DNA of 64,000 bases from Catellatospora citrea. Its GTDB lineage: Bacteria > Actinomycetota > Actinomycetes > Mycobacteriales > Micromonosporaceae. Position 1 is the first letter of the stretch. Each line of letters starts with the position of its first letter. The stretch covers positions 155,004 to 219,003 of the forward strand of contig NZ_RAPR01000002.1 of NCBI RefSeq assembly GCF_003610235.1, read 5' to 3'. Position numbers and translations under genes: made by a program. Under the pieces are notes generated by a model, which saw nothing but the letters and a program-made list of their open reading frames with translations, was not told the DNA's origin and made no database searches. This document shows positions 1 to 64,000 of this stretch, one piece after another.

Positions 1-730
1 CGAACAGGCCGTCGAAGAACAACCGCGCCCGCAGCAGCCGCTGCACCGCGTCGTAGCCGCCCTGCTCGGTCCCGTCGGCCTCGGTCACGTGGCTGGCCCG
101 CAGCACCGCGCCGGTGCCGGTCAGCCGGTCGGCGAAGCCGTCGGCGCAGGCGGCTCCGGAGTGCTCCTCGACGGGTCCTGTGATCATGGCCAGGCGCAGG
201 CGGCCCGCGGCCAGCAGCAGTTCCGCCGCCCGCCGCCCGCCGTCGGTGTAGTCCGCGCCGACCGAGGGCAGCGGCGTGCGGGAGCCACCGGTGTTCACCA
301 CGACCACGGGCAGGCCCTGCCGGTGCAGGTCACGCAGGTGGTCCAGGGCCACGCCGGGGTCGATCGCGAGCACGCCGTCGACCGCGTGGCCGCGTACGTT
401 CGCCGCGAAGCGCTCCAGCGCCGGGGCCCCACCCGCGGCCGAGTGCAGCAGCAGGCCGTAGCCGGACGGCTCCACCACGTCGGCGACGCCCTGCAGCAAC
501 TCCGGCATCCACGGCGTGCGCAGCGTCGGGGCGAGCACGCCGACCGTGCGGGTGCGCCCGCGGGCCAGGTCGACGGCGCGGGAACTGGGCACGTACCCGG
601 TCTCCGCCATGATCTCCTCGATGCGGGCCTGGGTGGCCCGGTCGACGTCGGGCCGGCCGTTGAGCACCCGCGACACCGTCGCCTTGCTCACCCCGGCCAG
701 CCGGGCGACGTCGGCGATCGTCACGCGCAT
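1..730 (-). CDS. LacI-family transcriptional regulator, C-terminus cut by window edge
   Basis: About 243 codons are visible and the stop lies beyond base 1. The N-terminus (MRVTIADVARLAGVSKATVS) is the classical LacI helix-turn-helix followed by RVLNG, the hinge-helix region. The rest is a periplasmic-binding-protein-like ligand domain (VGVLAPTLRTPWMPELLQGV and a VDGVLAI segment). Such proteins usually repress sugar-uptake or sugar-utilisation genes; the target here cannot be told because the downstream side is outside the window. A GGTACCGGTACC palindrome sits about 31 bp upstream of the ATG and may be an autoregulatory operator. Family assignment is secure; ligand unknown. Confidence 0.93.
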   Translation of the reverse strand, partial: MRVTIADVARLAGVSKATVSRVLNGRPDVDRATQARIEEIMAETGYVPSSRAVDLARGRTRTVGVLAPTLRTPWMPELLQGVADVVEPSGYGLLLHSAAGGAPALERFAANVRGHAVDGVLAIDPGVALDHLRDLHRQGLPVVVVNTGGSRTPLPSVGADYTDGGRRAAELLLAAGRLRLAMITGPVEEHSGAACADGFADRLTGTGAVLRASHVTEADGTEQGGYDAVQRLLRARLFFDGLF

Positions 731-760
731 GTAGACCTCCGAGAAACCACGCCGTCTCGC

Positions 761-772
761 GGTACCGGTACC
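761..772. promoter_or_regulatory. Palindrome GGTACCGGTACC, candidate LacI-family operator
   Basis: A perfect 12-bp palindrome with a central CG lies 31 bp upstream of the LacI-type start codon, in the spacer shared with the divergent glyoxalase-like gene. LacI-family operators are usually even palindromes with central CG. The position fits autoregulation; the match is by eye only. Confidence 0.35.
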
Positions 773-876
773 GGACCGGTGGCGGCTACACACGGTAAGC
801 GGCCGCGAGGCTGCGATGTCAAGACCGCTCGGGTATCCGGTCGGCTCGAACCGACTACCCGGCTAGGGTGACCGCC

Positions 877-1239
877 ATGCCGTACATCTCCTCCGTCGTC
901 ATCCACTGCCGCGACCCGTACCTGATGGCGCCCTTCTGGAGCCTGGTCACCGGCCTGCCCGTGCACGAGGAGGACGTCGTCAAACTCGCCGAACGCAGCC
1001 TGGCCGAGCGCGAGTCGGTGCTGCTGCACGACCCGTCGGGCACCGAGCCGGACGTGTGGCTCGCGCAGGCCGTCGACCTGCTGCCGGTCGGCCGCATCCA
1101 CCTGGACATCGTGGCCGACGACGAGGAGCGGGCCGCGATCGTCGCCGCCGGTGCGACGCTGGTCCGCGAGCAGGATGACCTGACCGTGTACACCGACCCC
1201 GAGGGCAACGAGTTCTGCCTGCTCCGCGAGCGCCACTGA
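877..1239 (+). CDS. VOC/glyoxalase-like domain protein
   Basis: A 120-residue single vicinal-oxygen-chelate domain. It begins MPYISSVVIHCRDPYLMAPF, the usual beta-strand with a potential metal His, and has RIHLDIV in the middle and a C-terminal YTDPEGNEFCL with the conserved Glu of the fold. The substrate is unknown; members range from enzymes to binding proteins. I chose ATG 877 because AGGGTG lies 7 bp upstream; a GTG at 868 is an in-frame alternative. It is divergent from the LacI-type gene, so co-regulation is possible but unproven. Confidence 0.85.
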   Translation: MPYISSVVIHCRDPYLMAPFWSLVTGLPVHEEDVVKLAERSLAERESVLLHDPSGTEPDVWLAQAVDLLPVGRIHLDIVADDEERAAIVAAGATLVREQDDLTVYTDPEGNEFCLLRERH

Positions 1240-1336
1240 GCTCCGCGCGATCCGGCCTTCGGAGCCGCCTCCCGCTGGGACAATGGAACGGCCGGTCAAG
1301 TAGACCGGGCGGACATCGCCGGTGAGGAGACCTGCC

Positions 1337-2326
1337 GTGCGCGCGATCGAGTACGACCACTTCGGCGGCTACGACGTGCTCGACCTCGTCGAGGCGCCGC
1401 TGCCGCCCGTCGCGGACGGGCAGGCACTGGTCCGGATGACGATCGCCGGGGTCAGTCCACTGGACGAGACGGTGCGCGCCGGCCACCTGGCCCCGGCCCT
1501 GCACAAGCCGCTGCCGATCCGCCCCGGTGGCACCGGGACCGGGGTCGTCGAGCAACCCGGCGCGTCCGGCCTCCCCCGGGGCGCACGCGTCGTCGTGAGC
1601 GGCGGCCGCTATGGCGTCAGCGCCGACGGCTGCTGGGCCGAGTACGTCGCCGTCGACCCGGCGAACCTGGTCGCCGTGCCCGATGCCGTCGACGACGAGG
1701 CCGCCGCCGCGCTGACCACGGGGGCCGGTTATCTCACCGCCTACCTCGCGTTGACCGAGCTGGCCGCGTTCCGGCCCGGGCAGACCGTGCTCGCGCCCGG
1801 CGTCGGCGGAGCGGTCGGGCAGGGCGGCGTCGAGGTCGCCCGGGTGCTCGGCGCGGCCCACGCGATCACCACCGCCACCGGCACCGACAAGGCCGAACAA
1901 GGCCGCGCCGCCGGGTACGAGGTGATCGACCTGTCCCAGGAGTCGCTGCGCGACGGTGTCGCCCGGCTCACCGGCGGCAGGGGCGTCGACGTCGTGCTCG
2001 ACGGAGTCGGCGGGCAGCTCACCGGGGAGGCCCTCGGCTGCCTGGCCGTCGACGGCACGCTGATCAGCATCGGGTACGCCGCCGGCACCCACGCCGACAT
2101 CAACGTCACCGACCTGATCTGGAAGAACGCCCACATCCACGGGTTCCGGTTCGCACTGTTCACCCCCGAGCAGGTGAACGCGGCGAACACCGCGCTGCTC
2201 GCCCGGCTCGCCGCCGGGGACCTGCACCCGGCGGTGGCGCAGGTGTTCGGGCTCGCGCAGGCGGCCGCGGCGCAGCAGCTGCTCGCCGAGGGCCGCCCGT
2301 TCGGCCGGGTCCTGCTCGCGGTCTAG
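1337..2326 (+). CDS. Quinone-oxidoreductase-type zinc-independent medium-chain dehydrogenase
   Basis: A 329-residue MDR protein of the NADPH:quinone oxidoreductase class. It has the GroES-like N-terminal fold (RAIEYDHFGGYDVLDLVEAPLP), then a nucleotide-binding segment containing LAPGVGGAVGQGGVEVARVLGA, and lacks the structural-zinc cysteine cluster. It probably reduces a quinone or enone with NADPH. The start is the GTG at 1337, with GAGGAGA 8-12 bp upstream; an upstream in-frame GTG at 1322 lies on top of that site and is less likely. A second MDR gene with a zinc site follows 71 bp downstream. Confidence 0.88.
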   Translation: MRAIEYDHFGGYDVLDLVEAPLPPVADGQALVRMTIAGVSPLDETVRAGHLAPALHKPLPIRPGGTGTGVVEQPGASGLPRGARVVVSGGRYGVSADGCWAEYVAVDPANLVAVPDAVDDEAAAALTTGAGYLTAYLALTELAAFRPGQTVLAPGVGGAVGQGGVEVARVLGAAHAITTATGTDKAEQGRAAGYEVIDLSQESLRDGVARLTGGRGVDVVLDGVGGQLTGEALGCLAVDGTLISIGYAAGTHADINVTDLIWKNAHIHGFRFALFTPEQVNAANTALLARLAAGDLHPAVAQVFGLAQAAAAQQLLAEGRPFGRVLLAV

Positions 2327-2397
2327 CCGCCCGGCCGTGGGGCGCGCCGCGGGGCATCCCGGCGACCGGGGCGAACTGCCGCGACTACGATGATCAC

Positions 2398-3450
2398 ATG
2401 CGCGCAACGGTGATCTACGGCCCCCACGACGTGCGGATCGAGGACGTGCCCGATCCTGTCCTGGTGCACCCGACCGACGCCGTGGTCCGGGTGACGCACG
2501 CCTGCATCTGCGGCAGCGACCTGTGGGCCTACCAGGGCGTCGCCAAGCGGGAGCCGGGACAGCGGATCGGCCACGAGTTCCTGGGCGTCGTCGAGTCCAC
2601 GGGTGCTGACGTCACCGGCGTCAAGCCCGGTGACACGGTGGTGGCCCCGTTCGTGTGGTCCGACGGCAGCTGCGAGTTCTGCCGGGAGGGCCTGCACACC
2701 TCCTGCCCGGTCGGCGGCTTCTGGGGCCAGCCGGGCTCCGACGGTGGCCAGGGCCAGGCGGTGCGGGTCCCGTACGCCGACGGCACCCTGGTCAAGCTGC
2801 CGTCCGGGCTCGGCGACGCGGAACTCGTCAAGATCCTCGCGCTGTCCGATGTGATGTCGACCGGACACCACGCCGCGCTCGCCGCCGGGGTGCGCAAGGG
2901 CGCCACGGTCGCCGTGGTGGGCGACGGCGCGGTCGGCCTGTGCGGCGTGCTCGCCGCGCACCGGCTGGGCGCCGAGCGCATCATCGCGCTGGGCCGCCAC
3001 GACGCCCGTACCGCGCTGGCCAGGCGGTTCGGTGCGACCGACGTGGTGCCCGAGCGCGGTGACGAGGCCGTCGCCGTGGTGCGCGAGCTGACCGGCGGCC
3101 AGGGCGCGCACGCGGTCATCGAAGCGGTCGGCACCGAGCAGTCGATGCGCACCGCGATCGGGGTGGCCCGCGACGGCGGCGCGGTCGGTTTCGTCGGGGT
3201 CCCGCACGGCGGTTCGGCCGGCGTCGACATCGGTGACATGTTCGGCCGCAACGTGGCGCTGCGCGGCGGGGTCGCGCCCGCCCGTGCGTACATCCCGGAG
3301 CTGCTGGCCGACGTGCTGGCCGGGAGGCTGGACCCGTCGCCGGTCTTCGACTCCTCCGTCGAGCTCGACGGGGTGCCGGGCGGATATGCCGCGATGAACG
3401 ATCGGAAGGCGCTGAAAGTGCTGGTGCGCCCGAACGGTGGGTCGGTGTAG
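2398..3450 (+). CDS. Zinc-dependent alcohol dehydrogenase family protein
   Basis: A 350-residue zinc-type MDR. Catalytic-zinc ligands are visible as ACICGSDLW and GHEFLG (GHE motif), and the structural-zinc lobe as CEFCREGLHTSC. The cofactor domain carries VAVVGDGAVGLCGVLAA (GxGxxG). It should oxidise or reduce an alcohol/aldehyde with NAD(P); the substrate cannot be inferred. The next gene, an Lrp-type regulator, begins about 11 bp after the stop, so the pair may be co-transcribed and the regulator may control this enzyme. Confidence 0.9.
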   Translation: MRATVIYGPHDVRIEDVPDPVLVHPTDAVVRVTHACICGSDLWAYQGVAKREPGQRIGHEFLGVVESTGADVTGVKPGDTVVAPFVWSDGSCEFCREGLHTSCPVGGFWGQPGSDGGQGQAVRVPYADGTLVKLPSGLGDAELVKILALSDVMSTGHHAALAAGVRKGATVAVVGDGAVGLCGVLAAHRLGAERIIALGRHDARTALARRFGATDVVPERGDEAVAVVRELTGGQGAHAVIEAVGTEQSMRTAIGVARDGGAVGFVGVPHGGSAGVDIGDMFGRNVALRGGVAPARAYIPELLADVLAGRLDPSPVFDSSVELDGVPGGYAAMNDRKALKVLVRPNGGSV

Positions 3451-3460
3451 CTTGAGCGCC

Positions 3461-3913
3461 GTGGAAGAGACCGACCAGGCCATCGTTTCGGCCCTGACCG
3501 CTGACGGGCGCATGTCGTACACGGACCTGGCCGAGAAGGTCGGGCTGTCCGTGTCCGCCGTCCACCAGCGGGTACGCAGGCTGGAGCAGCGCGGCGTGAT
3601 CATCGGGTACGGCGCGCGGGTCGACTACAACGCGATCGGCCTGCCGCTGACCGCGTTCGTGGCGATCCGCCCGTTCGACCCGGCGCAGCCCGACGACGCC
3701 CCCGAGCGCCTGGCGCACCTGTCCGAGATCGAGTCGTGCTTCTCGGTGGCCGGGGAGGACTTCTACATCCTGCTGGTGCGCGTCGCGTCACCGGTCGACC
3801 TGGAGCGCCTGCTGCAGGAGATCCGCACCTCGGCCAACGTCACCACGCGCACGACCGTGGTGCTGTCCACCCCGTTCGAGCAGCGCGCCCCCCGCATCCA
3901 CCTGGCCGACTGA
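3461..3913 (+). CDS. Lrp/AsnC-family transcriptional regulator
   Basis: About 150 residues: an N-terminal winged helix-turn-helix (DQAIVSALTADGRMSYTDLA then VGLSVSAVHQRVRRLEQRGV) and a C-terminal RAM ligand-binding domain (FSVAGEDFYILLVRVASPVDLERLL). These bind amino acids or other small molecules as octamers. The start is uncertain: GTG 3461 gives the usual short lead before the first helix, while TTG 3452 is in frame and possible. It follows the zinc dehydrogenase closely and is convergent with the next gene, 5 bp away. Confidence 0.92.
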   Translation: MEETDQAIVSALTADGRMSYTDLAEKVGLSVSAVHQRVRRLEQRGVIIGYGARVDYNAIGLPLTAFVAIRPFDPAQPDDAPERLAHLSEIESCFSVAGEDFYILLVRVASPVDLERLLQEIRTSANVTTRTTVVLSTPFEQRAPRIHLAD

Positions 3914-3918
3914 GCCGC

Positions 3919-4536
3919 CTACCAGGGGCAGCACGGCAGTGGCGCGGGCAGGAACAGCGCGGTGAGGCCGATGGCGGCCAGCCCGGTCATCGTGGCGGTG
4001 ACGCCGACGGCGAGCCGGGCGACCGTTGGCCGCTGCCGGGCCGGTGCCCTCCGCACGTGGCGGACGACCACCGCCACCGTGCCCGCCAGTGTCACGGCAC
4101 CGGCCAGCAGCACCGGCAGGCCCCAGCGCTCGTGCACGTCGTAGCCCTGGAACAGCAGCGGCCGGGCGACCATCAGGAGCAGGCCGGGCAGCGGCGCGAG
4201 GGCGGCGCAGGCCTGCGCCACCACCAGCCAGGCCCGCTCGGCGCCCGCGCCGCCGCCGACCTGGTGGAACAGCTGCACCGACAGCATGCCCAGGCCGGCC
4301 GGCAGCAACGCCGCCGCGGCCAGGTGCCACAGCCAGTACCGCAGGACGACGTCCTGATCGGAGGGCTGCACGACCCCGACGAGTGTCCAGCCGATCGCCG
4401 CGAAGATCACGGCGCCGCCGATGCCGGCCACGCCCGCGAAGAACGGGTACAGCAGTCGCCGCGCCGCCGAGGCGGAGGTCCACGCGAGCGCGCCGAGATG
4501 CATGTCGGTCGTCGTGCCCGTAGCCGGGTCGGCCAT
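3919..4536 (-). CDS. Five-helix integral membrane protein, function unknown
   Basis: A 205-residue protein with about five hydrophobic helices (residues ~29-56, 70-90, 103-126, 138-160, 173-197). I recognise no catalytic motif. Longer versions of this frame start upstream, but the ATG at 4536 has a GGTGGTGAC ribosome-binding sequence just before it and removes a non-membrane, low-quality leader of 80 residues. The C-terminus ends in a short Pro/Cys-rich tail. No function assigned. Confidence 0.7.
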   Translation of the reverse strand: MADPATGTTTDMHLGALAWTSASAARRLLYPFFAGVAGIGGAVIFAAIGWTLVGVVQPSDQDVVLRYWLWHLAAAALLPAGLGMLSVQLFHQVGGGAGAERAWLVVAQACAALAPLPGLLLMVARPLLFQGYDVHERWGLPVLLAGAVTLAGTVAVVVRHVRRAPARQRPTVARLAVGVTATMTGLAAIGLTALFLPAPLPCCPW

Positions 4537-4693
4537 GTCACCACCGTTTCGCTCCCGACCGCGGGACGCGGTCACCCGTGAGGATTCTGTCCTATGTGGT
4601 GTTAGCACAGTGTTAGCGTTCGTGATCCCGGGCGGTCCACGGTCCGCGGCAGAGGATCTGGCTCCTTCACTGTGACACTGCCAGACTGGTGGC

Positions 4694-5272
4694 GTGGACA
4701 CGCTGGCAGTGATCATTACGACGCTCGGGGGCGCGCTGTCCGCGACGCTCGGTGTTCTGGTCGGCGGGGTGGTCACTCGCCGGGCCCAGGAGCGTCATTG
4801 GCTACGTGACAAGCAGATGCGCGCGTACGAGGAACTGTTCTCGCAGTACGCCCGGTTCATGATGGCACTGCGGCAGGGGCACTCGGCCCGCATGCCGGTC
4901 ATCTTCGACTGGGGAGCCTGGAGCGCCGCGCTCACCACGGCGAGCCTGGTCGCGCCGCTGAGCGTGGCGCGGGCCATCGATGCGTTCGGGGACGCCGTCG
5001 GCGTCTTCCTCGATGCGGTGTCCAGCCGGGATCCCGTCACGGATCCCGTCGACGAAGACGTGCTGAACGATGCGTCGCGACCGGCGGCTGCGGCACAGCT
5101 GGCCCTGGTGAACGCGATCCGTCGGTCCGTGGGGCGTGCTCTGACGGAACTGCCGTTCTACCTCGGCGGCACGCTCGGCGACCATCCCGAAGGAGGCACT
5201 CGCCCGAGCCGCCTGCACGCCCAGGCAGCCAGCGATCGGCCGGCACCCGAACCGACCCCGGCGGATTCGTAG
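4694..5272 (+). CDS. Hypothetical protein with N-terminal membrane anchor
   Basis: A 192-residue protein from a GTG start. The first ~25 residues (DTLAVIITTLGGALSATLGV and on) form one hydrophobic segment, followed by a charged helix (RRAQERHWLRDKQMRAYEEL) and a mostly helical soluble domain with a disordered Pro-rich tail. This layout recurs in actinobacterial hypothetical proteins of unknown role. No catalytic motif seen. It is alone between divergent and convergent neighbours. Confidence 0.65.
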   Translation: MDTLAVIITTLGGALSATLGVLVGGVVTRRAQERHWLRDKQMRAYEELFSQYARFMMALRQGHSARMPVIFDWGAWSAALTTASLVAPLSVARAIDAFGDAVGVFLDAVSSRDPVTDPVDEDVLNDASRPAAAAQLALVNAIRRSVGRALTELPFYLGGTLGDHPEGGTRPSRLHAQAASDRPAPEPTPADS

Positions 5273-5307
5273 CGCGTTCCTCGGCAGCAGCGCCGCCGTC
5301 CGGTCGC

Positions 5308-5327
5308 CGAGCCCGGATTCCGGCTCG
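5308..5327. terminator. Small hairpin between convergent genes
   Basis: CGAGC-C-CGG-ATT-CCG-GCTCG forms a short bulged stem between the hypothetical gene and apbE, which converge. It is a plausible but weak bidirectional terminator; there is no T-run. Confidence 0.35.
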
Positions 5328-5348
5328 TGAACATCCGGTGTCCGGAAC

Positions 5349-6116
5349 TCACGAGCAGAACCAGTCGGGGGTCACCCGGGTGTGCCCGTCCCGGCCGATC
5401 AGCAGCCCCCGGTAGCCGGTGCCGGTTAGCAGGTCCAGGCCGGTGACTCCCCTGGCGGCGGCCGCGGTCGCGAACACGTCGGCCCACAGCAGCGACGGCC
5501 CGATGACGGTCACCCCGGCCACCTCGGCCGTGGGCGATCCGCGGTACGGGTCCACGATGTGCGCGCCGCGCCGCGCGGTGCCGGAGGTGGCGACCGCGCC
5601 CGACGCCAGGGTCACCACCTCGGCCAACCGTGACGGCCGCAGCGGATCCTCCACGCCGACGCGCCACGGCGGGTGCCCGGCGGCGGTCGACACGATCACG
5701 TCGCCACCGGCGTTGAGGCAGCAGTCCGCACCGGACAGCAGCCTCGCCGCCCGCGCCACGGCCCAGCCCTTCACCAGCCCGGACGGGTCCCACGTCCGCT
5801 CGCCGCCGGGGCCGGGCAGCCGCGCGTCGAACCATCCGCCGGTGCGTTCGCGGGCGTCGTCGCACAGCTGCGCGACCTCGGCCACCCAGGGATGCGCGGC
5901 GGCGACGGTCAGCTCACCCCGGTTGATCCGGCTCACCGCACTGTCCGCCCGGTACGTGCTGAACACCGCGTCGGCCTCGCGCAGCAGCGCGAACACGGCG
6001 TCGACGGTCCGCTCGACGGGCGCCGAGTCCAGACCGGGCCCGCGCAGGTGCAGGCTCACCGGCATGCCCATGATCTGCTCGACCCAGGCCCGCCGGGGCG
6101 GCGCGAGCGTGTTCAC
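5349..6116 (-). CDS. apbE: FAD:protein FMN transferase (ApbE)
   Basis: A 255-residue ApbE-family flavin transferase, which covalently links FMN from FAD to a threonine of an extracytoplasmic acceptor. Family features seen: VFALLREADAVFSTYRADSA (the core following the N-terminal strand), DPSGLVKGWAVARAARLL, CCLNAGGDVIVS (NxGGD), and SGTARRGAHIVDPYRG before a last Thr-rich stretch. The GTG start overlaps the stop of the upstream FMN-binding gene by 4 bases, so the two are translationally coupled. Its likely substrate is that neighbour. I see no clear lipobox, so localisation is uncertain. Confidence 0.95.
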   Translation of the reverse strand: MNTLAPPRRAWVEQIMGMPVSLHLRGPGLDSAPVERTVDAVFALLREADAVFSTYRADSAVSRINRGELTVAAAHPWVAEVAQLCDDARERTGGWFDARLPGPGGERTWDPSGLVKGWAVARAARLLSGADCCLNAGGDVIVSTAAGHPPWRVGVEDPLRPSRLAEVVTLASGAVATSGTARRGAHIVDPYRGSPTAEVAGVTVIGPSLLWADVFATAAAARGVTGLDLLTGTGYRGLLIGRDGHTRVTPDWFCS

Positions 6117-6544
6117 CGCAGGTGCGCCCGGTCGATCGCGGACTGCAGCGAGCCCAGGTAGGCCCGGCTGGTCGCGGTGGCGCCGGAGACGGTGTCGACC
6201 TCTGCCGACTGCGCCTCGAGCACCTGCTCCCGCAGCCGCGGCAGGGCGAGCTCGTTCAGCACCAGCGAGTGCTCGTGCACCGTGTGCTTCTGCAGGACCT
6301 CCACGTCGGCGATGCGCCCGCCCGCGAAGGTGACCCGGACCTGCACGGTGCCGTAGTCCGTGACCACGGCGTCGCCGTCGACGACCCGCCCGCCGGCGAT
6401 CGCGACGGGCGGCGGGGCGGTCGAGGGCGTCGACGCGTTCGCCGACCCGGCATGCGGCACCGCGTCGCCGAGGCTGGTGCGGTAGCTGAACAGCCCGACC
6501 AGGCCTGCGATCGTGGCCAGCAGGAAGAACGTGATCTTACGCAT
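6113..6544 (-). CDS. FMN-binding domain protein, likely covalently flavinylated electron carrier
   Basis: 143 residues: an N-terminal signal/anchor helix (MRKITFFLLATIAGLVGLF), a Ser/Thr/Pro linker, then an FMN-binding domain of the NqrC/RnfG type. The flavinylation motif appears as DTVSGATATS (family pattern SGATxTS), whose threonine is the expected attachment site for ApbE. The protein should sit on the outer face of the membrane and relay electrons. The gene lies 3 bp after the ferric-reductase-like gene and overlaps apbE by 4 bases, forming a clear operon. Confidence 0.93.
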   Translation of the reverse strand: MRKITFFLLATIAGLVGLFSYRTSLGDAVPHAGSANASTPSTAPPPVAIAGGRVVDGDAVVTDYGTVQVRVTFAGGRIADVEVLQKHTVHEHSLVLNELALPRLREQVLEAQSAEVDTVSGATATSRAYLGSLQSAIDRAHLR

Positions 6545-6547
6545 CGG

Positions 6548-7933
6548 TCACCACCCGAACCGCTCGTCGTGGACCTGCCGGGCGGGCACGCCGGCCGTCC
6601 GCAGCGCGGCCCGGGCCGCCGCCATCCAGGGCGGGGGGCCGCACAGGAACACGTCCCGCCCGGCCAGCTCCGGGACCAGGTGGGTCAGCGCCTCGTGGTC
6701 GGTGTAGCGCTCGGCCAGCTCGGCGGTCAGCCACGAGGCGCGCCCGGTCGGCGGGGGACCGGGCAGGTAGATCACCTGTGCGCCGCGTTCGGCCGCGATG
6801 CCGTCGATCTCGTCGCGCAGCACCAGCTCGTCGGCGCTGCGCGCCCGGTAGATCAGGGTCAGCTCGCGGTCGGCGTACCGCATGCCCTCCAGCAGCGCGC
6901 GCATCGGCGTGATGCCGATGCCCGCGGCCATCAGCAGCACCCGCTCGCCGCGGCGGCGGTCCTCGGTGAGGGTGCCGAACGGGCCCTCGATCAGCACCGC
7001 GGTGCCCGGCGTCGCCCCGGCCAGGCGCGCGCCGTCGTCGCCCGCGGCCCGGAAGGTGAACCGCAGCCGGTCCGCGCGCGGGGCCTCGGACAGCGAGAAC
7101 GGGTGCGCCCGGCTCCAGCCGCGGCCGGTGCGCAGCCGCCAGGTCAGGAACTGACCGGGCCGGGCCGCCAGCCGGTCCAGTCGCCGCCCCGACAGGTACA
7201 CGGAGTACACGTCGGACGCCTCGTGGCGCACCTCGCCGACGGTGAGCCGGTGGCGGCGCGACAGCCACAGCGGCCGCCCGACCCGGAACGCCAGCAGCGC
7301 GGCGGCAGCGCAGCCCCACAGTGTCCACCAGTAGGCCGTGGCGGCGGGGGAGGTGACGAAGTGCGCCCCGTTCCACAGCTGGTGCGGCAGGGCCAGGCCC
7401 ACCCCGAGGTAGGCGTACAGGTGCAGCAGGTGCCAGTTCTCGTAGCGGACCCGGCGGCGGGCCGCCCGCACCGACAGCGCCACGACGAGCACCAGCAGCG
7501 CGGTCCCGGCCGCGGCCAGCAGCATGCCCGGGTAGCGCACCACCAGATCGACCAGTTGGGCGAGCGCGCCGGTGCCGGTGGACACGGCGTAGCCGACCAC
7601 GACGAGCACCACGTGCGCCACCATCAGCCAGCACGAGGTGAAGCCGAGCAGCCGGTGGATCCGGGCCAGCCGGTCCTGCCCCCAGGCACGCTCCACCCAG
7701 GGCACCCGCGCCATCGCGAGCACCTGCAGCAGGAGCAGATCGGCGGCGACCAGCCCGGTGAGACGGGCCGCGGTCACCAGTCCGGTGCCGTCGGCGCTCA
7801 GCGCGGCCACACCGCCGGCGGACACCCACAGCGCCGCCACCACCAGCACGGTGACGCAGGCCAGCGCGGCGGTCACGGCGCGTCCGACGGCCCGGTCGCG
7901 GGGCCGGGGGAGCGGGATTCGGTCAGGGGTCAC
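6548..7933 (-). CDS. Ferric-reductase-like transmembrane flavoprotein (heme b / FAD / NAD)
   Basis: About 461 residues. The N-terminal half has about six membrane helices with a ferric-reductase-like core and paired histidines (LARIHRLLGF, AHVVLVVVGYAV, YENWHLLHLYAYLGVGLALPH). The C-terminal half is a ferredoxin-NADP-reductase-type unit: RAHPFSLSE for FAD, GIGITPMRALLEG for NAD(P), and FLCGPPPWMAAAR at the end. It likely moves electrons from cytoplasmic NAD(P)H across the membrane to the FMN protein encoded next. I chose GTG 7933; an upstream in-frame GTG (7990) would place a strong inverted repeat inside the gene. Confidence 0.9.
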   Translation of the reverse strand: MTPDRIPLPRPRDRAVGRAVTAALACVTVLVVAALWVSAGGVAALSADGTGLVTAARLTGLVAADLLLLQVLAMARVPWVERAWGQDRLARIHRLLGFTSCWLMVAHVVLVVVGYAVSTGTGALAQLVDLVVRYPGMLLAAAGTALLVLVVALSVRAARRRVRYENWHLLHLYAYLGVGLALPHQLWNGAHFVTSPAATAYWWTLWGCAAAALLAFRVGRPLWLSRRHRLTVGEVRHEASDVYSVYLSGRRLDRLAARPGQFLTWRLRTGRGWSRAHPFSLSEAPRADRLRFTFRAAGDDGARLAGATPGTAVLIEGPFGTLTEDRRRGERVLLMAAGIGITPMRALLEGMRYADRELTLIYRARSADELVLRDEIDGIAAERGAQVIYLPGPPPTGRASWLTAELAERYTDHEALTHLVPELAGRDVFLCGPPPWMAAARAALRTAGVPARQVHDERFGW

Positions 7934-7950
7934 GCCACGGCGAGTCGCGA

Positions 7951-7997
7951 CAGGGGCGCGCAGTTCCCGGTATGGCACCGGAAACCGCACGCCCCTG
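7951..7997. repeat. Imperfect 47-bp inverted repeat (two 21-base arms)
   Basis: Arms at 7951-7971 and 7977-7997 pair with three mismatches around the loop ATGGC; the outer CAGGGGCG/CGCCCCTG is perfect. It lies between the tautomerase stop and the ferric-reductase start, both on the minus strand, so it could terminate the upstream transcript. The arm's GGGAACTGCGCGCCCC core resembles intergenic repeats I recall from streptomycetes. Confidence 0.6.
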
Positions 7998-8016
7998 CTT
8001 CCCGCCGACAGGCGCC

Positions 8017-8256
8017 CTAGCGGGAGCCCTCCGCGCGCTGCTGCTCGCGGTACTGCGGGACGGACAGGCCGCCCCGGCCCCAGTTCTCGAGTTCGACCTC
8101 GTCGATGACGACGAACGTCGAGTCCAGCGGCTTGTCCAGCACGTCCAGCAGCAACTGGCTGACGCCGGCGATGAGTGCCGCCTTCTGCTCGGCGGTCGCG
8201 GCCGTCGTGCCCGGGAGGTTGCCCTCGCGGGTGATCTGGATGTTGACGATGGGCAT
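8017..8256 (-). CDS. 4-oxalocrotonate tautomerase family protein
   Basis: A 79-residue tautomerase-fold protein. After Met removal it begins PIVNIQITREGN, exposing the catalytic N-terminal proline, and ends with the typical DEVELENWGRGGLS stretch. These small hexamers interconvert keto/enol acids. GAAGAGGA precedes the ATG at a good distance. It follows the short-chain dehydrogenase by 28 bp on the same strand, so the two are probably co-transcribed and TetR-controlled. Substrate unknown. Confidence 0.92.
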   Translation of the reverse strand: MPIVNIQITREGNLPGTTAATAEQKAALIAGVSQLLLDVLDKPLDSTFVVIDEVELENWGRGGLSVPQYREQQRAEGSR

Positions 8257-8284
8257 GATCGGTCCTCTTCGGTGGTCGGGCAGG

Positions 8285-9001
8285 TCAGTGGCCGGCGTTC
8301 TGGCCGCCGTCGACGTGCAGGATCTCGCCGGTGACGAAGGGCGCCGACTCGAGGAACAGGACCGCGCCGACGATGTCGTCGGTCTCGCCCATCCGGCCGA
8401 CGGGGTGCAGCCCAGCGTAGGTCGCGTGGGACTCGACCGCGTGCATCGGGGTCTTGATGATGCCCGGGGCGACGGCGTTGACCCGCACGCCACGGGTCGC
8501 GTACTCGATGGCCAGGGACTTGGTCGCCGAGTTGAGGCCGCCCTTGGTCAGCGAGGCGAGCACGGACGGCACGTTCTTGTCGGCCTGGTCGACCAGGCTG
8601 GTGGTGATGCTGACGATGTGACCGCCGCCGACGGCGAGCATGTGCGGCAGCACCCGCTGGGTCAGGTGGAAGAACCCGGCGAGGTTGATCCCGGTGACCA
8701 GCGCGAGGTCGTCGTCGGTGTAGTCGGTGAACGGCTTGGCGATGAAGATGCCGGCGTTGTTGACCAGGGTGTCGATGCGCCCGAAGCGGTCCAGCGCGGC
8801 CTGGGTCACGCGCTCGGCGGTGTCGGCGTGGGCGATGTCGCCCTGCACGGTCACGATGTCCGGATCGCCGGAGGCGGTGATCGAACGCGAGGTGGCGACG
8901 ACGCCGTAGCCGAGCTTGCGGTATCCCTCCACCAGGCCCGCGCCGATGCCCTGGGACGCACCGGTGATGACGGCGACCTTCTGCACGTTTTCGAAGCTCA
9001 T
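8285..9001 (-). CDS. Short-chain dehydrogenase/reductase (SDR)
   Basis: A 238-residue classical SDR. The cofactor motif is VITGASQGIGAG (TGxxxGxG), followed by NNAG (VNNAGIFIAKPF). The active-site Ser region is HIVSITTSLVDQ, and the usual Tyr of YxxxK is not obvious: the local sequence is PSVLASLTKGGLNSATKSLA, which keeps the Lys but places a Leu or Ser where Tyr is expected. The C-terminus VTGEILHVDGGQNAGH is typical. AAAGGA lies upstream of the ATG. It is divergent from a TetR regulator across a spacer with two operator-like dyads. Confidence 0.88.
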   Translation of the reverse strand: MSFENVQKVAVITGASQGIGAGLVEGYRKLGYGVVATSRSITASGDPDIVTVQGDIAHADTAERVTQAALDRFGRIDTLVNNAGIFIAKPFTDYTDDDLALVTGINLAGFFHLTQRVLPHMLAVGGGHIVSITTSLVDQADKNVPSVLASLTKGGLNSATKSLAIEYATRGVRVNAVAPGIIKTPMHAVESHATYAGLHPVGRMGETDDIVGAVLFLESAPFVTGEILHVDGGQNAGH

Positions 9002-9042
9002 GGTTCTTTTTCCTTTGCTCTTCGCGGTGACCGGAGGCGAAC

Positions 9043-9080
9043 TAGACGACCGGTCTACTAAAAGGTAGATGACTGGTCGT
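9043..9080. promoter_or_regulatory. Two tandem operator-like dyads for the divergent TetR regulator
   Basis: TAGACGACCGGTCTA (9043-9057) is a dyad TAGAC-N5-GTCTA. TAGATGACTGGTCGT (9066-9080) is a degenerate copy starting 23 bp later. Both lie in the 93-bp spacer between the SDR gene and the TetR gene and overlap the expected promoters of each. Autorepression plus repression of the SDR-tautomerase operon is the simplest reading. Confidence 0.6.
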
Positions 9081-9094
9081 GTATCGTCAATGCC

Positions 9095-9715
9095 ATGGGT
9101 AGGACAAGTGACGCGCGGAACAAGATCCTGGAAGCGGCCCGGACGCTGATCGAGCAGCGGGGCTACTCGGCGCTGGGCGTCGCGGAGATCTGCACGGCCG
9201 CCGGCGTGCCGAAGGGCAGCTTCTACCACTTCTTCGCCTCGAAGCAGGCGCTCGCGCTCACCGTCATCGACGAGCACTGGACCGCCCAGCAGCAGCAGTG
9301 GAGCGAGCTGCTCGGCAGCGATCGCGCCCCCCTGGAGCGGCTGCGCGACCTGTTCGAGGCGACCGAGGAGTTCCAGCGCGCGGGCCGCCAGGAGGCGGGA
9401 CTGGTCGTCGGCTGCCTGTTCGGCAACCTCGCCGCCGAACTCAGCAACCAGGTCCCGGAGATCCGCGACCGGCTGCAGGAGATCTTCGAGGCGCAGATCG
9501 ACATGATCGAGAAGGTGATCGTCGAGGCGAAGGACGCCGGGCAGGCCGGCCCGGCCGTCGACACCCGCGACGCGGCCCGCTCCATCGTCGCCCAGATCGA
9601 GGGGCGGGTGCTGCTGGCGAAGCTGCTCGACGACCCGGCCCAGCTCGGCACGCTCTGGCAGAACAGCCTCGGCCTGCTCCAGGTGCCCGCAGCGGCCCGG
9701 CCGGCAGGAGTCTGA
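9095..9715 (+). CDS. TetR/AcrR-family transcriptional regulator
   Basis: 206 residues. The N-terminal TetR helix-turn-helix is clear: RNKILEAARTLIEQRGYSAL then EICTAAGVPKGSFYHFFASK. The C-terminal ligand domain is of the AefR/TetR_C_11-like kind (GLVVGCLFGNLAAELSNQVP). It is divergent from the SDR-tautomerase pair and very likely controls it through the dyads at 9043-9080. An ATG at 9090 is out of frame; the start at 9095 is unambiguous. The effector is unknown, but this subfamily often senses xenobiotic or quinone-like compounds. Confidence 0.95.
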   Translation: MGRTSDARNKILEAARTLIEQRGYSALGVAEICTAAGVPKGSFYHFFASKQALALTVIDEHWTAQQQQWSELLGSDRAPLERLRDLFEATEEFQRAGRQEAGLVVGCLFGNLAAELSNQVPEIRDRLQEIFEAQIDMIEKVIVEAKDAGQAGPAVDTRDAARSIVAQIEGRVLLAKLLDDPAQLGTLWQNSLGLLQVPAAARPAGV

Positions 9716-9801
9716 GCGGCCCGCTCGTCGTCCGGGCAGGCCGCTGACGGATGGGGGACAGCGGGCCGTGCCGGAGCGCACCCTCGTCTAGCCTCGCGGC
9801 C

Positions 9802-10308
9802 ATGACCTACCTCGACACCCCCGCCGAGTCGCCCCTGTACACCGACCAGACCGACTACATCCCCAACTACCTGCGGGTGTTCGCGCTGCGGCCCGACGCG
9901 TACGCGGGCTGGCAGCAGCTGGCCGGCAGCGTGCGCGACGGCATGGACCTGCGCCGGTACGAGCTGGTCACCGTCGCCGCCGCACGGCGGCTGGGTTCGG
10001 ACTACTGCACCCTCGCGCACGCCAAGGTGCTGCGCGAACGCTTCTACGACGAGCCGCGGCTGCGCGCCGTCATCGCCGACCACCACAGCGCCGGCCTCGA
10101 CCCGGTCGACGTCGCGATCATGGACTTCGCCGACAAGGTCGCCGCCGACCCGACCACCGTCACCGACTCCGACGCCGCTCACCTGCGCGAGTTCGGGCTG
10201 TCCGACACCGACGTGCTGCAGATCGTGCTGGCGGTGTGCATCCGCCGCTTTTTCAGCGGCGTGCTGTCCGCGGTCGGCGCCGACCCCGACGACGCGCTGC
10301 GGGCGTAG
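9802..10308 (+). CDS. AhpD-like / carboxymuconolactone-decarboxylase-fold peroxidase-related protein
   Basis: 168 residues, all helical. The active-site region reads YELVTVAAARRLGSDYCTLAH. The pattern is SxxCxxxH rather than the CxxCxxxH of canonical AhpD, so only one of the two redox cysteines remains. This is the 'peroxidase-related' branch of the family, whose chemistry is less certain. The segment FGLSDTDVLQIVLAVCIRRFF closes the domain. ATG 9802 was chosen over a longer start because the family begins with this short lead. It stands alone after the TetR gene. Confidence 0.88.
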   Translation: MTYLDTPAESPLYTDQTDYIPNYLRVFALRPDAYAGWQQLAGSVRDGMDLRRYELVTVAAARRLGSDYCTLAHAKVLRERFYDEPRLRAVIADHHSAGLDPVDVAIMDFADKVAADPTTVTDSDAAHLREFGLSDTDVLQIVLAVCIRRFFSGVLSAVGADPDDALRA

Positions 10309-10372
10309 CGGCCGCGCCGGCGCAGTTGAGACCGTTGACTGTCCAGGCAGGCAGGGCGTCGTTCGCGCTCGG

Positions 10373-11278
10373 TCAGGCGGCCGGGCCGTCTCCCCGCAGC
10401 CGGGTCCGTGCCGGCCGGTGCGGGCCCGCCGACCAGGCGGCGAGGAATCGCAGCGCCTCCGCCGACGGCGAGTCCGCCTCGGCGGTGTACACGAACAGGG
10501 TCTGATCCGGGTCGTCGCCGACGCCCAGCGCCTGGAAGTCCAGCTCCATCGGCCCGGCCACGGGATGTTGGAACCGCTTGCGTCCGAACGCGCGCGCCCG
10601 CACCCGGTGGTCGCGCCACCAGCGCCGGAAGTCGTCGTCCTTGGCGGACAGCTCGTCGACCAGCTCGGTCAGCGCCGGGTCGTCCGGCCAGCGCGCGGCG
10701 TCCATCCGCAGGTAGGCCACACACTCCCGGGCGGCGGTGGCCCAGTCGGCGTACAGGGCGCGGCAGGTGGGGTCGGTGAAGGCCAGCCGGACGAGGTTGC
10801 GTCGGACCGCGGGCAGGGTGTCGAAGTCGGCCAGCAGCGCCGCCCCGAGCGGGTTCCAGGCCAGCACGTCCATCCGCCGTCCGAGCAGCAGTGCCGGGAA
10901 CTCGTGCAGGCTGTCCAGCAGCTGCCGGGTCTGCGGCCGCACCCGCTGCGGCGCCGGTCGGGTGGCGGGCGCCGACCGGGGCGGTCGCGCCACGCGCAGC
11001 AGGTACTCGTGCTCGTCCGGGCGCAGCCGCAGCGCTTCGGACAGGGCCTGCAGCACCTCCGCGGACACCCGGGCAGCGCGCCCCTGCTCCAGCCGGACCA
11101 GGTAGTCGACGCTCACATGGGCCAGCAGCGCCAGCTCCTCACGCCGCAGCCCCGGCACCCGCCGCGGCCGACCGCCGCCGGGCAGGCCCACGTCCTCGGG
11201 ACGCACCCGCGCCCGGCAGGCGCGCAGGAAGTCGCCCAGCGTGAGGTCGACGGGCTCCTGGGTGCTCATATCCGCCAT
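10373..11278 (-). CDS. XRE-family regulator with MmyB-like ligand-binding domain
   Basis: About 301 residues. The N-terminal XRE helix-turn-helix (VPGLRREELALLAHVSVDYL, RLEQGRAARVSAEVLQALSE) is followed by an MmyB-type sensor domain (FPALLLGRRMDVLAWNPLGA, VAGPMELDFQAL). These regulators are common in actinobacteria beside short-chain dehydrogenase genes, exactly as here, with the SDR divergent 148 bp away. ATGs at 11278 and 11269 are both in frame; the first is used. The ligand is unknown, though fatty acid-like molecules are suspected for the fold. Confidence 0.93.
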   Translation of the reverse strand: MADMSTQEPVDLTLGDFLRACRARVRPEDVGLPGGGRPRRVPGLRREELALLAHVSVDYLVRLEQGRAARVSAEVLQALSEALRLRPDEHEYLLRVARPPRSAPATRPAPQRVRPQTRQLLDSLHEFPALLLGRRMDVLAWNPLGAALLADFDTLPAVRRNLVRLAFTDPTCRALYADWATAARECVAYLRMDAARWPDDPALTELVDELSAKDDDFRRWWRDHRVRARAFGRKRFQHPVAGPMELDFQALGVGDDPDQTLFVYTAEADSPSAEALRFLAAWSAGPHRPARTRLRGDGPAA

Positions 11279-11426
11279 TATCGGCGCGGGTCGCCGCCCG
11301 TGCCTGGTACTGCCGGACCCAGGAACGTCAGGCCCAGGGCGAACGGGTGCCTGGCCCGCGTCGATGCGTCCGGGGACAGTCGAAGACGACCACCGGGCCG
11401 CACGGCCCATTGCGAAAGGCACTTCC

Positions 11427-12263
11427 GTGACCACATGGTTCATCACCGGCGCGTCCCGCGGCTTCGGCCTGGAGATCGCCAAGCAGGCTCTCGAACGCGG
11501 CGACGACGTCGTGGCGACCGCCCGCGACCCCCAGGCCGTCGAGAAGGCCCTGCCGGGCTTCGCCGAGCAGCTGCTCGCCGTCGCGCTCGACGTGACCGAC
11601 GAGCGACAGGCCCGCGACGCGGTCGCGGCGGCGACGGCCCGGTTCGGCGGCATCGACGTGCTGGTCAACAATGCGGGACGCGGTCTGCTCGGTGCGGTCG
11701 AGGAGGCCGCTGACGCCGAGGTCCGCGCGGTCTTCGACACCAACGTGTTCGGGCTGCTGGCGGTCACCCGCGCGGTCCTGCCCGTGATGCGCGCCCAGGG
11801 CTCGGGCCGCATCGTCAACATGAGCTCGGTCGGCGGGTTCGTGTCCTGGCCGGGCTGGGGCGTCTACTGCGCGACGAAGTTCGCCGTGGAGGCGATCACC
11901 GAGTCGCTGCGGTTCGAGGTGGGGCCGTTCGGCGTCCAGGCGATCGCCGTCGAGCCCGGCCCGTTCCGCACGGACTTCCTGGACCCCAGCTCGCTGCACC
12001 GGACGGCGAAGGAGATCGCCGGGTACGGCGACAGCGCCGGTGCGATGCGGTCGTGGGCCGACGGCGCCAACCACGCCCAGGACGGCGACCCGGTCAAGGC
12101 GGCTACCGCGATCCTCGCCGTGGTGGACACCGAGGCGATGCCCGCCCGGCTGGCGCTGGGTGCGGCCGCGGTCGCCGACATCGAGGCCAAGCTCAGGTCG
12201 GCGCGCTTCGAGCTCGACACCTGGCGCGAGATCTCGCTGACCACCGACTACGCCGCGGTGTGA
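11427..12263 (+). CDS. Short-chain dehydrogenase (retinol-dehydrogenase-like SDR)
   Basis: 278 residues. Cofactor motif ITGASRGFGLEIAKQ, then VLVNNAGRGLLGAVEE, active site NMSSVGGFVSWPGWGVYCATK (Ser and YxxxK both present), followed by PGPFRTDF. It starts at GTG 11427 with GAAAGG upstream. It is divergent from the XRE/MmyB-like regulator that probably controls it. The substrate, an alcohol/ketone pair with NADP(H), is not predictable. Confidence 0.93.
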   Translation: MTTWFITGASRGFGLEIAKQALERGDDVVATARDPQAVEKALPGFAEQLLAVALDVTDERQARDAVAAATARFGGIDVLVNNAGRGLLGAVEEAADAEVRAVFDTNVFGLLAVTRAVLPVMRAQGSGRIVNMSSVGGFVSWPGWGVYCATKFAVEAITESLRFEVGPFGVQAIAVEPGPFRTDFLDPSSLHRTAKEIAGYGDSAGAMRSWADGANHAQDGDPVKAATAILAVVDTEAMPARLALGAAAVADIEAKLRSARFELDTWREISLTTDYAAV

Positions 12264-12338
12264 GCGCCGGAACCTCCGGTCGGGACGGCAAGACCACCGG
12301 TCCCGACCGGACGGCCGCCTGCCCGGGGGAGCGGCGGC

Positions 12339-12902
12339 TCAGCTGTTCCAGCGCAGCAGGACGGGTGTCTCGCGCTCGAAGCCGAGCACGCTGAGGGTGG
12401 CCGTCTCCAGGCGGAACAGCCCGCCGTCCTGCGGTGGCAGGCCCAGCCAGCGCGCGGTGAGCACCCGCAGCAGGTGGCCGTGGCCGACGAGCGCGACGTC
12501 GCCGCTGGCCAGCATGGTCCGGGCCCGTTCCAGGACGCGGTCACAGCGGGCGCCGACCTGGGCGGCGGTCTCCCCGCCAGGGCAGCCGTGCTGCCACAGG
12601 GTCCACTCGGGACGTTCCTGGCGGATCTCGACCGTGGTGCGACCCTCGTACGCGCCGTAGTTCCACTCCAGCAGGTCGTCATCGGTGGCGGTGATCTCCA
12701 GCCCGGCCAGCGCCGCGGTGCGCACCGCCCGCTGCAGAGGGCTGCACAGGACCGCGGCGAACGCCCGCCCGGCCAGCCGTGCGGCCAGCTGGGCCGCCTG
12801 GCGTTCGCCCTCGGCCGTCAGCGGCAGGTCGGTGAAGGAGGTGTGGCGGCCGCTGGCGCTCCACTCGGTCTGCCCGTGCCGGACCAGCACGATCTCTCGC
12901 AT
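12339..12902 (-). CDS. Histidine phosphatase family protein
   Basis: 187 residues with the phosphohistidine motif near the N-terminus (IVLVRHGQTEWSASGRHTSF), LTAEGERQAAQL, SPLQRAVRTA, and a second catalytic His in VALVGHGHLLRVL. Length and layout match small cobalamin-pathway-like or broad-specificity phosphatases. No cobalamin genes are nearby, so specificity is open. It is convergent with the SDR gene and divergent from a 210-bp spacer in which I see no feature. Confidence 0.92.
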   Translation of the reverse strand: MREIVLVRHGQTEWSASGRHTSFTDLPLTAEGERQAAQLAARLAGRAFAAVLCSPLQRAVRTAALAGLEITATDDDLLEWNYGAYEGRTTVEIRQERPEWTLWQHGCPGGETAAQVGARCDRVLERARTMLASGDVALVGHGHLLRVLTARWLGLPPQDGGLFRLETATLSVLGFERETPVLLRWNS

Positions 12903-13113
12903 GGCGCCGATCCTCCCGCTCGTGTTCCTGAGGACACGTTAGCGGTGGTCAGCACCGGATCGCGTGGTTTCGCCTCCTGAGTCTTACTCCTAGCGTCCTA
13001 GGCTGACCTGGCGGTGGTGCGCCGTGGCTCAACCCGAGCTCAGACCGGTGCCGATGCGAGGTCGATCTTGATGGTTCCGCCTGCGAGGGCCGCTGGGCTC
13101 ACAGAATTGAGGT

Positions 13114-13974
13114 ATGACGGACGCGCCGCTCATGCCGCACTACGCGAGGGTCGATCAGAGCCCGCCGCAGATGCAGGCACGGCTCGTGGCGTATCTCGAC
13201 CGGGCCGCCGCGTACCAGGCGATCGCCGACATCCGGGCGAGGGCGTGCGAGACGATGCACGTCAAGCCCGGCCACCGCGTGCTCGACGGGGGCTGCGGGC
13301 TGGGGGAGGAGGCGTGCGCGCTGGCGGTGCTGGTGGGCGTGGACGGCCGGGTCGACGGCGTCGACAACTCGCGGAGCATGCTGTCGCTGGCCGCGCAGCG
13401 CTACGAGCGATGGCACCAGACCCACCCCGACGCGGGCGACGTTCGCTTCGTCACCGGTGATCTGAGCAGGTTGGACTATCCGGCCGGCGTCTTCGACGCG
13501 GTGCGGTGCGAGCGTACGCTGCAACACCTGCCGCAGGCGGAGACGGTGATCGCGGAGCTGATCCGGGTCACCCGGCCGCAGGGGCGGATCTGCCTGGTGG
13601 ACACCGACTGGGAGTCGCTGGTCTTCGACGGGCTGCCGGTGGAGGTGCTCACGCCGATGATGTGGCGGCTGCGGCACCACAGCGTGATGTGCAACCCGAC
13701 GATGGGCCGCACGCTGCGCAACCGGCTGCGCCGGGCCGGCGTGCGCGAGCTCGAGTGCCACCCGATGACGATGTGCTTCACCGACCCGGCCGAGGCGCAC
13801 CACGTGGTGCCGTACTTCGACCGGGACATGCTGCTGCACATCGTGGGGGAGGAGGACGGCGACACCACGGCGATGGTCGACCGCTGGCTCGCCGCCGTCC
13901 ACGAAGCCGACGCGCGGGAGGACTTCCTGGTGGCGTTGACGGTCTGGGTGGTCGCGGGCACGGTCCCGGTCTGA
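13114..13974 (+). CDS. SAM-dependent methyltransferase
   Basis: 286 residues. Class I methyltransferase motif I is GHRVLDGGCGLGEEACAL, followed by DGVDNSRSMLSLAAQR (acidic loop), VTGDLSRLDYPAGVFDAV and ERTLQHLPQAETVIAELIRV. The fold matches UbiE/arsenite-type small-molecule methyltransferases. It has no biosynthetic neighbours that would name a substrate. The upstream 210 bp are non-coding as far as I can see. Confidence 0.9.
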   Translation: MTDAPLMPHYARVDQSPPQMQARLVAYLDRAAAYQAIADIRARACETMHVKPGHRVLDGGCGLGEEACALAVLVGVDGRVDGVDNSRSMLSLAAQRYERWHQTHPDAGDVRFVTGDLSRLDYPAGVFDAVRCERTLQHLPQAETVIAELIRVTRPQGRICLVDTDWESLVFDGLPVEVLTPMMWRLRHHSVMCNPTMGRTLRNRLRRAGVRELECHPMTMCFTDPAEAHHVVPYFDRDMLLHIVGEEDGDTTAMVDRWLAAVHEADAREDFLVALTVWVVAGTVPV

Positions 13975-14011
13975 GCCCAGGCCGCGGGGCGACGGACGAA
14001 CTCGGCCGGTG

Positions 14012-14878
14012 CTAAAGGCGGATGCCGGGCGGCACGGCGAGCGGGCGGTCGGGAGTGGCGAGCAGCCGCCAGGTGCCGCGGCTGCAGATCACAGCGGCGA
14101 CGACGAGGGTGGCGGCGACGAGCAGCCCGGCCTCCTCGCCGACCCAGAGCGCGGCGTTCGGGCCGGAGGTGGCCGGGTCGAACGCGGCCTGGATGACGCT
14201 GTTGTAGGCGGCGTGCAGGGTGATGGGCGGCCAGATGCTGCCGGTCTCCAGCCGGGTGCGGGCGATCACGTAACCGGTGGCGATCGCGGAGACCAGGAAC
14301 ACCAGCACCGCCAGCCAGGTGTACGGGTGGCCGCCGTAGATGAACCCGGTGGCGATCAGCGGGACGTGCCACAGTCCCCAGATGAGGCCGCTGACGAAGA
14401 CGGGCCGGGGCACCCCGGCCTGGATGAGCCGGGTGAGCATGTACCCGCGCCAGCCGATCTCCTCGCCGGCCGCGGACAGCGCGCTGATGACGGCGCCGAT
14501 CGTGGCGGCGAGCAGGAGGCGGCCGCCGAAGCCGCCGAACGCCGCGGGCGCGGTGAACCGGGCGAGTCCGGTGAGCCAGGCGGCGCCGTAGGCGACGGCA
14601 CCGACGACCAGCGGGAAGGCGACGCCGAAAGCGATCCAGGGCAGGGTGCGGCGGGCGGGTCCGAACCGGAAGGAGACGTCGGCGAAGCCTTCGTTCAGGA
14701 CGAGGCGGGCGACGACGGAGGCGGCGGCGACCGACCACATGACGGCGTACACCCACCAGGGGTTGGTGGTGGCGGCGAGGATCGACTGGAAGATCGCGGC
14801 GAAGACGGCGACGAGGATGAGGAAGACGGTCAGTCCGCGTCGGGCCTGCCGGCGGGTGTCGTCGACGGTGCTCGCCAT
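14012..14878 (-). CDS. CPBP-family intramembrane glutamic endopeptidase
   Basis: 288 residues with about eight hydrophobic helices. The CPBP/Rce1 motifs are visible: AGEEIGWRGY (EExxxR), GLIWGLWHVPL (FxxxH type) and TLHAAYN (HxxxN/B). Such proteases cleave in the membrane or process prenylated or bacteriocin peptides; the substrate here is unknown. It starts just beyond the terminator of kamA, so it is transcribed separately despite lying on the same strand. Confidence 0.93.
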   Translation of the reverse strand: MASTVDDTRRQARRGLTVFLILVAVFAAIFQSILAATTNPWWVYAVMWSVAAASVVARLVLNEGFADVSFRFGPARRTLPWIAFGVAFPLVVGAVAYGAAWLTGLARFTAPAAFGGFGGRLLLAATIGAVISALSAAGEEIGWRGYMLTRLIQAGVPRPVFVSGLIWGLWHVPLIATGFIYGGHPYTWLAVLVFLVSAIATGYVIARTRLETGSIWPPITLHAAYNSVIQAAFDPATSGPNAALWVGEEAGLLVAATLVVAAVICSRGTWRLLATPDRPLAVPPGIRL

Positions 14879-14890
14879 GTCCTCAGTATC

Positions 14891-14942
14891 GAGAAAGGCC
14901 CCGCCTCCAGCTGCGGAAACAGCGGGAGGCGGGGCCTTTCTC
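14891..14942 (-). terminator. Strong intrinsic terminator after kamA
   Basis: GAGAAAGGCCCCGCCTCC (14891-14908) is the exact reverse complement of 14925-14942, an 18-bp perfect stem. The loop can add a GCTG/CAGC inner stem. It starts 12 bp after the kamA stop and ends 13 bp before the CPBP start, so it should end kamA transcription. Confidence 0.85.
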
Positions 14943-14953
14943 GGGCGAGCGGC

Positions 14954-16318
14954 TCAGGCCTGGACGGCGAGCTGCTCGTCCATCTGCTTGCGCCACCACT
15001 TCTGGCCCGACTCGGGCAGGGTGTCGATCGGGTCGTAGTACGCGTAGCGCTGGGAGAGCACGTCGACGTTCTGGTCGGCCTCGATGGAGGTGCGGTAGTT
15101 CTTGGTCCAGTACGAGATGCCGTTCTCGCGGTCGTACTCGGTGACCATGTGGACCCAGCGCTTGCCGACGAACGGCACGTCGCAGACGATGCGCGGGGTG
15201 GCGTAGCCGGGCAGGTAGCCCATGATGTCGTGCTGGAGCTGCTGGGCGGCGCCGACGGAGACGCGCCAGTGCTCGGCGTTGGGGATCATGTCGCACATGT
15301 AGAAGTAGTACGGCAGGATGTTCGCCTCGCCCTGCAGCGCGAAGCACAGGTCGAGCAGGTCGGGCGAGGTGGCGTTGACGCCGCGCATGAGCACGCCCTG
15401 GTTGCGTACGTCGCGGACGCCGACTTCGAGGGCCGTCTTCGCGGCGCGGGCCACGGTCGGCGTGATCGAGTTGGCGTGGTTGACGTGCGTGTGGATGGCC
15501 AGGTTGACGCCGCGCCGGCGGGCGGTGCGGGCGACCCGCTCCAGGCCCTCGACGACCTCGGGCTGCAGCCAGTGCTGGGGCAGGCCCATCAGCGCCTTGG
15601 TGGCGAGCCGGATGTCGCGGATGGTGTCGATCTCGAGCAGGCGCATCAGGTACGACTCGAGGTTCTTCCACGGGACGTTGGCCACGTCGCCGCCGGAGAC
15701 GACGACGTCGCGGACGCCGGGGTGGGCCTTGAGGTAGGCGATGTGCGCGTCGTAGCGGTCGACGGGCTTGAGGGTGAGCTTGAGCTTCTCGACCGCGGGG
15801 GTGGAGTTGCCGACCAGGTCCATGCGGGTGCAGTGGCCGCAGTACTGCGGGCAGGTGGACAGCAGCTCGGCGAGCACCTTGGTGGGGTAGCGGTGGGTGA
15901 GGCCCTCGGCGACCCACATGTCGTGCTCGTGGAGGCTGTCGCGGCTGGCGTGCGGGTGGCTGGCCCACTCGGTGAGCCGGTCGGAGGCGACCGGGATCAT
16001 GTAGCGGCGCACCGGGTCGGCGTAGAACGCCTCGGTGGTCAGCTCTTCCCGCGCCATCGTGTTGATCATCTGCGGGGGGACCAGCATCGACATCGTGGCC
16101 AGAGCCTTCTGGTCGTCCTCGAGGTCGGTGTAGAAGGCCTCGTCGACGGTGTCGCCGAGCACGGCGCGCAGCTGCTTGATGTTCTTGATGCAGTTGACGC
16201 GCTGCCACTGCGCCGACTCCCACTGCGCGGGGGTGACGTCGCGCCAGCCCGGGAACCGGGTCCAGTCCGGTTCGATCAGCTCTACGCGGCGGTACTCGTA
16301 GGGTTGCCCAGCGTTCAT
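14954..16318 (-). CDS. kamA: L-lysine 2,3-aminomutase (radical SAM, PLP)
   Basis: 454 residues. The radical-SAM cluster motif CPQYCGHC sits at residues ~156-163 (CxxxCxxC). The KamA family context is visible around it (EGLTHRYPTKVLAELLSTC, TRMDLVGNS) and in the TIM-barrel part (VVVSGGDVANVPWKNLESYL; NLAIHTHVNHANSITP). It should convert L-lysine to L-beta-lysine, step 1 of the pathway whose next enzymes are encoded across the divergent promoter. The ATG at 16318 has AAAGGAGAGG upstream. It lacks the usual CRHC version of the cluster motif (GHC instead), so glutamate or another amino acid as substrate cannot be fully excluded. Confidence 0.9.
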   Translation of the reverse strand: MNAGQPYEYRRVELIEPDWTRFPGWRDVTPAQWESAQWQRVNCIKNIKQLRAVLGDTVDEAFYTDLEDDQKALATMSMLVPPQMINTMAREELTTEAFYADPVRRYMIPVASDRLTEWASHPHASRDSLHEHDMWVAEGLTHRYPTKVLAELLSTCPQYCGHCTRMDLVGNSTPAVEKLKLTLKPVDRYDAHIAYLKAHPGVRDVVVSGGDVANVPWKNLESYLMRLLEIDTIRDIRLATKALMGLPQHWLQPEVVEGLERVARTARRRGVNLAIHTHVNHANSITPTVARAAKTALEVGVRDVRNQGVLMRGVNATSPDLLDLCFALQGEANILPYYFYMCDMIPNAEHWRVSVGAAQQLQHDIMGYLPGYATPRIVCDVPFVGKRWVHMVTEYDRENGISYWTKNYRTSIEADQNVDVLSQRYAYYDPIDTLPESGQKWWRKQMDEQLAVQA

Positions 16319-16470
16319 CGGTGGCCTCTCCTTTGCGGTCCCGTTGACCATACTGGAAGTTCTTCGGCCTACCAACTAGTCTGCCGTAGAATTTCCCGCA
16401 CACTTCAAATCTAACCGCAATATTGGTTTTGATCACGCGGCTGCACTTCACTTTTTAGGAGAACCGGACA
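16319..16470. promoter_or_regulatory. AT-rich divergent promoter region between kamA and kdd
   Basis: This 152-bp spacer is clearly richer in A+T than its surroundings, with AAATCTAACCGCAATATTGG and CTTTTTAGGAGAACC near the kdd start. TTGACC (16344 region) and TAGAAT (16387 region) look like promoter hexamers but are not well spaced with each other. AACC-N8-GGTT around the AATATT core is a possible regulator site. It is the only promoter seen for both arms of the lysine cluster. Confidence 0.6.
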
Positions 16471-17535
16471 ATGACGTCACCGATCGGCCTGCACCGGGTC
16501 CTGGAACCGAGCGGGGTATTGCCCCAGGCGGCACTTCGCTTGGACAATTCATTGGAAATCGGGGCAGACGAGGTGCGTATCGCCGTCGAGCGGCTCAACC
16601 TCGACGCGGCGAGCTTCCGGCAGCTGGCCACCAAGCACGCCGGCGACGGCGCGGCCGTCCGCGCCGAGGTCCTGGAGATCATCGGTGCCCGCGGCAAGAT
16701 GCAGAACCCGGTCACCGGCTCCGGCGGCATGCTGATCGGCACCGTCGAGGCCGTCGGCCCGGACTCCCCGCTCGGCCTCCAGGTCGGCGACAAGGTCGCC
16801 ACCCTGGTCTCCCTCACGCTGACCCCGCTGTCGATCACCGACGGGCTCAAGCACTGGGACGGCGGCAGCGAGCAGGTCCCGTGCGAGGGCCACGCGATCC
16901 TGTTCGCCCGCTCCATCGCCGCGGTGCTGCCCGCCGACATGGACCCGGAGCTGGCCCTGGCCGTCATGGACGTGTGCGGCGCGCCCGCGCTGACCGCCCG
17001 CGTGGTGGCGCAGTACGACGCCCCGACCGTCGCGGTGATCGGCGGCGCGGGCAAGAGCGGTTCGCTGTCGCTGGCCGCCGCCAAGGCCGCCGGCGCGAGC
17101 CGGACCGTCGGGGTCGTCCCCGTCGAGCGCGAGCGCGCCATCCTCGAAGGCGCGGGCCTGGCCGACGTCGTCGCGCTGGCCGACGCCCGCAACCCGGTGG
17201 CCCTGGCCGAGGCGGTCACCGCGGCGCTGGGCGGGCGGGCCGCGGACGTGACCGTGGTCTGCGTGGACGTGCCCGGCTGCGAGCACGGGGCGATCCTGTC
17301 GACCGCCGACGGCGGCACGGTGGTCTTCTTCTCGATGGCGACGAGCTTCGCCGCCGCCGCGCTCGGTGCGGAGGGCCTGGCCGCGGACGTGACGATGCTG
17401 GTCGGCAACGGTTACGTGCCCGGTCATGCGGCGTACGCGCTGGATCTGCTGCGGCAGGTCCCGGCGGTGCGGGCGATGTTCGAGTCCCGTCTGCACCACG
17501 AGGCCTCGCGGGCCACGTCCGGCACGGCAGACTGA
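16471..17535 (+). CDS. kdd: L-erythro-3,5-diaminohexanoate dehydrogenase
   Basis: 354 residues. It matches the Kdd family as I know it: an N-terminal GroES-like part (LIGTVEAVGPDSPLGLQVGD), PLSITDGLKHWDGGSEQV, and a nucleotide-binding motif VAVIGGAGKSGSLSLAAAKA at residues ~186-205. It oxidatively deaminates 3,5-diaminohexanoate to 3-keto-5-aminohexanoate with NAD(P). TAGGAG lies 6 bp before the ATG. It heads an operon with the amidohydrolase (4 bp gap), kamD, kamE, kal and the mutL-like gene, which supports the role strongly. Confidence 0.94.
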   Translation: MTSPIGLHRVLEPSGVLPQAALRLDNSLEIGADEVRIAVERLNLDAASFRQLATKHAGDGAAVRAEVLEIIGARGKMQNPVTGSGGMLIGTVEAVGPDSPLGLQVGDKVATLVSLTLTPLSITDGLKHWDGGSEQVPCEGHAILFARSIAAVLPADMDPELALAVMDVCGAPALTARVVAQYDAPTVAVIGGAGKSGSLSLAAAKAAGASRTVGVVPVERERAILEGAGLADVVALADARNPVALAEAVTAALGGRAADVTVVCVDVPGCEHGAILSTADGGTVVFFSMATSFAAAALGAEGLAADVTMLVGNGYVPGHAAYALDLLRQVPAVRAMFESRLHHEASRATSGTAD

Positions 17536-17539
17536 CCTC

Positions 17540-19084
17540 ATGCAGATCTCCGCCTTGCCGGCCGAGCGCACGACGCTCTGGCACAACGCCGTAGTCCGCA
17601 GTCCCGCTGATCCGGGCGCCACGGCACTGCTCACCCGCGGCCAGCAGATCGTGTGGCTGGGTCCGCTCGCCGACGCGCCGACCGCCGACCTGCGCGTGGA
17701 CCTGGGCGGGGCCCTGGTCACGCCGGCGTTCGTCGACGCGCACGTGCACGCCACCGACACCGGCCTGGCCCTGGCCGGGCTGGACCTGTCGGCGGTGCGC
17801 AGCGCGTCGGAGCTGCTCAAGGCCGTGGCCGAGTTCGCGTCCGGGCTGGGCCCGGAGGCCGTGGTGCTCGGGCACGGGTTCGACGAGAGCACCTGGGGTG
17901 CGGCGCAGACCCCGCCGACCGCCGCCGAGCTGGACCGGGCCGCGGGCGGGCGCAGCGTGTACCTGTCCCAGGCGTCGATCCACTCGGCGCTGGTCTCCTC
18001 GGACCTGCTGGCCCTGGCCGCCGACGCGCCGGGCTTCGACGCGTCGGGGTGGGTGCGCCGCGACGCGCACCACGTGGTGCGGGCGGCCGCGTTCGGGCAG
18101 ATCACCATCGTGCAGCGGCGGGACGCGCAGATGCGGATGCTGCGCCACGCGGCGAGCCTGGGCATCGCGGCGGTGCACGAGTGCGGCGGGCCGGGCACGT
18201 CCAGCGAGGACGACTTCACCGAGCTGCTGCGCCTGTCGGGGCAGGGGCTGCCGGAGGTGTACGGGTTCTGGGGCGAGCTGATGGGCGCGGCCAAGGCCCG
18301 GGAGCTGGGTGCGGTCGGCGCGGGCGGGGACCTGTACGCCGACGGGGCACTCGGTTCGCGGACCGCGCACGTCGGCGAGGACTACCTGGACGGCGAGCGC
18401 GGCTGCGGGCACGGTTACGTGACCGTCGAGCAGGTGCGCGATCACCTGCTCGACTGCCACCGGCACCGGATGCAGGGCGGCTTCCACGCGATCGGCGACG
18501 CGGCGATCTCGACGGTCGTGGCCGGGTTCGCGGCCGCAGACGAGGTGCTCGGCACCGACGCCATCCGCGACGCCAGGCACCGGGTGGAGCACGCCGAGAT
18601 CATGGACAAGCGGCTGATCGCCGCGTTCGTGGAGTACGGCATCGTCGCGTCGATGCAGCCGGCGTTCGACCGGCTGTGGGGCGGCGAGCACCAGATGTAC
18701 GCCCAGCGGCTCGGGGTGGCGCGGAGTCTGGCGTCGAACCCGATGGGGCAGATGCACAACACGGGGGTGGCGCTGGCGTTCGGGTCGGACAGCCCGGTGA
18801 CGCCGCTGGACCCGTGGGGCAGTGTCCGGGCGGCGATGCAGCATTTCAACACCCATCAGCGGATGAGCGCGAAGTCGGCGTTCGCGGCGCACACCCGTGG
18901 CGGGTGGCGCGCCGTGCACCAGGATGCCGAGGGCGTGCTGGTGCCGGGTGCGCCGGCGACGTTCGCGGTGTGGCGCACCCCGGCCGGGTTGTCCGGCACC
19001 CTTCCCAGTCTTGAGCAGCACGACGAGCTGCCGGTCTGTGTCCGTACCGTCCTGCGTGGAGAAACGATCTATGAGCAGCAATAA
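17540..19084 (+). CDS. YtcJ-like metal-dependent amidohydrolase inside the lysine cluster
   Basis: 514 residues of the amidohydrolase superfamily (Amidohydro_3/YtcJ branch). The metal-binding HxH is at residues ~68-70 (FVDAHVHATD), with later ligands in AAVHECGGPG, GGFHAIGDAAI and RVEHAEIM, and FGSDSPVTPLDPW with the catalytic Asp. The substrate is unknown; the fold usually hydrolyses C-N bonds of amides or cyclic ureas. No such enzyme belongs to the classical lysine pathway, yet it is locked in the operon: 4 bp after kdd and overlapping kamD by 14 bp. It might release lysine or beta-lysine from an acylated or lactam form (inference). Confidence 0.9.
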   Translation: MQISALPAERTTLWHNAVVRSPADPGATALLTRGQQIVWLGPLADAPTADLRVDLGGALVTPAFVDAHVHATDTGLALAGLDLSAVRSASELLKAVAEFASGLGPEAVVLGHGFDESTWGAAQTPPTAAELDRAAGGRSVYLSQASIHSALVSSDLLALAADAPGFDASGWVRRDAHHVVRAAAFGQITIVQRRDAQMRMLRHAASLGIAAVHECGGPGTSSEDDFTELLRLSGQGLPEVYGFWGELMGAAKARELGAVGAGGDLYADGALGSRTAHVGEDYLDGERGCGHGYVTVEQVRDHLLDCHRHRMQGGFHAIGDAAISTVVAGFAAADEVLGTDAIRDARHRVEHAEIMDKRLIAAFVEYGIVASMQPAFDRLWGGEHQMYAQRLGVARSLASNPMGQMHNTGVALAFGSDSPVTPLDPWGSVRAAMQHFNTHQRMSAKSAFAAHTRGGWRAVHQDAEGVLVPGAPATFAVWRTPAGLSGTLPSLEQHDELPVCVRTVLRGETIYEQQ

Positions 19085-20657
19085 ACTCGGTCTCGACCCG
19101 GCGCTGGTGCACCGGGCCAGGGCGCTGGCCGCGAAGGCCGGGCGGCCCGTGGTGGACATGGCGCGTTCGCACACCACCGTGTCGGTGGAGCGGGCGGTGC
19201 TGCGGCTGTCCGGGGTGACCGGCGCCGACCCCGACGGCATCCCGTGGGTGAACCGCCTCGTGGACGCGGTCCGCAACGACGTCGGCCTGGGCCACGGCGT
19301 GGCGCTGCCGGTGTTCCACGCCCTGGCCGAGCACGGCCTGGAGCCGACGGCGGCGGAGCTGACGCTGCTGGCGCAGAAGGCCGCCGCCGGTTCGGTGCGC
19401 TTCGACCTGCCCACCGGCAAGGCCGTGACCGCGGCGAAGAAGGCGTCGCGGCGGCAGGTCGCGGCGGGCATCAAGCAGATCGACCGCAACCGCGCCGACC
19501 GCGACAAGATGATCAGACGGTACGGCGACCCGAAGCAGCGGCCGTGGATCTACCTGATCGTGGCGACCGGCGACATCTACGAGGACATCCCGCAGGCGCA
19601 GGCCGCGGCCCGCGCGGGCGCCGACGTCATCGCGGTGATCCGCTCCACCGGGCAGTCGCTGCTGGACTACGTGCCCGAGGGCGCGACCCGGGAGGGTTTC
19701 GCGGGCACGTACGCCACGCAGGAGAACTTCCGGCTGATGCGGGCGGCGCTCGACGAGTCCAGCAAGGAGCTGGGCCGCTACGTGCGGCTGACCAACTACG
19801 CCTCCGGCCTGTGCATGCCCGAGATCGCCACCCTGGCCGGGCTGCAGCGGCTGGACATGATGCTCAACGACTCGATGTACGGCATCCTGTTCCGCGACAT
19901 CAACCCGATCCGCACGTTCGTGGACCAGCGGTTCTCCCGCCAGATCCACGCCCGCGCCGGGATCATCATCAACACCGGTGAGGACAACTACCTCACCACC
20001 GCCGACGCGGTCGAGGCCGCGCACACCGTAACCGTGTCGCAGCTGCTCAACGAGTACTTCGCGCACGAGGCCGGGCTCGCGGACTGGCAACTCGGGCTCG
20101 GGCACGCGTTCGAGATCAACCCGGAGCTGCCGGAGTCGTTCCGGCTCGAACTCGCCCACGCGCTGCTGGCCCGGGAGCTGTTCCCGGACGCGCCGCTCAA
20201 GTGGATGCCGCCGACCAAGCACATGACCGGCGACGTGTTCCGCGGCAACCTGCTCGACGGGTTCTTCAACCTGGTCGGGGCGCTGACCGGGCAGGGCATC
20301 CTGCTGGTCGGCATGATGACCGAGGCCGTCGTCACCCCGTGGCTGTCCGACCGCGACATCGCGCTGCAGAACGTGCGTTATGTGCTCGGCGCGGCCGGCA
20401 ACCTGCACGAGGACTTCGTGCCCGCCCCCGACGGCTTCATCCAGCGCCGCGCCCACCAGGTCCTCGACGAGGCGATCGACCTCCTGGAGAAGATCGAGGA
20501 CGACACGCTGCTGAACGCGATCGCCGACGGCACGTTCGGGATCATGAAGCGGCCCGCGCATCGCGGCAAGGGTTTGGACGGCGTCGCCAAGCACGACGAC
20601 GGCTACTACAACCCGGCCACCGAGATCCTGGAGACCCCCGCCAAGGAGGAGCAGTGA
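19071..20657 (+). CDS. kamD: Beta-lysine 5,6-aminomutase alpha subunit
   Basis: 528 residues, close to the family length of ~515. It is the large TIM-barrel subunit of the adenosylcobalamin/PLP enzyme that moves the terminal amino group of beta-lysine from C6 to C5. Recognisable blocks: RHTT-like MARSHTTVSVERAVLRLSG, PWIYLIVATGDIYEDIPQAQ, STGQSLLDYVPEG, TGEDNYLTTADAVEAAHTV and LKWMPPTKHMTGDVF. GGAGA lies 9 bp before the ATG. It overlaps the amidohydrolase by 14 bp and kamE by 4 bp, so expression is tightly coupled. Confidence 0.97.
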   Translation: MSSNKLGLDPALVHRARALAAKAGRPVVDMARSHTTVSVERAVLRLSGVTGADPDGIPWVNRLVDAVRNDVGLGHGVALPVFHALAEHGLEPTAAELTLLAQKAAAGSVRFDLPTGKAVTAAKKASRRQVAAGIKQIDRNRADRDKMIRRYGDPKQRPWIYLIVATGDIYEDIPQAQAAARAGADVIAVIRSTGQSLLDYVPEGATREGFAGTYATQENFRLMRAALDESSKELGRYVRLTNYASGLCMPEIATLAGLQRLDMMLNDSMYGILFRDINPIRTFVDQRFSRQIHARAGIIINTGEDNYLTTADAVEAAHTVTVSQLLNEYFAHEAGLADWQLGLGHAFEINPELPESFRLELAHALLARELFPDAPLKWMPPTKHMTGDVFRGNLLDGFFNLVGALTGQGILLVGMMTEAVVTPWLSDRDIALQNVRYVLGAAGNLHEDFVPAPDGFIQRRAHQVLDEAIDLLEKIEDDTLLNAIADGTFGIMKRPAHRGKGLDGVAKHDDGYYNPATEILETPAKEEQ

Positions 20658-21415
20658 AGACGGTCATCCGCCCGTACGGCGACACCACCGGCGACGGCAT
20701 GACCCAGGTGAGCTTCACCCTGCCGCTGCCGCACGACAAGAAGGCCGAAGGCGCGGCGCTGCAGCTCGCGGCGAAGATGGGCCTGGAACCGGCGATGCTC
20801 GTGCACGCCAAGCAGATGGGCGACGGCTTCACCTTCTTCGTGATCTACGGCAGCGTCCGGCACCTGGTCGAACTCGACAAGGTCCAGGTCGTCGAGCGGG
20901 ACTTCCCGCTGCTGACCGCCAAGGAGGTCAACACGGTCGTCAAGCAGAAGATGCGCCGCAAGCTGTCGGTGGTCGGGGCGTGCATCGGCACCGACGCGCA
21001 CACCGTCGGCATCGACGCGATCCTCAACCTCAAGGGCATCGCCGGTGAGAAGGGCCTGGAGTACTACCGCGAGCTGAAGGTCGTCAACATGGGCGCGCAG
21101 ATCACGGTGCCCGAGCTGGTCGCCGCCGCGAAGGCGGAGAAGGCCGACGCGGTCCTCGTCTCGCAGGTCGTCACGCAGCGCGACGCGCACCTGCACAACA
21201 CCCGCGAGATGTCGGCGGCGTTCCGGGAGGCACTGCCCGCCGACAAGCGGCCGCTGCTGATCGTCGGCGGGCCGCGGTTCGACGAGCTGATGACCGACGA
21301 GCTGGGCGTGGACCGGATCTTCGGCCGTGGCACCACCCCGCGCGAGGTCGCCAGCTACCTGGTCCACGCGTTGATCACCGAGAAGGCCGAACGGAAGAAG
21401 GCAGTCGCAGCATGA
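20654..21415 (+). CDS. kamE: Beta-lysine 5,6-aminomutase beta subunit (cobalamin- and PLP-binding)
   Basis: 253 residues. The B12-binding motif DxHxxG appears as GTDAHTVGIDAIL, with H116 as the cobalt ligand. K127, eleven residues on (NLK), corresponds by spacing to the lysine that forms the PLP imine in the clostridial enzyme. The Rossmann-like cobalamin domain continues (VNMGAQITVPELVAAAKAEK; SQVVTQRD; LLIVGGPRFD). The GTG start overlaps the kamD stop (GTGA) and has AAGGAGGA upstream. It works only as the KamD-KamE complex. Confidence 0.97.
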   Translation: MKTVIRPYGDTTGDGMTQVSFTLPLPHDKKAEGAALQLAAKMGLEPAMLVHAKQMGDGFTFFVIYGSVRHLVELDKVQVVERDFPLLTAKEVNTVVKQKMRRKLSVVGACIGTDAHTVGIDAILNLKGIAGEKGLEYYRELKVVNMGAQITVPELVAAAKAEKADAVLVSQVVTQRDAHLHNTREMSAAFREALPADKRPLLIVGGPRFDELMTDELGVDRIFGRGTTPREVASYLVHALITEKAERKKAVAA

Positions 21416-21792
21416 GTGTCGGATTTACGGTGACCCACCGCAAGTACGTGCCGTACAGCCACGCGCACTACGCGGGCAACCTCGTCGACGGCGCGTACGC
21501 CCTGGCCGCGTTCGGGGATGTGGCGACCGAGGTGTGCATCCAGCTCGACGGCGACGAGGGCCTGTTCGCGTCGTACTCCGACGTGCAGTTCAAGGCCCCG
21601 ATGCGGGCCGGGGACGTGCTGGAGGTCGTCGCGACGGTGGCCCGGATGGGCACCCGCAGCCGCACCATCGACTTCGAGGCGCGGGTCGTGTGCCGGGGCC
21701 GGCCGGACCGGTCCGAGTCGGCGGCCGAGGTCCTCGACCCGCCGGTCACCGCGGTCACCGCGACCGGCACCGTGGTGGTCCCGCCCAAGTGA
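21412..21792 (+). CDS. kal: 3-aminobutyryl-CoA ammonia-lyase (hotdog fold)
   Basis: 126 residues with the hotdog thioesterase-like fold. HRKYVPYSHAHYAGNLVDGAY and YSDVQFKAPMRAGDVLEV are as in Kal of lysine fermenters. The enzyme removes ammonia from 3-aminobutyryl-CoA to give crotonyl-CoA. The ATG overlaps the kamE stop (ATGA), and its own stop overlaps the next start (GTGA). Alone, the fold would only suggest a CoA-thioester enzyme; the cluster makes Kal the best name. Confidence 0.92.
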   Translation: MSVGFTVTHRKYVPYSHAHYAGNLVDGAYALAAFGDVATEVCIQLDGDEGLFASYSDVQFKAPMRAGDVLEVVATVARMGTRSRTIDFEARVVCRGRPDRSESAAEVLDPPVTAVTATGTVVVPPK

Positions 21793-23123
21793 GCCTGCTG
21801 TGCTGTGTCGACGTCGGGTCGACGTTCACCAAGGCGGCCCTGGTCGACACCGGCAGCGGTGAACTCGTCGCGACGGGTTCGCACCGCACCACCGTCGGCA
21901 CCGACGTCCTGCACGGCCTCGACGCGGCCGTGCAGGCGACCGGGCGGACCCCGGACGGGCTGCTGGTGTGCTCGTCGGCCGGCGGCGGGCTGCGGCTGGC
22001 CGTCGTCGGCTACGAGCGCCTGGTGACGGCGCAGGCCGGGCACCGGGTCGGCCTGTCGGCCGGGTCACGGGTCGTGCACGTCGCCGCGGGCCGCCTCGAC
22101 CGGGCCGGGCTCGCCGAGCTGCGCGCCGCCCGCCCCGACGTGGTGCTGCTCGTCGGCGGCACCGACGGCGGCGACTCCGAGACCATCACCCACAACGCGA
22201 CCCGCCTGGCGAACGCCCGGTGGCGGGTGCCGACGGTGCTGGCGGGCAACGCCGACTGCCGCGAGCAGCTCGCCGCGCTACTGGCCGAGGCGGGTGTGCC
22301 GGTCGTCGCGGTCGACAACGTGCTGCCCGCCATCGGCGTGCTGGATCCCGGTCCGGCGCGGGCCGCGATCCGGCAGGTGTTCCTGCAGCACGTCATCGGC
22401 GGCAAGAAACTGTCCCGGGGGCCGCGGTTCGCCTCCCTCGTCCGGGCCGCGACGCCGGACGCGGTGCTGTCCGGCGTCGAGCTGCTGGCCGCCCGCGCGG
22501 GGGAGGACCTGCTGGTCGTCGACGTCGGCGGGGCAACCACCGACGTGTACTCGGTGCTCATCCCCGACGCCGAGCAGCTGGCCGGGGTGCGCGACGAGGT
22601 CGCCGGGGTCATGTGGGCGGCCCGCACCGTCGAGGGCGACCTCGGCATGCGCTGGTCCGCGCCCGGGGTGGTGGCCGCCGCCGCCCTGGAGAAGATCATC
22701 GGGCCGGACGAGGCGCAGGTGCTGGAGCTCGCCGCGGCGGCGCGCGCCGAGCATCCCGGATACGTCGCCGACGACGGCGTCGAACAGGCCGTCGACCAGC
22801 GGCTGGCCGAGCTGGCCGTCACGGTCGCCTTGCGCCGCCACGCCCGCGGTGAGGCCGTCGTCGCCGGGGGTCCGCGCCGCGGCGGGCGGGACCTGCGCGC
22901 GGTGCGCACCGCGATCGGCTCCGGCGGGGTGCTGCGGCACAGCCCGCCGCAGGTCGCCCAAGCCGTGCTGGGCGCGGGACTGGGCGACACCGCCGGTGGC
23001 TGGGCGCTGCCGCGGGCCGCCCGGACGGTCGTCGACGCGTCCTACATTCTGGCCGCGGCGGGACTTCTCTCGGTGGAACATCCTGACGCCGCGGCGGCCC
23101 TGCTCGCGGTTGAGCTGGGCTGA
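21789..23123 (+). CDS. MutL/GlmL-like ATPase, probable reactivase of the B12 aminomutase
   Basis: 444 residues of the actin-like ATPase superfamily (the MutL component found beside glutamate mutase). Nucleotide-binding signatures: CVDVGSTFTKAALVDTGSG at the N-terminus, LLVGGTDGGDSETITHN, and VVDVGGATTDVYSV. It is not the DNA-repair MutL. Proteins of this family sit with adenosylcobalamin mutases and are thought to chaperone or reactivate them by exchanging damaged cobalamin. It starts at GTG 21789, overlapping kal. Role inferred from family and position. Confidence 0.92.
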   Translation: MSLLCCVDVGSTFTKAALVDTGSGELVATGSHRTTVGTDVLHGLDAAVQATGRTPDGLLVCSSAGGGLRLAVVGYERLVTAQAGHRVGLSAGSRVVHVAAGRLDRAGLAELRAARPDVVLLVGGTDGGDSETITHNATRLANARWRVPTVLAGNADCREQLAALLAEAGVPVVAVDNVLPAIGVLDPGPARAAIRQVFLQHVIGGKKLSRGPRFASLVRAATPDAVLSGVELLAARAGEDLLVVDVGGATTDVYSVLIPDAEQLAGVRDEVAGVMWAARTVEGDLGMRWSAPGVVAAAALEKIIGPDEAQVLELAAAARAEHPGYVADDGVEQAVDQRLAELAVTVALRRHARGEAVVAGGPRRGGRDLRAVRTAIGSGGVLRHSPPQVAQAVLGAGLGDTAGGWALPRAARTVVDASYILAAAGLLSVEHPDAAAALLAVELG

Positions 23124-23575
23124 CGTACCGAACTGCGGTGTTCGTCACGGTGGGTGACCACATCGTGAAATTGACCGTGCGGGGCCGCGCCGGTACCGTC
23201 GTGAGGTCCTCCACCGTGCCTGCCGCCTCCCCGGCGGGCGTCGCCGATCCGGCGGCCGGGCGCGGCAGGGGCCAGCATCGATCAGTAGAAAACGATCGGC
23301 ACCGGGTCAGGCCCCGGACGCCGATCGGCCCGAAGGTCGACCGCTGGCGCCGTTGGAGTTGGGAGTGCGGGGCGCGGCCATCACGGCCGCGCCCCGGCCT
23401 TTGCCCGCCCCGCGTGCAGTCTCCCGAGCTTGACTCGGTTGAGCAGCGTGTTCGCGCGGCTGCGGAAGCCGATGAGCACGCCCTGGGGCGCTGTGTAGCC
23501 TTGCACCGGCACCCGATCGGCCGATCATGGCGCGGGTGGCATCCAGGCGCGCCCGGGCGGCGAAAGATTGGTGAC
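23124..23575. other. 452-bp intergenic region after the lysine operon
   Basis: No convincing gene is present: the frames across it are arginine/proline-rich and lack family features. It holds a terminator-like hairpin at 23368-23396, a GATCGGCCGATC palindrome near 23514, and presumably the lnt promoter. It is the longest non-coding stretch in the window. Confidence 0.6.
23368..23396. terminator. Perfect 12-bp GC hairpin, probable terminator of the lysine operon
   Basis: CGGGGCGCGGCC-ATCAC-GGCCGCGCCCCG forms a perfect stem and is followed by GCCTTTG. It lies 245 bp after the mutL-like stop and 180 bp before lnt. The T-run is poor, but GC-rich hairpins like this commonly end transcription in actinobacteria. 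Confidence 0.6.
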
Positions 23576-25234
23576 GTGGTGACTGTGCAGACCCTCGCTC
23601 CGGCGGACGGCGCGACCGGCCCGGACGGCGCGCCCGGCAGCGTGCCCACCGGCGCGGGCGCGCCGCTGCGGCTGCCCGTGGCCCTGGCCCTGGCGGTCGC
23701 CGCCGGGCTGGCGCTGCTGGCCGCGTTCCCGCTGTACGGCCTGTGGTGGACCGCCCCGATCGGGGTGGCGCTGCTGGCCGTCGCGGTCCGCGGACGGCGG
23801 CTGCGCGCCGGGTTCGGCCTCGGCCTGCTCGCCGGTGCGGTGTTCTTCGGGCCGCTGCTGGCCTGGACCAACCTGCACGTCGGCTACGCCCCGTGGATCC
23901 TGCTCACCCTGTTCCAGGCCACCTACCTGGGGCTGCTCGGCCTGGCGCTGGCCTGGATCAGCCCGCTCGCGCGACGCAGGCCCTGGCTGTGGCCGGCCGG
24001 GATCGCGCTGCTGTGGGTCGCCCAGGAGGCGCTGCGCGACCGGGCCCCGTTCGGCGGCTTCCCGTGGGGCCGGCTCGCGTTCAGCCAGGCCGACGCCCCG
24101 ACCCTCGCCCTGGCCGGGTACGGCGGTGCGCCGCTGGTCACCTTCGCCGTCGCGGCGGCCGGCGGGCTGCTCGCGTACGCCCTCGGCGAGCTGATCGCCG
24201 CACGGGCCTGGACGCGCGCCGCGGCCGCGACCGCCGGGGCCCTGGCGGTCACCCTGCTCGGCCTGATCCTGCCCGCCACCACCCCGGACGGCCCATCGGT
24301 CACCGTCGCCGTCGTGCAGGGCAACGTGCCGCGGCTGGGCCTGGACTTCAACGCCCAGCGCCAGGCCGTGCTCAACAACCACGTCGCCGCCACCATGAAG
24401 CTGGCCGAACAGGTCCGCGCCGGGCAGGCCAAGCAGCCCGACCTGGTGGTGTGGCCGGAGAACGCCTCCGACATAGACCCGCTGCGCAATCCGAGCGCCG
24501 CCGACGCGATCAACACCGCGGCGCGGGCCATCAACGCCCCGATCCTGGTCGGCGCGGTGCTGTCCGGCCCGGAGCAGGGCCAGTCCCGCAACGCCGGCCT
24601 GGTCTGGCCCGCCGACCTCGCGCCCGGCGCGCAACCGGCCCAGATGTACCTCAAGCAGCACCCGGTGCCGTTCGCCGAGTACCTGCCGCTGCGCCCGATC
24701 GTCGAACCGATCGCGCAGGCCGTCACCAACCAGGCCAAGCTGCTGCGCACCGACTTCGTCGCGGGCACCGCGCCCGGCGTGCTGACGATGGGACCGGCGA
24801 AGGTCGGCGACGTGATCTGCTTCGAGGTCGCCTACGACGACGTCGTCCGCGACACCGTGCTGGCCGGCGCGCAGCTGCTCGCGGTGCAGACCAACAACGC
24901 CACGTTCGACGAGTCCGAGGCGATGCAGCAGATGGCGATGGTGCGGCTGCGGGCCGTCGAACACGGCCGGGACAGCCTCATGGCGTCGACCGTCGGTGTG
25001 TCCGGATTTGTAACTGCCGACGGAAATGTGCATGATGCATCTGGTTTCAACACCGATGCGATACTCGTGCGCGACCTGCACCTCGGCTCCGGCACCACGC
25101 CGGCGACGAACGCGGGGCCGTGGCCGGAGTACCTGCTGACGCTCGCGGCGCTGGCGCTGCTGATCGCGGCGGGCGTGGCGCGCAGGCGTCGCACCGCACC
25201 GGTGGAGGACACTGGACAGGCGGTATCGGCATAA
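23576..25234 (+). CDS. lnt: Apolipoprotein N-acyltransferase
   Basis: About 552 residues. The N-terminal half has roughly six membrane helices (LPVALALAVAAGLALLAAFP onward) and the C-terminal half a nitrilase-type domain. The catalytic triad can be seen: Glu in LVVWPENASD, Lys in MYLKQHPVPFAEYLP, Cys in VGDVICFEVAYDD. It N-acylates the lipid-modified cysteine of lipoproteins at the outer membrane face. Start GTG 23576 or 23579 (two adjacent GTGs). It sits 14 bp before the mannose synthase gene; in mycobacteria these two domains are fused in Ppm1. Confidence 0.95.
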   Translation: MVTVQTLAPADGATGPDGAPGSVPTGAGAPLRLPVALALAVAAGLALLAAFPLYGLWWTAPIGVALLAVAVRGRRLRAGFGLGLLAGAVFFGPLLAWTNLHVGYAPWILLTLFQATYLGLLGLALAWISPLARRRPWLWPAGIALLWVAQEALRDRAPFGGFPWGRLAFSQADAPTLALAGYGGAPLVTFAVAAAGGLLAYALGELIAARAWTRAAAATAGALAVTLLGLILPATTPDGPSVTVAVVQGNVPRLGLDFNAQRQAVLNNHVAATMKLAEQVRAGQAKQPDLVVWPENASDIDPLRNPSAADAINTAARAINAPILVGAVLSGPEQGQSRNAGLVWPADLAPGAQPAQMYLKQHPVPFAEYLPLRPIVEPIAQAVTNQAKLLRTDFVAGTAPGVLTMGPAKVGDVICFEVAYDDVVRDTVLAGAQLLAVQTNNATFDESEAMQQMAMVRLRAVEHGRDSLMASTVGVSGFVTADGNVHDASGFNTDAILVRDLHLGSGTTPATNAGPWPEYLLTLAALALLIAAGVARRRRTAPVEDTGQAVSA

Positions 25235-25248
25235 ACGTGGAGGTCCCG

Positions 25249-26034
25249 GTGAACGGCAACGAGGCGGAGATCGGGTATCCCGGCGTAGGCCGGGTATTGG
25301 TGATCATTCCGACGTACAACGAGTCGGAGAACGTCCGGTTGATCGTCCCCCGGGTGCGCAAAGCCACGCCCGAGGTCGACATTCTGATCGCCGACGACAA
25401 CAGCCCCGACGGCACCGGGGCGATCGCCGACGAGATGGCCGCCGCCGACGACCACGTCAAGGTCCTGCACCGGCCCGGCAAGCAGGGCCTGGGCGCGGCG
25501 TACATCGCGGGCTTCGACTGGGCCCACGAGCACGGCTACGACGCCGTCGTCGAGATGGACGCCGACGGCTCGCACGCCCCGGAGGAGCTGCCCCGGCTGC
25601 TCGACGCGCTGCGCGGCGCCGACGCGGTCATCGGCTCGCGCTGGGTGCGCGGCGGCAAGGTCATCAACTGGCCGGTGCGCAGGCTCATCCTGTCGCGCGG
25701 CGCGAACCTCTACACCCGCATGGTGATGGGCATGGGCGTCAAGGACGCCACCGGCGGCTACCGCGCCTACCGGCTGCCCGTCCTGCGCAAGATCGACGTG
25801 GAGACGGTGACCTCGCGCGGCTACAGTTTCCAGGTCGAGCTGACCTACCGCACCCACCGGCACGGCTTCCGCATCGCCGAGGTGCCGATCACGTTCGCCG
25901 AGCGCGAGCACGGCGTGTCCAAGATGAGCGGCTCCATCATCAAGGAGGCGCTGTGGAAGGTCACGGTGTGGGGTGCGCAGTCCCGCCGCGAGCGCGTGCG
26001 GCGTATGTTCAAGCCGAGTGACCGCTGGCCGTGA
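25249..26034 (+). CDS. ppm1: Polyprenol-monophosphomannose synthase (DPM1-type GT2)
   Basis: 261 residues. GT2 motifs: VLVIIPTYNESENV, ILIADDNSPDGTGAIAD, then the DxD-type VVEMDADGSHAPEELP and VIGSRWVRGG; later TGGYRAYR and SRGYSFQVELTYRTH. It transfers mannose from GDP-mannose to polyprenol phosphate, supplying lipoglycan and protein mannosylation. There is no C-terminal membrane domain, as in soluble DPM1. The GTG at 25249 has GGAGG 5 bp upstream. The adjacency of lnt and this gene mirrors the fused mycobacterial protein. Confidence 0.94.
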   Translation: MNGNEAEIGYPGVGRVLVIIPTYNESENVRLIVPRVRKATPEVDILIADDNSPDGTGAIADEMAAADDHVKVLHRPGKQGLGAAYIAGFDWAHEHGYDAVVEMDADGSHAPEELPRLLDALRGADAVIGSRWVRGGKVINWPVRRLILSRGANLYTRMVMGMGVKDATGGYRAYRLPVLRKIDVETVTSRGYSFQVELTYRTHRHGFRIAEVPITFAEREHGVSKMSGSIIKEALWKVTVWGAQSRRERVRRMFKPSDRWP

Positions 26035-26068
26035 TCCCGTGCCGGCCCGACCGGCTGGAGGTGACCGG

Positions 26069-26584
26069 ATGCGCAAGCTGCGATGGGTGCCGCTGGCCGT
26101 GCTGGGCCTGGGTGTGGTGGAGTTCGCCGTCTTCTGGGGCGTCAGCCGCCTGATCGGCATCGGCGCGACGCTGCTGCTGGCGATCGGCCTGATGCTGCTC
26201 GGGGCGTTCCTGCTGCGCAAGGAGGGGCTGTCGGCCTGGCGGCGGCTGCGGGACGCGCGGCTGGCCGGGCAGGCCCGCGGCGATCAGGCCGTCGACGGCG
26301 TGGTCGGGCTGATCGCGGCCCTGCTGCTGATCATCCCCGGGCTGCTGACCGCGGCCGTCGGGCTGCTGCTGCTGATCCCGCCGGTGCGTCGGCTCGCCCG
26401 GGGGCGGGTGCGCGCCGCGACCGAGAAGCGCATCCCGGCGTCGGCGGCCAACAGCGTCTTCGGGCCCAGGCGGGTCCGGGTCAGCACCCCGCACGACCCG
26501 CACCACCAGCCCCACCCGACCCCGCCGCCGACGGCGGGCCGACCCGGGCCGACCGAGGTCATCGAAGGTGAGATCGTCGACTGA
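26069..26584 (+). CDS. fxsA: FxsA family membrane protein
   Basis: 171 residues with about four hydrophobic helices (LAVLGLGVVEFAVFWGVS, ATLLLAIGLMLLGAFLLR, and VVGLIAALLLIIPGLLTAAV). The block GLIAALLLIIPGLLTAAVGL is the FxsA signature region. FxsA was named for relieving phage T7 exclusion in E. coli; its normal role is unclear. The C-terminal ~60 residues are a His/Pro-rich cytoplasmic tail ending EVIEGEIVD. GGAGGTG precedes the ATG. It is the last gene of the lnt-ppm1-fxsA group. Confidence 0.92.
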   Translation: MRKLRWVPLAVLGLGVVEFAVFWGVSRLIGIGATLLLAIGLMLLGAFLLRKEGLSAWRRLRDARLAGQARGDQAVDGVVGLIAALLLIIPGLLTAAVGLLLLIPPVRRLARGRVRAATEKRIPASAANSVFGPRRVRVSTPHDPHHQPHPTPPPTAGRPGPTEVIEGEIVD

Positions 26585-26590
26585 CAGCAC

Positions 26591-26626
26591 GAAGGCGCCC
26601 GCCCCGCAGTAGGGGTGGGCGCCTTT
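26591..26626. terminator. Bidirectional terminator between fxsA and rbpA
   Basis: GAAGGCGCCCGCCCC pairs with GGGGTGGGCGCCTTT around the loop GCAGTA, with G-T wobbles only. It lies between convergent fxsA (stop 26584) and rbpA (stop 26636) and provides short T/A runs on either side. Confidence 0.85.
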
Positions 26627-26635
26627 CGAGTGTGC

Positions 26636-26974
26636 TCAGCGGCCGCGTCTGGTCCGTACGTCGGCCAGGCGCTCGTTGAGGATGTCGTCGAGCTCGGTCA
26701 TCGACCGGCGCTCCAGCAGCATGTCCCAGTGCGTACGCGGAGGCTTGACCTTCTTCTGCTCCGGCTCGGTGCCGTCGACCAGGCGTGCCACGCTCCCGTC
26801 GAACTTGCATTCCCAGGTCGCGGGCACTTCGGCCTCGACCGCGAACGGCACCTCGAAGCGGTGGCCCTGGGCGCACAGGAACTCGCGCATCTGACGCGGC
26901 GCGAGTTCGGTGTTGCGCTCGGACTCGTAGCTGACGGCCCCCAGGCGGCTTCCCCGCAACATCCGATCGCCCAT
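26636..26974 (-). CDS. rbpA: RNA polymerase-binding protein RbpA
   Basis: 112 residues. It has the actinobacterial RbpA sequence: MLRGSRLGAVSYESERNTE, the RxxxxYxC-like core with the metal-fold CAQGHRFEVPFAVEAEVP and WECKFDGS, and the sigma-binding C-terminal helix RTHWDMLLERRSMTELDDIL. It binds RNA polymerase and group 1/2 sigma factors and stabilises open complexes. GAGGAG lies upstream of the ATG. Its presence by itself places the window in Actinobacteria. Confidence 0.97.
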   Translation of the reverse strand: MGDRMLRGSRLGAVSYESERNTELAPRQMREFLCAQGHRFEVPFAVEAEVPATWECKFDGSVARLVDGTEPEQKKVKPPRTHWDMLLERRSMTELDDILNERLADVRTRRGR

Positions 26975-27158
26975 GTCAGCTCCTCACAGTCGTATTGCTT
27001 CCGGGTGATGCAACGACCTGAGAGCTCCGACGATTCCCCCGGGTGACCCACGCCGCCCGCGCCGCCGATTCCGGAGAGCGCCTCATGTGTGCCCTAGCGG
27101 CGCGATATCGTCCGATTGGACCAGTTTTGCGGGGTACATCACATCCGGGGGTAACGCG

Positions 27159-28649
27159 ATGGCCACCACGGCGGTGCCGGCGTCGGGCAAACCGGTCAAG
27201 ACCTGGCTCGGCCACCCCGGCGGCCTGGTCGTGCTGTTCCTCACCGAGATGTGGGAGCGGTTCAGCTACTACGGCATGCGGGCCATCCTCACCCTGTTCC
27301 TGGCCGCGGAGCTGACCGACGGCGGCTTCGGCATGCAAGACGTCGCCGCCGCGTCGCTGTATTCCATCTACGTCTCGATGGTCTACTTCACCGCCCTGCC
27401 CGGCGGCTGGATCGCCGACCGGATCCTCGGCACCCGCCGCAGCGTGCTGTGGGGCGGCATCATCATCGCGCTGGGCCACTACTCCCTGGCCTTCTCCGCC
27501 AGGTCCATGTTCTACCTCGGCCTCGTGCTCATCGTGCTCGGCACCGGCCTGCTCAAACCCAACATCTCCGCCATGGTCGGCGAGCTCTACGACAAGCACC
27601 CCGAGATGCACGAGTCCCGCCGCGACGCCGGGTTCACGCTGTTCTACCTGGGCATCAACCTGGGCGCGTTCTTCGCCCCGCTGCTGACCGGCATCTTCGC
27701 CGCCCGCAACGACTGGCACGTGGCGTTCGGCATCGCGGCCGTTGGCATGACCATCGCCGTGATCCAGTACCTGGTGGGCTACCGGCGGCTGGAGGGCGTC
27801 GGCCTCAAGGCGCACAAGCCGCTGCAGACCCACGAACGCAACAAGATCCTGAAGATCTCGGCGATCGTGGTGGCCGTCGTGGTGGTGCTGCTGGCGATCG
27901 ACGTCGCGGCGGGCACCTTCAACGCCGACCACGTCAAGAACGCGCTCACGATCCTGGCGCTGGTCGTGCCCGCCCTGTACTTCGTCATGATGTTCCGCGA
28001 CCGGACCCTGACCCACCAGGAACGCTCCCGGGTCAGCGCCTATGTGTGGATCTTCATCGGGGCCGCGCTGTTCTGGATGATCTACGACCAGGCGGGCAGC
28101 CTGGTCAACCTGTTCACCGACGAGAAGGTCGACCGGCAGGTCGGCAGCTTCGAGATCCCGACGGCCTGGTTCCAGTCCGTCAACCCGGTGCTCATCCTGC
28201 TGCTCGCGCCCGTGTTCGCGTGGATGTGGACCAGACTGGACCGCCGGCAGCCCGGCACGCCGGTCAAGTTCTCCCTGGCTCTGCTCGGCATCGGCCTGTC
28301 GTTCCTGGTGATGGGCACCGCCGGGGCGATGGCCGCACGCGGGCTGATCTCGCCGTGGTGGATCGTGCTGGTGTATCTCATCCAGACCTGCGCCGAGCTG
28401 CTGCTGTCGCCGGTCGGCCTGTCCGTCACCACCAAACTCGCCCCGCTGCGCTACGCCAGCCAGGTGATGGGCCTGTGGTTCCTGGCCACCGCCGCCGGAA
28501 ACGCGCTCAACACGTGGGTCACCCCACTGAACGCCAAACTGTCCGACGCCGCGTACTACGGCCTGCTGGGCGCGCTGGCGGTCATCGTCGGCGTCTGCTT
28601 CTGGTTCGGCGCCCGCCGGATCGGCGAACTGATGTCCGGCGTGCACTGA
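27159..28649 (+). CDS. POT/PTR-family proton-dependent oligopeptide transporter
   Basis: 496 residues with about 14 helices. The ExxER proton-coupling motif is in FLTEMWERFSYYGMRAIL, and PTR signature regions include GGWIADRILGTRRSVLWGG and FTLFYLGINLGAFFAPLL. It takes up di- and tripeptides with protons. The ATG at 27159 is followed by a short hydrophilic lead as in the family; a longer frame start at 27087 adds residues not conserved. A hypothetical gene follows 12 bp downstream. The 184-bp spacer to rbpA holds both promoters. Confidence 0.95.
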   Translation: MATTAVPASGKPVKTWLGHPGGLVVLFLTEMWERFSYYGMRAILTLFLAAELTDGGFGMQDVAAASLYSIYVSMVYFTALPGGWIADRILGTRRSVLWGGIIIALGHYSLAFSARSMFYLGLVLIVLGTGLLKPNISAMVGELYDKHPEMHESRRDAGFTLFYLGINLGAFFAPLLTGIFAARNDWHVAFGIAAVGMTIAVIQYLVGYRRLEGVGLKAHKPLQTHERNKILKISAIVVAVVVVLLAIDVAAGTFNADHVKNALTILALVVPALYFVMMFRDRTLTHQERSRVSAYVWIFIGAALFWMIYDQAGSLVNLFTDEKVDRQVGSFEIPTAWFQSVNPVLILLLAPVFAWMWTRLDRRQPGTPVKFSLALLGIGLSFLVMGTAGAMAARGLISPWWIVLVYLIQTCAELLLSPVGLSVTTKLAPLRYASQVMGLWFLATAAGNALNTWVTPLNAKLSDAAYYGLLGALAVIVGVCFWFGARRIGELMSGVH

Positions 28650-28661
28650 GAGGCGACACCG

Positions 28662-29621
28662 ATGACCACCACCACTGCCGCGACGATCACCGTCGAACAG
28701 CTGCGCGACGAGGTGACGGCGCTGGCCCGGCGCTGCCTGTGCGACCCGGTGACCGAGCTGTTCGGGCCGCTGCTGGAGACCCAGGAACGCGTCTTCAGCC
28801 GGCTGGAGAACGACCCGGTCCCCGAGCACCTGCACGAGCTGTACCTGCTGGCCGGGTTCGTGTCCGGGATGCTGGCCAAGGCCCACCACGACCTCGACCG
28901 CGAGCACCAGGCGATGTCGCTGGCCCGGATGGCGTACGTGTGCGCCGACAACGCCGGCCACGCCGGGCTGCGGGCGTGGAGCCGCGGCCTGCAGAGCCTG
29001 CTGGCGTACTCCGGGGGACGGCCTCAGGAGGCGGCCGCGTTCGCCGACTGCGGCGCGCGCATCGCCGTCGAGCAGACCGGGTCGGTGGCCTCGTGGCTGG
29101 CTTGTGGCCTGGCTCGCGCGCTGGCCCGGCTCGGCGCGGCCGAACCCGCCCGGCTCGCCCTGGCCCGCGCGGAGGACCTGCGCGAGCACCACGTCCACGA
29201 CGACCTCGACGCGCTCGGCGGGATCTTCCTGTTCACCCCGGCCCGCCAGCACCACTACGCCGCCGACACGTACGCCTGCCTGCCCGAGCAGGCCGACCGG
29301 GCGGTCCACGAGGCCACCCGGTCCATCGCCCTGTACGCCGCCGCACCGCCCGAGCAGCGCTCCTTCGGCGACGAGGCGGGCGCCCGCTGCGTGCTGGCGC
29401 TGATCCGGGTGCGCGCCGGGGACGCCGCCGCGGCCCGCGACGCGCTCGGCCCGGTGCTGAGCCTGGACCTGCCCCGGCGCACCGCCGAGGTGATGGCCGG
29501 GATGGCCCGGGTCGGCGACGCGCTGCGCCACCCTCGCTTCGTCGACGTGCCCGAAGCCCGCGACCTGCGGGAGCAGATCGAATGGTTCGCCCAGCGCCCC
29601 GCCTCCGCACTGTCCAGCTGA
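28662..29621 (+). CDS. Hypothetical all-helical (TPR-like) protein downstream of the peptide transporter
   Basis: 319 residues, helical throughout, with repeated Ala/Leu/Arg helical hairpins (LARMAYVCADNAGHAGLRAW; ARALARLGAAEPARLALARA; CVLALIRVRAGDAAAARDAL). This resembles the C-terminal tetratricopeptide-like domain of actinobacterial XRE regulators, but no DNA-binding domain precedes it. Its start 12 bp after the transporter stop suggests co-transcription. I recognise no enzyme motif; a protein-protein scaffold is the only inference. Confidence 0.75.
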   Translation: MTTTTAATITVEQLRDEVTALARRCLCDPVTELFGPLLETQERVFSRLENDPVPEHLHELYLLAGFVSGMLAKAHHDLDREHQAMSLARMAYVCADNAGHAGLRAWSRGLQSLLAYSGGRPQEAAAFADCGARIAVEQTGSVASWLACGLARALARLGAAEPARLALARAEDLREHHVHDDLDALGGIFLFTPARQHHYAADTYACLPEQADRAVHEATRSIALYAAAPPEQRSFGDEAGARCVLALIRVRAGDAAAARDALGPVLSLDLPRRTAEVMAGMARVGDALRHPRFVDVPEARDLREQIEWFAQRPASALSS

Positions 29622-29628
29622 CCTCGGG

Positions 29629-30057
29629 TCAGGACTCCAGCATCGCGTCGGCCAGGCGCAGCAGCTCGGCGGTGGAGGCGGCCCCGCCGAGCAGCATGAG
29701 GCGCAGCCGGGCCCGCTGCTCGTCGTAGACGCTCTGCACGCGCAACGGGCCGTCGTCGTCACGGTGCCCGCCGGCCGCGGCGGTGAGCAGGGTCGCCAGC
29801 CGGTCGGCGTCCGCACGGGAGATCGCGTCGACGGACACCACCGCGGACACCTCGACGTGGCGGCTGCGGCGTGCCTGCTCGCGCGGGGGCGCGGGCACCG
29901 CGCCGCCGGTCAGTGCGGCCAGGTCGTCGGCGCTGATCCGGTACTGCTTGCCGATCCGCACCGCCTTGAGCCGGCCCTCGCGCACGTAGTTGCGCACCGT
30001 CTTGACGTGCAGGCCGAGACGTTCGGCGACCTGCTCGACCGAGTACAGCTCCGACAT
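29629..30057 (-). CDS. Small helix-turn-helix (excisionase/MerR-like) DNA-binding protein
   Basis: 142 residues. The N-terminal ~55 form an excisionase-type winged helix (YSVEQVAERLGLHVKTVRNY, VREGRLKAVRIGKQYRISAD). The rest is a small alpha/beta domain without recognised motif. Such proteins read DNA as single-gene regulators in actinobacteria. ATG 30057 was chosen because the domain starts there; the upstream 88 codons of the frame are Arg/Pro-rich and unlikely. It is convergent with the preceding gene, 7 bp apart. Confidence 0.85.
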   Translation of the reverse strand: MSELYSVEQVAERLGLHVKTVRNYVREGRLKAVRIGKQYRISADDLAALTGGAVPAPPREQARRSRHVEVSAVVSVDAISRADADRLATLLTAAAGGHRDDDGPLRVQSVYDEQRARLRLMLLGGAASTAELLRLADAMLES

Positions 30058-30119
30058 CGGCTCTCCATGGTGGGTGTGGGCCCGCCCGGCGACGGGCAGG
30101 CTACGGCGGGGTCGAACGC

Positions 30120-30803
30120 TCAAACCGAGCGGGCGAGGCGCAAGCCGAGGTCGTCGATGTGGAACGCAGGATGGCTGCGCCGGCGGCACGACGCCCGCAG
30201 CGCGCGCGGCAGGTCCTGCCAGCCGCCGCCGCGGAAGACGCGGTACGGGCCGTAGACGCGCGGGTCGTAGACGTCCCAGCACCACTCCCACACGTTGCCG
30301 ATCATGTCGTGCAGGCCCCACGCGTTCGAGGCCCTGGTCGCGACGTCACGGGCCGCGCCGCCGGAGTTGGCCCGGTGCCAGGCGGTCGCGTCGAGGTCGC
30401 CGTACCGTTCGCCGGTCGTCCCGGCGCGGCAGGCGTACTCCCACTCGGCCTCGGTCGGCAGCCGGTAGCCGCCGGCGCTCGGGTCGCAGGTCACGTCGTG
30501 GCCGTCGGGGTCGTCGCCGAGGGTGTAGCACGGCGCGCGGCCGGTCGCCGCCGACAGCTCGTTGCAGAACCGGACCGCGTCCAGCCACGACACGTCGGTC
30601 ACCGGCACCCGCGGCGACGCGGCGGCCCGGCCGCGCGGCGCCTCGTGCAGCTCGCGTGTCACCGGATGCGCCGCCAGCAGGAACGGCTCGACGTCGACGC
30701 GCCAGGTCCGTCCGGTGCCCTCGTCGCGCAGGTCGATGTGCCCGGCCGGGATTTCGATCATGTCGCCGACAAGGGTCGACAGCGACGTTGTTTCCCGTAA
30801 CAT
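30120..30803 (-). CDS. SUMF1/formylglycine-generating-enzyme family domain protein, likely without canonical catalytic pair
   Basis: 227 residues, shorter than true FGE. Clear family motifs: MIEIPAGHI, HPVTRELH, VPVTDVSWLDAVRFCNELSA, YRLPTEAEWEYACRAGTTGE, GLHDMIGNVWEWCWDVYD and VFRGGGW. The C-terminus reads ASCRRRSHPAFHIDDLGLRL: one cysteine is present, but the usual final GFRC cysteine is replaced by GLRL. So classical oxygen-dependent formylglycine formation is doubtful, and a non-FGE oxygenase-like or binding role is possible. No sulfatase lies nearby. It precedes the HTH gene by 62 bp on the same strand. Confidence 0.85.
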   Translation of the reverse strand: MLRETTSLSTLVGDMIEIPAGHIDLRDEGTGRTWRVDVEPFLLAAHPVTRELHEAPRGRAAASPRVPVTDVSWLDAVRFCNELSAATGRAPCYTLGDDPDGHDVTCDPSAGGYRLPTEAEWEYACRAGTTGERYGDLDATAWHRANSGGAARDVATRASNAWGLHDMIGNVWEWCWDVYDPRVYGPYRVFRGGGWQDLPRALRASCRRRSHPAFHIDDLGLRLARSV

Positions 30804-30873
30804 TCCGCTTCCTTCCCTGATCGGCGGTCGAGTTGCAGGTTAGCACTCCCTATCACGGTGCACCAAGGCGGTT

Positions 30874-32136
30874 TTAGGGAAGCTTGGGGAACCTTGTCGC
30901 CATCCGGATGACCGTGGCGTGTGCCCTGGCCGCGATCTCGGCGTCCGTGCGGGCGGGGGAGTGCAGCGAGGTCGCGGCGTCGCCGGCGGCCAGCAGCGCG
31001 AGCACCGGCTGCCCGAGGCCGTTGGTCAGGTCCGCCCACTCGCACCAGGTGTCGGCGCCCTCGCCCCACCACAGGCAGCCGCCGGGGGAGACCGGCCAGA
31101 ACCGCTCCGGATAGCGCAGCAGCACCTTCTCCGCCCGGCCGGTGCCGATCCGGGCCAGCGCCGCCCGGTGCCCGTCCGGCAGGTCCACGGCCAGCTCCGG
31201 CAGCACGGCCAGGGGCACCGCGAGCACCACCCGGTCGGCGCGCAGCGTCCCCCAGGAACCGGTCAGGCTCACGCCGTCCAGGCCGGGCCGGACCTGCGCC
31301 ACCGGCCGGTCGAGGGCGACCTGCAGCCCGTCCGCCAGGCACGCGACGACCGTGCCGAGGCCGCCCGGCAGCCAGCGGTCGCCCTCGCCGATGCCGGGCT
31401 CGCCGAACGCGCCCCGGGCCGAGGCCAGCCCGAAGTCCAGCCCGGACTCCGGGGTCACCCCGGCCGCGACGGCGTACGCCAGGATGGGCCGGGACGGGGC
31501 GTCCCGCCCGGCGGCGTGGGCGGCGATCACCTCGGCGACGGGCCGGTCGGCCGCGGCGGTCAGCTCGTGCGCGGTACGGGCCAGCGCGTCGAGCGCCGCC
31601 CGCACACCCTGCACCCGGCCGTCGGCCGACAGCGTCAGCGGGTCCGTGAAGTCGGTCGGGACGGCGGGCAGCCCGCACGCGCGGGCCAGCGCGGCGAGGC
31701 TGTTGTCCGGATACTGCTGCAGCCAGGCCGCGCCCAGGTCGGCGGTGACGCCGCCCAGGTCGACCGAGTGCACCCGCCCGCCGAGGCGGCCCCGCGCCTC
31801 GAGGACCCGCACCCGGCGGCCGTGGCGGTGCAGCTCCCGAGCGGCGGCCAAGCCGGCCACGCCCGCGCCGACGACCGCGATCCGCTCGCCGGGCCGGCCC
31901 GCGGCCAGCAGGTGCCCGGCCGCGGTCAGGCCGGACTCGTACGCGCCGTGCACCATCGCCGGGCGGGTCGGGTGCACGCCCTCGCCGGCCAGCACCAGGC
32001 GGTCCGACACCGGCTCGGCCAGCCGGGCCCGGTCGGCGCCCGTGCCGCCGACGAGCAGGCCCGTCCACGCGCCACGCGACCAGGGGTCGGCGCACCACCG
32101 CGACACCGCCCACGCGACCGGCTGCGGATGGCCCAT
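30874..32136 (-). CDS. Flavin amine oxidase-like protein with circularly permuted domain order
   Basis: 420 residues. Residues ~5-78 (PVAWAVSRWCADPWSRGAW, LVLAGEGVHPTRPAMVHGAY, ESGLTAAGHLL) are what normally ends a monoamine-oxidase-type flavoprotein: the W..DPW segment, AGE, and HGA..SG that close the FAD site. Only then comes the usual N-terminal FAD motif IAVVGAGVAGLAAARELHRH (~86-105) and VLEARGRLGGRVH. The protein ends at TDAEIAARAHATVIRMATRF, the point where the C-terminal segment would normally begin. So the two ends appear swapped at one clean joint. The ATG lies 1 bp after the upstream stop, so the start is credible. Substrate unknown (amine or amino-acid oxidation expected). Confidence 0.85.
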   Translation of the reverse strand: MGHPQPVAWAVSRWCADPWSRGAWTGLLVGGTGADRARLAEPVSDRLVLAGEGVHPTRPAMVHGAYESGLTAAGHLLAAGRPGERIAVVGAGVAGLAAARELHRHGRRVRVLEARGRLGGRVHSVDLGGVTADLGAAWLQQYPDNSLAALARACGLPAVPTDFTDPLTLSADGRVQGVRAALDALARTAHELTAAADRPVAEVIAAHAAGRDAPSRPILAYAVAAGVTPESGLDFGLASARGAFGEPGIGEGDRWLPGGLGTVVACLADGLQVALDRPVAQVRPGLDGVSLTGSWGTLRADRVVLAVPLAVLPELAVDLPDGHRAALARIGTGRAEKVLLRYPERFWPVSPGGCLWWGEGADTWCEWADLTNGLGQPVLALLAAGDAATSLHSPARTDAEIAARAHATVIRMATRFPKLP

Positions 32137-32137
32137 C

Positions 32138-33235
32138 TCAGCCCAGCGTCAGCCAGGTGATGCCCAGTTCTCGCAACCGGGCGTGCTCGGCGTCGGACAG
32201 GACCACCCGGCCGGTGGCGCGGCGCAGCAGCCCGGCCCGGTCCACGTCGAGCTCCCGGGCCGCGCGGGGCGCGGACAGCCCGAACAGCAGGCCCTCGACG
32301 ACCCCGGCGGCCTGCGGGGTGAGCCACGGCGCGACGCCGAGGGCGTCGGCCAGGTCCAGGCCGTGCACGGCCAGCTCGACGACCCGGGTGACCTGGAAGT
32401 CGGTGAGCCGCATCGGGTCGCCGTGGCGGGTGGTGACCAGCCGCGACCCCGGCGTGCCGGCGGTCCGTGCCACCACCTGCGCGGCCTGCTCCTCGAACCA
32501 GTCGATCAGCTCCGCCGGAGTGCGCCGCTCGGCGAAGTCCTGCGCGGAGTCGACCCGTTCGCGGTCGGCCGGCGGGCTGAAACGCTCGTCGGGGGAGTAG
32601 TAGCGCGCCGTGTCGACCGGCGGGCCCGGCGGCCGCGGCGCGTCGAGCATGGCCAGGGTGCGCGACAGCGCGATCGCGGCATGGGCGAACTCGCCGCGCA
32701 CCGTCCACGGCGGGCAGCAGGTGGGCCGGTCCAGGTCCGCGGGCGGGGCGGCGCGCAGCGCCGCGATCAGTGCCGCCGACTCCGCGGCGGCCGCGGCCTC
32801 GACGGTGGTCGCGTCCGGGATCAGCGACGCCACCCGGAACCGCTCGGCGACCGCGACCGTGTCGTCGTCCACGGTGAAGTCCGGCCGGCCCAGGTAGCCG
32901 CGCATCTCGTCGGAGTGCCAGAAGCTCTCGTGCCCGGCCCGCCAGTCGGCGACCGAGGCGTAGCCCTCGCCTTCGTCGATCGCGTGCGCGAGGTCGATCT
33001 CGTCGAGCGGCACCAGCCGCACCTCGGTGACTTCGAGGATCGCCACCGGCTGCCCGTCGGAGTCGATCAGCGTCGACCGCTGGCCAGGTGAGGGCAACGG
33101 CTCGCTGTCGTGCTCGTACCCGAGCAGCAGCCCCGTCGAGGAGGTCTTGCTCCCGTCCAGCACCGCGGCCACCAGCTTGTCCCGCAACGGCCCCGGGAAC
33201 CCCAGTTCGTAATCGCTCAGCGAGTCGTAGACCAC
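32138..33235 (-). CDS. Fusion of ASCH domain and mycothiol-dependent maleylpyruvate isomerase-like domain
   Basis: 365 residues. Residues 1-~135 are an ASCH domain: LRDKLVAAVLDGSKTSSTGL, LPSPGQRSTLIDSDGQPVAI, and a DLAHAIDEGEGYASVADWR with SFWHSDE. This is a fold used in RNA binding or nucleoside processing. Residues ~143-365 are a DinB-like helical bundle of the MDMPI type (CCPPWTVRGEFAHAAIALSR; TDFQVTRVVELAVHGLDLAD). Mycothiol-dependent activity is expected for the second half in an actinobacterium, but the substrate is unknown. GTG start. Its stop is followed after 1 bp by the amine-oxidase ATG. Confidence 0.85.
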   Translation of the reverse strand: MVYDSLSDYELGFPGPLRDKLVAAVLDGSKTSSTGLLLGYEHDSEPLPSPGQRSTLIDSDGQPVAILEVTEVRLVPLDEIDLAHAIDEGEGYASVADWRAGHESFWHSDEMRGYLGRPDFTVDDDTVAVAERFRVASLIPDATTVEAAAAAESAALIAALRAAPPADLDRPTCCPPWTVRGEFAHAAIALSRTLAMLDAPRPPGPPVDTARYYSPDERFSPPADRERVDSAQDFAERRTPAELIDWFEEQAAQVVARTAGTPGSRLVTTRHGDPMRLTDFQVTRVVELAVHGLDLADALGVAPWLTPQAAGVVEGLLFGLSAPRAARELDVDRAGLLRRATGRVVLSDAEHARLRELGITWLTLG

Positions 33236-33290
33236 GTCGCCAGCCTAGATCCGGCGTCGAGCCGGTTTCCCGGCGATCCGGGCCGCCGGG

Positions 33291-34439
33291 TCAGCCGGGC
33301 TCGGCGGGGGTGAGCGGGGCGGCGAGCAGGGCCAGCGCGCCCGCGAGGGCGAACGCGGCCCCGTAGCCGACCGGCGCGATGAGCAGACCCAGCACCGCCG
33401 GGGTGAGCGCCGCGCCGACGTTCTGGACGGTGTTCTGCGTCCCCAGGGCCCGCCCGGCCCAGACCGGCCCGGCATGTTCGGCGACCGCGGTGTAGGACAG
33501 ACCGTTGCCGCTCATCGACACCGCGACCGCGAGCACCAGCAGCGGCGCGGTCAGGCCCGACCCCGCCTGCCCCGCCGCGGCGACCAGCAGCACCACGGCC
33601 GCGTTGACCACGGCCAGCTGCCGCATCGGCCGCAGCCGGCTGGCGACCGCGTCCGACCAGCGCCCGCACGCCAGCCTTCCCGCACCGCCGAGCAGGTACG
33701 CCACCGCCGCGGCCTGCCCCGCCGCGACCTCCGACCAGCCGCGCTCGCCCACCAGGTATGCCACGGCGAAGACGCTGGTGGTGAACTGAGGGACGACCAG
33801 CAGCAGGCTCGCCCCGTGGATGCGCCACAGGCCCGCCGTCCGGTACGGCGAACCCGCCGCGGCCACCGCCGCCTGCCCCGGCCGTGGCGGGTCGACCACG
33901 AACAGGCCCACGGCCAGCGTCGACACCAGACACACCGCGGCGCACGCCAGCAGCACCCCGCGCACCCCGTACGCCTGCCCGACCAGCGGTGTGCCCAGCC
34001 CGGCCAGCGCGCCGGAGATCGGCAGCGCGGTCTGGCGCAGGCCCATCGCGAATCCGCGCCGCTGCGGCGGGAACCAGCCCAGCACCACCCGGCCGCTGGC
34101 CGCGTTGCCGGACGCGCACGCGGCCCCGACCAGGGTCAGCGTCACGCCGAGCGCCGCCAGGCCGGTGGCGTACGCCGCCGCGGTCAGCGACAGCGTCGCG
34201 CAGGTCAGCCCGACGGTCATGGTCAGGCGCTCGCCGTACCGGTCGGCGCACCAGCCCCAGGCGATCAGCGCGAGCACCATGCCCGCGCTCGGCGCGCCCA
34301 GCAGCAGCCCCACGTCGCCGAGCCCGAATCCCTGCGCCCGCAACGCCGGCACCAGCAGGATCAGCGCGCCGGTCGGCAGGTAGCAGGCACCCTGGGCGAG
34401 CATGCCCAGCCCGAGCATCAGCCAGCGGTTCGCCCCCAT
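33291..34439 (-). CDS. MFS transporter
   Basis: 382 residues with 12 predicted helices. The loop 2-3 signature is GWCADRYGERLTMTVGL, followed by LGWFPPQRRGFAMGLRQTA in the middle. This is CynX/NarK-like in flavour, but no substrate motif is decisive. The next minus-strand gene (the ASCH fusion) starts 55 bp downstream; the PadR gene is divergent across a 109-bp spacer, so a PadR link is possible. Confidence 0.92.
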   Translation of the reverse strand: MGANRWLMLGLGMLAQGACYLPTGALILLVPALRAQGFGLGDVGLLLGAPSAGMVLALIAWGWCADRYGERLTMTVGLTCATLSLTAAAYATGLAALGVTLTLVGAACASGNAASGRVVLGWFPPQRRGFAMGLRQTALPISGALAGLGTPLVGQAYGVRGVLLACAAVCLVSTLAVGLFVVDPPRPGQAAVAAAGSPYRTAGLWRIHGASLLLVVPQFTTSVFAVAYLVGERGWSEVAAGQAAAVAYLLGGAGRLACGRWSDAVASRLRPMRQLAVVNAAVVLLVAAAGQAGSGLTAPLLVLAVAVSMSGNGLSYTAVAEHAGPVWAGRALGTQNTVQNVGAALTPAVLGLLIAPVGYGAAFALAGALALLAAPLTPAEPG

Positions 34440-34520
34440 CGGCTGACGGTAAACGGGCGGCCGCTGCCCCCGATACGTGATCCTCGTCGCCCGTTGACCC
34501 TTCTAATACGCCGTGCGATG

Positions 34521-34535
34521 CTACGCGGGACGTAG
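34521..34535. promoter_or_regulatory. CTACG-N5-CGTAG dyad, candidate PadR operator
   Basis: CTACGCGGGACGTAG lies 14 bp before the PadR ATG and just ahead of its AAAGGAG ribosome-binding site, in the spacer shared with the divergent MFS gene. Autorepression by PadR is the natural reading. Confidence 0.5.
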
Positions 34536-34548
34536 TAAAGGAGTCGTC

Positions 34549-34863
34549 ATGGACGGTCTCGCCGACCTCGGCAGGTTCTCCGAACCCGCGCTGCACATCC
34601 TGATCAGCCTGGCCCCCGGGCCCAAGCACGGGTACGCCATGCAGGACGACATCGGCGAACTCACCGGCTCCCGCCCCGGCCCCGGCACCCTCTACGGCGC
34701 GATCCGGCGCCTGGAGGAGCACGGCTACATCGAGGCCCTGCCCGAACAGGACCGCCGCAAGCCGTACCGGCTGACCGACGCCGGACGGGCCGCGCTCAAC
34801 GTCGAACTGCAGCGCATGCGCTCGCTGGCCGCCACCGGGCTGCGCCGGCTGGCGGTCGCCTGA
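34549..34863 (+). CDS. PadR-family transcriptional regulator
   Basis: 104 residues, the short PadR type. The winged helix is clear: ALHILISLAPGPKHGYAMQD, GPGTLYGAIRRLEEHGYI, DRRKPYRLTDAGRAAL. Such PadR proteins usually repress a co-transcribed membrane-protein gene, as here: its TGA shares one base with the next ATG. AAAGGAG lies 7 bp before the start. Confidence 0.95.
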   Translation: MDGLADLGRFSEPALHILISLAPGPKHGYAMQDDIGELTGSRPGPGTLYGAIRRLEEHGYIEALPEQDRRKPYRLTDAGRAALNVELQRMRSLAATGLRRLAVA

Positions 34864-35735
34864 TGCGCGCATCGCTCATCCGCGCGGTGCTCGCCCTGTA
34901 CCCGGCGACGGTCCGCGAGCGCTACGGCGCCGAGATCGCCGACCTGCTGCACGCCAGCCCCACGCCCGGCCGGGACCTGGCCGACACCGCCTGGTGCGCG
35001 CTGCGCGACCGGCTCACCCACCGAACGGAGACGATGACCATGGCACGGGCCCGTACCGCCGCATGGACCGTGCTCAGGCTCATCGCCACGCCGTCGGCGC
35101 TGGGCCTGCTGATGCTCGCCCTGATCTCGACCATGGGAGTGCTGGCCAACGCGGGGAACCTGTACGAGTTCGGCAACCACATGTACGTGACGGCGGTGGT
35201 GCTGTCCGTCCCACCCGCCTGGATCTTCGGGCGCTGGGCGGCGCGGGTCCGGCCGATTCCCGCCGCGGTGTTCGCCGTGCCCGTGGCGCTGGGGCTCGGC
35301 GTGACCGCCATCGCGGTCGTGCCGGGTTTCGGGCAGGTGATGGGCGAGCAGACCGCCGCATCGCTGGCCGCGATCGCGAGCTGGACCGCGGGGGCGACGC
35401 TGCTCGCGTACACGCTGAGGGTTCTGCTGCGCAACGGCCGCTCCGCTGCCGCCAGGCTCGCCGGCGTGGCCGGCGGCGTGCTGCTGCCGACGGCCGCGAC
35501 CGCGGTGTACGTGCTGGCCGCACTGCCCGCCGAGCGCGCCCCACGGCGGTTCGCGCCGCTGTCGTGGGTGTCCAGCGTCAGCGGCTGGGACCCGGGCCTG
35601 GTCGACGACGCCTACCGGCAGCTCGAGGACGTGATCAAGCTGCTGCCGCAGATGCTGACCCTGTGCACCGTGTTCGTGCTCGCGGTGGTGTCCGTCACCG
35701 CGACCCGGCCGCGAACGGTCGCGCAATCGGCTTGA
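34863..35735 (+). CDS. PadR-associated integral membrane protein
   Basis: 290 residues. A short soluble N-terminal region (LYPATVRERYGAEIADLLHA) resembles the prefix domain commonly found in proteins encoded after PadR genes. It is followed by about six membrane helices (ALGLLMLALISTMGVLANAG; AAVFAVPVALGLGVTAIAVV; MLTLCTVFVLAVVSVTATR). No transport or enzymatic motif recognised. Translationally coupled to padR. Confidence 0.85.
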   Translation: MRASLIRAVLALYPATVRERYGAEIADLLHASPTPGRDLADTAWCALRDRLTHRTETMTMARARTAAWTVLRLIATPSALGLLMLALISTMGVLANAGNLYEFGNHMYVTAVVLSVPPAWIFGRWAARVRPIPAAVFAVPVALGLGVTAIAVVPGFGQVMGEQTAASLAAIASWTAGATLLAYTLRVLLRNGRSAAARLAGVAGGVLLPTAATAVYVLAALPAERAPRRFAPLSWVSSVSGWDPGLVDDAYRQLEDVIKLLPQMLTLCTVFVLAVVSVTATRPRTVAQSA

Positions 35736-35737
35736 CT

Positions 35738-35752
35738 CTCACGTAACGGGAG
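35738..35752. promoter_or_regulatory. MerR-type operator upstream of the TipA-like gene
   Basis: CTCACGTAACGGGAG is a dyad CTC-N-CGT-N-ACG-N-GAG directly after TTGACT (35732-35737). An operator inside the -35/-10 spacer is characteristic of MerR-family autoregulated promoters. The CACGTAACG core resembles TipA-class sites. A weak GAACCT would sit 19 bp downstream of the -35. Confidence 0.6.
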
Positions 35753-35784
35753 ACCGGAACCTGGTTCTCGGAAAGGAGAGAACC

Positions 35785-36543
35785 GTGGCTTACACCGTGG
35801 GCAAGGTCGCCGAACTCGCCGGCGTGACCGTGCGGACGCTGCACCACTACGACGAGATCGGCCTGCTGTCGCCCAGCGAGCGCTCGGCCACCGGCTACCG
35901 CCGGTACGTCGAGGACGACCTGGAGCGGCTGCAGCAGATCCTGTACTACCGGGAGCTGGAGTTCTCGCTGGAAGAGATCGCGGCCATCCTCGACGATCCG
36001 CAGTCCGACGCGACGGCGCACCTGCGCCGCCAGCACGAGCTGCTGACCGTGCGCATCAAGCGCATGCAGGAGATGGTCACCGCGATCGAGTTCGCGATGG
36101 AGGCGAAGAAAGTGGGAGTCAACCTCACCCCCGAGGAGCGCTTCGAGGTGTTCGGCGACTTCAACCCCGACGACCACACCGAGGAGGCGGAGCAGCGCTG
36201 GGGCAACACGGACGCCTACCAGGAGTCCAGCCGCCGCACCGCCCGCTACACCAAGGACGACTGGCTCCGTAACAAGCAGGAGAACGAGGACTGGGGCCGC
36301 CGCTTCACCGCCCTGATGGACTCCGGCGCCCCCGCCGAGAGCCCCGACGCGATGGACCTCGCCGAAGAACACCGCCAGCTCATCAGCCGCTGGTTCTACG
36401 AGTGCAGCTACGAGATCCACACCGGCCTCGCCGACATGTACCTAGCCGACGACCGCTTCACCGCCACCTACGAAGCCATCAAACCCGGCATGACCCAGTA
36501 CCTCCACGACGCGATCCACGCCAACGCCGTGTCCCGCGCGTAA
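35785..36543 (+). CDS. MerR-family regulator of the TipA type (TipAS antibiotic-binding domain)
   Basis: 252 residues. N-terminal MerR winged helix (YTVGKVAELAGVTVRTLHHY DEIGLL) and coiled-coil dimerisation helix (RRQHELLTVRIKRMQEMVTA), then the TipAS domain (VNLTPEERFEVFGDFNPDDH; EAEQRWGNTDAYQESSRRTA; MYLADDRFTATYEAIKPGM). TipAL-type proteins bind thiopeptide antibiotics or other multidrug ligands and activate transcription. AAAGGAGAG precedes GTG 35785. No target gene is adjacent; autoregulation through the dyad at 35738 is likely. Confidence 0.96.
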   Translation: MAYTVGKVAELAGVTVRTLHHYDEIGLLSPSERSATGYRRYVEDDLERLQQILYYRELEFSLEEIAAILDDPQSDATAHLRRQHELLTVRIKRMQEMVTAIEFAMEAKKVGVNLTPEERFEVFGDFNPDDHTEEAEQRWGNTDAYQESSRRTARYTKDDWLRNKQENEDWGRRFTALMDSGAPAESPDAMDLAEEHRQLISRWFYECSYEIHTGLADMYLADDRFTATYEAIKPGMTQYLHDAIHANAVSRA

Positions 36544-36553
36544 CCCCCACCCC

Positions 36554-36641
36554 AAGATCACGACGATCTTGCACGAGCTGCGGGTACGACACGCCCTTAT
36601 GGGGCGAATCGTCAACAGTTCACGCAAGATCGTCGTGATCT
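36554..36641. repeat. Nested inverted repeat between convergent genes
   Basis: AGATCACGACGATCTTGC (36555-36572) and its exact reverse complement (36624-36641) flank a 51-bp centre. Each arm is also self-complementary (AAGATC-ACGAC-GATCTT). It lies between the ends of the TipA-like and DUF1918 genes and could act as a bidirectional terminator. I recall similar AAGATC..GATCTT repeats from Micromonosporaceae. Confidence 0.8.
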
Positions 36642-36648
36642 CGGCGGG

Positions 36649-36837
36649 TCAGTTCCCGGTTTTGATGTGCGTGTCGGGGCCCGGGTAGAGGATGCCCTCG
36701 TGCTGGTCGTCCTCCCAGCGGACCGTGTACGGCGGGCTGCCGTCCTCGTGCGGCACCGCGGTGATCACCCCGATCCTGCGGTGGTCCCCGACGTGCGTGC
36801 CCTCGACGACGATGGTGTCGCCGACCTTTGCCTTCAT
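36649..36837 (-). CDS. DUF1918 small protein
   Basis: 62 residues: MKAKVGDTIVVEGTHVGDHR then GVITAVPHEDGSPPYTVRWE and GILYPGPDTHI. This is the actinobacterial DUF1918 family, a small SH3-like beta-barrel of unknown role. ATG 36837 is preceded by GGAGGTGGAGG; a longer start (36858) lies over that site. Monocistronic. Confidence 0.93.
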   Translation of the reverse strand: MKAKVGDTIVVEGTHVGDHRRIGVITAVPHEDGSPPYTVRWEDDQHEGILYPGPDTHIKTGN

Positions 36838-36933
36838 GGCCTCCACCTCCTCGTCCATTGTCCGGACGAATCGGGGTCAGATGCACGTTTCGCGCAACCA
36901 CGGCACCGGTCCGGCCGTGCCAGACTGCGCGCC

Positions 36934-37521
36934 ATGACCGTGTCCCTGGTGTACGAGACGCACTCGCCGACGCTGGACAACGAGGCCGGCTTCGCGACCG
37001 GATGGCTGCCCGGGGAGCTCTCGCCCACCGGCCTGCGCAGGGCCGCCGAGCTGGGCGAACGCCGCCGCGGCGAGCGCATCGACCTGGTCGTCAGCTCGGA
37101 TCTGCACCGCGCCGTGCAGACCGCGCGGATCGCCTTCGGCGGCGCCGGCGTCGAGCACCGCACCGACCCGCGACTGCGCGAGATCAACTATGGGGAGCTC
37201 AACGGGATGCCCGTGGGCCGGCTGGAGGCCGAACGCCCGGTCCGGGTAGACGTGCCGTTCCCCGGCGGGGAGTCCTACCGGCAGGTCGTGGCGCGCACCG
37301 CGGACCTGCTCGAGGAGCTGGCCGCGACGCAGGACGGGCGGCGCGTCCTGCTGGTGGCGCACGCCGCGAACCGGTACGCGCTCGCCGTGCTGCTGGCGGG
37401 TGCGGACCTGGCCGCGCAGGTGACCGCGCCGTTCACGTGGCAGCCGGGCTGGGCGTACACGCTGCCCGCGGGTTGGGTCAGGCCGCCGACCGGACCCAGT
37501 GCAGCGGGCTCTGCTCGGTGA
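36934..37521 (+). CDS. Histidine phosphatase-like protein with altered RHG motif
   Basis: 195 residues with the phosphoglycerate-mutase fold: LSPTGLRRAAELGERRRGE, VVSSDLHRAVQTARIAF, REINYGELNGM, and a second His in VLLVAHAANRYALAVLL. The canonical RHG near the N-terminus is replaced by THS (VYETHSPTLDNEAGFATGW), keeping the His but losing the phosphate-binding Arg. It may be a specialised phosphatase or non-catalytic. Its 3' end overlaps the convergent acetyltransferase gene by 44 bp. Confidence 0.85.
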   Translation: MTVSLVYETHSPTLDNEAGFATGWLPGELSPTGLRRAAELGERRRGERIDLVVSSDLHRAVQTARIAFGGAGVEHRTDPRLREINYGELNGMPVGRLEAERPVRVDVPFPGGESYRQVVARTADLLEELAATQDGRRVLLVAHAANRYALAVLLAGADLAAQVTAPFTWQPGWAYTLPAGWVRPPTGPSAAGSAR

Positions 37522-37939
37522 AGCCGGCCCGGCGCAGCACGTTCGCGCTGGGCTGGTTGTCGTACTCCAACGTCGCGACGACCTGCCGCGCACCCAGCCG
37601 CTGCGCCAGTGCGACCAGCGCCGACGCCGCCTCCGCGGCGTAGCCGTGCCCGCGCGCGGACTCGGCCAGGCCGTACCCGATCTCGACCGTGCCCGAGGCG
37701 TCGGGCGCGCCGTGGAAGCCGACCCCGCCCACGACCAGGCCGCTAGCGCGCACCTCGACCGTGTACGGCACCCACGGCCCGGCGGGCGCGCCCGCCTGCA
37801 GGTACATCCGGGCCGCGGTCTGGTCGCCGTCGAACGGGTAGTCGTCGGCCCAGTGCGGGTCGCGCGGCGCGCCGTCGGCGATCCGCGCCGCCAGGATGGG
37901 GGTGTAGGGGCGCAGCACGAGCCGCTCGGTCTCGATCAC
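37478..37939 (-). CDS. GNAT family N-acetyltransferase
   Basis: 153 residues. RimJ/RimL-like start ([12 protein letters not shown]), core [20 protein letters not shown] and the acetyl-CoA loop [19 protein letters not shown], ending with [12 protein letters not shown]. Substrate unknown. The last 44 bp overlap the end of the histidine phosphatase-like gene on the other strand, both frames being well conserved there. Confidence 0.93.
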
Positions 37940-37998
37940 AAGTCCCGGAGCGTACCGGCGGCACCCCCGCCACGCCCAGCCGGGCCGAAACAGGCATC

Positions 37999-38532
37999 AT
38001 GCGTCACATGACTTGGACCGCCCCGCCGATCACCCGCACCGACGAGCCGTACATCGCCGACGAGCGCACCCTGCTGGAGGGATACCTGGACCGGCACCGC
38101 GCCACGCTGCTGCACAAGTGCGCCGGGCTCACCGGGCAGCAGCTCGCGCAGGCGTCCGCGCCGCCGTCGACGCTGACCCTGCTCGGCCTGGTCCGGCACC
38201 TGGCCGACGTCGAGCGCACGTGGTTCCGCCGCCGGGTCCGCGGCGAGGCGGTGCCGTCGCTGTACAGCCACCCCGACGGCCGCCCCGGGGCCTCGTTCGA
38301 CCTGGCCGACCCGGCGGGGGCGGAGGCCGACCTCGCGGCGCTGGCCGCCGAGCAGCAGGCCTGCCGCGACGCCGTCGCCGGGGTGTCGCTGGACGACACG
38401 TTCGTGCACGAGCGGCTCCAGCAGACCATGTCGCTGCGCTGGGTGTACCTGCACATGATCGAGGAGTACGCCCGCCACAACGGCCACGCCGACGTGATCC
38501 GCGAGGCCGTCGACGGCGTCACCGGCGAGTGA
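37999..38532 (+). CDS. DinB-family (DUF664) protein
   Basis: 177 residues, a four-helix bundle: [39 protein letters not shown], and [20 protein letters not shown]. The histidines (H66 region, H-x3-H type near [11 protein letters not shown]) are the metal ligands of the DinB/YfiT superfamily, many of which use mycothiol or bacillithiol. ATG 37999 or 38008 are both possible. Function unassigned. Confidence 0.9.
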
Positions 38533-38594
38533 GCCCGCAGCGGCCCGCTAGGCTCGGAACCGACCGCGAAAAGCCCAGCTCAGGAGCCACCACC

Positions 38595-39503
38595 GTGCCC
38601 GACGACCGGCCTGCCGAGCCCTGGCGGGAGCGCCTGCACGCCGACTGCTCGCGCTGCTTCGCGCTGTGCTGCGTGGCCCCCGCGTTCGCGCGCTCCAGCG
38701 CCTTCGCGATCGACAAGCCCGCGGGCACCGCCTGCCCCAACCTGCAGGGCGACTTCCGCTGCGGCATCCATACCCAGCTGCGCGACCGCGGCTTCGCCGG
38801 GTGCACCGTGTTCGACTGCTTCGGCGCGGGCCAGCAGGTCGCCCAGGTGACCTTCGGCGGCCGCGACTGGCGTGCCGAGCCCGCGACGGCCCGGGAAATG
38901 TTCGCGTCGTTCTCGGTCATGCGGCACCTGCACGAGCTGCTGTACTACCTGCACGAGGCGGTGTCGCTGCGGCCCGGCGCCGCGCTGGGCGCGGACCTGG
39001 CCCGGGTGCTGGCGCAGACCGAGCAGCTCACCGGCGGCACGCCCGCCGAGCTGGCCGCGCTCGACGTCGACGCGCGCCGCCGTGAGGCCGGTGACCTGCT
39101 GCGCCAGACCAGCGCGGCGGTCCGCGGGCGGAGCGGCCGGCCCGGACCCGACCGGTCCGGGACCGACCTGATGGGCGCGGACCTGCGCGAGGCCGACCTG
39201 CGCCGGGCGAGCCTGCGCGGCACGTACCTGATCGGGGCCGACCTGCGTGGTGCCGACCTGCGCGGGGCGGACCTGCTCGGTGCGGACCTGCGCGGGGCCG
39301 ACCTCCGCGGCGCGGACCTCACCGGCTGCCTGTACCTGATCCAGTCGCAGCTCGACGCGGCCCGCGGCGACCTCGGCACGCTGCTGCCGCCCGCGCTCAC
39401 CCGCCCGGCCCACTGGTCCGCCACGCACACCGCCACCGGCGACGCCACCAGCCCCGCCCGCCCGTCACGTTCCCGCCCCGCCCGCAGCTCCCGCCGCCGC
39501 TGA
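38595..39503 (+). CDS. Pentapeptide-repeat protein with N-terminal YkgJ-like cysteine cluster
   Basis: 302 residues from GTG 38595 (AGGAG upstream). Residues ~17-75 carry [28 protein letters not shown] and [11 protein letters not shown], a cysteine pattern of the YkgJ/putative metal-cluster type. Residues ~185-255 are pentapeptide repeats A(D/N)Lx[30 protein letters not shown]. These fold as a right-handed beta helix. The tail is Ser/Arg/Pro-rich. Combined metal-site and DNA-mimic-like helix is unusual; function unknown. Confidence 0.88.
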
Positions 39504-39632
39504 GGTCCCCGTTCGCGGTACCCGCCCCGTGGCACACGTGAACGCCGAGGTCAGTGGGGGTGGTGTCCACCGCCGGGCGACGGCGGGGCCAGCGGCTGTC
39601 CCGCCGGGTCCGTCAGCCGCTACCCTCAGTGT

Positions 39633-39983
39633 GTGGACCGCCGCGATCGCCGCAGTGCCGCGCCCCCGAGCGCGCGGCCGGGCCGCCGTGCGCTGGTGGC
39701 CCCCGACCTGGCCGCGCTGACCGGGCCGACGTCCGGGGTGGCCGTGCTGCCGCACCGGCTGTTCTGGCAGGCCGACCGCCGGATCGACCTGGACAACGCG
39801 CACCTGCTGCAGTGGATGTACGAGACCGTGCTGCGCGAGGCGAGCACCGTCGAGGAGCTGCGGGCCTGGCTCGACGGGCCGACCCTGGTCCGGCTGTGGC
39901 CGCAGCTGTTCCTGCCCCGCGGGGTGCGCCGGGCCTGGGAGGAACGCCACCCGGTGCTGCGCGCGTCCGTCGCCGCCCGGTGA
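39633..39983 (+). CDS. Small protein upstream of the AbiEii-like gene (possible antitoxin)
   Basis: 116 residues from GTG 39633. An Arg-rich N-terminus is followed by a helical core (NAHLLQWMYETVLREASTVE, TLVRLWPQLFLPRGVRRAWE). No known domain. It ends 13 bp before the nucleotidyltransferase-type gene. In AbiE-type systems an upstream gene encodes the antitoxin, but I see no clear winged helix of AbiEi here, so the role is only a guess from position. Confidence 0.65.
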   Translation: MDRRDRRSAAPPSARPGRRALVAPDLAALTGPTSGVAVLPHRLFWQADRRIDLDNAHLLQWMYETVLREASTVEELRAWLDGPTLVRLWPQLFLPRGVRRAWEERHPVLRASVAAR

Positions 39984-39996
39984 CGGACGCCCCCGG

Positions 39997-40653
39997 ATGA
40001 CCGTCGAGGAACTGCAGGTAGAGGTCGCGCGGATCGCGCTGGGCGTGGCACAGGCGCACGGCTTCGCGCTCGGCGGCGGGCACGCGCTCAACCTGTACGG
40101 CATCGTGCACCGCGCGACCGAGGACGTGGACCTGTTCACCGACGTCGACGGCGGCGTGCGCGCCGCCGGAAACCTGGTCGCGCAGGCGTTGCGCGCGGCC
40201 GGGCTGGACGTCACCACGTACGGCGACGACCTGGGCGAGGTGTTCGGCGGTTTCGACGACGAGCTGGTCGAGTTCCAGATCGTGCGCGGGGACGCGGTGA
40301 TGCGGCTGACCCTGGCCCGGTTCGACCGCAACCGTGGCACCGTGGTCATGGACATCGGCCCGGTGCTGCACGTCGAGGACGTGCTCGGCGGCAAGGTCGC
40401 GGCGCTGGCGACCCGGGCCGAACCCCGCGACTACATCGACGTGGCGGGCGCGCTGCGCGACTACTCCCGCGACCAGCTCGTCGAACTGGGCCTGCGGGCC
40501 GACCCGATGCTGTCCGACGAGGACTTCACCGCCGCGATGGCTCGCCTGGACCGCCTCGCCGACGACGTCTGGCAGCAGCTGTACGGGCTCACCCCGCAGG
40601 CCTGCGCGACCGTGCGCGCCGCGTTCGCCGACTGGCCCCGCGCCGCCGGCTGA
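39997..40653 (+). CDS. Nucleotidyltransferase of the AbiEii/AbiGii toxin family
   Basis: 218 residues. The nucleotidyltransferase core is visible: FALGGGHALNLYGIVHRATED followed by VDLFTD (GG..xL..H...R.T.DxD pattern), then GPVLHVEDVLGGKVAALATR and PRDYIDVAGAL. Members of this family act as toxins in abortive-infection or toxin-antitoxin pairs by modifying tRNA or other targets. The preceding small gene may be the partner. No phage or mobile sequences are nearby. Confidence 0.85.
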   Translation: MTVEELQVEVARIALGVAQAHGFALGGGHALNLYGIVHRATEDVDLFTDVDGGVRAAGNLVAQALRAAGLDVTTYGDDLGEVFGGFDDELVEFQIVRGDAVMRLTLARFDRNRGTVVMDIGPVLHVEDVLGGKVAALATRAEPRDYIDVAGALRDYSRDQLVELGLRADPMLSDEDFTAAMARLDRLADDVWQQLYGLTPQACATVRAAFADWPRAAG

Positions 40654-40751
40654 CCGCTCGCCGGGGCGCGGGCGCGTGTCCCGGTTTACCGCCCCTGGCC
40701 GACCACCGGATGCGAATCTGGCAGGGGCGGCGCTCGGCGGAGGGGACGCGG

Positions 40752-41570
40752 ATGGACCTGAACACCATCACCTCGGTGATCGAGGCGCCCACCCGAGCCG
40801 ACCAGGCGGCCTGGCAGCCGGGTGACGCGTGGCTGGCCGGCGGCACCTGGCTGTTCTCCGAGCCGCAGCCGCACCTGCGGCGGCTGGTCGACCTGGCCGG
40901 GTTCGGCTGGGAGCCGCTGCGGGCCGACGCGACCGGCCTGGAGATCGCCGCCACGTGCACGCTCGCCCAGCTGCACGCGCTGCCCCTGCCGCCGCAGTGG
41001 CCGGTGGGACCGCTGATCCGCGACTGCTGCCACGCCCTGCTCGGCTCGTTCAAGATCTGGAACGAGGCGACCGTCGGCGGCAACCTGTGCCTGTCACTGC
41101 CACCCGGCCCGATGATCTCGTTGACGGCGGCGCTGGACGGCGTCTGCACGATCTGGACCCCGGACGGCGGCCACCGGCAGGTCCCCGCCGCCGCGTTCGT
41201 CACCGGTCCGCGCGCCAACGTGCTGGCCCCCGGCGAGCTGCTGCGCTCGATCCACCTGCCGGACCGTGCCCTGCGCGCCACGACGGCCTTCCGCCAGATC
41301 TCGCTGTCGCCGCACGGCCGGTCGGCGGCGCTGCTCGTCGGCGCGCGTACGCCCGGCTCCTTCGCGCTGACCGTGACCGCCTCCACCGTGCGCCCGGTCC
41401 AGCTGAGGTTCCCGGCCGTGCCCGGCCCGGACGCGCTGGCCGCCGCGGTCGACCAGGCGATCGGCCCGCCGCTGTACTACGACGACGTGCACGGCAGCCC
41501 GGCCTGGCGGCGGCACATGACCCTGCGGTTCGCCGAGGAGATCAGCCGCGAGCTGGGTCCGGGAGCGTGA
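40752..41570 (+). CDS. Xanthine dehydrogenase-family FAD-binding subunit
   Basis: 272 residues. Medium subunit of molybdenum hydroxylases: the FAD pyrophosphate motif AWLAGGTWLF, LEIAATCTLAQLHAL, and the second FAD motif NEATVGGNLCLSLPPGP. It passes electrons from the Fe-S clusters to NAD or another acceptor. The ATG at 40752 begins the domain exactly. It lies 5 bp before the fused Fe-S/molybdopterin subunit. Confidence 0.94.
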   Translation: MDLNTITSVIEAPTRADQAAWQPGDAWLAGGTWLFSEPQPHLRRLVDLAGFGWEPLRADATGLEIAATCTLAQLHALPLPPQWPVGPLIRDCCHALLGSFKIWNEATVGGNLCLSLPPGPMISLTAALDGVCTIWTPDGGHRQVPAAAFVTGPRANVLAPGELLRSIHLPDRALRATTAFRQISLSPHGRSAALLVGARTPGSFALTVTASTVRPVQLRFPAVPGPDALAAAVDQAIGPPLYYDDVHGSPAWRRHMTLRFAEEISRELGPGA

Positions 41571-41575
41571 GACCG

Positions 41576-44314
41576 ATGTCGGTCGAGATCAACGGCACGC
41601 ATGTCACCGCCCGGCCGCGCCCGGGGCAGTGCCTGCGCACGTACCTGCGGGAGCTGGGCTGGTACGGGGTGAAGAAGGGCTGCGACGCGGGCGACTGCGG
41701 CGCGTGCACCGTGCACCTGGACGGCCGGCCCGTGCACAGCTGCCTGCTGCCCGCGTTCCGCGCGCTCGGGCACCGCGTGACGACGATCGAAGGACTCGCC
41801 CGTGGCGACGAGCCGCACCCGGTGCAGCAGGCCTTCCTCGACGCGCAGGGTTTCCAGTGCGGCTTCTGCACCGCCGGGATGATCATGACGGTGGCCGCGC
41901 TGGACGAGGCGCAACGCCAGGACCTCGGCCGGGCGCTCAAGGGCAGCCTGTGCCGGTGCACCGGCTACCGCGCCGTCGGCGACGCCGTCACCGGCGTGAC
42001 CAACGTCGACCAGCCCCAGACCGGCGACCAGATCGGCCGCAACCTGCCCGCGCCCGCCGGTCCCGCGGTCGTCACCGGCACGGCCCGGTTCACCCTCGAC
42101 GTGGCGGTGGACGGGCTGACGCACCTGAAGCTGCTGCGCTCGCCGCACGCACACGCCCGGATCAGGTCGATCGACCCGAGCGCGGCACTGGCCGTGCCGG
42201 GGGTGCTGGCCGTTTTCACGCACGCGGACGCGCCGGACAAGCTCTACTCCACGGCCCGCCACGAGGACCCCCGCGACGATCCGGCCGACACCCGCCTGCT
42301 CGACGACGTGGTGCGGTTCGTCGGCCAGCGGGTGGCCGCGGTGCTGGCCGACTCCGTCGCCGCCGCCGAGGAGGGCTGCCGGCGCTTGGCCGTCGACTAC
42401 GAGGTCCTGCCCGCGGTGTTCGACGCCGAGCAGGCGATGGCGCCCGGCGCCCCGACCCTGCACCCCGACAAGGGCGCCGCGCAGCGCATCGCCCGCGCGG
42501 AGCGCAACGTCGCCGTCGAGGTCCACGGCGAGGTCGGTGACGTCGAGGCCGGGTTCGCCGCCGCGGACGCGGTGTACGAGCACACGTTCACCACCCACCG
42601 GGTGCAGCACACCCACCTGGAGACGCACGCCTCGATCAGCCGGCTGGACGAGACGGGCCGGCTCGACGTGCGCACCAGCAGCCAGGTGCCGTTCCTGACC
42701 CGGCGCGCGCTGTGCGACCTGTTCGACCGTCCCGAGCCGACGGTCCGGGTGGCGTGCGGCCGGGTCGGCGGCGGCTTCGGGGCCAAGCAGGAGATGCTGA
42801 CCGAGGACCTGGTCGCGCTGGCGACGCTGCGCACCGGGCGGCCGGTGCAGCTGGAGTTCACCCGGCAGGAGCAGTTCACCGCCACGACGACCCGCCACCC
42901 GGCGACCGTGCAGATCAAGGTGGGCGCGCGGCGCGACGGCACGCTGACGGCCCTGCGCCTGCGGGTGGTGTCCAACACCGGGGCGTACGGCAACCACGCC
43001 GCCACGATCTTCCACAGCTGCCACGAGGCGGTCTCGGTGTACCGGTGCCCGAACAAGAAGGTCGACGGGTACGCCGTCTACACCAACACCGTGCCCGCCG
43101 GCGCCTTCCGCGGCTACGGCCTCAGTCAGACGATCTTCGCCGTCGAGTCGGCGATGGACGAGCTGGCCCGCGCCCTCGGCATGGACCCGATCGCGTTCCG
43201 GCAGCGCAACGTCATCGGGCCCGACGACCCGATGATCGCCCACAGCACCGAACCCGAGGACGTCGAGATCGGCAGCTACGGCCTCGACCAGTGCCTGGAC
43301 CTCGTCGACGCGGCGCTGCGCCAGGGCGACCGCACGGCTCCGGGGCCGGACTGGCTGGTCGGGCAGGGCGTCGCGCTCGCGATGATCGACACCGTGCCGC
43401 CGCACGGGCACCGGTCCCGCGCCCGGATCACCCTGTGCGCCGACGGCGGCTACGACCTCGCGGTCGGCACCGCCGAGTTCGGCAACGGCACCTCCACGGT
43501 GCACCGCCAGCTCGCCGCGACGGTGCTCGGCACGAGCGTCGACCGGATCCGGCTGCGGCAGGCAGACACGGACGTCGTCGCGTACGACACCGGGGCTTTC
43601 GGCTCGACCGGCATCGTCGTCGCCGGACTGGCCGCGACCCGCGCCGCGCAGGCGCTGCGGGACCGGCTCGTCGCCGCGGCCGCGGCCCGCACCGGCGTGG
43701 ACCCGGCGGCCTGCGAGCTGGACGGCGACGCGGTGCGCTGCGGCGGTGTGCCCGTGCCGCTCGCCGACCTCGCCCAGGGCGGCTGGGCGCCGGCCGGTGA
43801 GGGCGCGTGCGACGGCTCACCGCGGTCGGTGGCGTTCAACGTGCACGGGTTCCGGGTGGCGGTGCATCCCGGCACCGGCGAGATCAGGATCCTGCAGAGC
43901 GTGCACGCGGCCGACGCCGGGCGCGTGGTCAACCCGATGCAGTGCCGCGGGCAGGTCGAGGGCGGCGTCGCCCAGGCGCTGGGCGCGGCGATGTACGAGT
44001 CGATGGTGCTCGACGACACCGGCCGGGTCACCACGGAGACCTTCCGCAACTACCACGTCCCGGCGTACGGCGACGTGCCGTACACCGAGGTGCGCTTCGC
44101 CGACACCGCGGACCGGCTCGGCCCGCTGGGCGCGAAGTCGATGAGCGAGAGCCCGTTCAACCCGGTGGCTCCGGCGCTGGCCAACGCGGTACGCGACGCC
44201 ACCGGGATCCGCTTCGGCGCCCTGCCGCTGACCCGCGACCGCGTATGCCTGAGCATCGCCGCCGGTGCGGAGATCCCGCCTGCGCATGCCGCCGGTGTGC
44301 ACCCGCACGAGTGA
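41576..44314 (+). CDS. Xanthine dehydrogenase-type molybdopterin subunit fused to 2Fe-2S subunit
   Basis: 912 residues. Residues 1-~130 hold two [2Fe-2S] clusters: C36/C41/C44/C56 (GCDAGDCGACTVHLDG) and C95/C98/C126/C128 (CGFC, CRCTGY). From ~155 on is the large molybdopterin-binding subunit: RVGGGFGAKQE, PAGAFRGYG and FGNGTSTVHRQLAA. The catalytic glutamate region is GAKSMSESPFNP where the family usually has KGxGE, so the Glu is kept but its glycines are lost. It hydroxylates purines or related heterocycles. Guanine deaminase nearby supports xanthine. Confidence 0.93.
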   Translation: MSVEINGTHVTARPRPGQCLRTYLRELGWYGVKKGCDAGDCGACTVHLDGRPVHSCLLPAFRALGHRVTTIEGLARGDEPHPVQQAFLDAQGFQCGFCTAGMIMTVAALDEAQRQDLGRALKGSLCRCTGYRAVGDAVTGVTNVDQPQTGDQIGRNLPAPAGPAVVTGTARFTLDVAVDGLTHLKLLRSPHAHARIRSIDPSAALAVPGVLAVFTHADAPDKLYSTARHEDPRDDPADTRLLDDVVRFVGQRVAAVLADSVAAAEEGCRRLAVDYEVLPAVFDAEQAMAPGAPTLHPDKGAAQRIARAERNVAVEVHGEVGDVEAGFAAADAVYEHTFTTHRVQHTHLETHASISRLDETGRLDVRTSSQVPFLTRRALCDLFDRPEPTVRVACGRVGGGFGAKQEMLTEDLVALATLRTGRPVQLEFTRQEQFTATTTRHPATVQIKVGARRDGTLTALRLRVVSNTGAYGNHAATIFHSCHEAVSVYRCPNKKVDGYAVYTNTVPAGAFRGYGLSQTIFAVESAMDELARALGMDPIAFRQRNVIGPDDPMIAHSTEPEDVEIGSYGLDQCLDLVDAALRQGDRTAPGPDWLVGQGVALAMIDTVPPHGHRSRARITLCADGGYDLAVGTAEFGNGTSTVHRQLAATVLGTSVDRIRLRQADTDVVAYDTGAFGSTGIVVAGLAATRAAQALRDRLVAAAAARTGVDPAACELDGDAVRCGGVPVPLADLAQGGWAPAGEGACDGSPRSVAFNVHGFRVAVHPGTGEIRILQSVHAADAGRVVNPMQCRGQVEGGVAQALGAAMYESMVLDDTGRVTTETFRNYHVPAYGDVPYTEVRFADTADRLGPLGAKSMSESPFNPVAPALANAVRDATGIRFGALPLTRDRVCLSIAAGAEIPPAHAAGVHPHE

Positions 44315-44342
44315 GGCCGGGCGGTGGCCCAGGGCGCGTCGC

Positions 44343-45308
44343 TCAGCCGAACAGGGCGGTGAACACCGTGATCAGCACCGCGTAGCAGGCCACGACGACG
44401 GCCGCGCCGACGACGTCGGTGCGGACCCGATGCGGACCGTGCGGCAGCAGCCAGAATGCCAGGGCCCGGTTGACCAGCGGCATCAGCAGCCAGGTGAGGA
44501 TGACGCTGCTGAGCACGTTGCTGACGAAGATGGCGAAGGCACCGGTGACCTGCAGCGCCCGGAGCAGGGGAGCGCCGACGTAGTAGAGCAGGGTCACGGT
44601 CGGGAACAGGGCGAGCAGCACCGCCATCGCCTGCTTCCAACTGGGCACCGCCGCGGGCGCGCCGCCGAAGCCGAACCAGCCGCTGAACGGCGACCGGATC
44701 GTGTGCAGGTCGAACGGCTGGCGCAGGAACCGGTCGGCCTCGCGCAGCAGCCTGGCGCGCACGTCCGATTCCAGCCATGCGGTCAGGTGCGCGGCCGTGT
44801 CGTAGCGCAGCAGCACGACCCAGTGTTCCTGGACGCCGGGCACGGGCGGGAACAGCTCGCTGCCCAGATATCCGGGGAACCGTTCTTGGGCCTGGCTCAT
44901 CCGGTCCTGCCAGCGCGCGAACGCCTGCTCCCGGCCCGGCAGCACGTCGTGTGACACGACGGCGGTGACCACGTCCCGGTCGGGCGGCTCGCCGACGAGC
45001 ACCTCGATGCCGGGTGGGGCGTCGAACAGTCCCGCGCCCTCGTCGAGCAGCCGACGGCGTACGTCGGACTGCATCCAGGCGGTCAACTGGTCGACGGTGG
45101 TGAAGCGGAAGACCACGACCCGCTCGCCGCCGGTGTCCGGCGGGCACATCTCGGCGTTCTCGAAGCCGTCGAACCGGCGGGCGGCCTCGATGGTGCGCTG
45201 TTGCCAGGGCTGGTATTCGTCCTCGCGGCCCGCGGTGACGTGCTGGGTGATGACGACGGTCGCGCTGGCGGCAGGCCCGCCCGTCGCCGGGTCCACCCGT
45301 GACTCCAC
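44343..45308 (-). CDS. Membrane protein with two antibiotic-biosynthesis-monooxygenase (ABM) domains
   Basis: About 321 residues. Two ferredoxin-like ABM repeats in tandem: ~17-100 (VVITQHVTAGREDEYQPWQQ, VVVFRFTTVDQLTAWMQSDV) and ~115-200 (AVVSHDVLPGREQAFARWQD, VVLLRYDTAAHLTAWLESDV). Then about three membrane helices (MAVLLALFPTVTLLYYVGAP onward). Cofactor-free heme or quinone oxygenases use this fold; here it is tethered to the membrane. Start GTG 45308; TTG 45314 is possible. It is divergent from guanine deaminase. Confidence 0.85.
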   Translation of the reverse strand: MESRVDPATGGPAASATVVITQHVTAGREDEYQPWQQRTIEAARRFDGFENAEMCPPDTGGERVVVFRFTTVDQLTAWMQSDVRRRLLDEGAGLFDAPPGIEVLVGEPPDRDVVTAVVSHDVLPGREQAFARWQDRMSQAQERFPGYLGSELFPPVPGVQEHWVVLLRYDTAAHLTAWLESDVRARLLREADRFLRQPFDLHTIRSPFSGWFGFGGAPAAVPSWKQAMAVLLALFPTVTLLYYVGAPLLRALQVTGAFAIFVSNVLSSVILTWLLMPLVNRALAFWLLPHGPHRVRTDVVGAAVVVACYAVLITVFTALFG

Positions 45309-45412
45309 GATCAACTAGCCTACACAAGCCGTACTTATCGTGCAATCAGAGTGAACCGAACATGATGGACACTAAGGTGGAGCCCGGGGGAGCCGTCGAC
45401 GGGAGGCGCGCG

Positions 45413-45979
45413 ATGGACCACAAAGAGCTCCTGGCCGAGGCCGTACGCATGGCGGCGGAGTCGGTGGAGCGCGGCTGGGGCGGCCCCTTCGGCGCGGTGA
45501 TCGCCCGGGACGGCGAGATCATCGCCCGCGGTCAGAACCGGGTGCTGCTGACCGGCGATCCGACCGCGCACGGCGAGGTCGAGGCGATCCGCAAGGCCGT
45601 CCAGGTGCTCAACCCCGAGGCCCCGTCCATCCCCGAGGACCACCAGGACGAGTCGACCCTGGCCTACGTCGACCGCCCCGCGGGCTCGCCCGATCCGCTG
45701 CCGCGCCGGGCCCGGATGCTGATGGGCTGCGCGATCTACACCAGCGGCGCACCGTGTCCGATGTGCATGAGCGCCATCTACTGGTCCCGCATCGACGCCG
45801 TCTACTACAGCTGCGACGTCGAAGCCACCCGGAAGATCGGCTTCGACGACGCCTTCCAGTACGAGGACTTCGCCCGACCCCCCGACCAACGCCGCATCCA
45901 CCTGCAACAACTCCACCCCGAACTAGGCGCCGCCGTCTACCAGGCCTGGCTCGACAAACCCAACCACCACCCGTACTGA
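45413..45979 (+). CDS. guaD: Guanine deaminase-like cytidine-deaminase-fold enzyme
   Basis: 188 residues, longer than the ~156 of bacterial guanine deaminases. Zinc motifs: H53-x-E55 (TAHGEVEAIRKA) and PCPMC (C115, C118). A stretch of roughly 30 residues (~70-100, PSIPEDHQDESTLAYVDRPA onward) is inserted between them. It should convert guanine to xanthine, the substrate of the xanthine dehydrogenase encoded just upstream. GGGAGG precedes ATG 45413. Other nucleobase or tRNA-like substrates cannot be excluded because of the insertion. Confidence 0.88.
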   Translation: MDHKELLAEAVRMAAESVERGWGGPFGAVIARDGEIIARGQNRVLLTGDPTAHGEVEAIRKAVQVLNPEAPSIPEDHQDESTLAYVDRPAGSPDPLPRRARMLMGCAIYTSGAPCPMCMSAIYWSRIDAVYYSCDVEATRKIGFDDAFQYEDFARPPDQRRIHLQQLHPELGAAVYQAWLDKPNHHPY

Positions 45980-45980
45980 G

Positions 45981-46032
45981 CAAGGAAGGGCACCTTCTAC
46001 ACGGACGTCTGTTAAGAAGGTGCCCTTCCTTG
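45981..46032. repeat. GGAAGGGCACCTTCT hairpin repeat, copy 1 (bidirectional terminator)
   Basis: CAAGGAAGGGCACCTTCT (45981-45998) and its perfect reverse complement (46015-46032) enclose a 16-base centre that can form an inner ACGGAC/GTCTGT stem. It separates convergent guaD and the winged-helix gene. The same outer arms recur at 48154. Confidence 0.88.
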
Positions 46033-46055
46033 CCCCTGCGCGGGCGGGCGCCTGG

Positions 46056-46388
46056 TCAGCGCAGGGGGTCGGTGGCGCGCATGCGGGCGACCAGCTGTTC
46101 CAGGGCGGCGATCTCCTGGCGGAGCGCGGTGGCGCCCTGCCGGGTCAGTTTGAGCCAGGTGCAGGGCTTGCGGCCCTCGTATCCCTTGCGGATCTCGACC
46201 AGCCCCGCCTCCTCCAGCACCCGCAGGTGCCGGCTCAGATTGCCGTCGCTGAGCTGGAGCTGGTCGCGCAGTGCGGTGAACGAGCACTCGGCGGTCTCGG
46301 CGAGGACGGCCATGATGCCCAGCCGGAAGCGCTGGTGGACGGTCTCGTCCAGAGCGAGCGCCGGATGCAGGGCGTCGTCGTCGGTCAC
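46056..46388 (-). CDS. Winged-helix (ArsR/MarR-like) transcriptional regulator
   Basis: 110 residues: FRLGIMAVLAETAECSFTAL, LQLSDGNLSRHLRVLEEAGL, IRKGYEGRKPCTWLKLT. This is the 'transcriptional regulator/HTH_27' type seen with membrane-protein partners. The GTG at 46388 overlaps the stop of the membrane-protein gene (GTGA), so the two are co-translated and the membrane protein may be under its control or modulate it. Confidence 0.92.
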   Translation of the reverse strand: MTDDDALHPALALDETVHQRFRLGIMAVLAETAECSFTALRDQLQLSDGNLSRHLRVLEEAGLVEIRKGYEGRKPCTWLKLTRQGATALRQEIAALEQLVARMRATDPLR

Positions 46389-47158
46389 CGCAGCCCTCCG
46401 CCGGTGCGTACGACCCGCACCGTGGCGAAGACCAGCAGCGGCAGCGCGATCAGGATCAGCGTCGGACCGGGTCGGTTGAGTCCGAACAGGGTCAGCTGGC
46501 CGCCCAGCGCCGGACCTTCGAACCCGCCGAGCACCCACGCCTGCCAGCCGGTCAGCTGCCCCAATCCCTGCGAGCACTGCCACCAGGTGATGGCCCCGAC
46601 CCATACGCCGGACAGCGCCACCGCCCGGCTGCGTTCGGCCCAGCCGAGCACCACGATCGCGAGCGCGATTGGCATCAGGGGTGTGAACAGCCCGAGCCTG
46701 ACCTGCTCGAGGAGCGGAACGTCCGCGTAGGTGCGCAGGGTGTCCGAGCCGCCGGGCTGGTCGACGGGCATGGCCGCGATGACGGCCAGCGCGAGCAGGG
46801 CGCCCATGGCGGTGACCGCGAACCAGCGCCAGGGCACCCGAACCCCGACGCGGCGGGCGCGCCAGCGGTACCAGAAGCCGATCAGGGCGATGGTGAGCGG
46901 AGTGCCGATGAACCAGAACAGGTAGGACGCCTGCTCGCTGCGCTGCTCGTCGGGCAGCCCCGCCCAGCGGGAGGTGACCGTCAGCGTGTCGACCTGCGCG
47001 AACGGCACGAGGTAGAGGCTGATGCTGGACAGCAGCAGCACCGCCAGCGCGGCCACCGGGAACCACGCCCCGGCGTGCGCCTGCCTGCGGGCCTGCTCGC
47101 GGACTCTGCGCACCTCGTCGAGCATCTGCTCGGGGTGCGCGGTCGCCGGTGTCGTCAT
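46385..47158 (-). CDS. Integral membrane protein coupled to the winged-helix regulator
   Basis: 257 residues with about six helices (VAALAVLLLSSISLYLVPFA; YLFWFIGTPLTIALIGFWYR; MPIALAIVVLGWAERSRAVA; LILIALPLLVFATVRVV). A short cytoplasmic helix with many Arg/Glu precedes the first one. No motif identified. GGGAGT lies upstream of ATG 47158. Pairing of such a protein with a small winged-helix regulator is common in actinobacteria; no role known. Confidence 0.85.
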   Translation of the reverse strand: MTTPATAHPEQMLDEVRRVREQARRQAHAGAWFPVAALAVLLLSSISLYLVPFAQVDTLTVTSRWAGLPDEQRSEQASYLFWFIGTPLTIALIGFWYRWRARRVGVRVPWRWFAVTAMGALLALAVIAAMPVDQPGGSDTLRTYADVPLLEQVRLGLFTPLMPIALAIVVLGWAERSRAVALSGVWVGAITWWQCSQGLGQLTGWQAWVLGGFEGPALGGQLTLFGLNRPGPTLILIALPLLVFATVRVVRTGGGLR

Positions 47159-47321
47159 CGCCGGACTCCCTTCAACTGTCGCCAAGAACTTCGTAATGCA
47201 AAGTACATGGCGATCGCAAGGGGCGCAGCCCCTCATCCGCGGCCGGTTCCTGTGCGGGCCGACACCCGGCACGCCGGGTAAACGGCGCGACGTGGCATCG
47301 GGCGCGCACTAGCCTCAGCCG

Positions 47322-48134
47322 GTGACCGACGATCTGCTGAACCGCCTGGAACGCTTCTACGACGCCGTGCCCCGTGACCGGGCCGCCGTGGAGCGGCACG
47401 GCGGCCTCGAACTCTTCCTGCGGCAGAGCACGCCGTACCCGTTCTACGCCCGGCCGGTGCTCGGCGGGCCGGCCCCGACCGCGGCCGACATCGCCGCCGT
47501 ACGCGCCCGGCAGCGCGAACTCGACCTGCCCGAGGCGTTCGAGTGGGTCGACGAGACCACTCCCGCACTGCTGCCGCTCGCCGAGGCAGCGGGGCTGTCG
47601 GTGCTGCGCGCCCCGCTGCTCGTGCTCGACCCCGCCCGGCTCGCCGCCGCCACCGGGTCCGCCCGCATCGTCGACGCGGACGCCCCGGACGCCGCCGCCG
47701 ATCTCGCCGCGATCAGCGCCGTGGCCAACGTCGGGTTCGGCGCGCCGGGCACCGCGGCCGGGGACGCCGGGCCGGCCGAGCGCGACGCCGCGCTGAGCGT
47801 TCCCGACGCCGAGCAGCTCGCCCGGCAGCTGGCCGACATCCGCAGCGGCGTACGCGCCAATGCCGTCGCCGAGCTGCCCGGCCAGGGACCGGCGGCCAGC
47901 GGCCTCTACCAGCGCGCAGGTGACGTCGCCGAGATCGTCGGCGTGGCCACGCTGCCGTCGGCGCGCCGCCGCGGACTCGGCGGGGCCGTCACCGCGCTGC
48001 TCGCCCGCCACGCCCTCGACCAGGGCGTACGCACCGTGTTCCTGTCCGCGGCGTCGGAGGACGTGGCCCGCGTGTACGAGCGGCAGGGCTTCGTCCGCGT
48101 CGCCACCGCCTGCATCGCCGACCCCCCGGCCTGA
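47322..48134 (+). CDS. GNAT-family acetyltransferase with N-terminal extension
   Basis: 270 residues from GTG 47322. The C-terminal half is a GNAT domain (VAEIVGVATLPSARRRGLGG AVT, then FLSAASEDVARVYERQGFVR). The N-terminal half (LERFYDAVPRDRAAVERHGG, LFLRQSTPYPFYARPV) is a second, degenerate GNAT-like unit of the sort found in tandem-domain acetyltransferases. Substrate unknown. Confidence 0.9.
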   Translation: MTDDLLNRLERFYDAVPRDRAAVERHGGLELFLRQSTPYPFYARPVLGGPAPTAADIAAVRARQRELDLPEAFEWVDETTPALLPLAEAAGLSVLRAPLLVLDPARLAAATGSARIVDADAPDAAADLAAISAVANVGFGAPGTAAGDAGPAERDAALSVPDAEQLARQLADIRSGVRANAVAELPGQGPAASGLYQRAGDVAEIVGVATLPSARRRGLGGAVTALLARHALDQGVRTVFLSAASEDVARVYERQGFVRVATACIADPPA

Positions 48135-48153
48135 TCACCGCTCCGCGAGGATG

Positions 48154-48199
48154 GGAAGGGCACCTTCTACATCGGAATCCGATAAGAAGGTGCCCTTCC
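48154..48199. repeat. GGAAGGGCACCTTCT hairpin repeat, copy 2 (bidirectional terminator)
   Basis: GGAAGGGCACCTTCT (48154-48168) pairs perfectly with 48185-48199. The centre ACATCGGAATCCGATA forms an inner ATCGGA/TCCGAT stem. It separates the convergent acetyltransferase and LysR genes. Outer arms match the copy at 45981 while the inner stem differs in sequence but is still paired. Confidence 0.88.
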
Positions 48200-48205
48200 T
48201 TCGCC

Positions 48206-49135
48206 TCAGATGGGTTCGACGCCGGCGGGAAGGCGCGACCAGGCGGATTCCTCGTGGACGTAGGCGAGCAGAACCTCCCGCAGCGCCCGGGCCGCGTGGG
48301 TGGGCGTGACGTCGCGGCGGTGGGCCAGGGCGATGGTGCGCTGCACGCCCGGGGGAGCCAGGGGGGTGGAGCGCAGGCGGGTCCGGCCGGACAGGACCAG
48401 GGACGGCACCAGGGCCACGCCGAGCCCCGCCTCGACGAAGCCGAGCACGGCGTCCATCTCGCCGCCCTCGATCGCGAACGTGGGGGTGAAGCCTGCGCGG
48501 CGGCAGGCTTCCAGGGTGGCGTCACGCAGGTCGTAGCCGGGGCGGAACATGACCAGCGGCTGCCCGTCGAGCTCGGACAGGCGCAGCGCACCGGTCTCGG
48601 TGGGCGCGGGCAGCGTCGCCGACGACGCGACGACGAGGCTCTCGCGCAGGATCGGCTCGGCCCGCAGGGCCGGGTCGGTGCCCTGTTCCGGCAGCACGAT
48701 CAGGGCCAGGTCCAGGCCGCCGCGAGCGAGCTTGCCGACGAGGTCCTGCGAGCCGCCCTCCTCGAGCATGAGGCGTACGCCGGGGTAGCCCTCCTGGTAG
48801 CGGCGCAGCACGGGGGCGACCAGGCTGGTGCACAGGCTGGGGGTGGCGCCCAGGCGCAGCCGGCCGCGGCGCACCCCGATCAGCTCCTGGACCTCCAGCC
48901 GGGCCGTCTCGACGTCGGCGAGGATGCGCCGGGCCCGGGGCAGCAGCGCCTCCCCGGCCGGGGTGAGCATGATGTTGCCCCGCGAGCGGGTGAACAGCGG
49001 TGCGCCCAGCTCGGTCTCCAGCACGTGGATCTGCTTGCTCAGCGACGGCTGGGTCACCCCGGCCTGCTCCGCCGCCTGGGTGAAATGCCGCGTCTCGGCG
49101 ACCGCCACGAAGTATTTGAGTTGTTGCAACTGCAC
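48206..49135 (-). CDS. LysR-family transcriptional regulator, probable regulator of sdhCAB
   Basis: 309 residues. N-terminal winged helix typical of LysR (LQQLKYFVAVAETRHFTQAA, GVTQPSLSKQIHVLETELGA) and a periplasmic-binding-like effector domain (LRLGATPSLCTSLVAPVLRR; VGKLARGGLDLALIVLPEQG; FVEAGLGVALVPSLVL). GTG start 49135 with little room for a ribosome-binding site, because the dyad at 49139-49155 abuts it. It is the third gene of MerR-PP2C/MFS/LysR on the minus strand. A matching dyad upstream of sdhC suggests it also controls succinate dehydrogenase. Confidence 0.94.
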   Translation of the reverse strand: MQLQQLKYFVAVAETRHFTQAAEQAGVTQPSLSKQIHVLETELGAPLFTRSRGNIMLTPAGEALLPRARRILADVETARLEVQELIGVRRGRLRLGATPSLCTSLVAPVLRRYQEGYPGVRLMLEEGGSQDLVGKLARGGLDLALIVLPEQGTDPALRAEPILRESLVVASSATLPAPTETGALRLSELDGQPLVMFRPGYDLRDATLEACRRAGFTPTFAIEGGEMDAVLGFVEAGLGVALVPSLVLSGRTRLRSTPLAPPGVQRTIALAHRRDVTPTHAARALREVLLAYVHEESAWSRLPAGVEPI

Positions 49136-49138
49136 CTC

Positions 49139-49155
49139 GATAGCGTATAGCTATG
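49139..49155. promoter_or_regulatory. GATAGC-N5-GCTATg dyad at the LysR start
   Basis: GATAGCGTATAGCTATG lies 4-20 bp upstream of the LysR GTG and overlaps the MFS stop codon. It contains the T-N11-A layout of LysR boxes. The same GATAGC/GCTATC pair with a 5-bp spacer occurs upstream of sdhC. Here it would allow autorepression by blocking the start region. Confidence 0.65.
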
Positions 49156-50461
49156 GTCTGCGCCGCGGCGATGCAGCAATGGTGGACCGCGCCGGGGCGC
49201 TCGCCGCGACGGCGTAGGTCCACAACTCCGGGACGGCGCGGACGATCAAGGCGACCGCGCCCACCGCCAGCAGGCCGCCAGCCGCGATCGCCACCCGCGG
49301 ACCGAGCGCCGACGCGGCCGCGCCGTGCAGGACGTGGGCGAGCTGAGGGCCGCCCATCACCACCACGGTCAGCGACCCGGAGATCCGGCCCCGTAGCGCG
49401 TCATCGGTGTACGCCTGCGAGATCGCGTTGCGGCAGGTGCTCAGCACGAAGTTCACCGCGCCGCCCGCCGCCAGCGCGGCCAGCGCCGGCCCCAGCCGCG
49501 GGGCGAGCGCCAGCAGCACCACGGCCACACCCCAGGCCGCCGCGGCCGCCGCCATCAGCGCCCCATGCCGCCGGAACCGGGTGAACACGCCGGAACACAG
49601 CCCCGCCGCGAACACCCCCACCGGGTACGCGGCGTACAGCAGCCCCAGCTCGACGCCGCCGCCAGCGGCCCCGCCGAACGCCTGCTGGGCCAACTCTGGG
49701 AACAGCGCGAACGGCAGGCCGAACACCATCGCCGCCAGGTCGACGGCCAGCACCGCGACCAGCAGCCGCCGGCGCAGCAGATACCGGAACCCGTCCAGCA
49801 CCTGCCCCCTGGTCGACGGCCGCAGGACCTGCGTCGCCGGGGCCGGCGGGCCGGCTGCCGCCAGCGGCCGCAGCGGCGGGAGCCGGTGCACGGCCCACAG
49901 CATGGCGGCCAGAGCGAGTGCGTCGAGCAGGTACAGCTTGTCGAGCCCCAGCAGCGGGATCAGCGCCCCGGCCAGCACCGGCCCGGCGATCGCGCCGCCG
50001 TAGCGGACCAGCGAGCTGAGGCTGGTCGCCGCGGCCAGCAGCTCCGCAGGCACCAGCCGGGGCACCACCGCGCCGGTCGTCACCATGACCGCGCCGAAGC
50101 CCAGCCCCTGGCACGCCACCAGGACCAGCACCGTGACGACGGACCCGCCGAGCGCCGCCTGGACCCACAGCCCCAGGTACGTCAGAGCGAGCGCGCCCTG
50201 CCCGGCCAGCAGCAGCCGCCGCCGGTCGACCCGATCGGCCAGCGCCCCGGCCCACAGCGCGGCGACGACCAGCGTGCCGAACGACACCGCGGCGGCCGCC
50301 CCGACCGTCGCCGACGAGCCGGTCAGGGTGTAGAGCTGCGTCGGCACGGCGACGCCGCTGAACGAGCCGCCCACGGCGCACACCGCCGACGCGGCCCACA
50401 GCCGACGGAACGCGGGAACGGCCAGGGGCCGCCGGTCGACCGCGTACGCCCCGAGCCTCAT
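49151..50461 (-). CDS. MFS transporter (Bcr/EntS-like)
   Basis: 436 residues with 10-12 helices. FRRLWAASAVCAVGGSFSGV at the start, GALADRVDRRRLLLAGQGAL as the loop 2-3 signature, and GLGFGAVMVTTGAVVPRLVP. This is the TMS12 enterobactin-exporter-like branch; the substrate is probably a drug or siderophore-like molecule. The ATG overlaps the stop of the MerR-PP2C gene (ATGA), and LysR begins 15 bp after its own stop. Confidence 0.92.
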   Translation of the reverse strand: MRLGAYAVDRRPLAVPAFRRLWAASAVCAVGGSFSGVAVPTQLYTLTGSSATVGAAAAVSFGTLVVAALWAGALADRVDRRRLLLAGQGALALTYLGLWVQAALGGSVVTVLVLVACQGLGFGAVMVTTGAVVPRLVPAELLAAATSLSSLVRYGGAIAGPVLAGALIPLLGLDKLYLLDALALAAMLWAVHRLPPLRPLAAAGPPAPATQVLRPSTRGQVLDGFRYLLRRRLLVAVLAVDLAAMVFGLPFALFPELAQQAFGGAAGGGVELGLLYAAYPVGVFAAGLCSGVFTRFRRHGALMAAAAAAWGVAVVLLALAPRLGPALAALAAGGAVNFVLSTCRNAISQAYTDDALRGRISGSLTVVVMGGPQLAHVLHGAAASALGPRVAIAAGGLLAVGAVALIVRAVPELWTYAVAASAPARSTIAASPRRRP

Positions 50462-51549
50462 GACGCCGTGACGTCGGCGACGACGCAGGCCACGTTGTCC
50501 GGCGCGCCTGCGGCGTACGCGGCCGCGACCAGCTCGTCGGCGGCCTGCCCGGGCTCGGCGCAGCCGCACAGCACGGTCCGCAGGGTCGCGGTCGCCACGA
50601 CGCTCCACAGCCCGTCGGTGCACAGCAGGTAGCGGTCCCCGGCGGCGGCCGGGTGCAGAGCCAGCTCGGGCCGGGTGCCGCCGCCGTCGAGCGCGGCGGT
50701 GAGCAGCGAGCGCCGCGGGTGTACGGCGGCCTCCTCGTGGCTGAGCCTGCCCAGGTCGACCTGCCCGCGCACCCAGCTGTGGTCGTCGGTGAGCTGCCGC
50801 AGGCCCCCGTCGCGCAGCAGGTAGGCGCGGGTGTCGCCGACATGGGCGAGTCCGGTGTGGGAGCCGGTCCACAGCAGCGCGGTCAGCGTGGTCACGGCCC
50901 GGCCGCCGTCGCCTCGCGCCGTGTCCCGGTGGCCGTGCGCGCGCCCCGCCACGGACCGGACCGCGGCGTCGGCGTCGGCGAACGCGGCCGCGAGCGAGTC
51001 GAGCAGTGGGTCGTCATCCGGGCGGGTTTCGAGCCGGTGCAGCGCCGCGACAGCGGCCTCGGCGGCCAGCGCACCGGCCGTGCCGCGCATGCCGTCGGCG
51101 ACGGCTAGCAGGCGCGTTCCGGCGTACGCGAGGTCCTCGTCGGTGTCGCGGACGAGCCCGACGGCCGAGCGCGCCGCGGCACGCAGGCTGAGTTCCGGCG
51201 CGGGTCCGCTCGCGTCTGCCTGTGCCGCCAGGCGACCGACCAGCAGCGCGGCAAGCTGCTCGCGGGCGGCGGTGTCGGCGGCGACCCGCGCCCAGTACCG
51301 GCCGACCTCGGCGGCCGCGTCCTCCGGTGGGAGCTGGCAGATCCGGCGGATGAGGGCCAGTGGCATGTCGAGCCGGCGCAGGGAGGCGATGAACCGGGCG
51401 CGTTCGAGCTGGCCGGGGTCGTAAAAGCGGTATCCGTTCTCGGCGTCGACGGCTGCCGGCGGCAGCAGGCCCAGTTCGTCGTACAGGCGCAGGGCCTTCG
51501 GCGACAGCCCGGCGGCGCGCGCGAACGCGCCGATGGTCAGCAGCTTCAC
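50458..51549 (-). CDS. MerR DNA-binding domain fused to a PP2C-type protein phosphatase
   Basis: 363 residues. Residues ~1-70 are a MerR winged helix (LLTIGAFARAAGLSPKALRL, YDELGLLPPAAVDAENGYRF), followed by a helical linker. Residues ~128-360 are a PP2C phosphatase: SAVGLVRDTDEDLAYAGTRL, LAVADGMRGTAGALAAEAAV, LAHVGDTRAYLLRDGGLRQL, LLCTDGLWSVV and GAPDNVACVV. The metal-binding aspartates are kept, so it may be active. GGAGGGAG precedes GTG 51549. An apparent MerR operator lies at 51592-51610. The pairing suggests a regulator whose output domain is a Ser/Thr phosphatase or phospho-sensor. Confidence 0.92.
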   Translation of the reverse strand: MKLLTIGAFARAAGLSPKALRLYDELGLLPPAAVDAENGYRFYDPGQLERARFIASLRRLDMPLALIRRICQLPPEDAAAEVGRYWARVAADTAAREQLAALLVGRLAAQADASGPAPELSLRAAARSAVGLVRDTDEDLAYAGTRLLAVADGMRGTAGALAAEAAVAALHRLETRPDDDPLLDSLAAAFADADAAVRSVAGRAHGHRDTARGDGGRAVTTLTALLWTGSHTGLAHVGDTRAYLLRDGGLRQLTDDHSWVRGQVDLGRLSHEEAAVHPRRSLLTAALDGGGTRPELALHPAAAGDRYLLCTDGLWSVVATATLRTVLCGCAEPGQAADELVAAAYAAGAPDNVACVVADVTAS

Positions 51550-51591
51550 TTCCGGCTCCCTCCGTGACGGCCCGCCGCCCATCATGCTGGG

Positions 51592-51610
51592 CCTTGTCCC
51601 AGGGTCAAGG
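51592..51610. promoter_or_regulatory. 19-bp MerR-type operator upstream of the MerR-PP2C gene
   Basis: CCTTGTCCCAGGGTCAAGG is a dyad CCTTG-N-CCC-N-GGG-N-CAAGG. Read on the minus strand it includes TTGACC as a -35, with the dyad in the expected MerR spacer position, 43-61 bp upstream of the GTG. Strong match to the form of MerR operators such as those of CueR. Confidence 0.7.
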
Positions 51611-51646
51611 TCCAGTCCGGGAGCAGCCGTTTCGGGCAGTGAGTTT

Positions 51647-51687
51647 GACCACGCTCTGAGTGATGCATCACAGCTCAGGGCGTGGTC
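51647..51687. promoter_or_regulatory. Compound dyad in the sdhC/MerR-PP2C divergent spacer
   Basis: GACCACGC (51647) pairs with GCGTGGTC (51680), with CTGAG/CTCAG inside and TGATGCATCA at the centre. GTGATGCATCAC (51660-51671) is itself a perfect palindrome. It may be a third regulatory site, or a stem in the sdh leader if transcription starts upstream. Confidence 0.55.
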
Positions 51688-51752
51688 GGGGGCACGTCGC
51701 CGCTGGCGGGGGCGCGTTTACAGCCTGCGTTCAGCTCTGCAGCGTGTTTTCA

Positions 51753-51769
51753 GATAGCGCGCGGCTATC
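51753..51769. promoter_or_regulatory. GATAGC-N5-GCTATC dyad upstream of sdhC, candidate LysR site
   Basis: GATAGCGCGCGGCTATC is a perfect 6+6 dyad, 58-74 bp upstream of the sdhC start. Its arms are the same as at the LysR start (49139-49155). Only the 5-bp spacer differs. This links the LysR protein to sdhCAB. Confidence 0.7.
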
Positions 51770-51826
51770 GACAGCGCAGCTGCCATGCATTGGACGCCTG
51801 ATCCACTTCGTCCTAGCCTCCGAGGC

Positions 51827-52524
51827 GTGGCAGTAGCGAATCAGACCCTCTCCCGACCTGGACTTTTCCGTTCATCGGTCGGCCTCAAGGTCATCATGGC
51901 GATCTCGGGCACGGCCCTCGTGCTGTTCCTGATCTTGCACATGATCGGCAACCTCAAGATCTTCTTCGGCGCGGAGGCGTTCGACCACTACGCGCACTGG
52001 CTGCGCGAGATCGGCGCGCCGCTGCTGCCGTACTCGGGCTTCCTGTGGATCCAGCGGGTCGGCCTGCTGGTCGCCCTGGGTCTGCACATCTGGTCGGCGG
52101 CGGTGCTGACGATCCGCGCCCGCAAGGCCCGCCCGGTCAAGTACGCCCACCGCAAGCCGGTCCAGGGCAGCTACGCCGCACGCACCATGCGCTGGGGCGG
52201 GGTGATCGTCTTCTTCTTCGTGGTCTACCACATCCTGGACCTGACCACCCGGACGTTCAACCCGGTCGCCGACACCGCCCAGGCCAACGCCGCCGTCGTG
52301 CAGGGCTTCGCCCCCGAGCGCTGGTACGTCACCGCCTTCTACGTCCTGGCCGTGCTCACGCTCGGGTTCCACCTGAACCACGGCATCTGGAGCGGGCTGC
52401 AGACCCTCGGGGTCAGCAACGCCCGCCGCGAGCGGGTGCTCAAGGGCACCGCGTTCGCCATCGCCTTCGTCACCTGCGCGGGCTTCCTCGTCGTTCCGTT
52501 CGCCGTACTCACAGGGTTGGTGAA

Positions 52525-52528
<4 letters not shown>
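51827..52528 (+). CDS. sdhC: Succinate dehydrogenase cytochrome b subunit
   Basis: 233 residues with five helices, the fused SdhC/D type of class B succinate:quinone reductases. [20 protein letters not shown] starts the first helix; heme-ligand histidines are in [36 protein letters not shown] and [15 protein letters not shown]. It anchors SdhAB and passes electrons to menaquinone. GTG 51827 fits the family lead; ATG 51785 is possible. It ends in an ATGA overlap with sdhA. Confidence 0.93.
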
Positions 52529-54461
<1,933 letters not shown>

Positions 54462-54465
<4 letters not shown>

Positions 54466-55223
54466 CCGAGAAGCTGATGAGCCTGAAGCTGCGCATCTGG
54501 CGGCAGGCCGACGCGCGGGACAAGGGCAGCATGGTGACCTACCAGCTGCAGAACGTCTCCCCGGACATGTCGTTCCTCGAGATGCTCGACGTGCTCAACG
54601 AGCGGCTGACGCTCGACGGCGAGGACCCGGTCGCGTTCGACCACGACTGCCGCGAGGGCATCTGCGGCATGTGCAGCCTGGTCATCAACGGCGTGCCGCA
54701 CGGCCCGGAGAAGGCGACCACCACCTGCCAGCTGCACATGCGGCACTTCACCGACGGCCAGACGATCGACATCGAGCCGTGGCGGGCCGCCGCGTTCCCG
54801 GTCGTGAAGGACCTGGTCGTGGACCGCCGCGCGTTCGACAAGATCATTCAGGCGGGCGGGTACATCTCCGCGCCGACCGGCTCCGCGCCGGACGCGCACG
54901 CCACCCCGGTGCCCAAGGCCGACGCCGACGCCGCCTTCGAGGCAGCGACCTGCATCGGCTGCGGCGCGTGCGTGGCGGCGTGCCCGAACGGCTCGGGCAT
55001 GCTGTTCACCGCCGCGAAGATCACCCACCTGGGCCTGATGCCGCAGGGCCAGCCGGAGCGCAACGCCCGCGTCATCGACATGATCAACGCGCATGACGAG
55101 GCCGGGTTCGGCGGCTGCACCAACACCGGCGAGTGCACCTCGGTGTGCCCGAAGGGCATCCCGCTGGAGACCATCGCCCGCCTCAACAAGGACTACCGCC
55201 AGGCGCTGCGCGCCGCCAGCTGA
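54462..55223 (+). CDS. sdhB: Succinate dehydrogenase iron-sulfur subunit
   Basis: 253 residues. [2Fe-2S] cysteines C63, C68, C71 and C89 ([24 protein letters not shown]), then the [4Fe-4S] and [3Fe-4S] sites ([16 protein letters not shown] and [11 protein letters not shown]). It wires the flavin to the heme/quinone. Start GTG 54462 overlaps the sdhA stop; ATG 54477 is an alternative. It is the last gene of sdhCAB and is followed by a 48-bp perfect palindrome. Confidence 0.98.
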
Positions 55224-55255
55224 GTCCGCTCCGCCCACCCGGCGGTATTCACGCC

Positions 55256-55303
55256 AGAGGCCGGTGCGTCCGGGGATACGTATCCCCGGACGCACCGGCC
55301 TCT
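55256..55303. terminator. 48-bp perfect palindrome, terminator of sdhCAB
   Basis: Bases 55256-55279 are the exact reverse complement of 55280-55303 (AGAGGCCGGTGCG... to ...CGCACCGGCCTCT), with no unpaired centre (GATAC-GTATC). It lies 33 bp after the sdhB stop. Read in RNA it would form a very stable hairpin with a small forced loop. Confidence 0.85.
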
Positions 55304-55391
55304 GCTCGCAAACCCGGTCGACGGGTCAGCACGATGCCCGATAGTCCGCTACGGTGACCGGATTCGTCCCCCTCGACGCCGAAGGGCGGGT

Positions 55392-55562
55392 ATGAGCCGG
55401 CCACGCATGTCGCCCGTCGCACTAGCCATCTCCGCGGTGCTGTCCGTCATCCTGGCGGTGACGATCTGCGTCGTCGCGACCAGGATTCTGCGGGGCCTCG
55501 CCGACGTGGCCGTGCCCGCCGATCCGATGAGCCTGCCCGCGGCCTCGGCTGCCGCCCGCTAG
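55392..55562 (+). CDS. Small single-span membrane protein (56 aa)
   Basis: Reads MSRPRMSPVALAISAVLSVI then one hydrophobic helix (LAVTICVVATRILRG) and a soluble tail ending PAASAAAR. GAAGGG lies 6-11 bp before the ATG. It ends 4 bp inside the stop region of the convergent prenyltransferase gene. Positive residues precede the helix, consistent with a membrane insertion signal. No family recognised. Confidence 0.5.
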   Translation: MSRPRMSPVALAISAVLSVILAVTICVVATRILRGLADVAVPADPMSLPAASAAAR

Positions 55563-56590
55563 CCTCGCGCGGCGAGCCAGACCGCCCAGCCCAGCAGCCC
55601 GAGGATCAGCAGGCCACCGGCCCGGCGGGTGTGCAGGAACGCGATCGGGGCCCACCACAGCGGCCACACCGGGTTGTCGGCGGGCGGCTCGGCGGGCACC
55701 GGCTGGTCGAACGCCCGCACCACCTTGACCAGCATCGGCACCGCGAGCACCACCAGCAGCGCGGGCCAGGGCAGTGCCCGGACCGCCACCAGCACCGCCA
55801 CGCCGACGTAGAACGCGACCATCATCGCCTGGGTCAGCCGCTTGGCGGCCCGCTCGCCGATCAGCACCGGGAACGTCCTCGTGCCCGCCGGGCCGTCGTA
55901 GGGCAGCTTGTCGATGTGCTTGGCCATCAGCACCGTCGTCGGCAGCAGCGCGTACACCGTCGCGGCGGCCAGGACCTGCCACGGCAGCGAGCCGGTGCCC
56001 GCGTAGTACACCCCGCCGACCATCAGCGGACCCCAGGTGAGCAGCACGTCCAGCTCGCCGAGGCCGACCTTCTTCAACCGCAGCGGCGGTGCCGTGTACG
56101 CGTACGACAGGAACAGCCCGCCGACCGCGAACGCGACGATCCACCAGTCCTGCCGCACCACCAGCGTGACCATGATGGCGAGGTCGACGACCTGGCAGAG
56201 CAGGATGCCCGCGATCAGCTGCCGCTTGGTGACCAGCCCGGCCAGGATCGGGTGCGGGGCGTACAGCGCCCGCGGGTAGTCCGCCGTGTCGTTGCCGACC
56301 TCGGTGTCGGCGAGGTCGTTCATCAGGTTGTTGGCCAGGTGCGCGACCACGATGCCGACCACGGCCAGGGTCACGTTCAGCCAGTCGACGGCAGCGTCGG
56401 ACACCGCGGCCAGCAGGACCGCCATCAGGCCCGAGGTCAGCGTCATCGGCAGCACCCCGGCCCGGGTCACCACCAGCCAGCGGGTGACCCCGTCGACCAC
56501 ACCCTGCTCGGGCGGGTTCGTGGTGAGGAACGCGTACCGCCACGCCGCCAGGCGCGCCTTGAGCGGGAGCGGAGAAGTCTCAGCCGTCAC
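55559..56590 (-). CDS. UbiA-family prenyltransferase
   Basis: 343 residues with about eight to nine helices. First aspartate-rich motif: NNLMNDLADTEVGNDTADYP; the second is HIDKLPYDGPAGTRTFPV, matching the second DxxxxD site. It transfers an isoprenoid chain to an aromatic or similar acceptor in the membrane. MenA-like function (menaquinone) is possible, but the motif spacing and sequence are not those of MenA, so I leave it unnamed. GTG start 56590. Confidence 0.87.
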   Translation of the reverse strand: MTAETSPLPLKARLAAWRYAFLTTNPPEQGVVDGVTRWLVVTRAGVLPMTLTSGLMAVLLAAVSDAAVDWLNVTLAVVGIVVAHLANNLMNDLADTEVGNDTADYPRALYAPHPILAGLVTKRQLIAGILLCQVVDLAIMVTLVVRQDWWIVAFAVGGLFLSYAYTAPPLRLKKVGLGELDVLLTWGPLMVGGVYYAGTGSLPWQVLAAATVYALLPTTVLMAKHIDKLPYDGPAGTRTFPVLIGERAAKRLTQAMMVAFYVGVAVLVAVRALPWPALLVVLAVPMLVKVVRAFDQPVPAEPPADNPVWPLWWAPIAFLHTRRAGGLLILGLLGWAVWLAARG

Positions 56591-56683
56591 GGCCGGACTG
56601 TACCGCCGCGGACCCCGGCCGGTACACGGTCCGCGGCGGCCTGCGTCGAACGGCCACGATCATGCTCGGCTATCGTCGCGGCC

Positions 56684-58264
56684 ATGTCCGACCCCGCCGT
56701 CACCGCCGCCGAGCGCTGCTACCTGCACGCCCGCGAGCTCGCCGACCGGCTGGAGCTCGCCGAGGCCCTCGGCACGGCGGAACCGGGCCTGGCCGAGGAC
56801 GCCGCGGCCAGCCGCGCCCGTCTGCTTGCCGCGCTGTCCGCCGTCGACCTGGACACCGACGACGTCACTCGGGCCGCAGCCGACCGCCAGGCGGGCTGCT
56901 CCGTGCCCCCGGACACCGCCGACCGCCGCGCCGTGGAGATCATGCGGCGGTGGGTCGAGGCGGCCGGGGGCGATCCGGCAGCATCGGTCCAGCACTCGCA
57001 GGCGCGTCCGGACGCCGAGTGCGAAGCCCTCAGGGACACGATCGAGCGGGACTACAGCGCCCGGCAGGCCGCTGTGGAGCACGACGGGCGGACGTCGACC
57101 CGGCTGGCGGTGCTGGGCAGCCTCGGCGACGAACCCGACCCCGAGCGGCGCCGCCGTCTGTTCCACGCGCTGCGCCCGGTCTGGCAGTCGATCGACGGCG
57201 ACGGCGACGACAGCCCGTACCGGCGGCTGCTGGCCCACAGCGCCCGGCGCTGGGCCCACGGCTCGCCCGTGGCCGCGAACGCCGCCGCCCTGGGCATGGC
57301 CGTGTCGGAGGTCGAACCCGCGCTGGTCGCGATCCTGGAGACGTGGCGTGTGGTCACCGCGGGGGGCCCGCCGATCGAGCCTTGGGACTGGTGGCACACG
57401 TACGGCACGACCGCGCGGGCGCTGCGGGCGGCGGTCCCGCTGCACCGGCTGCGCCCGCTGTCCGACGCGTACCACGCCGCGCTCGGCGCGAACCCGGTTG
57501 AGCTGGGCGTGCACTACGACGTGACCGCGCGGACCGACCGACCGCCGGTGCCGGTGGCGTACACGACGTTCGGGTCCCGCCCCCGCGAGACCGCAGGCGG
57601 GTGGACCCGGGCCGTGCCCTGGGTGCTCGGCACGTACACCGCGGGCGGGCTGGGTGAGCTCACCGAGCTGATCCACGAGACCGGCCACGCGCTGCACGTC
57701 GCCGCGATCGCGGCCCGCCCCGCGTTCGCGGACTGGCCCGACAGCGACGCGCTGACCGAGGCGATCGCCGAGCTGACCGCGCTGGACACGGCGGAACCCG
57801 CCTGGCAGGAGCACTGGCTGGGCGTGAGCGTGCCGGCGCGGACCGCGCTGCGCGACCGGTACGCCGACGTGATGCTCGACGTGTGCTGGGCCCTGTTCGA
57901 GATCCGGCTGCACGCCGACTCGGCACGCCGTCCGAACGACGTGTGGACCGAGCTGACCTCGACCTATCTCGGCGTCACCGCGCACCCGGAGCTGTCCTGG
58001 TGGGCGATGCGCGGCCAACTCGTCCAGGAACCGGGCTACATGGTCAACTACGCGCTCGGGCCGATCCTCGCCGCCGACCTGCGCGCCGCGGTACGCGCCG
58101 CTCGCGGCGACTGGACCACCGGTGATCCCGGCTGGTACGCCTGGGTCAGCGAGCACCTCTACCGCTTCGGCCTCGCCCGCTCGTCCGGCGACGTGCTGCG
58201 CGACCTGCTCGGCCGCCCGCCCTCAGCGGATGCCCTGCTCGCCGAGCTGTACCGCGCGGCCTGA
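56684..58264 (+). CDS. M3-like zinc metallopeptidase (oligopeptidase-type)
   Basis: 526 residues. The HExxH motif is H331-ETGH (LTELIHETGHALHVAAIAAR), with a downstream Glu-rich EAIAELTALD where the third ligand is expected. The N-terminal half is helical (VTAAERCYLHARELADRLEL, RRRRLFHALRPVWQSIDGDG). It most likely hydrolyses oligopeptides in the cytoplasm. Overall length is somewhat short of M3A enzymes (~650), so it is a compact variant. ATG 56684. Confidence 0.85.
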   Translation: MSDPAVTAAERCYLHARELADRLELAEALGTAEPGLAEDAAASRARLLAALSAVDLDTDDVTRAAADRQAGCSVPPDTADRRAVEIMRRWVEAAGGDPAASVQHSQARPDAECEALRDTIERDYSARQAAVEHDGRTSTRLAVLGSLGDEPDPERRRRLFHALRPVWQSIDGDGDDSPYRRLLAHSARRWAHGSPVAANAAALGMAVSEVEPALVAILETWRVVTAGGPPIEPWDWWHTYGTTARALRAAVPLHRLRPLSDAYHAALGANPVELGVHYDVTARTDRPPVPVAYTTFGSRPRETAGGWTRAVPWVLGTYTAGGLGELTELIHETGHALHVAAIAARPAFADWPDSDALTEAIAELTALDTAEPAWQEHWLGVSVPARTALRDRYADVMLDVCWALFEIRLHADSARRPNDVWTELTSTYLGVTAHPELSWWAMRGQLVQEPGYMVNYALGPILAADLRAAVRAARGDWTTGDPGWYAWVSEHLYRFGLARSSGDVLRDLLGRPPSADALLAELYRAA

Positions 58265-58268
58265 CCGC

Positions 58269-59225
58269 TCAGACGACGTTGGGGACCAGGAGCTCCTCAA
58301 GCCAGCCGGGCACGGCGGGGCCGTACTCGGCCAGCGAAGCGGGGTCGGCGTCGACCAGGGAGCGCTGCCAGGACAGGGAGCGGCTCACCTTGGCGGCCTG
58401 CATCGCGGGTTCGACCTCGGCGGCCAGCTCGGCCCGGGTGCCGCACCCGGTCCACGGCTCCAGGTAGGCGTCGCGCAGCCGGGCCAGCACCGGATCGCCG
58501 GGCTTGAGGTCGTAGCGGTCCGCGGCGATCCGCATCGCGATGAGCAGCACCGCGAACGGGTGCGCCACCGACGCGTCACCCCAGTCGAAGAACCGGTATC
58601 CGTCACCGACCAGCACGTTCGCGTCGTGCAGGTCGTCGTGCTGGACCGTCACGGGCACCGCGCTCGCGGCGACCTGCTCGCACAGCAGCCGGTACCGCGG
58701 CTCGTACGCCCGCAGCAGCGTGATCTTCTCGACGGTCAGCGAGCCGCCGACGAGCGGGTCGTCGAGCAGGGCCGTGAAGTGGCCGGGCAGCTGCGCCGCG
58801 GTCATGTCGGGCACGCCCAGGGCGATCATCTCGGCCGCGCGGGGGGCCAGGTCGCGTTGCAGCTCGGCGTGCCGGGCCAGCAGGTCCTCCCAGTGCGCAG
58901 GGTCGTCGGCGGCGACCTCGCGCAGCGTCTTGCCGCCGTCGGGCAGCAGCGACCAGCCGCGCTCGCCGTCGATCGCGAGGGGTTCCAGGACCCGGCCCGG
59001 CGCCCACCGGCCGAGCGCGTCGAGCAGGCGCGCCTCGTACGTCGAGCAGTGGCCGTTGGCCTTGAACCACACCGTGCGTTCGCCGACGGGCACCTTCGCG
59101 AGCACGGACCACGGCCGGACCCGGGTCTGCTCGACCGGTCCGGTGGCCCGCAGCCCCACTCCGGCCAGGGACTCGTCGATCCAGGCCAGGACCTGCGCCC
59201 AGTCGGGTGTCACGGTGTTGTCCAT
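58269..59225 (-). CDS. Aminoglycoside phosphotransferase (APH)-family kinase
   Basis: 318 residues with the APH/choline-kinase fold. Brenner motif VQHDDLHDANVLVGDGYRFF (H-D-D-L-H..N) and the metal Asp in FDWGDAS; the N-lobe has VWFKANG and LLPDGGKTLREVAA. It phosphorylates an unknown small molecule or acts as a kinase-like protein. It converges 4 bp from the metallopeptidase gene. Confidence 0.92.
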   Translation of the reverse strand: MDNTVTPDWAQVLAWIDESLAGVGLRATGPVEQTRVRPWSVLAKVPVGERTVWFKANGHCSTYEARLLDALGRWAPGRVLEPLAIDGERGWSLLPDGGKTLREVAADDPAHWEDLLARHAELQRDLAPRAAEMIALGVPDMTAAQLPGHFTALLDDPLVGGSLTVEKITLLRAYEPRYRLLCEQVAASAVPVTVQHDDLHDANVLVGDGYRFFDWGDASVAHPFAVLLIAMRIAADRYDLKPGDPVLARLRDAYLEPWTGCGTRAELAAEVEPAMQAAKVSRSLSWQRSLVDADPASLAEYGPAVPGWLEELLVPNVV

Positions 59226-59283
59226 GCCCGGCAGGCTACCGGCCCGTTGATCAGCACCGCCCGTGATATTCCGCGGGCTGCGG

Positions 59284-59733
59284 TCAGACCGCCACGATGA
59301 GCAGCGCCGACACGAGCAGGGCGAGCAGGTGCAGGGCCTGGTCGGCGGCGTACATGCCGCAGACCGGAGTGGTCAGCTCCGCGAAGCGGGGGGAGCCGGT
59401 GGCCCGCAGCAGCGCCCGGACCGGCCAGCGCCGGTCCAGCAGTGCGTGGGTCGCCACGGAGAAGGCCAGGCCGGCGGCGATGCCCCAGCCCGACAGCGGC
59501 AGCCCCAGCACCGCCGTCGTGCCGATCAGCAGCACGACCATGGTCACGTGGTATCCGGCGAGGTGCCCGGCCATCGCGGTCCAGCCGCGCCGGCCGGCCG
59601 CCGCCTTGCCCTCCGCCTGCCGGTCGGTCTGCGCGACGTGGTCGCCGAGCTGGTGCCCGACGTACAGCACGAGGAGCACGACGGCGAAGGTGGCCGCGCG
59701 GGCCACCACCATCGGATCGGGTACGGAGGACAT
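59284..59733 (-). CDS. DUF3307-like integral membrane protein
   Basis: 149 residues with about four helices: AATFAVVLLVLYVGHQLGDH, MVVLLIGTTAVLGLPLSGWG, AAGLAFSVATHALLDRRWPV, and YAADQALHLLALLVSALLIV. The conserved histidines (GHQLGDH, THALLD, ADQALHLL) match DUF3307, a family of unknown role. ATG 59733 has GGAGGG 4 bp upstream; an earlier in-frame ATG at 59742 overlaps that site. Confidence 0.83.
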   Translation of the reverse strand: MSSVPDPMVVARAATFAVVLLVLYVGHQLGDHVAQTDRQAEGKAAAGRRGWTAMAGHLAGYHVTMVVLLIGTTAVLGLPLSGWGIAAGLAFSVATHALLDRRWPVRALLRATGSPRFAELTTPVCGMYAADQALHLLALLVSALLIVAV

Positions 59734-59887
59734 GCCCTCCATGGTGGCTCGCGACGACACGCTCTGCTGCGATCCAGCCGACACTTTCGATGTGTGCTGC
59801 ACTACGGAGTGAGCGTGGAATGTGGCCTGGAACTCATCCCTCCGGCTGGGTAAGGTGTCGGATTCACTACGACCACGGGGAGTCCAC

Positions 59888-60604
59888 ATGTCGTACGCCG
59901 CGCTCGTCCGGCCCGCGATCGACCGCGTCTACATCGGAATGCGTGCCGCGGCACGTCCCCGGCTGCTGGCGCTGACCGAGCAGACCGGGCTGCGCCAGGG
60001 TCTCAACAGCAGTTTCTACTTCGGCCTGCTGGCCCGGCCGCTGCCCGCCGACGGGTTCGCCGCGGTGACCGCCTACGCCGGCGGCGACATGAGCGACGAG
60101 CTGGCGCAGGGCACCATGGCCGTCGACGACGCCGGCAACTGGTCGCTGACCGGCACCGGACACACCTTCACCCTGGCGCTGCAGCAGGCGGCCGCCGACG
60201 CGGCGCAGGAGCACTGGGCGCAGACGTTCCGCGGGGCGCTGCCCGGCGAGGCGGTCCTGCCGCGGCTGGCCGAGCTCCTCGGCGTGCTGCTCAAGGCCGG
60301 CGAGGCCACCGGCGGGCCGGCGTTCCGGGCCGCGACTCCGGTGTACGAGCCGGCCGGTGCCTCGTACGCGCTGCAGGTCAGCACCCGGATGGGTGCGCTG
60401 CGTCACCACCGCGGCGACGCCCACCGGGCCGCCTGGGCCGCCGCCGGGCTGACCGTCGAGCAGTTGCGGGCGCTGTCGCCCGCCGACCCGCTGCGGGTGT
60501 CGATCGAGCAGGACACCAACCGCCGTGACGAGCCGATCTACCAGGCGCTGACCGAGTCGGAGCGGTGGGAGCTGCTCGGCCTGCTGGCCGCCCTGCCGAA
60601 CTGA
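59888..60604 (+). CDS. Conserved hypothetical protein
   Basis: 238 residues with no motif I recognise. N-terminus SYAALVRPAIDRVYIGMRAA, middle DDAGNWSLTGTGHTFTLALQ, AAADAAQEHWAQTFRGALPG, and C-terminus DPLRVSIEQDTNRRDEPIYQ. The winged-helix-like LTESERWELLGLLAALPN end and helix content suggest a SCO-type transcriptional-regulator-like fold (helix-turn-helix 'transcriptional regulator' of the HTH_27/SAV class), but this is only a guess. Monocistronic. Confidence 0.75.
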   Translation: MSYAALVRPAIDRVYIGMRAAARPRLLALTEQTGLRQGLNSSFYFGLLARPLPADGFAAVTAYAGGDMSDELAQGTMAVDDAGNWSLTGTGHTFTLALQQAAADAAQEHWAQTFRGALPGEAVLPRLAELLGVLLKAGEATGGPAFRAATPVYEPAGASYALQVSTRMGALRHHRGDAHRAAWAAAGLTVEQLRALSPADPLRVSIEQDTNRRDEPIYQALTESERWELLGLLAALPN

Positions 60605-60649
60605 ACCGTGGCGCTCGGGCCGCCCACGTCGGACGGCCCGAGCCCCGAG

Positions 60650-61204
60650 CTACAGGCCCAGCCCTTCCAGCACGGTCGCGCCGGGCAGCCCGGCCAGCAC
60701 CTTGCCCGGCACGATGATCTTCCCGCGGCGGTTGCCGGAGCCGATCACCACGTACGGCGCGTCGGCGACGGCCGCGTCGACCAGCACCGGCCAGCTGTCG
60801 GGCAGGCCGATCGGGGTGATGCCGCCGTACTGCATCCCGGTCAGCGACACCGCCTCGTCCATCGGCGCGAACGACGCCTTGCGCGCCCCGAGGTGCTTGC
60901 GGACCAGGCCGTTGACGTCGGCGCGGGTGCTGGCCAGCACCATGCACGCGGCGTAGGTCACGTCCTGCCCGCGCTTGGCGGCCACCACCACGCAGTTCGC
61001 GGACAGCTCCGGCGCGACCCCGTACGCCTCGCCGAAGTTCCCGGTGTCGGCCAGCTCCGGGTCGGTGTCGACGACCAGGACCGACTCGACCGGCTCGGCG
61101 CCCGCCCAGCCGGCCAGGGCCTTGGCCACGGGCGCGGCGACGAGATCGGCACGGTCCACGGCGGGCCAGGCCGCCTCGAAGTTCCCGATGGGTGCAGCAG
61201 ACAT
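60650..61204 (-). CDS. YbaK/EbsC-type aminoacyl-tRNA deacylase-like protein
   Basis: 184 residues. YbaK/ProX fold markers: VVVAAKRGQDVTYAACMVLA, DVNGLVRKHLGARKASFAPM, DEAVSLTGMQYGGITPIGLP, and VVIGSGNRRGKIIVPGKVL. The conserved Lys of the active site is in the RKASFA stretch. These enzymes hydrolyse mischarged aminoacyl-tRNAs. ATG 61204; the longer frame extends upstream without matching the family. Confidence 0.93.
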   Translation of the reverse strand: MSAAPIGNFEAAWPAVDRADLVAAPVAKALAGWAGAEPVESVLVVDTDPELADTGNFGEAYGVAPELSANCVVVAAKRGQDVTYAACMVLASTRADVNGLVRKHLGARKASFAPMDEAVSLTGMQYGGITPIGLPDSWPVLVDAAVADAPYVVIGSGNRRGKIIVPGKVLAGLPGATVLEGLGL

Positions 61205-61246
61205 GCGACCGATGCTACCCAGGCAACCGATAGGCTCGGCGTTGCC

Positions 61247-61666
61247 ATGGAGGGATGTCTGTTCTGCGAGATCGCGGCCGGGGCGCGCCCGGCGTGGCTG
61301 GTGCACGCCGACGACACGGTCGTCGCGTTCCTGGACACCAGGCCGGTGTTCCCCGGACACGTGCTGGTGGTGCCGCGCGAGCACGTGCCGACCCTGCACG
61401 ACCTGCCCACCGACGCCGTGGGCGGCTACTTCCAGCAGGTGCAGCGCATCGCCGGGGCCGTCGAGTCGGCGATGTCGGCCCAGGGCACCTTCGTCGCCCT
61501 CAACAACAAGATCAGCCAGAGTGTGCCGCACCTGCACACCCACGTGGTGCCCCGCAGCAAGGGCGACGGCCTGCGCGGCTTCTTCTGGCCCCGCACCAAG
61601 TACGCCGACGACGACCAGGCCCGCAAGCACGCCGACGCGATCGCGGCCGCGCTCGCCGCAGCCTGA
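61247..61666 (+). CDS. HIT-family hydrolase
   Basis: 139 residues. CLFCEIAAGARPAWLVHADD, LDTRPVFPGHVLVVPREHV, and the histidine triad SVPHLHTHVVPRSKGDGLRG (HxHxH). The protein hydrolyses a nucleotide-alpha-phosphate bond (AP4A or AMP-lysine-like). It is divergent from the YbaK gene across a 42-bp spacer. Confidence 0.95.
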   Translation: MEGCLFCEIAAGARPAWLVHADDTVVAFLDTRPVFPGHVLVVPREHVPTLHDLPTDAVGGYFQQVQRIAGAVESAMSAQGTFVALNNKISQSVPHLHTHVVPRSKGDGLRGFFWPRTKYADDDQARKHADAIAAALAAA

Positions 61667-61673
61667 CGAGGAA

Positions 61674-61711
61674 GAGGGGGCCGACGGCCGGGAGCGGCCG
61701 CCGACCCCCTC
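61674..61711 (+). terminator. GC-rich hairpin after the HIT gene
   Basis: GAGGGGGCCGACGGCCG pairs with CGGCCGCCGACCCCCTC around GGAG, with two non-Watson-Crick positions. It starts 8 bp after the HIT stop. No T-run follows. Confidence 0.65.
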
Positions 61712-61772
61712 GGACCTTGTCAAGGCGTGACCTGCGGGGTCGCCGCGATCGGGTTCATCCGCCGGGAACGGA

Positions 61773-62540
61773 TCAGCGGGTGGGCACGGCCTCGCGCAGG
61801 AAGTCGAGCAGCAGCGGGTTCAGCTCCTCGGGCCGCTCCATGCTCGGCAGGTGCCCGGCCCAGTCCAGGTGCACGTGACGGGACCCGGCGAGTTCCTTCG
61901 ACAGCCGCACCGCGATGTCGTGGAAGTCGGCGAAGTCGTGCTCACCCGACACCAGCAGGGTCGGCGCGGTGATCGCGGCCCGGTCGACGTCCTTCTTGAT
62001 CGAGCCGTGCTCCTCCGCCACGGGGGCGAGCTGCACCTCGAACGCGTGGCGCTGCATCCGGCGCACCAGGTCGCGGGTCGCGTCGTCGGCGTGCGGGCCG
62101 ACCCACGCCGTGACGTTGAGTTCGGTCGCCCCGGCGACGTCGCCCGCCTCGAGCAGCGCGTCCTCCTGGTCGCCGAACGCGCGGAGCCGGGCGCTGGGCT
62201 CGTGGTCGGCGACCGCGGTGCACAGCAGCGCCAGTGCGGTCGTACGCTGCGGCAGGCGTGCCGCGAATTCGATCGCGACCCGGCCGCCGCCGGACGAGCC
62301 GATCAGCGCGACCTGCTCGGTCCCGAGCTCGTCGAGCAGGTCGGCGACGTCGTCGGCGTTGTTGTAGGGCCGGTCCGGCATGGGGGTGTCACCGAAGCCG
62401 CGCAGGTCGCAGCGGATCACGCGGTAACCAGCAGCGGTCAGGACCGGGAGCTGCGGGTCCCACATCCGCCGATCGCAGACCGTGGAGTGGAGCAGGACGA
62501 GCGTCGGGCCGTCGCCGGCCACGTCATATGAGAGTGTCAT
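61773..62540 (-). CDS. Alpha/beta hydrolase
   Basis: 255 residues. The nucleophile elbow is GSSGGG with S83 (ALIGSSGGGRVAIEFAARLP); the oxyanion region is VLLHSTVCDRRMWD; the catalytic Asp is in LLVSGEHDFADFHD and the His in HLDWAGHLPSMERPEE. 3-oxoadipate enol-lactonase and related esterases share this layout. The substrate is unknown. Confidence 0.93.
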   Translation of the reverse strand: MTLSYDVAGDGPTLVLLHSTVCDRRMWDPQLPVLTAAGYRVIRCDLRGFGDTPMPDRPYNNADDVADLLDELGTEQVALIGSSGGGRVAIEFAARLPQRTTALALLCTAVADHEPSARLRAFGDQEDALLEAGDVAGATELNVTAWVGPHADDATRDLVRRMQRHAFEVQLAPVAEEHGSIKKDVDRAAITAPTLLVSGEHDFADFHDIAVRLSKELAGSRHVHLDWAGHLPSMERPEELNPLLLDFLREAVPTR

Positions 62541-62604
62541 CGGCGGACAGGTTAGTGATCAAGCTCGGGGCCCGCCTCCCGATTTCGGCCGCGGGTGAGC
62601 CAGG

Positions 62605-62859
62605 TCACCTCGCGGACTGGAACACCGCCGTCGTCGTGGCCAGGAAGTACACGACCATCAGCACCGCGGCGAGCATCGCGGCCCGGATCGCGAGCATCCA
62701 CGCCTTGCGCGCGGTCTTCACCGCGGCCTTGGCCTTCGGCACCCCGGCGACCGCCGACTTGTACCCGGCACCCGCCTGCTGCATCTTCAACCACCTGCGG
62801 CCGACCAGGATCCCCAGCAGCACTCCGATAATGCCGATCATCAGCGCGTCCCCGGACAT
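62605..62859 (-). CDS. Small two-helix membrane protein
   Basis: 84 residues: helix 1 DALMIGIIGVLLGILVGRRW, a basic Lys/Arg-rich cytoplasmic loop (KSAVAGVPKAKAAVKTARKA), and helix 2 RAAMLAAVLMVVYFLATTT. No family recognised. Hairpin topology with a basic loop is consistent with a phospholipid-contacting small membrane protein (inference only). Confidence 0.7.
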   Translation of the reverse strand: MSGDALMIGIIGVLLGILVGRRWLKMQQAGAGYKSAVAGVPKAKAAVKTARKAWMLAIRAAMLAAVLMVVYFLATTTAVFQSAR

Positions 62860-62940
62860 GCACAGAACCTAGCCGTCCGATCGACTGCGTGCGATACCTC
62901 ATTCATCCACTTTGCCCACACCGCGACGAGCGCGGACCGC

Positions 62941-63897
62941 TCAGTGCGGGAAGACCCGCGGGATCCGGGTGTCGGTCTCGTCGCGGAACGCCTCGATCGC
63001 GGCGCTGACCTGACGCATCAGCTGCGTGCCCTCGATCCGGTCCAGCAGCAGGTTGCGTGCCGCCAGCCCGGCCAGGTCGACGGTGAAGTACATCGCCATC
63101 AGCGGGTTCACGAACAGGCGGCTGCCGCCGGTGCGCGGGGTGAACTGCACGTCGCCGTGCATGCCCTGCAGCGCCGCGGCGATCTGCCCGTTGACGATGC
63201 TCGGCCACCCCGGGGTCAGTGCCCGCGCGTGCGCGACCGCCTCGACGTACGCCCGCCCCTGCGGCGAATGCCCGGGGATCGACAGCGCACCCAGATACGC
63301 CCCGGACCGGTCGAGCTCGGCGAGGTTCTCCAGCACCTGCACGTGGTTGACGCCGTGGTAGGCGTCGATCCCGAAGCCTAGGCAGGTGACCAGCTTGACG
63401 CCCACGTCCAGCCCGGCGACCGCGGCGAGGCTGGTCATGTCCTCCTCCGGCGTGCCCAACCCGGTCTCGTCACCGCGCATGAGGATGTCGGTGCCGCCGT
63501 CGACCAGCACGATCGCGTCCGGCGCCAGCCGGTCCACCAGCACCCGGTACGCCGCCCGCAGCGGCTGCACCCCGACCCGCGCGAACGCGTACACCGTCGA
63601 CGGCAGGCCGTTGGCCGCCAACCACAGCGCCAGGGTCCGCTCGGGAAAGTAGCCGTCCAGGCCCTTGGTCAGCGGGCCGACCGCCGCGACGTCCGGTTCC
63701 AGCCACACGTCGGCGTCCAGCGCCGTCAGGTCGGCGAACGACAGGTTCGCCAGGTCCACCCGCACCCCGTCGGCCTGCAGCTGCAGCGCCAGCGGCAGGC
63801 CCGCGTACACGTCGAAGCCGCCCCCGGCCCCCGCGATCAGCACGCGTTCGCACCCGGCCAGGGCCTCGAACAGCCCCGGCGCCCGCAGCGACGGCAT
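62941..63897 (-). CDS. DUF1152 family protein
   Basis: 318 residues: LIAGAGGGFDVYAGLPLALQ (phosphate-binding-like loop), VDGGTDILMRGDETGLGTPE, EDMTSLAAVAGL and GFGIDAYHGVNHVQVLENLA. This matches DUF1152, a family of unknown activity with a Rossmann-like start. It overlaps by one base the stop of the gene upstream (TGATG), so it belongs to an operon extending past the window. Confidence 0.87.
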   Translation of the reverse strand: MPSLRAPGLFEALAGCERVLIAGAGGGFDVYAGLPLALQLQADGVRVDLANLSFADLTALDADVWLEPDVAAVGPLTKGLDGYFPERTLALWLAANGLPSTVYAFARVGVQPLRAAYRVLVDRLAPDAIVLVDGGTDILMRGDETGLGTPEEDMTSLAAVAGLDVGVKLVTCLGFGIDAYHGVNHVQVLENLAELDRSGAYLGALSIPGHSPQGRAYVEAVAHARALTPGWPSIVNGQIAAALQGMHGDVQFTPRTGGSRLFVNPLMAMYFTVDLAGLAARNLLLDRIEGTQLMRQVSAAIEAFRDETDTRIPRVFPH

Positions 63898-64000
63898 CAG
63901 ACCGGATCGACCGGGAAGAACCGCCCGGCCAGCGTCAGATACTCGTTGGACTCCAGGAACCGGCCCAGCACGAACCCTGTCGCGGGGGTGAACGCCCGCC
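63897..64000 (-). CDS. C-terminal end of an upstream gene, cut by window edge
   Basis: 33 codons are visible, ending AFTPATGFVLGRFLESNEYL then GRFFPVDPV and a TGA that shares its last A with the DUF1152 start codon. Too short to name. The one-base overlap indicates co-transcription with the DUF1152 gene. Confidence 0.6.
   Translation of the reverse strand, partial: RAFTPATGFVLGRFLESNEYLTLAGRFFPVDPV

Follow-up and report, generated by a model that had tools for sequence, protein, structure and literature searches.

How did an oxidase gene come to encode, at the very start of its chain, the segment with which related oxidases end? This question is raised by a gene in the window, the 64,000-nucleotide stretch of the Catellatospora citrea genome analysed here. 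A sequence-only reading of the window had claimed that the first ~78 residues of the encoded protein are the usual C-terminal segment of MAO-type flavoproteins, that the VVGAGVAGL motif follows this moved segment at about residue 88, and that the C-terminus stops where the segment would normally begin.

Segment order in the window protein

The gene encodes a protein of 420 residues with an ATG start (Table 1). Its match to the Pfam family Amino_oxidase (PF01593) reached 179.3 bits against a cut-off of 19.8 and was split into three stretches. Alignment with human LSD2 (PDB 4gu0) also needed three stretches, which are non-collinear: residues 72–156 match chain positions 325–410, residues 256–359 match 529–637, and residues 4–76 match 701–773, with the final stretch of LSD2 as the counterpart of the beginning of the window protein. 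Home-made HMMs were built from residues 1–80 (CT) and 81–420 (BODY) of the window protein together with their matches, and placed CT at 4–77 and then BODY at 81–420, with VVGAGVAGL located at residues 88–96. In all 93 normal-order rows of the comparison set described below, CT starts no more than 5 residues from the BODY end, and in 153 of the 155 permuted database proteins the chain ends within 10 residues of the BODY end. Because these end and start positions are so constant, a single cut site is indicated, ahead of the P.P...W..DP strand. All three claims about the segment order were borne out by these comparisons, and the window gene as a whole is very probably best explained by a naturally occurring circular permutation within the flavin-containing amine oxidase superfamily (LSD1/polyamine oxidase/MAO type).

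Table 1. Coordinates of the permuted oxidase gene, its parts and its upstream neighbour in the window
Feature	Position	Strand	Basis
Circularly permuted flavin amine oxidase, 420 aa	30874..32136	-	ORF, Pfam, HMMs, LSD2 alignment
Moved segment, residues 4–77 (W14, AGE 50–52, HGA 63–65), the C-terminal end in canonical order	31906..32127	-	HMM order, LSD2 alignment, model
Linker residues 78–80, from old C-terminus to old N-terminus	31897..31905	-	Linker count in permuted rows
BODY, residues 81–420, beginning with the FAD-binding fold and ending with the last helix ahead of the normal C-terminal segment	30877..31896	-	HMMs, model, end positions
Dinucleotide-binding GAGVAG, residues 90–95	31852..31869	-	No variation at G90, A91, G92 and G95 across 61 permuted sequences
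K337, counterpart of the active-site lysine on the flavin side	31126..31128	-	K in 145/165 permuted and 89/93 normal rows
R58, aromatic-cage place	31963..31965	-	Residue comparison across rows
Upstream gene, fusion of ASCH (PF04266) and mycothiol maleylpyruvate isomerase N-terminal domain MDMPI_N (PF11716, DinB-like)	32138..33235	-	Pfam, neighbour reading

After reordering, the oxidases of PF01593 (MAO, polyamine oxidase, putrescine oxidase) are homologous to the window protein over the whole chain and have the FAD motifs and the active-site lysine in common with it, but their GE/HGA segment is C-terminal, after the substrate domain, whereas that of the window protein is N-terminal. Among the matches listed to solved structures, the top match by both sequence and fold is the amine-oxidase domain of LSD1/KDM1A and LSD2/KDM1B, which differs in segment order. 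The KDM1 histone demethylases also carry a SWIRM domain beside the oxidase domain, whereas neither SWIRM nor any other extra domain was found in the window protein in the Pfam scan (12 families at E 0.001 or better). Bacterial FAD-dependent oxidoreductases with normal order, for example P0208, P0178 and P0228, belong to the same family and have the order BODY–CT. No permuted order was found among the PDB matches listed (60 of 109 and 60 of 104), in which the earliest best-stretch start lies not before profile position 82 or 119, respectively. In the part of the open-licence PMC papers covered, no account of a flavin amine oxidase permuted in nature was found, and within that literature the protein apparently represents a natural variant, so far undescribed, of a very well known family. 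To our knowledge, few large cofactor enzymes have natural circular permutants, and annotation by best Pfam match conceals the permuted architecture.

Distribution and origin of the permuted order

Database relatives were taken from the best 120 of 285, the best 120 of 5706 and the best 120 of 5048 matches, giving 298 proteins in all, with five short or partial ones (P0020, P0024, P0067, P0073 and P0096) outside the classification. After the third search, 163 of the 293 classified proteins were permuted and 130 normal among the matches listed, and none of the 293 carries two CT copies in one chain. The comparison set of 258 classified sequences, consisting of 231 of 236 database proteins and 27 ORFs from chosen loci, contains 165 with CT first and 93 with CT last. 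The top named relatives (from the best 120 of 285 matches) are P0002 from C. chokoriensis (93% identity), P0003 from C. citrea (91%) and P0004 from C. sichuanensis (88%). Source names on permuted proteins also include Actinoplanes couchii, A. campanulatus, Symbioplanes lichenis and Pseudomonas citronellolis, as well as several Acidimicrobiia or Acidimicrobiales MAGs, and the order is found in many metagenomes.

Within the family sample, permuted copies are present in at least 17 of 150 genomes (own genome included; 30 loci), a lower bound since weaker matches lie outside the classification. These are distributed over the window's own genus (6 of 11 genomes), genus g29 (6 of 14) and genus g7 (5 of 5); in one of these last five, G098, the match spans only query residues 7–165. 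In the Pseudomonas delhiensis group, 15 of 25 genomes have a match of nearly whole length, with 73–98% identity to a permuted query. Searching the phylum sample with the signal-bearing P0088 gave matches at 1e-40 or better in 19 of 396 genomes; all six loci checked for order were permuted, having been picked out of 20 for a match extending into the N-terminal part of the query. In the named-genome scan, 2 of the 58 loci listed (L009 and L010) were classed as permuted. The window genome, 9.3 Mb in size, also holds a normal-order relative (L002/L003). The best normal-order matches of 31 permuted representatives show 38–58% identity after reordering, and the combination of widespread permutants with such close normal-order relatives provides a ready system for direct comparison. 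No clean sequence signature of the permuted rows was found; the only candidate was R36, present in 98% of 52 permuted and 44% of 55 normal representatives.

Several rows depart from the common form. P0020 (274 aa, named Catellatospora coxensis) is a shortened relative without the CT segment, and the 349-aa metagenome row P0012 lacks the GAGVAG region; both possibly reflect decay in single lineages. The permuted proteins P0068, P0069 and P0072, one of them named Actinoplanes sp. RD1, reach 486–516 aa through a Pro/Gly/Ser/Thr-rich body insert, which sits after the TDF stretch that follows WLQQ. One genome, G133, contains two oxidase copies with equal score (C34 and C43), perhaps an assembly duplicate.

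That the permuted order stems from a frameshift, an assembly error or the fusion of two broken genes, leaving a non-functional protein, is an explanation with which the shortened rows P0020 and P0012 would agree. For the family it is refuted by the open permuted frames with conserved motifs in the genus, in the Pseudomonas group and in many metagenomes, and we give it almost no credence. Chance or artefact as the source of the order was rejected on the same full-length relatives with kept motifs, and a real gene is well supported.

With the order accepted as a natural permutation, the number of its origins was examined on trees built from reordered sequences. FastTree gave 7 order changes on all 258 rows, with a warning of joined long branches, while the IQ-TREE runs gave 7 with 83 rows, 3 with 67 and 4 with 72. 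For the 83-row tree, long branches, a fragment, rows with inserts and some locus ORFs, together 22 named loci or proteins, were left out ahead of clustering at 60%; P0090 was left out of the 72-row analysis, and the bootstrap of the 67-row and 72-row runs had not settled. Trees with a single change made up 0% of the 200 bootstrap trees in each of the three IQ-TREE runs, and the starred branches force 6 (258 rows), 2 (83), 1 (67) and 3 (72) changes. The permuted rows form one clade in no free tree, and in the 72-row tree they are a grade surrounding a large normal-order group. The AU tests nevertheless leave one permuted clade unrejected (p = 0.198, 0.354 and 0.261). The constant linker length described below would fit one event or a tight structural limit. 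One or a few permutation events are most likely; that the order changed repeatedly at one and the same site, by independent permutations or from a permuted ancestor with normal-order descendants, is a tentative possibility. If repeated switching took place, the superfamily would have a pre-set permutation point that was reused in evolution. The route could hypothetically have run through tandem duplication and loss of the outer halves, as proposed in the sequence-only reading; a permutation intermediate with CT in two copies was absent from the 293 classified proteins. A CT-only ORF in genome G056 (L162, 2130–2675, forward strand), with an integrase-like sequence nearby as read by eye, was considered as a split intermediate and rejected, as it looks like a C-terminal remnant. 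How permuted genes arise is one of the questions that this family opens.

Gene neighbourhoods of the permuted oxidases

The sequence-only reading had placed the oxidase 1 bp after an ASCH-isomerase fusion gene and had considered an operon function likely. The oxidase ATG indeed lies one base after the stop codon of the upstream gene, which carries both Pfam domains (Table 1). The ASCH–MDMPI_N gene is upstream on the same strand in all six oxidase-bearing genomes of the genus, with a gap of 1–37 bp in five of them and of about 0.7 kb with an intervening ORF in one, but it was found beside the oxidase inside the genus only. Among the loci read in other lineages the neighbours differ, and the ASCH neighbour therefore tells little about the chemistry. 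An extra ORF at L100 4300–4997, between the ASCH gene and the oxidase, is presumably SMI1/KNR4-like. On the other side of the oxidase gene, the window contains an FGE-sulfatase-like gene of 227 aa (30120–30803); the gene called in L096 that is related to it has 399 aa.

In the sister genus g7, a KamA-like radical SAM gene lies directly upstream of the oxidase in all four loci read (four of five genomes); the one scanned matched TIGR00238 at 167.3 bits, below the cut-off of 199.2. Beside the KamA-like gene, genome G047 encodes L-erythro-3,5-diaminohexanoate dehydrogenase, both subunits of lysine 5,6-aminomutase and 3-aminobutyryl-CoA ammonia lyase, all of these lysine-degradation genes scoring above the NCBIfam cut-offs. 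The KamA-like gene, the permuted oxidase and this lysine-fermentation-type set (lysine 5,6-aminomutase, KAL and KDD) were observed there in one neighbourhood (L160 10414–13131 and L161 763–3270). The g7 setting points to lysine-derived diamines as substrate. In genus g29, four of the six loci read (L101, L102, L104 and L105, not L103 and L106) have a common gene set, which we take to be a sensor kinase, a response regulator and G6PD, and two of these four also have an SDF-family DctA-like transporter (scanned). Among 12 Pseudomonas loci read, an AbrB-type membrane protein gene is upstream in eight and two SDR genes are present in three; the gene caller merged frames in one locus, L149. The idea that the neighbours might reveal one shared function was rejected, each lineage having its own set: genus g7 alone indicates a pathway, and no single substrate follows.

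Predicted fold, active site and export

AlphaFold2 folded both permuted kinds, distinguished below by what precedes CT, confidently (pLDDT 95 and 90), and the monomer model reached a pTM of 0.93. Since Foldseek and VIA-align preserve chain order, they barely test residues 4–76, and the packing of this segment was judged by model confidence, not superposition. In the predicted arrangement, the old C-terminal helix would end next to the strand that opens the FAD-binding fold, so that the short linker (residues 78–80) would suffice to bridge the old C- and N-termini. The cut would lie in the loop that leads from the last body helix to the W..DPW strand, the moved segment would contribute the GE motif and the flavin-side loop, and the chain would close into the usual two-domain oxidase. 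The dinucleotide-binding GxGxxG and GGR motifs are present (G90, G92, G95, G119, G120 and R121), and the FAD motifs are similar in both orders. These kept motifs and the confident fold prediction lend good support to the earlier suggestion that the FAD site could still assemble. How a FAD fold closes with swapped ends, and what effect the order has on folding, Tat export or catalysis, are further questions that arise.

Residue comparison was used to characterise the active site, the 69 permuted rows among P0001–P0072 being taken as the window's own group. K337, whose position presumably corresponds to K661 of LSD1, has a lysine equivalent in all 69 rows of this group; of the 20 permuted rows without the lysine, 18 have R and two T. 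The place of R58, which we take to be that of Y761 in the aromatic cage of LSD1, lacks an aromatic residue in the window protein; each of the 69 own-group rows has R, Q, A, S or M there, whereas normal rows mostly have Y or H (35 and 31 of 93). M61 is found in 81 of 165 permuted rows, against T in 87 of 93 normal rows, and Q141 (WLQQ) in 76 of 165, against G (WIHG type) in 83 of 93. Because of the differing residues at these three places, the own group is taken as a distinct subfamily, probably with a different substrate; since R58 replaces the aromatic residue and WLQQ the common WIHG, this substrate may be other than a typical amine. The window protein is probably functional and most likely a cytoplasmic FAD amine oxidase, which would most likely use FAD to oxidise a small amine or an amino acid, yielding an imine and reduced flavin, the latter then being reoxidised by O2.

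Two other readings of the folded protein were weighed. The residues at the R58 and Q141 places, together with gene neighbours that vary between lineages, would also suit a flavoprotein that still folds but has lost amine oxidation and serves as a redox sensor or in a structural role; this is improbable in view of the lysine kept throughout the own group and of the catabolic gene setting in one genus. A domain-swapped dimer, in which each chain would have its FAD fold completed by residues 4–77 of its partner, would be compatible with the short linker, and the swapping of terminal segments is a known phenomenon. It is very unlikely, as the monomer model is highly confident and as 164 of the 165 permuted rows have 8–12 residues between the positions equivalent to A73 and R85, the count expected when one fixed short distance is spanned.

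The two permuted kinds differ in what precedes CT. In the window's kind, CT mostly starts about 10 residues or less from the N-terminus (up to 36 in a few rows) and no Tat-like motif was found; the window protein itself, which has no signal peptide, is probably cytoplasmic. The second kind, whose named members are largely Acidimicrobiia-type MAGs, mostly has about 30–75 residues ahead of CT, and a Tat-like signal often precedes the moved segment. Over both orders, an RRxFL-like Tat motif was found ahead of CT in 69 of 155 permuted database proteins and ahead of BODY in 42 of 76 normal ones. With this predicted signal placed ahead of the moved segment, it may be the rearranged chain itself that is exported in those lineages.
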